IMG/VR virus record: IMGVR_UViG_3300022934_000118
Coordinates: 1 to 28,901 of that record
Source of the DNA: a virus
DNA: 28,901 nt
Strand: one strand, 5' to 3'
Both the position numbers and the translations under genes were made by a program. The notes beneath the pieces were generated by a model that was not told the origin of the DNA, did no database searches, and saw only the letters and a program-made list of their open reading frames with translations. Positions within the stretch are counted from its first letter, which is position 1. Each line of letters starts with the position of its first letter. Positions 1 to 28,901 of this stretch are shown piece after piece.

Positions 1-2236
1 TAAGCCAGCTCGCGGCAGCGATAGGTATACCGCGCTTGATACCACGGTCGGTGCCTTCTTGCCACACCGAATCATCCATGTATGCGAGCATAGCCGACTG
101 AGGGTCGGCCCAATCATATCCTTTCTCGTTGCCCACCTCAAGGATAGAGTTGCCCCACTCCATCATGAAGGCAGAGACAGACATACCACCCAACGCTGCC
201 GCAGCGAATCCGGTGCCGATGGCTCCGCCTATCGCTCCCGTTGCTCCGACCAAGCCCGCCGCACTAGTAGCCACACCACCTACGGGCCCTCCGGCAGCAA
301 AGCCAATGCCAGCGCCAAGGGCACCAAAGGTGGGGAGGATACGCGCTCCCAGTGGGAACAGCATGGACAAAGACTCCGCAGCAAGGTTAGCCATGTGCTG
401 ACCGAGGTCTCGACCAGACTCGTCAAACAACTGCGATGTGGTGACCGTACCCTCTACCCTAGCTGAGGTCCTGCCTAGGCGCGTGTCCCTGTTCGCTTGA
501 AGGTTGTTCACGCGAGCAAGGGCCTCCTCGTCGTCGGTGATTCCGAAGTTGATTTTGAGCAACTCCACCATGGTGTTTCCGGTGCGCAAGCCCTCTCGAA
601 TCTTGAGAGCAAACTCGTCCAGACCCTCTACGTAGTCATCAATAACTTGCTTATTGAACTTCCTGTCGTAGTACAGTTGCGCGTTCTCGTACTTCTTTGC
701 CGCAACCACACGGTCGGTTACATCGACGTTGTAGCTACCGATGATGGCGTTGATGTCGCGGTACTCTTGCGCGGTCTTAGGCTCGTAGTTGGAAAGACCG
801 TCGATGCTTGTGCCATACCTAGACATGGTGACCGCCTCAAGTTGGTCCTGCCTCTCAATGGCTGCCTTGTTCATCTCGGCGGCGTCGGCAGAGAGCACAG
901 CCTGACGCTTACCAAGGACCACGTCCCAGTCCTCCCTCAAACGAATCGCCTCGTCGGAACTGAACTGCTCGTAAAGAGCGTTGGCCCGCTGCTCCGCTTC
1001 GTCACGCTTGGCGGCGATATCGTCGCGGACCATGTTGCCGTCGATGAAATACTTCTGGTACTCAGGCGGTATCTCACCCTCATACCGCTCACCTTCAACC
1101 AACTGCTCAAGGAAAGAGTACTCAGCATTGGCTTCGGCAATCTCCCGACCGGCGGCCTGCTCGGCATAGTAGTCGTAACCACGGGCAGCGTAGAACGCCT
1201 CGCCCTCAAGGTCTATGGTCTGGGCGTCTTTCCAAGAACCATTAGCAAAAGCCTCGGCCTCTTCGGCAGTGTCGAACTCAAACACCTCACCACGACGGTA
1301 TGCCTCTTCGATTGCGAAGTCTCCGCCAAGCTCAAGCCACATAGAAGGCTGCGTATGAAACGCGTCGGGCTCCTTAGGGAATAGGGTGGGGTACGCAATA
1401 AATTTTCCGTCCACCTCGGCGCTGGCCATCTTCACCGTAGAGGTAGTACCATCACCATTGTTCCTTCCAACGGGACGGAGTTCACGAACGCGCATCGACT
1501 TCTCGGCAAACGTCCTCGTGTCCTCATCCATACTCATGGACGGAGACTTGTTCGAAGCCAAGAACTCCTCAAACAGAACGCCCTCCGAGGGCGGTATCAT
1601 GCCGCCGCGAACACGAATCGTATGCGACTTGGGTATGCCAAGGGCTTGGCTGTACACGGTGATGTCTCCAGTCTCACCGAACACACCTCCCTCAAACCTA
1701 AACCCATACCTACCGTATGCTCTCCTCAAGTCCTCGACCAAGGAGTCTTGTACCTCTCCGGTAACCACCGTATTCAACGGCGGTGTCTGAACGTCTAGTT
1801 GAGACTGACGGAAAGCCGCAAGCTCCTCTTCGGAAATCGACTGCTGTTGGGCATCAACCTCCTCGATGCGCTGCATGCGCTGCGCGGTCTGCTCCGCACT
1901 ATAGTATTCTGGTAGCAGGCTTTGAGCACTATCACGCTCGAGGTCACGAGAGGCGAGACGCTCCGAAGAACCATCGTCCAACGCAGATTCCGTAGCGACG
2001 GGCTGTTCTTTTTTTTTTACTTTCTGAAGGAACTCCTCGTAGAGGACGTCGTCATAAAACTTCTCTGACTGCTCAGACATCCAGAGATACAAGTCGGCAG
2101 CATACTGCTCGTCTTGCAACCTTTCGAGAAGACTCTCGGGGGTGTGCCGGTCTTTGAACGTGGGGTCCAACCCGCTGACATAATCGAAAACCTCTGCCGC
2201 GTAATAACCCGGAGACTTCTCTGCCGTTTCAATCAT
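1..2236 (-). CDS. Large internal virion (cargo-like) protein, 3' end cut by window
   Basis: The frame is open from an ATG at 2236 to the window edge, giving at least 745 residues with no stop; the C-terminus lies outside. The N-terminal 75 residues are helical and charged. Around residues 250-330 sits a stretch seen in many phage internal or structural proteins (Y-P-T-L-F-P, then R-R-G-E-V-F-E-F-D, then A-F-A-N-G-S-W-K). A long acidic helical region follows. Near the visible end is a Gly/Ala-rich hydrophobic zone of about 60 residues (G-A-G-I-G-F-A-A-G-G-P-V-G-G repeats), which looks like a glycine-zipper membrane segment. The gene follows two other large non-enzymatic or lytic proteins after the tail genes, the place where crAss-like and T7-like phages keep ejected or cargo proteins. 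I infer a virion protein delivered into or across the cell envelope. A run of ten A lies at codons 73-76. Confidence 0.7.
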   Translation of the reverse strand, partial: MIETAEKSPGYYAAEVFDYVSGLDPTFKDRHTPESLLERLQDEQYAADLYLWMSEQSEKFYDDVLYEEFLQKVKKKEQPVATESALDDGSSERLASRDLERDSAQSLLPEYYSAEQTAQRMQRIEEVDAQQQSISEEELAAFRQSQLDVQTPPLNTVVTGEVQDSLVEDLRRAYGRYGFRFEGGVFGETGDITVYSQALGIPKSHTIRVRGGMIPPSEGVLFEEFLASNKSPSMSMDEDTRTFAEKSMRVRELRPVGRNNGDGTTSTVKMASAEVDGKFIAYPTLFPKEPDAFHTQPSMWLELGGDFAIEEAYRRGEVFEFDTAEEAEAFANGSWKDAQTIDLEGEAFYAARGYDYYAEQAAGREIAEANAEYSFLEQLVEGERYEGEIPPEYQKYFIDGNMVRDDIAAKRDEAEQRANALYEQFSSDEAIRLREDWDVVLGKRQAVLSADAAEMNKAAIERQDQLEAVTMSRYGTSIDGLSNYEPKTAQEYRDINAIIGSYNVDVTDRVVAAKKYENAQLYYDRKFNKQVIDDYVEGLDEFALKIREGLRTGNTMVELLKINFGITDDEEALARVNNLQANRDTRLGRTSARVEGTVTTSQLFDESGRDLGQHMANLAAESLSMLFPLGARILPTFGALGAGIGFAAGGPVGGVATSAAGLVGATGAIGGAIGTGFAAAALGGMSVSAFMMEWGNSILEVGNEKGYDWADPQSAMLAYMDDSVWQEGTDRGIKRGIPIAAASWL

Positions 2237-2252
2237 GACCTAAATATACCTA

Positions 2253-4373
2253 TCATCCCGGAGCTGGGTTGCTCCGGTTTTGCGAAACGACAGGGGCCGT
2301 CTCTTCAGCCGGGAACTCTCGGGACATCATCTCCTGTAGGGCTCGCCTTGATTGAGCATCCAGACCAGAACGACTAATGTACTTGTCGAGGTCGGCGGCA
2401 GTGAAGATGTCACCAGACTGCTTGCGCTCCAGCGCCGCTTGGGTAATCTCTTTGAGCACGGCTTTGCCCTCGTCGGTCATAGGTATATAGATAGCCTTTT
2501 CTGTGAGCTGCGGGATGTAGAACCGGGTCACAGCAAGGCCACCGAGGTTGTCATATTCGGGATACTTGTCTTCGACAATGTCCCTGATGGTGTTGCCCGT
2601 GAAGTGCGTCACCTGCTCGCCTTGGCCTTGAATCCTATCGTTTACGATTTGCTTCACCAAGTCGGTTTGTGCCACCGCGTCTCCGCCAGTGCGCTTCCAC
2701 GCCGTCTCAAGAGGAACGGGCGTAGCTACAGGGACGTTGGTCTTCTCGTCTGTAACGGTGATGGTTACAGTGCCCTGACTCCAAGGCTCTACCGGCTGTT
2801 CGGGTGTGCGGCGAGCGGGCGGGGTGGTATCAGTTTGAACCGTACGCTCCTCCCCTTCCGGCATCTCGATGGACGTATACTGGTCAATGACATTCCTGTT
2901 GTCAATACCGTGGATGTAGGTTCCGCGACGGAGCCAGTTGTTCCTGCCAATAGGCCCTCGTGTTCCTTCGGCTCCGGGCTCACCAGCCTGTCGGCTTACC
3001 TCAACTGTCTTTAATTCATCTCCCTTTCTGTAAAGGAGGAGAACAACATTGTCGCGAACGACGATGTCTTCAAGCCTGTCGTAACCCAACTCTTTGGCTC
3101 GCTCCTGTGCGACGCTAGAACCAATGATGGCGGCACGGGCGTCATCGACTTCTTCTGGGTTATTAGAGGTACCAAGAATATCCCAGTTGTCAAGAGCAAT
3201 AGTGCGTTCTTGCTGCTTGATGAGACGACCCTGCTCCTCTTCAGTCAAGCGCGTCGGAGTCGGAACAGCCGTAGCCTCAACCTTGAAGGGAAGGCCTGTA
3301 CGGATGCGGTTGCGGACAGCATCAAACGCCTTGTCCTTCTGCGCCTTACGGTTGTCGCGTAGCTTCTGTCGGAGCTCCTCCGGGACCTGAGCCTGCTCGA
3401 GGTACGCGTCGAACTGAGCGTCGGTAACGTCATCCTCCACAGCTCCAATTGCTCGGTCCTTATTGCGCGGACTTGGCATCATGACCACCATCTTCGGGTC
3501 GTTGGCAGCGGCTTCAATGGCCTCTTGAGAGTCAAGGTGTATAGTGTCGTAACCTAGGTTGGTATAGTCCACCAGAACAGACGTAGCGGCGTTGTCATCC
3601 GTGTCTAGGATACCATTTACAATCTCGTCCTCAGCCTTCTCGTATTCAGTCAACTCCCCAATGGGGTTGCCGTCCTCATCGCGGGGGGTCAACACGCTCT
3701 CCAAGGATTCGATACCCTGCTCACGGAACGGGCGGATAACGTCGCCAAGACTGTCTACCGCCTGAGCAGCGAGACCCGCCACGTCCAGCCTGTCGTACGT
3801 AGCCATAACCGCTACGCCAAGCTGACTGACGCTGGCGTACTGCCGACCGTCCTCACCCACCAAACCGATGCTGCCCGTAGGCGCGTCGATAACGGGTGTG
3901 AACTTGCTGAAGTTTCCGAAGTCCTCCACCCGGGCCAGCTCGGCGACCTCGACACCAGAGGCAGGGGCATAGCCGTTCTCGTCGGCCTTCATGCGCTCTA
4001 CGTGCTTCTCGTAGTTGGCGGCATACTTCTCGGCCTGACTGAGGTAGCCCTCGGCATTGGTCTTGAAGTTATTGGTGGCAGCCATGTACTCGCGGTAGCT
4101 CATCTCCCCGCTACGCCATAGCTTGTTCATCATGAGCGAGTACTCCTGCGCGTCAGCCGCAAACTGAGATACTCGCTCGTTGGCGTTGACGTCGGACCCC
4201 ATCGGGGCCTCGGAAAGCTTTGTGGTGACTTCGCCTTGGAGCTTTACCGCCTCGTCGAGCTTCTCGTTGCGTAGGCGCGTCTGCTCCTTGAGCATGTCGA
4301 CCATGCCCTTGCTAATCTCATTCCAGTCTACCCGAGATTCAGATGACCGTTCGGCGTACTTGAAATAGCTCAT
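2253..4373 (-). CDS. Large internal virion protein, 706 aa, unknown function
   Basis: This is a 706-residue, mostly acidic, soluble-looking protein with no signal peptide or clear membrane segment. Residues 1-130 are strongly helical and probably coiled-coil (Y-S-L-M-M-N-K-L-W-R-S-G-E-M-S-Y-R-E-Y-M region). A segment near residues 150-175 (F-S-K-F-T-P-V-I-D) resembles what I remember of large virion proteins in Bacteroidota podoviruses. A Thr/Pro-rich linker lies around residue 515-550 and the C-terminus is Gln/Asn/Pro-rich. No catalytic motif is visible. The start codon overlaps the stop of the upstream peptidase-bearing gene (ATGA), so the two are probably translated together and may be packaged together. 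The cargo-like assignment is inference from position and size. Confidence 0.6.
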   Translation of the reverse strand: MSYFKYAERSSESRVDWNEISKGMVDMLKEQTRLRNEKLDEAVKLQGEVTTKLSEAPMGSDVNANERVSQFAADAQEYSLMMNKLWRSGEMSYREYMAATNNFKTNAEGYLSQAEKYAANYEKHVERMKADENGYAPASGVEVAELARVEDFGNFSKFTPVIDAPTGSIGLVGEDGRQYASVSQLGVAVMATYDRLDVAGLAAQAVDSLGDVIRPFREQGIESLESVLTPRDEDGNPIGELTEYEKAEDEIVNGILDTDDNAATSVLVDYTNLGYDTIHLDSQEAIEAAANDPKMVVMMPSPRNKDRAIGAVEDDVTDAQFDAYLEQAQVPEELRQKLRDNRKAQKDKAFDAVRNRIRTGLPFKVEATAVPTPTRLTEEEQGRLIKQQERTIALDNWDILGTSNNPEEVDDARAAIIGSSVAQERAKELGYDRLEDIVVRDNVVLLLYRKGDELKTVEVSRQAGEPGAEGTRGPIGRNNWLRRGTYIHGIDNRNVIDQYTSIEMPEGEERTVQTDTTPPARRTPEQPVEPWSQGTVTITVTDEKTNVPVATPVPLETAWKRTGGDAVAQTDLVKQIVNDRIQGQGEQVTHFTGNTIRDIVEDKYPEYDNLGGLAVTRFYIPQLTEKAIYIPMTDEGKAVLKEITQAALERKQSGDIFTAADLDKYISRSGLDAQSRRALQEMMSREFPAEETAPVVSQNRSNPAPG

Positions 4374-6721
4374 CGCGTGCTTGCGTCTTGTTTGGTAACG
4401 ATGTTACTCACCGCCTCCAGTTCTTTGTCGGTCAGGTCGGGTTGGTTGACTCGGCGAATGCCAATAACGTCACTGGTATTGAACACGGTGACGTTGACTT
4501 CGTCGCCCTGATTTCCACCGAGGATTTTAATTTTCCCATCCCCGTCATAGCCGGCGAAGAAACCTACGTGGCGAGTGTCTGGCTCGCCTTTTTTGGGACG
4601 GTTGATGATGACTACGTCGCCCATCTTAGCATCCTTCACCTTCCCCTTTGGCTTCGGGAATCCATAGTCCTCCTCAAACTTCTTGAGGTTTTGGTGCAGG
4701 TTGAGACGGCTTACATCCTCTCGTGTATACACGTTCTCACCAAACTTTGCGGACATATACATGTCGGCACGCTGCTTGGAAAGCTTTCCGGGAAGCGGAG
4801 ACAGGTTCGAATCAGCCAGCACTTTGTTTACAAAGCCAGCGCACCATGCGTTTTCTTTCTTGATGTAGTCCTGTTGCGTTTTCTCTCCGTGACCTACGCT
4901 CGCCCAAATCTCAGTGAGTAGCTTTTGCCCCTCTGGAGTAATGGTTGGGGTGTCCACATATACGGAGTCTCCCGTAACGGGGTCCAACTCGCGATAGTCT
5001 GGCTCGCGCACGTCAAGCCACTGCATCGCGATGGGAAGGGGGTTGCTTGCATTTACGTTCTCCGTTGCGCTGCGCACCACTTCTTCGGCGGCAGGGCCTA
5101 CCTCGGCGGCCCTTTCCAAAGCCTCGGTATTAGACACCTCAACCTGCTGTGGTGTAGGATTCGGCTCAGCAATCTCCCTAGGTATGGGCTGGGAAAGCCT
5201 GTCTAGCAACTCCCGTGCAGACTCCGACTTGACCTGCATCTCCGCCTGCTGCTTGGTCACAGGGGTGTAGGTAGCCGTGAACTTGCCGTCGTCGCCACGC
5301 TCGACCTTAATGCTTTCTATCGCACTAGCCAGCTCAGCCCCCTCAAGACCACTGTTCTGCCTCAGGTTTTCTGCTAGGCGCCCACGAGCAATGTTTCTGT
5401 CAGAAGAGGTGACGCTATCCCTAGGAGTAACCGGACGACGCTCAGGCGGCGGTGTAGGGGTGGGCTCACCACCGAGGCCCGCTGGTGCTACTGATGCTGT
5501 TGCCCCCCTCTGTGTAGCGTTAGTCGAGGAAGGCGGGGTAAAACCCGCACCGAAGGGGTCGAAGGGGTCGAGTGGTCCCGATGTTCCTAAACCACCGGAC
5601 TGATACTGAAGCAGACCGGGCTCCTGTCGTATAGCCCTTTGGATATCACGAGCCTCTTGGCGACCCAACCTACGCTGCTGCATCAACATCCGTTCGGTCT
5701 CGCGTGGAGACATAGACTGTCCCGGCGGAGTGTACTGGTCGGGTCGTGCGCTTGTGCCTAGCGGAGAGAAGTTGGGGTTGAACGTACGGTCTTGAGCGAT
5801 GACGGGCCCACCGAAGGCGGGGTCGATGGCGGCCTGAGCCTGAGCTCGCTGGATGTCATTGGCGGTACGACGCTCTCCGCGACGCGCCTGTCGCAACTCT
5901 CGGTTAGTCATGCCCGGAGCCACGTAGGGGTCTGATGGTGCCGTAATATCAAACTGCTGGTCAAAACCAAAGCCAGAAAGGTCGCCGGCCTCCCTCATGT
6001 CTTGCCTCATCAGGCGGTCGCCCTCTCGCATTTGCCTACGACCAACCCGAGTATCTGGAGCTGCTACGCCCTCACTCTGACGCAAGTCTGCGTTGCCTTG
6101 TCGAACCTGACCGAAGTTCCCCTCCGCATAATTGGTAGCCAACCCCTGAGCGATACTGCCCAGCGTACCCACGCCCTGAGTGATGTATGCCGCCCGGTCC
6201 TCCTCGGCGTCGCGGATAGCTTCCTGTGCTCCCGCCGCCTCGTCCATAGCGATGCCCGCGAGCTGCTGCTGGCGACGCTTGTCCTCGTCAGCTACGAGCC
6301 TATTCAGCTCATCCATCTGCTGAGCCTGCTGCGCCCGGATGGCCGCCTGCTGCTGTCCCTGCGCCATTTGGATGCGGCCCGCTGTAGCTGCCGCACCACG
6401 CGTTTCGCCCTCAACGCCAGCCTGTAAGCCCGTGGCTCCTTGAGTGAGTAGTGCCTCACGCATAAGCTCGTATGGCTCCTTGGCAATGGACAACTGCTCG
6501 TAGACATTGACATCGACGCGCTTCCTCGCCTCTTCAATGGCTTTGTCCGCCGCCCGCTGCGCGTCCTCACCACGCTTACGTGCCTTGTTGGCATCGCTGA
6601 AAGACTTGGCGCCACCGTAAATGGTCGTGCCCGCGCCGATACCGGCGGCTACAACGGCTGCCGTACCGCCCGCAGCGGCGACACCGCTGCCGATAGCTGT
6701 AGCTAGAATTACACCTGACAT
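4370..6721 (-). CDS. Internal virion protein with C-terminal Cys/His peptidoglycan hydrolase domain
   Basis: The start is set at the ATG at 6721 (M-S-G-V-I-L-A), giving 783 residues; the open frame extends 36 codons further upstream but that part is basic, unlike the rest, and lies over the upstream gene. Residues 1-35 form a Gly/Ala-rich hydrophobic segment. Residues 40-180 are helical and Gln/Ala-rich, including G-A-A-A-T-A-G-R-I-Q-M-A-Q, a stretch common in marine phage internal proteins. A Pro/Gln/Arg-rich low-complexity middle follows. Residues 600-760 look like a CHAP/NlpC-type peptidase of the TIGR02594 kind: A-W-C-A-G-F-V-N with Cys about 627, R-H-V-G-F-F-A-G with His about 718, and I-L-G-G-N-Q-G with Asn about 737. 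The likely role is local cell-wall cleavage during genome delivery. The ATG lies inside the 3' end of the cupin-like gene (13-base overlap). Confidence 0.7.
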   Translation of the reverse strand: MSGVILATAIGSGVAAAGGTAAVVAAGIGAGTTIYGGAKSFSDANKARKRGEDAQRAADKAIEEARKRVDVNVYEQLSIAKEPYELMREALLTQGATGLQAGVEGETRGAAATAGRIQMAQGQQQAAIRAQQAQQMDELNRLVADEDKRRQQQLAGIAMDEAAGAQEAIRDAEEDRAAYITQGVGTLGSIAQGLATNYAEGNFGQVRQGNADLRQSEGVAAPDTRVGRRQMREGDRLMRQDMREAGDLSGFGFDQQFDITAPSDPYVAPGMTNRELRQARRGERRTANDIQRAQAQAAIDPAFGGPVIAQDRTFNPNFSPLGTSARPDQYTPPGQSMSPRETERMLMQQRRLGRQEARDIQRAIRQEPGLLQYQSGGLGTSGPLDPFDPFGAGFTPPSSTNATQRGATASVAPAGLGGEPTPTPPPERRPVTPRDSVTSSDRNIARGRLAENLRQNSGLEGAELASAIESIKVERGDDGKFTATYTPVTKQQAEMQVKSESARELLDRLSQPIPREIAEPNPTPQQVEVSNTEALERAAEVGPAAEEVVRSATENVNASNPLPIAMQWLDVREPDYRELDPVTGDSVYVDTPTITPEGQKLLTEIWASVGHGEKTQQDYIKKENAWCAGFVNKVLADSNLSPLPGKLSKQRADMYMSAKFGENVYTREDVSRLNLHQNLKKFEEDYGFPKPKGKVKDAKMGDVVIINRPKKGEPDTRHVGFFAGYDGDGKIKILGGNQGDEVNVTVFNTSDVIGIRRVNQPDLTDKELEAVSNIVTKQDASTR

Positions 6722-7188
6722 AGTTTCTTTTGAATTACGGCCTCCGGCAATTCCCGGAAGTCCATGGTATACACCTCCTTCTCCGCCTCTTCGATGGTCT
6801 TGGCATCGGTGCGATATACGCACGCCCAACGCGTGTCCTTATGGATATACGCCACCCTCTGCGTGCCCACCTCGGTGTGCACCACCATGGGGGCCTCAAC
6901 GCGCTTGACCTCGCCTGTATCCATCAGCAAAGACATCTCACCCTCCAAGAAGAAGGACGGATGGTTCTGCTTGTGGATGAAGCTTACGACGAGCTGGCCG
7001 GCAGGCATGAAAATCTCACGCGTATACAGTCCGTTCTCAAGCTTGTGGGTGACAGGCATCAGAGCCTGCATAGCTTCGGTATGGTGCTCTACAGTCTCAT
7101 TCAAACCCACGAGCGCCTTCTGCAAATCCTCAATGGATTCCCAAAGCAAACCCCGCTGAGTATGAACCATGTGCAGAATCTCTTCCAT
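6709..7188 (-). CDS. Cupin-like virion-associated protein
   Basis: ATG at 7188 gives 159 residues; a TTG codon directly upstream is possible but less likely. Residues 1-45 form an amphipathic helix or coiled coil. From about residue 50 the pattern is a single cupin-like beta barrel: G-L-Y-T-R-E-I-F-M-P-A-G, H-K-Q-N-H-P-S-F-F-L-E-G-E-M-S-L-L, then P-M-V-V-H-T-E-V-G-T-Q-R-V and W-A-C-V-Y-R-T-D. Short proteins of this layout are familiar from marine and T7-like phage structural regions, but their role is not settled. The two His of the first cupin motif are present (H-K-Q-N-H), so metal binding is possible. It lies between tail genes and internal virion proteins, which suggests a structural part or assembly factor rather than a metabolic enzyme. 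Confidence 0.6.
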   Translation of the reverse strand: MEEILHMVHTQRGLLWESIEDLQKALVGLNETVEHHTEAMQALMPVTHKLENGLYTREIFMPAGQLVVSFIHKQNHPSFFLEGEMSLLMDTGEVKRVEAPMVVHTEVGTQRVAYIHKDTRWACVYRTDAKTIEEAEKEVYTMDFRELPEAVIQKKLCQV

Positions 7189-7206
7189 CAACTATAAAAG
7201 TAAGGC

Positions 7207-8010
7207 TTACCCGGGATACGACTTCATCACCTCAGACCGCGCCACGAAAAGCTCTACCGCATCGGTGTCGTCGTTGGTCAAAGTGAACACACCGTAGTGT
7301 CCGAGGATGCCATGCGACTCTACCACTTGGTTCTTGATGCCAAGCCACAAGGGGTTCTGTATCGTTGGTGTAGCACCGGTGTTATTGTGTACCACTTGGT
7401 TGGTTCCAGCGGGCTTATTGATAGTAATACTATTGACCTGACCGGCAAAAGAGATGTCCGTATACGGCGGCTCGGAGAAATAGAACGCGTCGCCGACACT
7501 CAAGATGCTTCCGACATTCGTGGTCAAAGCAAAATCCACTACACCTGCGGCCTGTGCTGTACTCTTTCCGATACCGTTCAAGGAGCGAAGGGCATACTCG
7601 TCAAGGTCGGCGGGGTTGGTGCCGCTGTTGCGAACGAAAGCAAAGAAGTCGCCCTCCTTCTTTTCGAAATAGTCGGCGTTCATAAAGCCCGTGTCCTGCT
7701 GGTCCGACGTCAGTGTAGCCGCCCAAGCACGGTTGCCCTCGTACTGTAACGTCTTGAAAATCTTGTTGACGATAGGCTCGTTATTGAAGACGCTCGTAAT
7801 AGTGCTATTGTATGCTGCCGGATTGCCCTCCCCGTCTACGGGAAGGCCATAGAAGTTGTTGCGCACCTCGTTGGTGTTGTGGCGGAAGATATTGCCACCA
7901 CTGAACGTATACAGGTACTGGTTCATACCCTGAATCCACTCTGGTTCAAAGGAGTAGAACGAAGGCCACCCCTCAGCAGGGGGGCTGTATGTCAAAGTAT
8001 AGCTTGGCAT
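7207..8010 (-). CDS. Tail/muzzle-associated protein, companion of the stabilization protein
   Basis: A 267-residue, aromatic- and Asn-rich, beta-type protein with no membrane segment. The stretch S-F-Y-S-F-E-P-E-W-I-Q-G-M-N-Q-Y-L-Y-T-F near the N-terminus, followed by R-N-N-F-Y-G and I-F-K-T-L-Q-Y-E-G-N, resembles the C-terminal part of large stabilization or muzzle proteins in Bacteroidota phages as I remember them. Here it is a separate gene. Its ATG overlaps the stop of the 1286-residue gene (TGATG), so the two are likely translated together and may bind each other at the tail tip. This is an assignment from memory of sequence patterns and from context, not from a search. Confidence 0.6.
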   Translation of the reverse strand: MPSYTLTYSPPAEGWPSFYSFEPEWIQGMNQYLYTFSGGNIFRHNTNEVRNNFYGLPVDGEGNPAAYNSTITSVFNNEPIVNKIFKTLQYEGNRAWAATLTSDQQDTGFMNADYFEKKEGDFFAFVRNSGTNPADLDEYALRSLNGIGKSTAQAAGVVDFALTTNVGSILSVGDAFYFSEPPYTDISFAGQVNSITINKPAGTNQVVHNNTGATPTIQNPLWLGIKNQVVESHGILGHYGVFTLTNDDTDAVELFVARSEVMKSYPG

Positions 8011-11000
8011 CAGTTCGAATAATCCCAGATTAGGTAGAGGTAGTCGCCCGTGCTTGGCATCGTGAAGTCACCAGTGTATTCTGGCTGAGCGCCAGTTGGC
8101 GTGACATCAATAACGGCAGGGTCAGCAAGCAGGTTAACTACGTCGGCCTCTATGTATCGCGTATTGCTCCGCAACAACCGGAACCTATCCGAAGTCCGAA
8201 GTGTATAGTTGTCGGGGAAGATGCGGTTGTAAATCATCGTGATGTCGCTACCGTCGGTAGGCACCAGATTAGAACCCTGAGCATCTTCAATCTCAACCCA
8301 GCTAGAAACCAAGGGAGCCGGAGTATCGTCAATGAACTTCACCGGCGTACTGCTGACAGGTGACGTAAAGTCTCCCGAAGACCATTGGTACTGACTGTGA
8401 ATCGTAAGGTTCGCTTCTTCGGGTCGAGACAACGTAGCCAAGACCACCGTGACGTTGTTGACCTGCGGACACTTCACGATGACCTGAACCACAAAACGCT
8501 CTGTGCCAGTGTAGCTGATGGAGACGTCCGCACTGGTGACGTCGACCTCATCCTTGTTGATGGTAAACGAACCGGAACTTCCGTCACCAATGGTTCCAGA
8601 ATCCGTGTCCGTGCCGTCATAGCTGGCCGTAATCACAGCACTATCCGTGCCGCTGGCCTGAACGACATTGTAACTCACCGTGGCGTTGCCCACCACGTTA
8701 CCGAGGTCCACGCAGTACGACTCACCCGCCGAAGTTAGAAGGAACGTCTGTACCGTATTGCACTCGATGCACGGCTCCTCGCCCGGCAAGAACACCTCGT
8801 TGCTGGCCAAGACGTACTCGTTCATGTACGGGTCGTAGCCGCCGAGCTTTTGGGTGTTGAAGCTCTCGATGAACTCGTCGCGGAACCAGCTCCGCATACC
8901 GTTCTCGCTGATGACCTCGAGCTTCTCATTCTGCCCATCGCCGTAAAGGTGAATGACAGAGCCGCGCTTGGCGTCGGTAAAGAACTTGTGTGGCCCCCAC
9001 TCCGCGAAGCTCTCGGGGTTGTTGCTGATGCCAAAGTCCTCAACGCGGGCGACCTGCGTACCCAGAACTTCCGGCACCGAAGCCACAACGCTCTCGCCGG
9101 TGGTGTCGGTAAGCAGGTTCTTGCCCGCCAAGACGTAGCTAATCTTGTCCTCCTGCAACGTGAGGATATCGGTACGCCTACCGAAGAGTTTCTCTACAGG
9201 CCCATAGCTGTCCTCTAGCGGCTTGAAGTTGAGCAAGCCAAGGTTGAACTCGTTGAGCTTGTTTACGTTCGTCTCATCGTTGTATACGCCGCTGTATGTA
9301 AGGTCTGCAAAGCGACGAATCTCTTTGTAATCCTGAGCACTTACAGTAGAAACACGGTTGCCCAATGTGATGGGTTTCCCGCTCACTGAATCACGAATCT
9401 TGTAGCTCTCGACACCATTGCCGTAACTGATGCAGTTAAAAAACGAGGTGTCAATAATCGCGGGGAGAGAAGCCGTTTGGTCTTGAGTGTTGGCCCTGTA
9501 CCGACGAACGTCATCGGGGTCAGTCACAATCTGAAAGGACTCATCAGACTCGTACCACAAATCGGGCTGGGCGTCCGTTGGCTCCGTCTCAAACACGAAC
9601 GTGCCATTGGCTTTGATGATGGTCCACGTCGCGTTAATCCGAGAACGACGGTTGGGACTACTGCCAGAACCAAAACCACCGGTACACCTATTGGTTCCAA
9701 TAGCAATAAAGCTAATGTCAGTGGGAGTAGTTACGTTATCAGTGTAGAATCGGATTTGGTTGGTACTCGTAGACGCCGTCATCAAATACGAGCCGCCACC
9801 AGTAGCCGTTGTCGTATTGTAACAGGCGTTACTGGGTATGGCCTCATCCGGGTCTCCTGAAAAGCCAATCTGTGATTCGATGGCGTCTTGAACACCTTCA
9901 GTTGGGTCGTCAAACCACTCGAAGATATAGTCATGGTCGTTTTGGACCACAAAGTCCAATTCAAACTCCATCGTTCGCGTCTCGCAACCCGCGTCACCGC
10001 GCCCTTCACGAACGAAGTTCATCTCCAGTTTGATGCGACTACCTGCGGGAATGGTGGGTCCAGCAGTTGCGTCTGTTTCAAACTCCTGTCCAGTCGGGGC
10101 AGTAGCACCGGTTCCACAATAAACCAAAACCGGGAATGTTCCGGCACCAGTAGTGATACTATTCTGGTCCGACCCCCCGTTGGTGCCAGCAGACTGACGC
10201 CCAAGGAACAGGTTGTTGCCGTCGAGGGTGGCGTTGAAGTCGGGCAAAATTTTCATGTAGGTGCCACCTACACTGCCCGTACCCAACTCGTCAGCAGCAT
10301 ACGCCTTTTTCTCCAGTACCGTAGCGTAAGCACACGTTGTCATAGGCCCCGAAGCATCGCGCTTGACTATATACCGGTCCCCCTCCTCTACCTTGGCAGC
10401 GTTCTCGGCTTCAAGAAGGAAATAAGCGTGGCCTTGAAACTCCTCTACAATATTTGTGTAGATGGTCTCATACAGGTCTCGGTCGGCCTTGATGGCAAGC
10501 TTGTACCGAGTGGCCCAATATGGCGCCCGCATAGCAGCAGGAATCTGAACTTGAATGCCATTGCTGTAAATGGAGCTCGCACACGGGAGCTGAATATCAT
10601 TGCCGAAGTTGACCAGCACCGTACTAGAGCGGTTAAAATCATCCATATAGATGATGCCAATCTCATAGCTTCGGTTGCTGTGCAAACTCCGCAAGGGCTT
10701 ACCATCATTGTCATCGGGGGATAGGTTCACCCGAGTTTCGAAAACCTGATACCCGAACTTGATGGGCTGGTCGTTCTCGTCAATCAGGTCATAACCCTCC
10801 ACATAGTTTCCGTACACCAGACGGTTGCCCATCATGGTTTGGGCTTTGGCAAACCGGGGTACGTTGTCGTAAAGACGGAGAATCTCACTCTCAGGAAGGA
10901 GTGTGAAAATCTTGCTCTTGTCAAACGTGATGGTATAGTCAGAGTTGTCAGCCAAGGCCGCAGTAGCCTTGTCCACTTTCTCAATGACACGGATGATACT

Positions 11001-11870
11001 ATCATCCATTTCCTTGAACAGGATATCAATGCCCTTGACCAACGCACTGCCAGTGCGAACGGTGACCTCGCAGCTATTGATGAGGTTTTCCATGCCCTCA
11101 TTCAGGAATGACTCTGGCGTAAAGTTAAAGTCCTTGCTCACGAAAGCGGGGCTGCTGAACTGAGAAGTCGCAGAGTACTCGCCGTCCTCATACTCATACC
11201 GATAGGCAAAGCAAATCAGACGGTCCTCCATATAGTTGTTGCGGTCGCCGTCAAGAATCTGTGTCTCCACCTCCGGGGCGTCAACAGGTGGGCGCTTGAT
11301 GACAAGGATGTCGTCTGCCAAGAGACCGCTGTCGACATACGCCAAGGGCTCAGGGTAAGCCTTGGTAACATTGATGCGGCGCGGAGGGTTGTAGTCGTCG
11401 GTGAAGAACAGCAGGTCGTCAACCAAATCAACGCCAGTAATCAAATACTGAGGGTTGAAGTTGAGCGTCGTGCGCGTATCGGTCGGGTCTGTGGGGTCGT
11501 CGATGCTGACAACATGGTATGTCAGCAGGTCGCTGCGCATGTTGTACGAGACAATCATGTCCAGCTTACCCGTAGCTCCAACAGCGGTGAAAGAAGGGTC
11601 GTGAACAAACCAATAGATGGTCTCTTCAGCTCCATCAGCATACGAGCCAATACAGGTGGCATCGTCGCTAAGCGCGTCACCCGTGTCGGGATACACCAGC
11701 GTAGTAAGCTGCGTATTGCCCTTGGTATTTTCTACCGCGCCTATCTCCGAGTCCTCCGTGGAACCCATGCGGATATTGAGCGCGTCGATATACTCTCCGT
11801 CGGGAACAAGGCGCTCGTCGACGCTCTTGTTCATCCGCCCCTTAATGAAGTTCCTGACCAGATTCGCCAT
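8010..11870 (-). CDS. Tail stabilization / muzzle-type protein
   Basis: A giant 1286-residue protein. Residues 8-40 hold the hallmark I-K-G-R-M-N-K-S, then D-E-R-L-V-P-D-G-E-Y-I-D-A-L-N, then G-S-T-E, which I associate with the stabilization (muzzle) protein of crAss-like and related Bacteroidota phages. After it the protein is beta-rich with repeated short Gly/Asp turns, consistent with a propeller-like tail component. A middle insert (about residues 560-760, Thr/Gly/Cys-rich) and a C-terminal Ig-like or fibronectin-like stretch (about 1055-1160, starting near E-C-N-T-V-Q-T-F) look like surface modules. The ATG overlaps the stop of the ring gene upstream (TAATG). The position, after two ring proteins and before the internal proteins, matches the tail end of a short-tailed virion. 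Function is from family knowledge. Confidence 0.8.
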   Translation of the reverse strand: MANLVRNFIKGRMNKSVDERLVPDGEYIDALNIRMGSTEDSEIGAVENTKGNTQLTTLVYPDTGDALSDDATCIGSYADGAEETIYWFVHDPSFTAVGATGKLDMIVSYNMRSDLLTYHVVSIDDPTDPTDTRTTLNFNPQYLITGVDLVDDLLFFTDDYNPPRRINVTKAYPEPLAYVDSGLLADDILVIKRPPVDAPEVETQILDGDRNNYMEDRLICFAYRYEYEDGEYSATSQFSSPAFVSKDFNFTPESFLNEGMENLINSCEVTVRTGSALVKGIDILFKEMDDSIIRVIEKVDKATAALADNSDYTITFDKSKIFTLLPESEILRLYDNVPRFAKAQTMMGNRLVYGNYVEGYDLIDENDQPIKFGYQVFETRVNLSPDDNDGKPLRSLHSNRSYEIGIIYMDDFNRSSTVLVNFGNDIQLPCASSIYSNGIQVQIPAAMRAPYWATRYKLAIKADRDLYETIYTNIVEEFQGHAYFLLEAENAAKVEEGDRYIVKRDASGPMTTCAYATVLEKKAYAADELGTGSVGGTYMKILPDFNATLDGNNLFLGRQSAGTNGGSDQNSITTGAGTFPVLVYCGTGATAPTGQEFETDATAGPTIPAGSRIKLEMNFVREGRGDAGCETRTMEFELDFVVQNDHDYIFEWFDDPTEGVQDAIESQIGFSGDPDEAIPSNACYNTTTATGGGSYLMTASTSTNQIRFYTDNVTTPTDISFIAIGTNRCTGGFGSGSSPNRRSRINATWTIIKANGTFVFETEPTDAQPDLWYESDESFQIVTDPDDVRRYRANTQDQTASLPAIIDTSFFNCISYGNGVESYKIRDSVSGKPITLGNRVSTVSAQDYKEIRRFADLTYSGVYNDETNVNKLNEFNLGLLNFKPLEDSYGPVEKLFGRRTDILTLQEDKISYVLAGKNLLTDTTGESVVASVPEVLGTQVARVEDFGISNNPESFAEWGPHKFFTDAKRGSVIHLYGDGQNEKLEVISENGMRSWFRDEFIESFNTQKLGGYDPYMNEYVLASNEVFLPGEEPCIECNTVQTFLLTSAGESYCVDLGNVVGNATVSYNVVQASGTDSAVITASYDGTDTDSGTIGDGSSGSFTINKDEVDVTSADVSISYTGTERFVVQVIVKCPQVNNVTVVLATLSRPEEANLTIHSQYQWSSGDFTSPVSSTPVKFIDDTPAPLVSSWVEIEDAQGSNLVPTDGSDITMIYNRIFPDNYTLRTSDRFRLLRSNTRYIEADVVNLLADPAVIDVTPTGAQPEYTGDFTMPSTGDYLYLIWDYSN

Positions 11871-12796
11871 TACTTAATCCACTTGTCGCGACCACGCAGA
11901 TTCATGAGCAACCGTCCCGGATGGATATTGCTGATACGAATCTTGGCATTGCGTAACAAGGCGTTTTTCTTTTTCCGCGCCCGGTTCACGATGTATTCCT
12001 GCACGCCCAGCTTACTGTCAAGGATGGCGTAGTTGACGTACGCATACACGTAATCCTCAAACATCTTGTTGACCGTGATAGCCGTGTTGTCGCCGCCCTC
12101 CATGCCATCGCTCACATACTCGAGGATAACGAGCTCTCCGTCGACGCCACTGCTGAAGTTGATGACGCCACCCTTGCGGTCAATACTGAAGGTCGGGTTG
12201 AAGTTTGCCGTCTCGGTATTCAATCCATACCGCGCTCCGATGTTATAGTCGAAGTACCAGTCGCCGTCGTACTCATACCCGGGCTGCCCATCGAACTGAC
12301 TGTTGTCGTTCAGGTAGATGCTCTTCTTGGTATTGTTGATGCGGTCGAAGTCGATGGTCGAGTTCTGCGGGCGCAGGATATTTCCGTTCGCATCGAATAG
12401 GATTCGGCACTCGTTATCTTGAAGGTACGAGTTGCTGAAGTTAGTTTGGATGTTTTCCGTCATGGGGCGCAAGAGACCATCCTTGTACAGACTGATTCGA
12501 ACCCAGTTGACATAATCGGGTGGCAACACAAAACGAAGCTCGTCACAGACGTTGAGCTCGAGGACCTTGACTTCCTTGAACGCGTCGTAGTTAAGCTCTT
12601 GGATGGCTCGCTTGGCGTGGAATAGGACCTTGTACCTCTCCTCGTTGTTAACCAAGGAGTGGTTGCCCATGTACATGAGCTGGAAGTTGGTTACGATGTC
12701 CTGTAGCGTAACGTACTGATAGCTGCCCCAGTTGGCATCCTCAGGAGCAACACCGTTGTTCTCGTAATAGACGTAGTCGTTAGCTAGATATGGCAT
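11870..12796 (-). CDS. Connector ring (tail tubular-like) protein
   Basis: A 308-residue protein with a helical N-terminal half (L-V-N-N-E-E-R-Y-K-V-L-F-H-A-K-R-A-I-Q-E-L-N-Y-D) and then V-L-P-P-D-Y-V-N-W-V-R-I-S, a combination typical of adaptor or ring proteins in Bacteroidota podoviruses. The middle is beta-rich. The C-terminus is helical and basic (R-A-R-K-K-K-N-A-L-L-R-N-A-K), as expected for a protein stacked under the portal around DNA. Start and stop overlap both neighbours as TAATG. The likely role is to extend the portal channel into the short tail. I do not claim which numbered ring it corresponds to. Confidence 0.75.
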   Translation of the reverse strand: MPYLANDYVYYENNGVAPEDANWGSYQYVTLQDIVTNFQLMYMGNHSLVNNEERYKVLFHAKRAIQELNYDAFKEVKVLELNVCDELRFVLPPDYVNWVRISLYKDGLLRPMTENIQTNFSNSYLQDNECRILFDANGNILRPQNSTIDFDRINNTKKSIYLNDNSQFDGQPGYEYDGDWYFDYNIGARYGLNTETANFNPTFSIDRKGGVINFSSGVDGELVILEYVSDGMEGGDNTAITVNKMFEDYVYAYVNYAILDSKLGVQEYIVNRARKKKNALLRNAKIRISNIHPGRLLMNLRGRDKWIK

Positions 12797-13515
12797 TACT
12801 GCTGTTGTTCTTCGGCGTTAGCAAACTGATAGACTTCACCCTCGCGGATGCTCATGCCAGCCAGTTGCAAGATGCGATAAACCAAATTCGGCTCTTCGTC
12901 AATCGGTAGCTCAAAGTCTTGGTAGTCAGGGGCCGTGTCATCAAAGACGGGAGCGCCGCCGGCAGGTGTACCGCCGATGGATATTTCCTCATACGTCCAT
13001 TTCGGGTCGAAGGGGTATCTGATGTATTGGCAAACGATGTCACCCGGCTGGTTGAAGCTAGTCGGAAACACGGTGAGCGAGTTTCCCTGCAAGGTGTAAG
13101 CCGGATATTGTATCGACGGAGCTGTCAACAGGCTGCTGTTGAGAAGCGTAATCTTACTGTGGTTGACCGGCTCGGCCTCAACGCCACCAGCCAGCACCTT
13201 ATTAAGCAGGTAGTAGTCGTCGCCCGTAGTGGTCTGGCTAGGAGCGAAGAATACGTTAGCTGCGTCTTGCGTCAGCGTAGCCGTGCGAGAAAAACCGTCT
13301 ATGGCCTCGCGCACACTCTTGTTGAGGTCGGCGTAATCGGTGCCCGACATGCGAGCGTTCTCGGCGTTGATGATTTTGTTGAGCTCCTTGAAGTAGCCGT
13401 CGAAGATTTCTAGCTGCGCCTGCTTGGCATACAGGTTGAAGTCCGAGGGGGAGATGTATCCGTAGTTGTTCTTGTTCAGAACCGACAGTACGGTTTGACG
13501 GACCGAATTAATCAT
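12796..13515 (-). CDS. First connector ring (head-tail adaptor) protein
   Basis: A 239-residue protein beginning M-I-N-S-V-R, then L-N-K-N-N-Y-G-Y-I-S-P-S-D-F-N-L-Y-A-K-Q-A-Q, a start I recognise from ring or adaptor proteins of crAss-like and other Bacteroidota phages. The C-terminal half holds P-A-Y-T-L-Q-G-N and Y-I-R-Y-P-F-D-P-K-W-T-Y, then a helical tail rich in Glu/Gln. It probably docks on the portal. It is the first gene after the intrinsic terminator at 13529-13551, only 14 bases from the terminator U-tract, with no promoter that I can see in between. Its transcription must therefore come from read-through or from a promoter upstream of the hairpin. Confidence 0.75.
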   Translation of the reverse strand: MINSVRQTVLSVLNKNNYGYISPSDFNLYAKQAQLEIFDGYFKELNKIINAENARMSGTDYADLNKSVREAIDGFSRTATLTQDAANVFFAPSQTTTGDDYYLLNKVLAGGVEAEPVNHSKITLLNSSLLTAPSIQYPAYTLQGNSLTVFPTSFNQPGDIVCQYIRYPFDPKWTYEEISIGGTPAGGAPVFDDTAPDYQDFELPIDEEPNLVYRILQLAGMSIREGEVYQFANAEEQQQ

Positions 13516-13528
13516 TCCCTAAAGATAG

Positions 13529-13551
13529 AAAAGCCGCCCGAAGGCGGCTTT
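13529..13551 (-). terminator. Intrinsic terminator between capsid and connector genes
   Basis: On the minus strand a nine-base-pair stem (AAAGCCGCC and GGCGGCTTT) closes a TTCG loop and runs into TTTTCTATCTTT. The stem is GC-rich at its core and the tract after it is U-rich, as in a classical rho-independent terminator. The A-rich side lets it work in both directions. It sits between the stop at 13581 and the ATG at 13515 and probably lowers transcription of tail genes relative to capsid genes. Confidence 0.8.
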
Positions 13552-13576
13552 CCGTGTTGGTATGGTTCACACCCCA

Positions 13577-13592
13577 CTCGTTACGCAACGAG
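13577..13592. repeat. Inverted repeat CTCGTT/AACGAG over a stop codon
   Basis: CTCGTT and AACGAG are separated by ACGC. On the minus strand the repeat spans the last codons and the TAA stop of the 93-residue gene, about 25 bases before the terminator. The half-sites match those of the perfect palindrome at 14660-14673. A six-base-pair stem alone could be chance. Confidence 0.4.
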
Positions 13593-13862
13593 AGAGACTG
13601 CAATGCTGGTGACCGTTTGTCCGGTGGGCAGGGCCACAGGGTGTACGGTGTCCCGCCAGTTGGTTTGTGACGCTTCAGTCAAAGCAGCGTTGATGGCGTC
13701 AATCAGAAGGAAGGTTGCGCCGACAGTAGTGAGGTTGTACTCAACTCCTGAAGGGGAGACCAAGTCAACTACGGTGGCGCCGCCAAGCACAGCGAAGAGA
13801 CCTTCGCCGATAGGGATGAGCTCGGTGCCAGCAGTGGTGGCGATAGAGAGATATTTGTTCAT
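13581..13862 (-). CDS. Small beta-rich head protein, possible decoration protein
   Basis: A 93-residue protein starting M-N-K-Y-L-S-I-A-T-T-A-G-T-E-L-I-P, made of alternating short beta strands and one amphipathic helix near residues 52-66 (L-L-I-D-A-I-N-A-A-L). It has no cysteine, signal peptide or membrane segment. Short proteins of this pattern often lie near the capsid genes of Bacteroidota phages, and their function is not established to my knowledge. A role on the capsid surface or in head completion fits the location just before the terminator, within the probably highly transcribed capsid block. The function is a guess; the gene itself looks real. Confidence 0.6.
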   Translation of the reverse strand: MNKYLSIATTAGTELIPIGEGLFAVLGGATVVDLVSPSGVEYNLTTVGATFLLIDAINAALTEASQTNWRDTVHPVALPTGQTVTSIAVSLVA

Positions 13863-13893
13863 GGGAAAAAAACTAAGTCCAGAACAAAGGTAA

Positions 13894-14628
13894 TCACTCT
13901 TGAGTCAACGCCTCGAGGGCTCGGAGGTGCTCAAGGCCTTCGTCGCTAAGTAGATAGGAAATCGCAACGGCGAGGTAGTCTTTGCCGTGCGGCACTGTAA
14001 CCAACTTCTTTTTGTTGGTCGGACCGTTGTACCAAATCTCGGTCTTGTTGCGGCGGAAGGAAAGGAGGCCATCGTCGAAGAACCGCTGTACCTGACCCTG
14101 CAACTTGACGTCGGGGTCATTGACCAACGTAAGGAAGTGCTCGGGGTCGCGGCGTACAGCAACAAGCATATCGCGGCGAAGCTCAGCCGTAGTGTACTTG
14201 CGTGGGTCTACGCCAAGCATAAGGCGGGCCATGGACTCAAGCTGGTCTAGCGTCAAAGCCTTGCACTCGATGAGGGCGTCGACCTCAAGGTTCATCTGTT
14301 CCACCTCGGCTTCAGCATCGCGCTCGAGGTTGATTTCCTCAAAGCGGTTGCCGTTCATAGGGTGGATGTCCAAAAATTTCTGGAGCACAGGGTTTGTGCG
14401 GGGAACGCGCAAGAGGCCGTCCTCAAAGATGATAGGCTCAACAATAGCGTTGCCGTCCTGCTCGTCCTCGAAAGGGCTCTTCTGGTTGCGGGCATACCGC
14501 ATAACGCGGTTCTCACCCTTCTCTTCGTCCCAATACAGGAGCGGCTTGTTCCGGCTGCCTCGACCGGGAATCATAAAGGCTAAGGGCGCGACGTCGCGCT
14601 TCAGACGGTAAGTCTTGTCTACACTCAT
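13894..14628 (-). CDS. Conserved head-associated protein downstream of the capsid gene
   Basis: A 244-residue charged protein. The N-terminal half has basic and aromatic patches, then L-L-R-V-P-R-T-N-P-V-L-Q-K-F-L-D-I-H-P, a motif I remember from proteins encoded next to the major capsid protein in Bacteroidota phages. A Glu-rich helix (about 100-130) follows, then a small helical unit (L-D-Q-L-E-S-M-A-R-L-M-L-G-V-D) and a beta/helical C-terminus. No enzyme motif is seen. The start at 14628 is preceded by A/T-rich sequence (AATTAAAATAGAA) without a Shine-Dalgarno. A structural or assembly role in the head is inferred from position. Confidence 0.6.
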   Translation of the reverse strand: MSVDKTYRLKRDVAPLAFMIPGRGSRNKPLLYWDEEKGENRVMRYARNQKSPFEDEQDGNAIVEPIIFEDGLLRVPRTNPVLQKFLDIHPMNGNRFEEINLERDAEAEVEQMNLEVDALIECKALTLDQLESMARLMLGVDPRKYTTAELRRDMLVAVRRDPEHFLTLVNDPDVKLQGQVQRFFDDGLLSFRRNKTEIWYNGPTNKKKLVTVPHGKDYLAVAISYLLSDEGLEHLRALEALTQE

Positions 14629-14696
14629 TTCTATTTTAATTAGGTTGGATAGAGGGGACGCTCGTTAACGAGCGCCCCCCATATCCTGATTCACAA
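14629..14696. other. 68-base gap after the capsid gene with a hairpin
   Basis: This is the longest non-coding spacer apart from the one at 13516-13580. It holds the inverted repeat at 14654-14679 and an A/T-rich leader before the next ATG. I see no convincing promoter. Confidence 0.6.
14654..14679. repeat. Hairpin with perfect TCGTTAACGA core after the capsid gene
   Basis: On the minus strand GGGG, a G:U pair, CGCTCG and TTAA give a stem of up to 11 pairs around the loop or palindrome centre, ending in CCCC. The perfect inner palindrome is GCTCGTTAACGAGC at 14660-14673. No run of U follows, so it is a weak candidate for a terminator. It may stabilise the capsid mRNA 3' end, or be a protein-binding site. 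Confidence 0.55.
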
Positions 14697-16130
14697 TTAT
14701 CCCTCGAAGAGGAAGAAGTTGTTGGCACCCATGGTGCAAACAGCACGCTCGGAGAGGAAGTGGACTTCCATGGCGTCGAGGTCGCTGTTCATAGCGCCGC
14801 CGGCAGAACCGGTAATCCACGTCTTGTACCGACGGTCCTCAGTCTCACTAGCGCGGTAGCGGACGTGGAGGAACGGACGCTTGGCGTTCTTGCCGAGCAC
14901 TTGGTCGTAAACCGTGGTGCTACCAGCCGGAACCATCAGACCGTTGACAACACCGTTGGTGAGGTCACCACGCATCGTCGGGTCGTTCAGGTACTTCCAG
15001 TCAGACTTGTAGAAGTCGTAACCGCGACGGAAGCCCGTGAAGCCAAGGTTGAGAGCCATCTGCTCGTCGTTGTCGAACAGGCCGTAGCTCGTACCGCCGG
15101 CACCGTAGCTGTTCTGTGCAGCCAGCATGTCGTCGATATCGAAGCCCATCTCACGATTCACGAACAGGACGTTCTCCTCGATGGCACCCTGCTTGTCCAG
15201 ACGTCCAATGATGGAGTCGAAGTCAGCGAGGGTGGACGGGATACCGCCAGACCATACGTTACCGCGATTCTCAACAGCGTAGAAGATGCCCTCGGAACCA
15301 GCGTTGATGGTGCCCGCGCCCGTGGCCGTGCTAAGCACGCCCTCAGCACCGGAACCGGTACCAGCCGGGACGGCCTCAATCATAGCGGTCTCGAGGTAGT
15401 CGTCGAAGCGGAGACGGGTCTCGTGCTCGGACTTCAGGTACCACAGGTATCCTGTAGCGCCGTTCTCGGTCGTCACCTCAATCCATCCAATCTGGGCCAT
15501 GTCGCTACCGTTGACAGCGTACTTGTCCTTCAGGATGATGGGCTTGTTGTCGAAGATGACATCGTCAGCCTCGATGGAACCCTGCATTCCGTTGGTGCCC
15601 TTCTTGAACTCGGAACCGTAAATCATCACGGTGCAGTCGCCGGCGTAGTTAGCCTGACCACCGGCCTCGTAGTAGGCCACTTCAAACGTCAAATCTGCTG
15701 GGTTTCCACTGACAGCCGTTACAACAGCCTTGTTGGTGAGACCACTGGCGGGAGTGTTGTCGGTGATGAACACCGTCTGACCAACGCGGATGGCCTGAGC
15801 GCCAGCAGCGGGAGCATCGGGACCGCCGATTGTCCATGTAGCCGTGGCGGCGCCGGCTCCGGCGCCGGAAGTAACGCTCGTGTACTTGGTGTGGAGGCGC
15901 CCTTGCTCCGCCCACTTAATCATGTCGGAGTTGGTGGGCATCTCGGCACCAACCATGCGAAGGAAGCCAGACACAGTCCGGTTGCCGTAACGCTCGAACT
16001 CCTTCTCGTAAGTATCGGGGAGATACTGGTTGAGGAAGTCGAAGTTGGTGATATAGTTGGTCGGGAGAGCTACCTGCTCTCCACTGGGTTGCAAATCGAA
16101 CCCGGGTGTGGCTTGCAATGAACCTGCCAT
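14697..16130 (-). CDS. Major capsid protein (HK97-fold expected)
   Basis: A 477-residue protein directly downstream of the portal and scaffold-like genes, with the length and composition expected of a major capsid protein. The N-terminal region (residues 30-75: F-D-F-L-N-Q-Y-L-P-D-T-Y-E-K-E-F-E-R-Y-G) fits an N-arm leading to a peptide loop. Residues 85-165 look like an inserted beta domain rich in Gly/Ala/Thr. The middle (V-L-F-V-N-R-E-M-G-F-D-I-D-D-M) and the C-terminal E-R-A-V-C-T-M-G-A-N-N-F-F-L-F-E-G are what I recall from capsid proteins of marine and Bacteroidota phages. The ATG at 16130 follows an A-rich leader. Capsid identity rests on order, size and pattern; no search was run. Confidence 0.87.
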   Translation of the reverse strand: MAGSLQATPGFDLQPSGEQVALPTNYITNFDFLNQYLPDTYEKEFERYGNRTVSGFLRMVGAEMPTNSDMIKWAEQGRLHTKYTSVTSGAGAGAATATWTIGGPDAPAAGAQAIRVGQTVFITDNTPASGLTNKAVVTAVSGNPADLTFEVAYYEAGGQANYAGDCTVMIYGSEFKKGTNGMQGSIEADDVIFDNKPIILKDKYAVNGSDMAQIGWIEVTTENGATGYLWYLKSEHETRLRFDDYLETAMIEAVPAGTGSGAEGVLSTATGAGTINAGSEGIFYAVENRGNVWSGGIPSTLADFDSIIGRLDKQGAIEENVLFVNREMGFDIDDMLAAQNSYGAGGTSYGLFDNDEQMALNLGFTGFRRGYDFYKSDWKYLNDPTMRGDLTNGVVNGLMVPAGSTTVYDQVLGKNAKRPFLHVRYRASETEDRRYKTWITGSAGGAMNSDLDAMEVHFLSERAVCTMGANNFFLFEG

Positions 16131-16149
16131 GTTTTCTGTTTTCTAAGAG

Positions 16150-17202
16150 TTAGTTGGTGCGCCGCGTCTTAATCTTCAAGCCTCGGCCTGAATCTTGATT
16201 GACGGCACGGATTTTCAATCCCCCCTTGGACGTGTTCTGCGGTGTCGGGCGCTCAGACATATTGATGTTTTTTGTCTTACGCATGACATCGTCAACCGCG
16301 TTAGCTTGCCCCTGCTCGTAAAAGAAGCGGGCAAACTTCTCGGGGTTCATGGCGACAGCCAAAGACTTGTGGTATCCCGCAGCGTCCTTGACGAGGCCAC
16401 TGTCGTCCAGAAACTTGTTAAGCCAAGCCTCGGGAGTTTGTTGCAGCTTCTTCAATTCAGTGCGGTCACCGGGAGTGTACACGTAGGATTTGTCGTCGAT
16501 GCTGAACTCAAAACCTTTGAATCCATCGGAGAAAACCTCATTCGTCTTCTCGTCAAACCACTCTTTCCTGCGCTTCTGTTCCTCTTGGTACGTCTTCGCC
16601 TGTTCAACGTATTGCTTGTACGATTGATACTCCTCAGAGTCTTCCAGAGAGGCGGCACCCCTTGACTCAAGAGGGGCCTTGTACTGCTCTTTCTGCTCCT
16701 CGAAGTATTTCTTCGCCTTGGCAATAGCTTTCTTTTTGGCCAGCTTGGCCTTCTTAACGTCGCCCTCGTCGTCGAGGTCTTCGTCGTATGTATACTCCTC
16801 GAGCAGGGTTTCGACATCTTCATCGTCGATGCCTTCCTCCGTCTCAAGTAGATAGTCGCGCAACAGGCGGTCCCCATCCGACTCGTCAAGGTTCCTGTTG
16901 AGCTTCACAAAATCTTCCAGTCCTCGGCCCGTCTCCTGCTTGTACTTGTAGTACGCGGCTACGTCCTCAGGCAAATCGGGAGCCGACTCCCTCGCCTCAT
17001 TCAGTTCGTCAAGAGAGTTAATCTCCCGACCGTAACGCTCGCTTAGAAAAGAGCGCACGTCATCCTCGGAGAGACGGTCGTTAACGACCGGTTCCTCGAC
17101 AGCATCTTGCTGCTCAGCCTCATGCTTGTCAAGGAGCTCCTGCTCCACCTCTTGGGTGGACTTGCTTTCTACATCCTTAATCTCTCGGACCTTGAATTCC
17201 AT
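16150..17202 (-). CDS. Probable head scaffolding protein
   Basis: A 350-residue, very charged, almost entirely helical protein: Glu/Asp-rich in the N-terminal two thirds (for example E-E-G-I-D-D-E-D-V-E-T-L-L-E-E), Lys-rich coiled-coil in the middle (K-K-A-K-L-A-K-K-K-A-I-A-K-A-K-K-Y-F-E-E), and a short basic C-terminus with two G-L-K-I-[RK] repeats. It lies between portal and capsid genes. An acidic helical rod with a basic C-terminal capsid-binding tail is the usual architecture of phage scaffolds. I see no protease motif. The upstream 19-base gap to the portal gene is A/T-rich. The palindrome at 17085-17100 lies within codons 38-43. Confidence 0.68.
   Translation of the reverse strand: MEFKVREIKDVESKSTQEVEQELLDKHEAEQQDAVEEPVVNDRLSEDDVRSFLSERYGREINSLDELNEARESAPDLPEDVAAYYKYKQETGRGLEDFVKLNRNLDESDGDRLLRDYLLETEEGIDDEDVETLLEEYTYDEDLDDEGDVKKAKLAKKKAIAKAKKYFEEQKEQYKAPLESRGAASLEDSEEYQSYKQYVEQAKTYQEEQKRRKEWFDEKTNEVFSDGFKGFEFSIDDKSYVYTPGDRTELKKLQQTPEAWLNKFLDDSGLVKDAAGYHKSLAVAMNPEKFARFFYEQGQANAVDDVMRKTKNINMSERPTPQNTSKGGLKIRAVNQDSGRGLKIKTRRTN
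17085..17100. repeat. Perfect 16-bp palindrome, copy 1
   Basis: CGGTCGTTAACGACCG reads the same on both strands. An identical 16-base copy lies at 22351-22366. Here it falls in the scaffold-like gene and encodes V-V-N-D-R; the other copy is in a different frame and encodes R-S-L-T-T, so protein conservation does not explain it. Confidence 0.7.
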
Positions 17203-17221
17203 TGTTGTAAAATTATATTAT

Positions 17222-19657
17222 TTATCGTGGACTAAACTCTGCCAAATCGAAACCATCCAAGCTGTCTTCGTTTGACTCGAAATTCATAGGCGGCAAGTTA
17301 TTCTTTCGCTGGTCAATCAGCTTACTCTGCTCGGTATTTTGTTGACTGATTCGCTGCGCCTTGGCCTTCTCTCGATTGTCCTCACGGGTCTGCAAGTTTT
17401 GTTCTTGCATACCGTGTAGCTGCAAGTTGTATTGGAACTCGCGTTCCATGAGCGTGGCCTTGAGCTGGGCCTCGGCTTGCATCTTCTCTATGCCAAAGGC
17501 GATTTCAGCCTGCTTGATTTGAATCTTGCTTTGAGTCTCGGCTTGAATCTTCTGCATGGCCGCCTCTGCTGCCATCTGCTGTGACTGCATATTCACCTGA
17601 GACTGCATAGCCTGCTGCTGCATAGCCATCTTCTCCTCGCGCTCCTGCTTAGCAATACGCTTAACCTTGAGGAGCTGGTTGGCGAGCTTGAGGTTCTTAA
17701 TCTCCCTGATGTCGATAGCGTCCTCTAGATTGATGTCACCCTTGCTCAACGCCATTTGAATATTGGCTTCAAGCTGCGCCTTTTGTTCCTCGTCGGGACT
17801 GACCTCAATGAAGATGCCGAAGTCGTAGATGTACAAGTCGTTAATCTCTCCGAGGATACTGACGTTGTACTTACCAATCTGATTTACAAACTCGTCCTTA
17901 AAGTCAGCGTACTCGAGGATATCGCTGACGCGGTACGTCAAAGACTCAGCCAAGGTGCGGAACATATATAGGCTGCCATCCAAAATGTGACGGGTAGCCG
18001 TATTGCTGTTTGCCGCAGCAAGCTTCTGCAAGCCTACCAAGCTGTGCGGGTCCGGGGTGCTCCCGTCGCGGGCTTCGTTAAGTCCCGTTACGTCACGAAT
18101 CATCTGCAAGTAGTGATTCATGTTGCCAATCAACATCTGCGTTTTGGCAGCACCACTATTCGATGTGAGCTCTTGTATGGGGACCTTACCGTGGTTGAAC
18201 TCTCCGTCCTGAGTGAACGAGCGCCCAATGACACTACCCGTTTGAAAGTATAGCCGTAGGGCATCCTCAGGGTTGTATGCGTTACCGGTGCCGAGGTCAA
18301 CCTCGTTAAGTCCGTCCGCGTCGATATATACCCCGTCCGGTACCGTGCGAGCGATGACCTGCTGGAGCTTGAGGTGCGTAATCTGGATGAGGTCCGCAAA
18401 AGGAACCATGCGCCGGACCAGAGACTCGATAACGCCCTTGTACATACGCGGAGCCGTAGCCACGTAGTTGGGAAGAGCATGCTGAGAAGCAGACTTGGGG
18501 CGCACCATGTTGTGGGCCACCTCCCACTTGAGCAAGATGTTGGTGCCCATAACCATAACGCCGTCGTACCAGACGTCGATGGTCTTCTCCACCTTCTCGA
18601 AGTTGCCCTCCTCCATCATCTCGTCCGGCGGATTGAACTGGTCGTCCTTTTCAATCATCCGGGCACCGTCACCCTCGAGCTTCTTCTTCTTGTAGACAAT
18701 CTTCTTGGTTGTCTTGTAGTTGAAGTACATCAGCGTAGCCACGTCACGATAGAACATGTCGTTCTCGTAGAACTGGGCTACGTTGTAGTAGTCGTACCAA
18801 CTCTGGCTGTACTTGCTAATCTGCTCCAAGTCCTCGTTGGTGAGGCTCGGGTCAATCTTCATCAGCTCCGTGATGGGCAGCGTCTTAATCTCCCCCCAAT
18901 AGAAACAGTCCTTGAACTGTGGGTCCTCAGTGTAGCTATAAACCACATTGGCGGGGTCGACATACGAAACCTGAACGCCCGAGCCGGGGAGGAACTCGTG
19001 CTTAGCAACGCTGATGCCCAACACCGTAAGGTCGTAGTCGAGGCGCTTACGCAAGTCCTCGTAATGGTTCTCCTCAAGGATGGTGTTGATAGCCTCTTCC
19101 TCAGCAATCTCAATGGCCGGCTTGTAGTTGAGCTGCATATACAGACTCAGCTCCTCATCACTAGCCGGAAGGTCATCCGGGTCCATAGTGAACGGGTCTA
19201 CGCCTGTCTTCTGCTGGATGAGTTCAAGCACAGGTTTGGCGACCATCTGCCCCTCAATCATGTCCTGATACTTGCTGCGCTTAGCTTGCGACAACGCGTC
19301 TTGAGCATACGCCTTGACCTTGAAGAGTCGCTCGGACATACCGTTGACTACGATGTCAACGAACTTGGGCAGGATGGGGACTGGCGTCCAGTCCAGATTC
19401 AGATACGATAGGTCGCCGTCGATAGCCAGCTCGTTCTTGTACTTACCAATATTCTGCTCGCCACGAGCATACAAGCGAAGACGGTTGAAGTCACGCCACT
19501 GATTGTAAAAGCGACACTGATTGCCGTCTTTTTTGAACCACTCATACTGAATGGCTTGACCGACCATCAGCCCGTACTCATCCGACGCCTTCTCTGCGTC
19601 AGAAACAAACTGACTAGGGAAACCAGCAGTAGAGATGTTAATCTTGACGTCCTTCAT
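17222..19657 (-). CDS. Portal protein
   Basis: An 811-residue protein immediately after the terminase (TAA then ATG, no gap). The helical N-terminal half contains Y-E-W-F-K-K-D-G-N-Q-C-R-F-Y-N-Q-W-R-D-F-N-R, typical of large portals of Bacteroidota phages. The central part has L-Q-Q-V-I-A-R-T-V-P-D-G-V-Y-I-D and G-L-N-E-A-R-D-G-S-T-P, which I take as wing and stem regions. From about residue 640 to 785 the protein is a Met/Gln-rich coiled coil (M-Q-Q-Q-A-M-Q-S-Q-V-N-M-Q-S-Q-Q-M), an extended barrel or crown that would project into the head. Twelve copies would form the DNA channel and bind the terminase and first ring. Length is close to portals of crAss-like phages and above the usual 500-600 residues of many others. 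Confidence 0.93.
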   Translation of the reverse strand: MKDVKINISTAGFPSQFVSDAEKASDEYGLMVGQAIQYEWFKKDGNQCRFYNQWRDFNRLRLYARGEQNIGKYKNELAIDGDLSYLNLDWTPVPILPKFVDIVVNGMSERLFKVKAYAQDALSQAKRSKYQDMIEGQMVAKPVLELIQQKTGVDPFTMDPDDLPASDEELSLYMQLNYKPAIEIAEEEAINTILEENHYEDLRKRLDYDLTVLGISVAKHEFLPGSGVQVSYVDPANVVYSYTEDPQFKDCFYWGEIKTLPITELMKIDPSLTNEDLEQISKYSQSWYDYYNVAQFYENDMFYRDVATLMYFNYKTTKKIVYKKKKLEGDGARMIEKDDQFNPPDEMMEEGNFEKVEKTIDVWYDGVMVMGTNILLKWEVAHNMVRPKSASQHALPNYVATAPRMYKGVIESLVRRMVPFADLIQITHLKLQQVIARTVPDGVYIDADGLNEVDLGTGNAYNPEDALRLYFQTGSVIGRSFTQDGEFNHGKVPIQELTSNSGAAKTQMLIGNMNHYLQMIRDVTGLNEARDGSTPDPHSLVGLQKLAAANSNTATRHILDGSLYMFRTLAESLTYRVSDILEYADFKDEFVNQIGKYNVSILGEINDLYIYDFGIFIEVSPDEEQKAQLEANIQMALSKGDINLEDAIDIREIKNLKLANQLLKVKRIAKQEREEKMAMQQQAMQSQVNMQSQQMAAEAAMQKIQAETQSKIQIKQAEIAFGIEKMQAEAQLKATLMEREFQYNLQLHGMQEQNLQTREDNREKAKAQRISQQNTEQSKLIDQRKNNLPPMNFESNEDSLDGFDLAEFSPR

Positions 19658-21865
19658 TTAGTCGCGTAACTCGCTCCTATAACCACGATTGTTATATCTC
19701 GGCAAGGTAATGCTTATTGAACTCTTCACTTGTTCAGGCATATAGAGGTGTTTTTGGTTAGCCATAATAGCAAGTCCACTGCTGATAGTAGCGTCGAAAG
19801 CAGTCCTGTTGCTGATGTCAAAACGAGCCCAATCCTCTAGCGTCCGAACGAACGGCATACTACCAATCTCTCCATCTTCGAGAACGCCAATGTGCTTCTC
19901 AATGTAACTCTCGATAGCTGCGGCATGGGCCTGCTTAACGTCCTCAGAACTATTAGGGATGCCGCCCAACTCACGCTCCGTCTTTGACAACTTGTTGAAG
20001 TGCTTGTCGGGCCTGTTCATACAAAACCCACGGTACCCTCGGTTCTTGAAGTGGTACAATAGCCTCGGCTTGTTGTTCTCAATAAGGATGGGCATACCAT
20101 AAAAGATGCACGCCATGAGCACCTCCTCGAAAAATATTTCCGCCGTCTGTGGGCGAGCGACGTACTCCAAGAAGAACTCGTTGGTGGGCGCATCGTCCAT
20201 ATGGAACTTGGTCATTCCGTGCAGAGCACCATTAGAACCACCACCACCCACAGTGCCACTAATGTCGTAGGAGTCACATCCAAAAGAGCCAAGGTGTTCA
20301 TTACCGGCGTACTTAATGCCACGCTTATCAATCCAACGGTTCTGCATGTGCTTGGGTGGCGTCCAAGAAACATTAAACCTTCCCCGTTTGTCGGGCCTGA
20401 ATACTACGCGAGTATCCTTGATTCCGTTCTCCCATTGAAATGAACCCCGCGTCAGATAGTGCTCCTTTACGAGACTGTCGGCGTAGTCTATCTGCTGATA
20501 AATCTTGGTGAGGTTGAACAAGCTCTGCTTGCTTTCGTCCCTAAACGCATGCGACTCGGTGCGTGGGAACTGCCGGTAAAATTCGTTGAGCGCATCGGGG
20601 TCGTTCTTCAAGCTCTCGACCTCCGCGTCCCAGTAGTCGATAGCACCGCTCTTAATCTTCTCTCCGTCGACACCCATAACGGGCTGCTCCTGCGAATGAA
20701 AGACGGGGTGACCGAACTCGTCTATGAACCCCTCCATATTGTACTCCATGGGAATGAAGAGGGAATACATACCGCTCTTGGTCTGACCGTTGGCGTTGCG
20801 CACGCGGGGGTCAGAGTCCTCGTAGAGCTTCTTGAAGTTAGAACCGCCCTTCGCAAGCGCGTTCGACGTCGAGCCCATCAGGCACTTGCCAATAATCTTG
20901 CTACCCAAACGCAAGCACGTTTTGGTTACCCTCCAGTTGTTGAGGATGTTGTTGGGCTTAATCCACTTTCCGCTCTCGTCGTGGACTAGCAGAAGGAGCT
21001 TCTCTCCGTCGTAAGAGTTGTCATCGGTGTTCTTCCAGTCGATGGTCGTATCAAGGCCGAGAATCTCTTCACCCTCCACATCGTACATGTTCTTCTTCGT
21101 AATCTTTGAAGCAGGTACACGAAACGCCAGTTCCGTTTTCGGCTTATCCATGCCGTCCTGTATCGGTTTGAAGAAGAATGGTAGGCGGTTCGCAATGGGA
21201 ACCACCTTGTCGGTGAACATTTTCTTGGCGTCCGCACCCGTTTTAGAGAGTATACCAACTCGTGAATCTTTCGCTAGGGTTCCTGTATTTACGCACTCCG
21301 ACGAACCCATAAACGAGAATCCCGAACGACGAATCTTCAAGTATATCATACCGAAGCACCGAGGGTCCGCCTTGCATGCCTCCCAGAAGATAAAGAATAT
21401 CCTATTCGCCTCACGAAAATCTGGATACCCTACGTCGATACTGGTCCACTGCAAATACATGTAGTGAGCACCAGTGATATACGTAGACACACCGCCGTTC
21501 TTGAACCAGTGCCCGTCCTCGCGGCGGTCGAACTCAGACTCGATATAGTCTACCCACTGAGCCTTGAACGCCTTGGGCATATCGTTCCATTGGAAGATGC
21601 TTTGGATGCGCGAAAGCGGCTTAGGTAGCTCCTCACGAATCCACTTGGTTCCCTCAAGCTTCTTAGGAGCTGCGGGCAGGGCGATAGCAAGCCCGTTAAT
21701 TTCTATGATGTCACCAATCTTTCCGGTCTTGGAGATGACGACCATGTCGTACTTCTCGTTGTAACCGTACTGCCACGTCTTAGCGCGGTTCTTATTGGAT
21801 ACTACACCTTTCGATACATGGCCATGCAGGACCTTGTATAGCTTATCTGGAACGTCGCTCTGCAA
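19658..21865 (-). CDS. terL: Terminase large subunit (packaging ATPase-nuclease)
   Basis: 735 residues from a TTG at 21865, overlapping the preceding gene by 23 bases; no ATG is available without losing the conserved N-terminus (Y-D-M-V-V-I-S-K-T-G near 39-48). The ATPase domain shows a divergent Walker A (R179-R-S-G-F-S184, no canonical G-K-T), a Walker B (L-L-L-V-H-D296-E297) and a coupling motif (C-L-M-G-S-T-S-N, 328-335). The RNase-H-like nuclease shows D531 (F-G-C-D-S-Y-D), E597 (I-L-I-E-N-N) and D691 (A-F-D-A-T), the three expected metal-binding acids. It would cut and pump DNA into the prohead through the portal encoded next. Both active centres look intact given known Walker A variation in terminases. 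Confidence 0.95.
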   Translation of the reverse strand: MQSDVPDKLYKVLHGHVSKGVVSNKNRAKTWQYGYNEKYDMVVISKTGKIGDIIEINGLAIALPAAPKKLEGTKWIREELPKPLSRIQSIFQWNDMPKAFKAQWVDYIESEFDRREDGHWFKNGGVSTYITGAHYMYLQWTSIDVGYPDFREANRIFFIFWEACKADPRCFGMIYLKIRRSGFSFMGSSECVNTGTLAKDSRVGILSKTGADAKKMFTDKVVPIANRLPFFFKPIQDGMDKPKTELAFRVPASKITKKNMYDVEGEEILGLDTTIDWKNTDDNSYDGEKLLLLVHDESGKWIKPNNILNNWRVTKTCLRLGSKIIGKCLMGSTSNALAKGGSNFKKLYEDSDPRVRNANGQTKSGMYSLFIPMEYNMEGFIDEFGHPVFHSQEQPVMGVDGEKIKSGAIDYWDAEVESLKNDPDALNEFYRQFPRTESHAFRDESKQSLFNLTKIYQQIDYADSLVKEHYLTRGSFQWENGIKDTRVVFRPDKRGRFNVSWTPPKHMQNRWIDKRGIKYAGNEHLGSFGCDSYDISGTVGGGGSNGALHGMTKFHMDDAPTNEFFLEYVARPQTAEIFFEEVLMACIFYGMPILIENNKPRLLYHFKNRGYRGFCMNRPDKHFNKLSKTERELGGIPNSSEDVKQAHAAAIESYIEKHIGVLEDGEIGSMPFVRTLEDWARFDISNRTAFDATISSGLAIMANQKHLYMPEQVKSSISITLPRYNNRGYRSELRD

Positions 21866-22118
21866 AACCCACCTTCGTTTCCGTCTGGGTCGTGTCCAAC
21901 TCCAACTCCTCTTCTTCGGAGTCTATGCGATTCAAAATCTCCAGAGCGTCGAAGATAGCGAGCTTCTTAGTAGCCGCCGCATTCTTCAGCCTGTCAGCCG
22001 CCAAGTCGTCGTCCTCACCCGGCTTTAGGATGTCCTCCTGAGCCACCTTGATGAGTTGCTCCACAGCTACCCGACCGGCAGCAATGATACGCTCCTTTAG
22101 CTTCCTTGAATCTTGCAT
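21843..22118 (-). CDS. Small helical protein upstream of terL, possible small terminase
   Basis: A 91-residue, all-helical, charged protein with basic N-terminus (M-Q-D-S-R-K-L-K-E-R) and an acidic C-terminal helix (I-D-S-E-E-E-E-L-E-L-D). It contains A-A-A-T-K-K-L-A-I-F-D-A-L-E-I-L-N-R-I, a stretch I associate with short genes just before terL in Bacteroidota phages. Its position and 23-base overlap with terL fit a terminase small subunit, though it is short and I see no clear helix-turn-helix. It also overlaps the upstream GroES-like gene by 22 bases. The gene is well supported; the function is tentative. Confidence 0.6.
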   Translation of the reverse strand: MQDSRKLKERIIAAGRVAVEQLIKVAQEDILKPGEDDDLAADRLKNAAATKKLAIFDALEILNRIDSEEEELELDTTQTETKVGFAERRSR

Positions 22119-22651
22119 GTTATTTGATGGTCGAACATTCGGTACAACTTCTCCCCGTCAACAATGAACTCGTACTCGCTCTCGGGCTTGAAGGTCACCA
22201 TGTCACCAGACGTGATTCCTTGGCTATGAAGATAACCATTGGGATATTTCATTATACCCACCAACGGCTCCTCTGTCAACGGCTTGAAGATGACAGCGTC
22301 TTGTGGCGGTATAGGCTCCACAAAGCAGTACCTATCATGGGCTGTCCACCCGGTCGTTAACGACCGCCACATATAGAATTGGTCGAAGTCAACAAGGAAC
22401 ATACCGTCACGCAAAAAACTACGCCCGCTGCGTTGCCTCCCCTTCATGTCGTTGTAGTACTTGAACACGTTGTGGTGTACAAGTAGAGTATCGCCAACGG
22501 CGATGGGACCATCATAGCCCAAGGGTAACGCAATTACTTCGCCCTCCCGATTCGAGAAGCGGTGGTCCTCCTCGTTTGCGCTAACGACAAGGTCTCCTTT
22601 GGTATTTGCGTATCTATTGCCCTTTACGATAAATTGATTGACCGCTCTCAA
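22097..22651 (-). CDS. Protein with two GroES-like folds, possible phage co-chaperonin
   Basis: 184 residues from a TTG at 22651 that overlaps the previous stop (TTGA). Two segments each follow the order of a GroES barrel: G-E-V-I-A-L-P at 37, then V-G-D-T-L-L-V-H-H at 52-60 and a strand pair near 80-96; and G-I-T-S-G-D-M-V-T-F-K-P at 145-156, then E-F-I-V-D-G-E-K-L-Y-R at 161-171 and I-T-C-K-I at the end. The second half closely follows the C-terminal strands of GroES (hydrophobic-G-D-x-V-x-F, I-D-G-E-x-Y, D-D-I-x-A-x-I). Phage co-chaperonins such as T4 gp31 help host GroEL fold the capsid protein. The location beside packaging and head genes suits this role. The fold call is by eye. Confidence 0.55.
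   Translation of the reverse strand: MRAVNQFIVKGNRYANTKGDLVVSANEEDHRFSNREGEVIALPLGYDGPIAVGDTLLVHHNVFKYYNDMKGRQRSGRSFLRDGMFLVDFDQFYMWRSLTTGWTAHDRYCFVEPIPPQDAVIFKPLTEEPLVGIMKYPNGYLHSQGITSGDMVTFKPESEYEFIVDGEKLYRMFDHQITCKIQGS
22351..22366. repeat. Perfect 16-bp palindrome, copy 2
   Basis: CGGTCGTTAACGACCG, identical to 17085-17100, here inside the GroES-like gene. The flanking bases differ from those of the other copy, so the shared block is confined to the palindrome. Confidence 0.7.
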
Positions 22652-22869
22652 AAGTTGATATTGTATTCAATTGAAGTAGGCATCATCGTGAACTCCTTCC
22701 ATAAAACCACGATGTCGCCGCTTTCAATATAGATGAGGATACCCCCTGTCTCCTCGTTGTATTTAATTAAATGCACATGGTGGGACCCACCGAGAACCGG
22801 CTGCCCCACCACGTAACACATAGAGTCCTTATAGTTAGGACCGATGCAGACCTTTCTAATGTCTTGCAT
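22648..22869 (-). CDS. Conserved small phage protein, unknown function
   Basis: A 73-residue protein, M-Q-D-I-R-K-V-C-I-G-P-N-Y-K at the start and M-P-T-S-I-E-Y-N-I-N-F at the end, with a beta-rich middle (I-L-I-Y-I-E-S-G-D-I-V-V-L-W-K-E-F). Two Cys (8 and 18) and a G-S-H-H-V-H cluster are visible but there is no known metal motif. I recall similar short proteins ending in S-[IL]-E-Y-N-[IL]-[DN]-F in marine phages, without function. It is joined to the fibre gene by TAATG and to the GroES-like gene by TTGA, so translation of the three is probably coupled. Confidence 0.65.
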   Translation of the reverse strand: MQDIRKVCIGPNYKDSMCYVVGQPVLGGSHHVHLIKYNEETGGILIYIESGDIVVLWKEFTMMPTSIEYNINF

Positions 22870-24077
22870 TAAAACTCTACAATACGATACTGTATGTTGA
22901 GCTCAAGGTTTCCGTCACCAGTAGAAGATGGAACAGATGCCGGAGCAAAATTGAGTTCGGTGTTTTCGGTCAAGGCGCCACTAGTCGTCAAAGACATGGC
23001 ACGAATTTGAGTCGCTGGAACCTGAAGGTACGACTCGTCGAGCTCAAACTGCGGAGAAGTGGAGTTTGTGTACAACCTCAACGGAGCAGCAAATGAATAC
23101 GTCACAGACACATAGTTGTACTTCGCTGCGGCAGAGACGACCTGAATGTACTTGCCCGCGCCGGGGGCGGCCACAACTTGAACCGGAGTGGCCGCGTTGA
23201 GTTGAGCCGAAGAGATAGTAGCTGTAGCGACATACGTCCCCGGGTCAGACCAAACAACACCGCCCGCACCAGTGGTATCGGCGGTAAGAACTTGTCCGTC
23301 GGTACCGAAAGCACCATTGCGGTCGAGGAGCTGCTGGTCAATGGTAACAGATAGGAAGTCCCCACTACCTACGTCGAGGCTATTAAGCACTGCGCTGGTA
23401 GCAATGACACTACCGTTGGTGAGCGTAATACCGACATTGTTAGCTAAGGCCCCGTTATCCAATACGTATTGGAGGTCAACATTGATGTTCGAAGCCCCGA
23501 TAATCTGTCCCTGAGCATTGACGTCAATCTGCGGGGTCGTATACGTTCCCGCAGTAACAGCAGTGTTGGCAAGGTCGATAGTACCGGTAGAGGTAATCGT
23601 ACCTCCATTGAGGCCCGTGCCGGCAGTAACGGAAGTAACCGTTCCACCCCCACTAGCCGTGTTCGTGATAGTAATCTCGCTCGGGCCAGTGTTGGATACC
23701 TGAAGTCCGGGGCCTCCAGACACGATGGTTACGTCGCCGTTCAACGTATTGACCGTGTCTACACCCCCGCTAAGCGAACCGTTAGCTGCCGAAAGAATAC
23801 GGCCCTGAGCGTCAACTTCAACCGTAGCAAGGCTGTACGTGCCAGCGGCAACACCGGTATTGTTCAAGTCTACGACTACATCCCCTGTAGTCGGCTGAGC
23901 TTTAACTGCGCCCGGCCCGGTAACGGAGTTGACAACACCGCCGCCGCCGGTGACGAAATCGGAGAGGTCTTGAACCGTAAAGTTCTTGGTGCTCCCATCG
24001 GTAGCCTCGGTACCAATGACTTTGTCCCCGCTAGATAGCGGGGTCGTTGCGTCATTGTACGTTTTAATCTTAGCCAT
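22869..24077 (-). CDS. Repeat-built fibre protein
   Basis: 402 residues from the ATG at 24077 (M-A-K-I-K-T-Y-N-D); the frame extends 20 codons further but that part lies over the small membrane protein gene. The N-terminal 40 residues (T-P-L-S-S-G-D-K-V-I-G-T-E, then F-T-V-Q-D-L-S-D-F) look like a virion-attachment domain shared by phage fibres. Residues 45-200 hold two copies of a fibre repeat (N-T-x-V-x-A-G-T-Y ... V-[DN]-A-Q-G-[RQ]-I) separated by V-T-S-V-T-A-G-T-G-L-N-G-G-T-I-T. The C-terminal 120 residues form a beta-rich head. It is either a tail fibre or a head fibre; the position next to packaging and head genes leaves both open. Confidence 0.75.
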   Translation of the reverse strand: MAKIKTYNDATTPLSSGDKVIGTEATDGSTKNFTVQDLSDFVTGGGGVVNSVTGPGAVKAQPTTGDVVVDLNNTGVAAGTYSLATVEVDAQGRILSAANGSLSGGVDTVNTLNGDVTIVSGGPGLQVSNTGPSEITITNTASGGGTVTSVTAGTGLNGGTITSTGTIDLANTAVTAGTYTTPQIDVNAQGQIIGASNINVDLQYVLDNGALANNVGITLTNGSVIATSAVLNSLDVGSGDFLSVTIDQQLLDRNGAFGTDGQVLTADTTGAGGVVWSDPGTYVATATISSAQLNAATPVQVVAAPGAGKYIQVVSAAAKYNYVSVTYSFAAPLRLYTNSTSPQFELDESYLQVPATQIRAMSLTTSGALTENTELNFAPASVPSSTGDGNLELNIQYRIVEF

Positions 24078-24234
24078 TCTTACGACGGTCGCCAGTAATA
24101 GCAGTAATAAGGATATCGAGATAACCAAATACAGCATTGTCAGATTCTGTCGGAGTGAGATTCACGACGACCTTAATGAAGGCCATCGCGGCGATGAGGA
24201 GCTCAATCCAGTATTCAGTGATGAATTCAAACAT
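24070..24234 (-). CDS. 54-aa membrane protein of the lysis cassette, holin-like
   Basis: A short gene encoding M-F-E-F-I-T-E-Y-W-I-E-L-L-I-A-A and so on for 54 residues. One membrane segment spans residues 9-26, then a T-P-T-E-S-D linker and a second moderately hydrophobic helix (36-48), ending in a basic tail (G-D-R-R-K-N-G). The ATG overlaps the amidase stop by 8 bases and the TAA overlaps the fibre ATG by 8 bases. This tight fit on both sides, plus the membrane-then-charged-tail layout, supports a real gene. Short proteins of this kind with an L-T-P-[ST]-E-[ST]-D stretch are familiar next to lysins of marine phages. Holin or accessory lysis function is inference. Confidence 0.65.
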   Translation of the reverse strand: MFEFITEYWIELLIAAMAFIKVVVNLTPTESDNAVFGYLDILITAITGDRRKNG

Positions 24235-24652
24235 GGTCAACAAGATAAGGGAGTTTTTCTGATACGATGAATGATGGACACGCCTTGCTGCTAAACTCGT
24301 TGTGGCCGTGCAAGGTCAAAGGTCCGAAAAGATTCCTTAGCGAGGTAACGACCTTGTACAGGCTGAAGAGCTGCTGGTGCGTCAGCGTGTCTTTCGGGTT
24401 GCCATCGCTATCAGTACCGCCAACATACACCACACCAACAGAATCTTTATTGTGCCCACGGACGTGGGCTCCAGCAACATCAAGCGGTCGGCCCCGCTCA
24501 ATGGTCCCGTCAAGGAGAATAACATAGTGATACCCAATGTCTGACCAATTGCGTGGAGGTGAGGTGTGCCACCGCCGAATCTCCTCAGTACTCACGTCGC
24601 GACCCTCAGGGGTGGCTGTACAATGTAGTATGATTCGGGTTAGCTCCCTCAC
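24227..24652 (-). CDS. N-acetylmuramoyl-L-alanine amidase (endolysin)
   Basis: 141 residues from a GTG at 24652 (GTGA overlap with the upstream stop). It is a T7-lysozyme/Amidase_2 enzyme: zinc ligands H10 (I-L-H-C-T-A-T), H117 (L-H-G-H-N-E) and C125 (K-A-C-P-S-F), with catalytic Y41 (G-Y-H-Y-V-I) and K123. The single domain has the usual length (T7 lysozyme has about 150 residues) and no signal peptide, so release needs a holin. It cleaves the bond between the glycan strand and the peptide stem of the cell wall at the end of infection. It sits between two small membrane proteins, making a compact lysis cassette. Confidence 0.92.
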   Translation of the reverse strand: MRELTRIILHCTATPEGRDVSTEEIRRWHTSPPRNWSDIGYHYVILLDGTIERGRPLDVAGAHVRGHNKDSVGVVYVGGTDSDGNPKDTLTHQQLFSLYKVVTSLRNLFGPLTLHGHNEFSSKACPSFIVSEKLPYLVDHV

Positions 24653-24858
24653 TTAATTCCCTTTTGGGCCAGCAAAATCTTCAGCTCATCGACAGCGGTG
24701 ACCAGCTTCTCGAGCATATTCATCACCTGTAGCTCCTGCTTTTCCAGCATGGCGATGCGACCCTTCAGCTTGCCGACCTCAGTCTGCAACTTGAAGTATA
24801 CACCAATCAATGCACCCGCGAGGGTGAGGATTTCGAATAGACTAATGGCATTAGGCAT
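24649..24858 (-). CDS. Membrane-anchored coiled-coil protein, holin- or spanin-like
   Basis: A 69-residue protein: one N-terminal membrane segment (about 7-22, L-F-E-I-L-T-L-A-G-A-L-I-G-V-Y-F), then a coiled coil (25-62, with L-K-G-R-I-A-M-L-E-K and M-L-E-K-L-V-T-A-V-D-E-L heptads). This topology is common for phage small lysis proteins encoded just before the endolysin, but holin and inner-membrane spanin subunit cannot be separated by eye. Upstream of the ATG is AAAGGAA, one of the few Shine-Dalgarno-like sites in the window. The stop overlaps the amidase GTG by four bases. Confidence 0.65.
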   Translation of the reverse strand: MPNAISLFEILTLAGALIGVYFKLQTEVGKLKGRIAMLEKQELQVMNMLEKLVTAVDELKILLAQKGIK

Positions 24859-24944
24859 GATGCGTTCCTTTCATAATCAGGAGCCTCAAACACCACCTTG
24901 TAGGAATTGTGACCCCCGCCTATGTAAATGTACTGAAGCTGCAT
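24807..24944 (-). CDS. Possible 45-aa protein overlapping the lysis gene start
   Basis: The ATG is one base after the TAA of the 36-residue gene (TAAAATG), and the frame runs 45 codons to a TGA inside the coiled-coil gene. The first 25 residues (M-Q-L-Q-Y-I-Y-I-G-G-G-H-N-S-Y-K-V-V-F-E-A) have a plausible beta pattern; the rest is the overlap region and looks less natural. It would fill an otherwise empty 87-base gap, as expected in this packed genome. No family is recognised. Confidence 0.35.
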   Translation of the reverse strand: MQLQYIYIGGGHNSYKVVFEAPDYERNASCLMPLVYSKSSPSRVH

Positions 24945-24945
24945 T

Positions 24946-25056
24946 TTATGGCTCGATAGGCGGGAACCACCCTAGGGCTTCGGCTTCCACTTCTGTCAGT
25001 TGGGTCGAGGTAGAGGGGATGAGCTGTGGCTCGACGGGGAGGTATACGGTAGCCAT
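24946..25056 (-). CDS. 36-aa internally deleted copy of the 136-aa cassette protein
   Basis: The ATG overlaps the upstream stop (TAATG). The first 12 residues (M-A-T-V-Y-L-P-V-E-P-Q-L) equal those of the gene at 26103-26513, and the remaining 24 (I-P-S-T-S-T-Q-L-T-E-V-E-A-E-A-L-G-W-F-P-P-I-E-P) match the C-terminus of the same protein. About 100 central residues are missing in frame. The joint falls at CAGCT, present at both edges of the missing part in the longer gene. It may be a functional mini-protein or a remnant. Confidence 0.7.
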   Translation of the reverse strand: MATVYLPVEPQLIPSTSTQLTEVEAEALGWFPPIEP

Positions 25057-25070
25057 TAGTAGATTCCGAA
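25021..25070. repeat. 50-bp direct repeat, left copy
   Basis: Matches 26478-26527 with one mismatch (25062 against 26519). It covers the last codons of the adhesin gene, the overlapping stop/start and the first 12 codons of the following small gene, marking one border of the duplicated cassette. Confidence 0.85.
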
Positions 25071-26099
25071 ATATGAGTTGAGGTCATTATTTATGCTGGA
25101 CATATTACTTTGATGGGTGCTAGTGTCATAAATAATAACCTCTTGAATAGTTCCAGTCAGACCGTTTGAAGGCCCTGCACTATATCTACAACCGACATAC
25201 GCATTACCTGGATTTGTGACGTTGGTTCCGTAACCATGTGTCGCAGTATCGAAAGTGCCGTTATTGCGTTGCAGACTTGCGTTTGTAGAATCAGATTTGA
25301 AACTGGCTAGACTGTGCGGGGTTGGTTTAGTGCCCTGAATTCTGACGTTCTTGTTGGCGCCACCTGCTGAACTACTCAGGTCTACAGCGATGTATCCGAA
25401 CGTAGTTGTACCGTTGCCCGTGTTGATATTACTGGCGGCGGTTCTGTTAAAATCCTCTCCACTAATATCAGCACAAGAAACGATACCAGAAAAATTGACA
25501 CTGGTCGTTTCTCGGAAAACATAAAAACAGGTGCGAATATCCATACGAAACGCAGGAGAGGTAATTTGCAAATGCCTTGTACTGCTGTTATCAAATTGTA
25601 GAGCAGGTCGCGAGGTAGTAGCACCCTCAGTAATCAAGTCGGTGTCGACCGTGCCCGAATGGATTTGCGGCTGGCTTGCTGGCGTTGATTGCGTAGCATG
25701 ATTTGCGTTGCCACTCTGGTCTTTCCACTCATCTACGAAACACGAAGCCGTATTGGTTAAGCTATCGGCGTTGCTGAAAGCTAAGCCCCCGTTGTAGGGA
25801 GGAACTGTACCCACATTCAGAAACTCTCCAAGCGTGGTCGCGTTAGAACCGCCCGCGCTGAAGTTTCTGACCGGAGAATCGAGGGAAATGGTAGGTGTTG
25901 CAAGACTCGTGTCGAAAACCACATCAGCCTCATCGTCATTGCCAGTATTTCCCGCCCCCGTTACGCGACGGACACGCATGGCTACGGTCGCCCCTGACTT
26001 CAACTGACGCACAGAGTAGGCTGCCGCCGCGCCGGTATAGGTGTCCAGCAGAAACGCCGAAGGCACCGTCAATCCATCTATCTCAGCAACACTAGCCAT
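25056..26099 (-). CDS. Adhesin-like fibre protein, one arabinofuranosidase-B-like domain
   Basis: A 347-residue beta-rich protein. After M-A-S-V-A-E-I-D-G-L-T-V comes L-L-D-T-Y-T-G-A-A-A-A-Y-S-V-R-Q-L, then W-K-D-Q-S-G-N-A-N-H-A-T-Q and R-P-A-L-Q-F-D. This order resembles the concanavalin-like catalytic-type domain of alpha-L-arabinofuranosidase B (Pfam ArabFuran-catal) often found in phage fibre proteins, where it probably binds sugar; I cannot see proof of catalysis. It ends in L-N-S-Y-F-G-I-Y, shared with the 563-residue paralog at 26513-28204. It begins three bases after the stop of the 136-residue gene. It is likely a receptor-binding or head-surface adhesin. Confidence 0.72.
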   Translation of the reverse strand: MASVAEIDGLTVPSAFLLDTYTGAAAAYSVRQLKSGATVAMRVRRVTGAGNTGNDDEADVVFDTSLATPTISLDSPVRNFSAGGSNATTLGEFLNVGTVPPYNGGLAFSNADSLTNTASCFVDEWKDQSGNANHATQSTPASQPQIHSGTVDTDLITEGATTSRPALQFDNSSTRHLQITSPAFRMDIRTCFYVFRETTSVNFSGIVSCADISGEDFNRTAASNINTGNGTTTFGYIAVDLSSSAGGANKNVRIQGTKPTPHSLASFKSDSTNASLQRNNGTFDTATHGYGTNVTNPGNAYVGCRYSAGPSNGLTGTIQEVIIYDTSTHQSNMSSINNDLNSYFGIY

Positions 26100-26102
26100 G
26101 TC

Positions 26103-26513
26103 TTAGGGTTCAATAGGGTCTGGGAACCACCCGAGGGCCTCAGCCTCGACCTGAGTAAGCTGGGTGGAAGTGGAAGGGATAAGCTGCCCGAACGGGACGG
26201 AGCTGCCCCGGTTGGCGTCAATGTATGCAACCAGCCCGTCCTTCTCCGCTTGGGGAACTTCGGGTAGCAGGGCGAGGAGCTCGGTCAAATCCACCAAGGG
26301 GTTGATGTAAATCTCCTCGGTCGTGTCGCCTACTATAGCCACCTCGCCCGTGACGGGGTGGGTGATGCGGGGGTAGTAGTATTTCGTTATGTCCTGCGGA
26401 GATTGCAGGGAGGCCGGGCGCCGGAGGCACCACACTTGGGCGTCGATAGCTTCGGCGCGTTCTGCTGAGGTCATGCCGAGCTGTGGCTCGACGGGGAGGT
26501 ATACGGTAGCCAT
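26103..26513 (-). CDS. 136-aa fibre-linked protein, possible fibre assembly factor
   Basis: Begins M-A-T-V-Y-L-P-V-E-P-Q-L, continues with S-A-E-R-A-E-A-I-D-A-Q-V-W, R-I-T-H-P-V-T-G-E-V-A-I-V-G-D and a helical section (L-L-A-L-L-P-E-V-P-Q-A-E-K-D-G-L-V-A-Y-I), and ends A-L-G-W-F-P-D-P-I-E-P. I recall similar small proteins beside fibre genes of marine phages; the Trp-Phe-Pro end and location recall fibre chaperones, but nothing proves it. The ATG overlaps the stop of the upstream adhesin (TAATG). A shortened copy lies at 24946-25056. Confidence 0.65.
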   Translation of the reverse strand: MATVYLPVEPQLGMTSAERAEAIDAQVWCLRRPASLQSPQDITKYYYPRITHPVTGEVAIVGDTTEEIYINPLVDLTELLALLPEVPQAEKDGLVAYIDANRGSSVPFGQLIPSTSTQLTQVEAEALGWFPDPIEP

Positions 26514-26527
26514 TAGTAAATTCCGAA
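26478..26527. repeat. 50-bp direct repeat, right copy
   Basis: The partner of 25021-25070, spanning the same gene junction in the longer cassette. The offset between copies is 1457 bases, close to the size of one adhesin plus one small gene. Confidence 0.85.
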
Positions 26528-28204
26528 GTAGCTGTTTGTGTCCGTGTGGATGCCGTTTCTATTTGTCGCGCTTTGTGCGCTGCCCCACAAAATATACTCT
26601 TGCACGTTGCCGTGGATGCCGAATCTCTCGTTCGGGCCAGTCCGAAGGCCTCCAATTCTTAAAGAACTTAGGCTATTTGTCCCCGCATTGCCGCTCACTA
26701 TACTGCTATTGTTTTTAAACATTTCCGAGCTGGTGGTATTGAACACCGTAAACAACATCATGTCCGCGTCTTTTTGACTAGTTGATACCAATTCTGTACC
26801 TGCATAAAATCTCAAGACATCAGGGGTGCCGTCGGACGCAATAGAAAGCTCGGCACTTCCTGAAATTGGATTCAGCCAACACATCTCATCAGTAGTGGTT
26901 ACAATATCCCTTGTAATAATGCTGGCCGTAATCGGTTGTGACAAGGACGAGGCGAAAGTTAAATCTAACGAAGTGTTAGCTAAAGGAACGGCATCTGTAG
27001 TTTCAAATTGCAAGGATGGGCGGACCGTTGTAGTGCCGCTCGTAATGACCGTCGTACCGTTGTATATCTTCGGTTGAATTGTGTTGAGGGCTTGGTCAAT
27101 ATGGTTGCCGTTGGTGCTTTGGTCCCACCAACGAGTTACGTATCCGTTCGCGGTCTGACAGAAATCCGCTATGGCCTGAGTGTCCAAGTCTCCGTTAGCG
27201 TCAAAACCAATATTAGCCTCCTCATCGTCGGAGTCCCTGCGAATCCTCAAAGCGATAAGCGCCTTATTTGATAGCTGACGGACGGAGTAGGCTGCTTCGG
27301 CTCCTGTGTAGGTGGCAAGGAGTCCCGATGTAGGTGCGTCGGTGGGTTGGTAGATGAGGTACTCTTCGTTGATGTTAGCCTCGATGCCTGAAGTTTGGCC
27401 AGCTCCGTTTTGGTCAGACCCCCACAAAACAAATTCTTGCAACCAAGACCTATTGCCCGTACTGTTATTAGGCCAACGAGCACCTATTAACGTCGCATCT
27501 AAAGCAGAGCTATTCGTAAACGTAACCCCCGCAGGTTGTATGTCTGCGACTGAAACCTTACCGAAGCTGCTAGACCCATTACCTACTCCAAAGAATGCGT
27601 GATGACCCATAGGCACGGTATTGCCACCGTCTATATCAGTGCCGAGCCAAACTGTCTCAGTGGAATTCCGAAATCTTAGTTGGGTATTGTTACCGAATAA
27701 ATACGCATCGGAATCTTCCTCCGTGACGCTACTCAGAGTAAATGGCTGGCTCACACTGGTCCAACTAGTGTCAAATCCACTGCGCTCTCCGGCTTTAAAA
27801 GCGGGCAATCCATTGACAAGAATTGGTGACCCAGCATCTACAAGCAATGGGCCATTAGTAGTGTCTTGAGTAATATCAGTCCCTGAACCAGTGCCCCCGC
27901 TCTGAGATTGGTCATACCACGTTACGACTACGCCGTTATTTCCAGCCCCGACAAATGTTACAATGGCATCAATATCCAAAATACCATTGGAATCAAAACC
28001 AAAATCTTGCTCCCCAATACCAGTGCCAGTACTATATACTCGGCAGCACGCCCCCGTGTAGGCAGAGTTTAAGCGTCTAATAGAATATGCAAACGTGGCG
28101 TTGGGGTAGGTGTCCAACAATCGCGTACTCGCCGTCACCGTCAGCCCGTCAAACTCCGCCACGTTATCAATGGCAGTTCCGTTAAGTTCGCTTATATCAG
28201 GCAA
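26513..28204 (-). CDS. Adhesin-like fibre protein with two arabinofuranosidase-B-like domains
   Basis: 563 residues from a TTG at 28204 that overlaps the upstream stop by 8 bases (P-D-I-S-E-L-N-G-T-A-I-D-N-V-A-E-F-D-G); a GTG at 28252 would add 16 residues and overlap more. Domain 1 spans about 25-285 (L-L-D-T-Y-P-N-A-T-F-A-Y-S-I-R-R-L, then T-W-Y-D-Q-S). Domain 2 spans about 290-563 (L-L-A-T-Y-T-G-A-E-A-A-Y-S-V-R-Q-L, then R-W-W-D-Q-S-T-N-G-N-H). Domain 2 is closest to the single domain of the 347-residue paralog, and both end S-Y-F-G-I-Y. No signal peptide. The likely role is carbohydrate recognition on the host surface. The family call is by pattern. Confidence 0.72.
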   Translation of the reverse strand: MPDISELNGTAIDNVAEFDGLTVTASTRLLDTYPNATFAYSIRRLNSAYTGACCRVYSTGTGIGEQDFGFDSNGILDIDAIVTFVGAGNNGVVVTWYDQSQSGGTGSGTDITQDTTNGPLLVDAGSPILVNGLPAFKAGERSGFDTSWTSVSQPFTLSSVTEEDSDAYLFGNNTQLRFRNSTETVWLGTDIDGGNTVPMGHHAFFGVGNGSSSFGKVSVADIQPAGVTFTNSSALDATLIGARWPNNSTGNRSWLQEFVLWGSDQNGAGQTSGIEANINEEYLIYQPTDAPTSGLLATYTGAEAAYSVRQLSNKALIALRIRRDSDDEEANIGFDANGDLDTQAIADFCQTANGYVTRWWDQSTNGNHIDQALNTIQPKIYNGTTVITSGTTTVRPSLQFETTDAVPLANTSLDLTFASSLSQPITASIITRDIVTTTDEMCWLNPISGSAELSIASDGTPDVLRFYAGTELVSTSQKDADMMLFTVFNTTSSEMFKNNSSIVSGNAGTNSLSSLRIGGLRTGPNERFGIHGNVQEYILWGSAQSATNRNGIHTDTNSYFGIY

Positions 28205-28901
28205 TTTTAATCCAGTCTTGAGAGGGAATGAAAAGAACCTTCGACGCACCAATCTGGTGGCCCACTACGCGAGAGTATTCGTCGGTAGTGCTGGGCTGAG
28301 TGGCCGTAAGCTCGCCAGCCGTAACTGTATCGACGTACAGGATATCGCCCGCCGAACCCGGGGTGTGGTCGAGGATGCCGATACCCTGAATGAGCATGCC
28401 GTCGGTAGCGGGAGTAGTGCCCAAAGCCATAGCCAGCAACCCCTTGGTGGTGTCCTCCCCACCTACGCTCGCGTCGACAGGCTCCCAGTCGCCAGAAAAG
28501 AACGTATACACCTTGCCCGCCGAAGTGGTGTTGGTATTGCCGAAATAGACGACCGTACCCTCAGCGTCGCCAGCGGTGGATAGAGCCGCAGTGCCGGCGT
28601 TGAAGTTTATCTCCTGACCCGCGACGTTGGCGGTGACAGTATCAGAGAAAGACAACTGCCCCGAAGCGTCAGTAACCATAGGTTGGTTGGCGACAGTGCC
28701 GTCAGCCTCAGGAAGGGTGAGCGTATACGTAGCCGCAGCAGCGTGGAGAGGGCTCTTGATAGTAACCCCGTGGCTGTTCTGCTCGCAGTTGAGCTTGATG
28801 GAACCAGCGTTGGTGCCGCCAGCGTCCTGATTGCCCCGAACCTCAACGACGCCCGTGCCGTTAGAGTCAAGGGCGATGTTCCCGTTGGTGGTGCTGGTAT
28901 C
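28197..28901 (-). CDS. Tail-fibre-type structural protein, 5' end cut by window
   Basis: The frame is open from the right window edge to a TGA at 28197, giving 234 visible residues; the start lies outside. The first visible part (G-T-G-V-V-E-V-R-G-N, then I-K-L-N-C-E-Q-N-S-H-G-V-T-I-K-S-P and A-A-A-T-Y-T-L-T-L-P) is a stretch I know well from fibre and baseplate-like proteins of marine phages, including cyanophages. It continues with D-A-S-G-Q-L-S-F-S-D-T. The C-terminal half (V-Y-F-G-N-T-N ... G-L-L-A-M-A-L-G ... G-I-L-D-H-T-P-G-S-A-G-D-I-L-Y-V-D) is a compact beta domain. It is a virion fibre part upstream of the duplicated adhesin cassette. Confidence 0.78.
   Translation of the reverse strand, partial: DTSTTNGNIALDSNGTGVVEVRGNQDAGGTNAGSIKLNCEQNSHGVTIKSPLHAAAATYTLTLPEADGTVANQPMVTDASGQLSFSDTVTANVAGQEINFNAGTAALSTAGDAEGTVVYFGNTNTTSAGKVYTFFSGDWEPVDASVGGEDTTKGLLAMALGTTPATDGMLIQGIGILDHTPGSAGDILYVDTVTAGELTATQPSTTDEYSRVVGHQIGASKVLFIPSQDWIKIA

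Follow-up and report, generated by a model that had tools for sequence, protein, structure and literature searches.

How does a phage locus come to hold two adhesin genes that end in the same way and pass into the same downstream gene, while the bodies of the adhesins are different? We addressed this question in a metagenomic virus record of 28,901 bases, a genome fragment that was analysed over its whole length and is referred to as the window. All genes of the cassette lie on the minus strand, where the 5' to 3' order is the end of UPS, adhesin 1, a small gene called MATVY, adhesin 2, a MATVY remnant, a small lysis-type gene and an Amidase_2 endolysin (Table 1). The records compared with the window are likewise metagenomic and fragmentary, and all functions named below are putative.

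Gene plan and junction

Table 1. Features of the adhesin-MATVY locus, in the order of transcription
Feature	Position	Strand	Basis or remark
UPS, 3' part	28197..28901	-	phrog_31104, unknown function; syntenic in relatives
Adhesin 1, 563 aa, two GH54-fold domains	26513..28204	-	Family profile, Pfam, relatives
Adhesin 1 domains	28141-27350 and 27361-26516	-	Family profile
Junction block, copy 1	26478..26527	-	Adhesin 3' end, TAATG, first MATVY codons
MATVY, full length, 136 aa	26103..26513	-	No match of the family in Pfam or PHROGs
Adhesin 2, 347 aa, one GH54-fold domain, leader MASVAEIDGLTV	25056..26099	-	Family profile, predicted model
Adhesin 2 domain	26066-25059	-	Family profile
Junction block, copy 2	25021..25070	-	Sequence alignment, blastn
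MATVY remnant, 36 codons	24946..25056	-	N-terminal 12 and C-terminal 24 codons
Small lysis-type gene	24649..24858	-	Weak holin phrog_1296 match
Endolysin, Amidase_2	24227..24652	-	Domain match

The stop of UPS overlaps the start region of adhesin 1, whose TTG start is equivalent to the ATG of the relatives L006 and L007 (MPDIS/MPDIA...). The small lysis-type gene is the commonest gene 3' of the cassette in relatives. A 45-codon ORF on the 3' side of the cassette (24807-24944, minus strand) is conserved in the relative L011 and overlaps the start of the small lysis-type gene. Behind the endolysin lies a fibre-like gene (22869-24137, minus strand; phrog_38058, tail fibre); the residues at its start, MLYLVISISLLLLLLATVVR, are perhaps part of a membrane ORF that overlaps it, and the L011 homologue begins with MAKIKTYNDA.

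As part of the overall explanation set out below, and with the same moderate confidence, we assign the locus to receptor binding in an uncultured phage of podovirus type. The portal is P22-like, and the kin of the terminase are found in Cellulophaga, Flavobacterium and Tenacibaculum phages and in a complete 60.9 kb podovirus from Manatee Spring. Among named phage records, neither MATVY nor adhesin 2 had a match. Diversification by a diversity-generating retroelement (DGR) or an invertase was rejected, as the 28.9 kb record, itself a fragment, gave no match to RVT_1 (reverse transcriptase), to resolvases or to integrases; the inverted repeats of the window are weak and none of them bracket the adhesin-MATVY units.

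The first-pass annotation had described two successive units of the same plan, sharing a 50-base block with one mismatch, and both statements were confirmed. At each junction (26513-26517 for the first and 25056-25060 for the second) the adhesin ends in ...NSYFGIY, the stop and start codons overlap in TAATG, and the downstream gene begins with MATVYLPVEPQL. The two blocks differ at a single base, and the similarity continues at 83% over 76 nt; blastn of the junction copies returned 53 nt at 96% identity (E 3.6e-17), far above chance for a stretch of 6.9 kb. The adhesin bodies have indeed diverged strongly, yet they are homologous beyond the junction, residues 307-579 of adhesin 1 aligning with adhesin 2 at 27.7% identity (E 1e-19).

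Comparison of diverged gene pairs revealed conservation of the junction at the DNA level. Synonymous codon identity is high at codons 2-8 of MATVY and then drops toward background, with codons ~21-24 scoring almost as high. The first 24 bases of MATVY (8 codons) are identical in 43 diverged gene pairs, and no other non-overlapping block exceeds 3 such pairs. Synonymous identity also seems raised over approximately the last 20 adhesin codons, where the alignment is less certain. Control genes without an overlap showed no excess at their starts; identical 8-codon blocks occur in the interior of the portal gene as well (22 of 2346 pairs). The conservation of the first 8 MATVY codons is consistent with exchange at a constant junction and could partly come from other constraints.

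The predicted adhesin fold and the MATVY partner gene

Two arabinofuranosidase-B-like domains had been assigned to one adhesin and one to the other. This count stood when a family profile was used, whereas the Pfam family ArabFuran-catal passed only once, in the second domain of adhesin 1 (residues 318-390, 28.8 bits; cut-off 25). Adhesin 2 had no Pfam match; its kinship comes from the family profile and the predicted fold. The AlphaFold model of adhesin 2 (mean pLDDT 76.7, pTM 0.83, with residues 208-246 poorly modelled) matched GH54 arabinofuranosidases with a Z of 19.8 over 247 residues (2d43), followed among solved structures by the tailspike of cyanopodophage Pan3 (Z 14.8). The domain is conserved in its N-terminal part and its C-terminal helix (residues 327-344 in adhesin 2) and hypervariable in between; S29, R31, Q128 and E320 are the sole residues invariant across 40 domains. 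Since the sequence alignment to solved GH54 enzymes, also consulted for a conserved catalytic acidic pair, spans only chain residues 16-91 (~75 N-terminal residues) and the middle is hypervariable, we rejected an active arabinofuranosidase as unsupported. The domain probably binds rather than hydrolyses, and its ligands are most likely host surface glycans.

Scanning viral contigs at the protein and profile level yielded homologues of MATVY. They constitute a previously unannotated phage family, tied to one adhesin fold, with more than 100 distinct copies in viral contigs among the matches listed. Comparison of 21 members with Pfam-A and PHROGs gave no meaningful match and no sequence kinship to described tail-fibre chaperone families; a scan of ~85,000 bacterial and archaeal genomes found no relative, and no account of the family was found in the literature searched. 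The predicted model (pLDDT 85) had weak ferredoxin-like matches among solved structures, and with a best Z of only 3.5 we rejected naming the family from its fold. A viral model library contained two close models (74% and 26% identity), both unnamed. In one contig (L134:360-1170) one MATVY gene immediately follows another of a different subtype, without an adhesin in between.

Where upstream sequence is readable, nearly all MATVY homologues begin at the stop codon, or a little way past it, of a gene that ends in the adhesin domain, mostly with a TAATG or ATGA overlap. Among the matches listed, MATVY follows 59 of 64 domain-ended genes in loci derived from MATVY or terminase; for a scan that set out from the adhesin the figure is 39 of 79. 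The loci on which the association is measured were recruited partly via MATVY itself. A combined census of 158 distinct domain ends, again among the matches listed, counted 107 followed by full-length MATVY, 21 by another small family and 20 by something else. The association is weaker from adhesin to MATVY than from MATVY to adhesin, and some of the other followers weakly resemble MATVY (L216, by eye; L130). In L013 a large tail protein, linked to muzzle proteins by a start in common with the window's, carries the adhesin domain as a fusion at its end, and MATVY still lies behind it. An alternative partner family, A3 (~77 residues, GYKYxTEQEAI...), replaces MATVY behind adhesins of the same fold (L192:2757-2990, L171:3797-4042 and 14 others); homology between A3 and MATVY was rejected (hhalign probability 4.7%).

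MATVY lies directly downstream of a receptor-binding gene, as do chaperones of the Tfa, gp38 and V22 gp27 type, and its likeliest role would be that of an assembly partner or folding factor of the adhesin. Membership of a known chaperone family was not supported by the sequence comparison. We tentatively allow a different role, which we hold to be possible and on the unlikely side, in which MATVY remains attached to the adhesin as a structural tip or cap, or is an unrelated small protein that is only co-transcribed. The missing chaperone kinship would agree with this, as would those adhesins of the family that are followed by other small genes or by none; strict adjacency, coupling and the company of MATVY and the domain in L013 argue against mere co-transcription, while a cap and a chaperone look alike on the present evidence.

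Copy number, probable exchange and loss of the partner core

The locus had been proposed to duplicate and then diversify, with the conserved junctions as recombination handles, and the copy number of the unit in relatives had been suggested as a check. The arrangement proved not to be fixed: L003 and L009 contain two complete units, most relatives contain one, and L025 has two adhesins ahead of a single MATVY. The proposal thus holds in that the cassette recurs, with variable copy number and a constant junction, but not in its assumption of duplication in place. A tree built from 40 domains distributes those of the window over three separate positions, as does every one of its bootstrap trees: adhesin 2 clusters with L003 (99/89) and the second domain of adhesin 1 with L153 (99/92), the first domain being without a firm place. 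Because the three domains occupy three tree positions, the second unit appears to have been recruited from a shared pool rather than copied in place.

Plain tandem duplication in place, with rapid divergence of the binding domains around a junction that just evolves slowly, would explain why both units have the same gene order and 50-base block, and L003 and L009 likewise carry two units. We nevertheless consider it improbable, since the tree joins two of the three domains, with high support, to domains from other phages, and since the 3' part of the short MATVY is nearer to L004/L017, at 85-86% over 66 nt, than to the full-length copy of the window, at 74% over 84 nt.

The divergence of adhesins and that of MATVY are also decoupled among close relatives. 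Among 21 close relatives, adhesin identity did not follow the identity of the MATVY C-parts (rho 0.008, p 0.91) and followed that of the MATVY N-terminal part weakly at most (rho 0.12, p 0.07); median identity was 34% for the adhesins and 84% for the MATVY C-parts. A modest adhesin-MATVY correlation persists in the whole set of 42 (0.23-0.32), as expected from old shared descent. The nearest relative in the lysis genes, L011, has MATVY, the 10-residue leader of adhesin 2 and the flanks in common with the window, and carries at the second adhesin position an unrelated DUF285 adhesin behind the same leader. This DUF285-repeat adhesin (L011:1513-2961) has a 79-residue small gene of its own (L011:2961-3200), and small genes at a similar place in L030 encode 77 and 101 residues. 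The DNA of the window and L011 becomes alignable again, at 91% identity, almost exactly at the end of the MATVY remnant. The junction is constant and the bodies are not, as the idea of recombination handles has it; from the decoupled divergence, the replacement in L011 and the DNA-level conservation, rather than from an observed crossover, we infer that recombination probably occurs there.

The second MATVY gene has lost ~99 codons between two CAGCT(C/T) repeats, which are CAGCTC and CAGCTT at the breakpoints in the full-length copy, and its frame is intact. L263 has a comparable internal deletion that is out of frame, and L160, L288 and L209 keep only the first 8-10 MATVY codons, or nearly so. 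The MATVY body has been lost with the first 8-12 codons left in five contexts, and the window and L263 additionally keep the last codons. The search for such starts standing alone, here called tags, relied on those 8 codons, so that start-keeping cases were favoured; the family profile found no remnant without a start, apart from fragments at contig edges. As the start is kept in all known MATVY remnants, it may matter. Three contigs (L117, L125 and L126) carry a tag and then a full MATVY, which is ambiguous between readings. We dropped the general explanation of stand-alone tags as leftovers carried in by adhesins, as L263 and the window are internal deletions with both ends; the tags of L160 and L288 are probably internal deletions as well.

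It is conceivable, and in our estimate rather unlikely, that the first 8 MATVY codons are kept for reasons of translation or mRNA and not for recombination, internal deletions sparing them since the 3' end of the adhesin needs the region. The five contexts with a lost body and a retained start are in line with this; other gene starts without an overlap show no excess, and the second adhesin of L140 is followed by neither tag nor MATVY, both of which speak against it. A bolder idea, which we regard as doubtful, is that selection maintains these codons, together with the adhesin tail, as a site of DNA-level exchange, even after MATVY loss, with adhesins circulating as mobile cassettes among related phages, or else that the retained N-terminal strand peptide TVYLPV alone serves the adhesin.

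Exchangeable adhesins with a constant junction and a dedicated MATVY partner are the best reading of the locus, and one that we consider fairly probable. The adhesin genes, with their common domain of GH54 arabinofuranosidase beta-sandwich fold, would be exchangeable units. The constant junction would consist of the adhesin end, ~20 codons long, and codons 1-8 of MATVY; the short leader would be the other end, and bodies would enter and leave between the two, probably via recombination with related phages, with copy number and domain number varying as a result. MATVY would be produced by translational coupling at TAATG and would partner specifically with the constant part of the adhesin domain, most likely in assembly or folding. 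The second adhesin would have been acquired in this locus, the MATVY behind it losing its core in the in-frame deletion between the repeats, and one intact MATVY, that of the first unit, may suffice for both adhesins. Service in trans as a rule was rejected, given two contigs (21.6 and 37 kb, possibly incomplete) with a tag and without a full MATVY behind the adhesin or elsewhere.

Relation to known systems

The shuffling of protein fragments in phage host-interaction genes is well known (PMC10684548), so what is new here is a partner family without annotation that is linked to one fold, along with a constant junction and the repeated loss of the partner core. The locus allows adhesin exchange, copy number and partner loss to be tracked in nature. 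If MATVY is an assembly factor, one partner would admit many adhesins, which would help in predicting host range from metagenomes.

The window resembles crAss-like phages in two tail genes, whose products (8013-11870 and 7210-8010, minus strand) match Crassvirus muzzle families, and differs from them in the kin of its terminase. The predicted adhesin fold agrees with GH54 alpha-L-arabinofuranosidase B (1wd3, 2d43) over the whole catalytic domain; unlike the enzyme, the window domain has a hypervariable middle and probably a binding role. The Pan3 tailspike (9vyh) is a solved phage tailspike similar in fold to adhesin 2, with only 14% identity. The closest parallel in gene plan is provided by Alteromonas phages V22 (gp26/gp27) and A5 (gp8/gp9), in which a tail fibre is followed by a downstream chaperone (PMC7289586, PMC10579305). 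In contrast to these, MATVY resembled no chaperone in sequence or fold within the libraries searched, its own chaperone role is putative, the window adhesin is a GH54-type sandwich, and the second partner is degenerate. Both systems place a small partner gene immediately behind a receptor-binding gene, both modules occur in distantly related phages, and both show domain duplication within the fibre or adhesin.

Follow-up and report, generated by a model that had tools for sequence, protein, structure and literature searches.

A gene of 36 codons lying directly behind an adhesin gene in the genome of an uncultivated phage raises the question of whether it is a small gene maintained in its own right or the residue of a larger one. 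The window, by which we mean the whole stretch of DNA analysed, comprises the 28,901 bases of an uncultivated-virus record, and holds on its minus strand two adjacent LamG-like genes, the first followed by a full-length gene of 136 codons and the second by the short gene. The initial annotation had taken the short gene for a version of this long neighbour that lost 100 residues in frame at a CAGCT microhomology while keeping both ends exactly, and had suggested that its product may still be translated and could serve as the terminal tag of the system. Both open reading frames were confirmed, and the features on which the argument turns are as follows.

26513..28252, minus strand: slot-1 LamG-like adhesin/fibre protein, 579 aa, C-terminus NSYFGIY
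26103..26513, minus strand: slot-1 partner gene, full-length, 136 aa, predicted alpha/beta fold (mean pLDDT 86)
25056..26099, minus strand: slot-2 LamG-like adhesin/fibre protein, 347 aa, C-terminus NSYFGIY; its stop overlaps the ATG of the short gene
24946..25056, minus strand: short gene, 36 aa, MATVYLPVEPQL joined to IPSTSTQLTEVEAEALGWFPPIEP; both ends of a partner-family gene, with the internal 99 codons absent
25021..25056, minus strand: 5' part of the short gene, first 12 codons, matching the long gene and locus L008 at 36/36 nt
24946..25026, minus strand: 3' part of the short gene with the junction CAGCTC, nearest to loci L004/L017 (about 85-86% over 66 nt)
24649..24858, minus strand: conserved 69-aa gene 3' of slot 2, used as synteny anchor

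Along the minus strand one finds, in order, the 579-aa LamG-like protein, the 136-aa protein, the 347-aa LamG-like protein, the 36-aa short gene, a small ORF, the 69-aa protein, an amidase, a 57-aa ORF, a fibre, a 73-aa ORF, a GroES-like protein (184 aa, PHROG 13932, window positions 22097-22651, between the fibre and terminase genes), a 91-aa ORF, the terminase and an 811-aa ORF. The large terminase is 75% identical to that of the uncultured podovirus MW202828 and about 45% identical to those of Flavobacterium elemo phages, and its search matched 87 records, Cellulophaga, Tenacibaculum and Maribacter phages among them; this kinship suggests that the host probably belongs to the Bacteroidota. 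Both adhesins are labelled virion structural proteins by PHROG 10356. In Pfam, relatives gave PF13385 below the cut-off and, in the 579-aa protein and L018, PF09206 above it, while the predicted model of the 347-aa adhesin (mean pLDDT 40) is too poor to support a fold label, so that the designation LamG-like is a putative one, resting on weak Pfam matches of relatives and on our reading of the sequence. A search of the phage collection with the 347-aa adhesin returned nothing useful.

The short gene retains the frame, stop and start overlap of a partner gene, as originally described. A 1-nt overlap joins its ATG to the stop of the 347-aa LamG-like ORF, which ends at 25056, and the ATG of the 136-aa gene is joined in the same way, by 1 nt, to the stop of the 579-aa LamG-like ORF ending at 26513. 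An internal in-frame loss is evident; however, the missing middle amounts to 99 residues, the hundredth being a separate single-residue in-frame loss near the C-terminus (FPDPIEP to FPPIEP). Because of this additional loss and one Q-to-E change, the two ends, although both present, cannot be called exact. Across the first 12 codons the long and short genes are identical at every base (36/36 nt), within a 5' stretch of about 40 nt common to both window copies, and the first 24 nt of the short gene recur unchanged in several relatives. In the C-terminal part the copies differ at 15 of the leading 20 codons; 14 of these differences are silent, the only replacement being GAA/CAG (E/Q). Over its C-terminal 63 nt the short gene agrees with its neighbour at 45 positions and with L004, the closest sequence there, at 51, which makes the neighbour a cousin rather than the parent. 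Alignment of the two genes thus removes the neighbouring long copy from consideration as parent, its 3' part being too different, and the short gene is not a recent deletion copy of it, contrary to what had been assumed. With the frame open, the start-stop overlap kept and the retained residues family-typical apart from the one lost, decay of the short gene has not visibly begun.

The microhomology itself was borne out. Both edges of the missing segment carry CAGCT in the long gene, a 5-bp match, although two further copies are present in the same gene (four occurrences, at 0-based offsets 30, 308, 327 and 351). Only 0.98% of 19,695 simulated deletions of in-frame length in the long gene have at least 5 bp of microhomology. 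Since the 3' edge reads GGGCAGCTCATCCC in the relatives L003b, L004, L006 and L017, and CAGCTCATCCC in L013, the microhomology available in the actual parent may have been 6 bp long, CAGCTC. What is supported of the initial annotation is an internal, in-frame loss at a CAGCT(C) microhomology from a member of this family, its start overlap and stop being kept.

The family to which the parent would have belonged was recovered at 19 viral loci with the 136-aa protein as query and at 64 with a family alignment, many contigs being common to both. There are 59 distinct full-length genes, where "distinct" means only that identical DNA was dropped and close relatives stay in the count, and none of the 59 is internally shortened. 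Incomplete copies (L016, L020, L068, L084, L086, L087) sit at the ends of their loci, L026 holds a diverged member matched at positions 5-132, and two copies each occur in L003, L009 and L055. In the last of these (L055:360-1200) two family genes stand in tandem behind one adhesin, an arrangement that is a possible source of deletions and chimeras.

An ORF lies directly upstream in 57 of the 59 genes, at gaps of -4 to +69 nt, with start overlaps of 1 nt in 26 cases and 4 nt in 13. By eye, 56 of these 57 upstream ORFs are LamG-like and the remaining one is a second family gene in tandem; a scripted tail test matched 52, its five misses being that tandem copy, in L055, and L052, the other L055 copy, L057 and L068, which are LamG-like by eye. 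For the two exceptions, L042 and L078, the locus contains no ORF of at least 50 aa upstream, and the upstream DNA of L042 shows the end of an adhesin. The LamG-like proteins are highly variable save for a C-terminal stretch such as SSNRTGIETNINTYFSIY. Approached from the opposite side, a LamG-motif scan blind to the partner gave, among the matches listed, 81 cases in 80 loci; one running off a contig end and 10 duplicates were dropped. In the 70 distinct cases that remain among the matches listed, the following gene is a family member in 28, a remote relative in 13 and neither in 29. The partner gene is therefore frequent, not universal, behind LamG-like adhesins, and a LamG gene that lacks a recognised family member, as do 29 of these 70, is not abnormal. 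The 29 include L167, which carries the stub of L112 (described below), and L138, with only 27 nt downstream, and several of them, among the matches listed, then carry other small overlapping genes. Four such genes (L131:251-484, L166:1235-1477, L129:114-347 and L180:8029-8256) encode proteins of about 76-81 aa of at least two sequence types; none has a PHROGs match, those of L131 and L129 have no Pfam match, and other LamG-following small proteins gave nothing useful against the phage collection.

In the libraries scanned, this small family of proteins associated with LamG-like phage adhesins has no name. The 136-aa protein has no match in Pfam up to E=1 or in NCBIfam up to 0.1, and only one of 19 members gave a single, chance-level PHROGs match (E 0.095). 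Pattern searches of genome_contigs for the family produced 48 matches, none confirmed; in the phage collection a DNA search with the 136-aa gene gave nothing useful, and the family proteins gave four chance-level records at E<=1 and otherwise none. By sequence, the PDB returned 19 matches, all glutathione S-transferases, the best at E 0.29. A fold search with the AlphaFold model found nothing in the PDB at E<=0.001 and weak resemblances only (best second-look Z 3.5), many of them to what we take to be ferredoxin-like proteins; a viral structure library contains two strong fold relatives without names, A0A516LUZ7 and A0A516L0A7.

The position of the short gene is informative in another respect. 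The 69-aa anchor gene was located in 43 loci, part of which begin too near it to show slot 2. A LamG gene with a full partner precedes the anchor in L003/L111, L009/L101, L024/L104, L025, L108, L067 and L010, and in L016 and L102 the slot is truncated where the contig ends. Elsewhere, for example in L089, L090, L092 and L093, the slot is occupied by a different fibre type (presumably "BspA-like/LRR") that has no partner. It is these partnerless contigs to which the window backbone just downstream of the slot is nearest (L092, 94.5%; L093, 92.4%; L089, 90.6%; L090/L091, 88.7%), and homology to them breaks at 24946-24954, where the short gene ends. That homology ends at this point, and that a different fibre without partner lies beyond it, argues that slot 2 is an exchanged cassette. 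L003 is the relative found here that has the whole two-slot order with LamG genes in both, and its copy in the slot of the short gene is full-length; since its backbone is only about 81% identical to the window, it illustrates the arrangement, not the immediate parent.

We consider it likely, at a probability of roughly three in four, that the short gene is what remains of a complete partner gene from a swappable adhesin cassette, after its middle was deleted. Such a cassette would pair a LamG-like virion adhesin gene with an immediately following gene of some 135 codons that encodes a small alpha/beta protein, and the window has two adjacent adhesin slots. The partner in slot 2 would have had a 5' end like that of L008 and a 3' end like that of L004/L017, and slippage or illegitimate recombination, the probable cause, would have removed 297 bp lying between two of its CAGCT(C) sites. 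Both adhesins are probably served by the slot-1 partner, unless the slot-2 adhesin needs none. From gene order and joint exchange, the likeliest role of the partner would be that of a chaperone in adhesin assembly or of a tip cap. What is observed is the sequence relations, the synteny and the remnants in other contigs; we infer the deletion event, since its parent gene was not found, and likewise its timing and the absence of a function for the 36-residue peptide. As expected of a remnant, full-length counterparts occupy the same place in L003 and other loci, and most of the product is lost, 99 of 136 codons being gone from the middle. On the other hand, the frame is open and the retained residues are family-typical; disrupted frames and eroded residues are common, but not obligatory, signs of a pseudogene. 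The initial annotation had held that full-length or frameshifted copies in relatives would indicate recent decay, and this is largely the situation encountered, with the slot-2 copy of L003 full-length and the remnant in L112 out of frame.

Remnants of partner genes were found in four other contig groups, one retaining both ends out of frame (L112) and three being stubs of the 5' end only. In L112, MATVYLPVE is joined out of frame to the 3' end AEALGWFPPFPI, and a near-twin, L113, carries a full-length partner (99.3% identity over 6756 nt by BLAST, the near-identity starting at about L112:330); such pieces need not, then, stay in frame. Stubs of 15-18 residues from the 5' end lie between the adhesin and an intact partner in L042, L047 and L063/L064, the last pair being one stub in two assemblies (99.99% identical). 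These stubs fit other lineages better than the gene beside them (L063, 40/42 to L015 vs 24/42 to its own resident gene; L042, 24/24 to another clade vs 19/24; L047, 22/24 vs 18/24), which suggests that an adhesin gene, when it moves, can carry along the opening codons of the partner behind it.

The 5'-only stubs of L042, L047 and L063 favour a different route, which we regard as possible but doubtful, whereby the short gene owes its 5' end to an incoming LamG cassette, or to conversion from slot 1, and its 3' end to a resident partner gene of another lineage, the joint being CAGCTC; the product would still be a remnant, formed another way. The disparity between the two window copies, identical at their 5' ends (36/36) and dissimilar in their 3' parts (45/63), would also be in keeping with such a joint. 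However, codons 2-8 rank first among the 128 seven-codon stretches of the gene for silent conservation in the close clade of 18 genes (0.77, vs 0.56 for codons 13-136), with a slight excess across all 59 (0.47 vs 0.44 overall), so that identity at the 5' end is weak evidence for transfer, and conversion from slot 1 loses its force as proof of a chimera. Moreover, both ends are nearest to PQL-type genes (L008 for the 5' end, L004/L017 for the 3' end), for which a simple internal deletion suffices, and the cassette edge falls at the 3' end of the gene, away from the junction.

That the short gene is maintained, its peptide translated by coupling to the adhesin stop and binding the adhesin as a minimal cap or strand donor, is improbable, even though frame, start overlap and stop all survive and its residues are typical of the family. 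A remaining function is best argued from the retained ends, which hold 14 of the 25 invariant family columns (hypergeometric P about 0.0007, rising to 0.003 when the shared QL is counted with the other edge). Yet no further in-frame copy with both ends emerged from three pattern scans of viral_contigs, near-identical records perhaps excepted, the ATGGC patterns of which scans recover the short gene of the window itself; of three matches, L249 and L250 are unrelated and due to chance, and L251 is the L047 stub again. The only other remnant with both ends, that of L112, is out of frame, and an in-frame state in one of two is what chance allows. The predicted fold, furthermore, would be mostly gone, leaving the strand at 3-8 and the helix at 121-126. 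The orthologs of the short gene that a maintained gene would lead one to seek in relatives were thus not found in viral_contigs, and the "terminal tag" role is unsupported; translation of the 36-aa peptide is possible. An assembly artefact of the metagenome contig is quite improbable, for although the two copies share about 40 nt at the 5' end, collapse of that repeat would be expected to exchange gene bodies and not to delete the middle, and independently assembled contigs carry similar stubs, one of which was assembled twice (L063 and L064). Scarcely credible is the proposal that the peptide is a chaperone cut down to its binding ends, the two conserved termini being kept as a stop-start-coupled docking cap.

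In mosaic phage genomes, gene remnants lie at recombination joints, as truncated ends in or out of frame beside the exchanged module; what differs here is that the cuts fall repeatedly in one and the same small gene, at one edge of the module. As a leftover of a cassette partner, the stub is itself ordinary, and its value is as a marker of the points at which adhesin cassettes are cut and rejoined in uncultivated phages. Collectively, the stubs point to an unnamed family linked to LamG adhesins, a candidate chaperone or cap for host-binding proteins.

Tail-fibre assembly chaperones are known under names such as Tfa/Caudo_TAP, gp38-like and A5 gp9-like. The partner family shares with them its location directly downstream of an adhesin (LamG-like by eye for 56 of the 59 genes), and the 136-aa protein matches no known-chaperone profile in Pfam, NCBIfam or PHROGs. 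Literature searches on LamG phage adhesins and on chaperone and boundary mosaics gave one close match, in which the tail fibre and downstream cognate chaperone of Alteromonas phages A5 and V22 are exchanged as a module (PMC10579305). The A5 fibre works without its chaperone, and loss can therefore be tolerated (PMC10579305). The likeness lies in a gene placed directly behind a host-binding fibre gene and shared, together with that gene, between distant phages. The chaperones described there, of 240 and 195 aa, are similar to intramolecular chaperone domains (PMC10579305), whereas the partner family has about 135 aa and a predicted alpha/beta fold; the resemblance is one of gene order, and no homology is claimed.

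The association of LamG-like sequence with the partner gene also occurs in another setting. In L013 (5291-10414) a structural protein of 1568 aa bears the LamG-like C-terminus as a fusion, and the partner gene is still next; the counterpart of this protein in the window, of 1286 aa, has no partner and is followed directly by a 267-aa gene.
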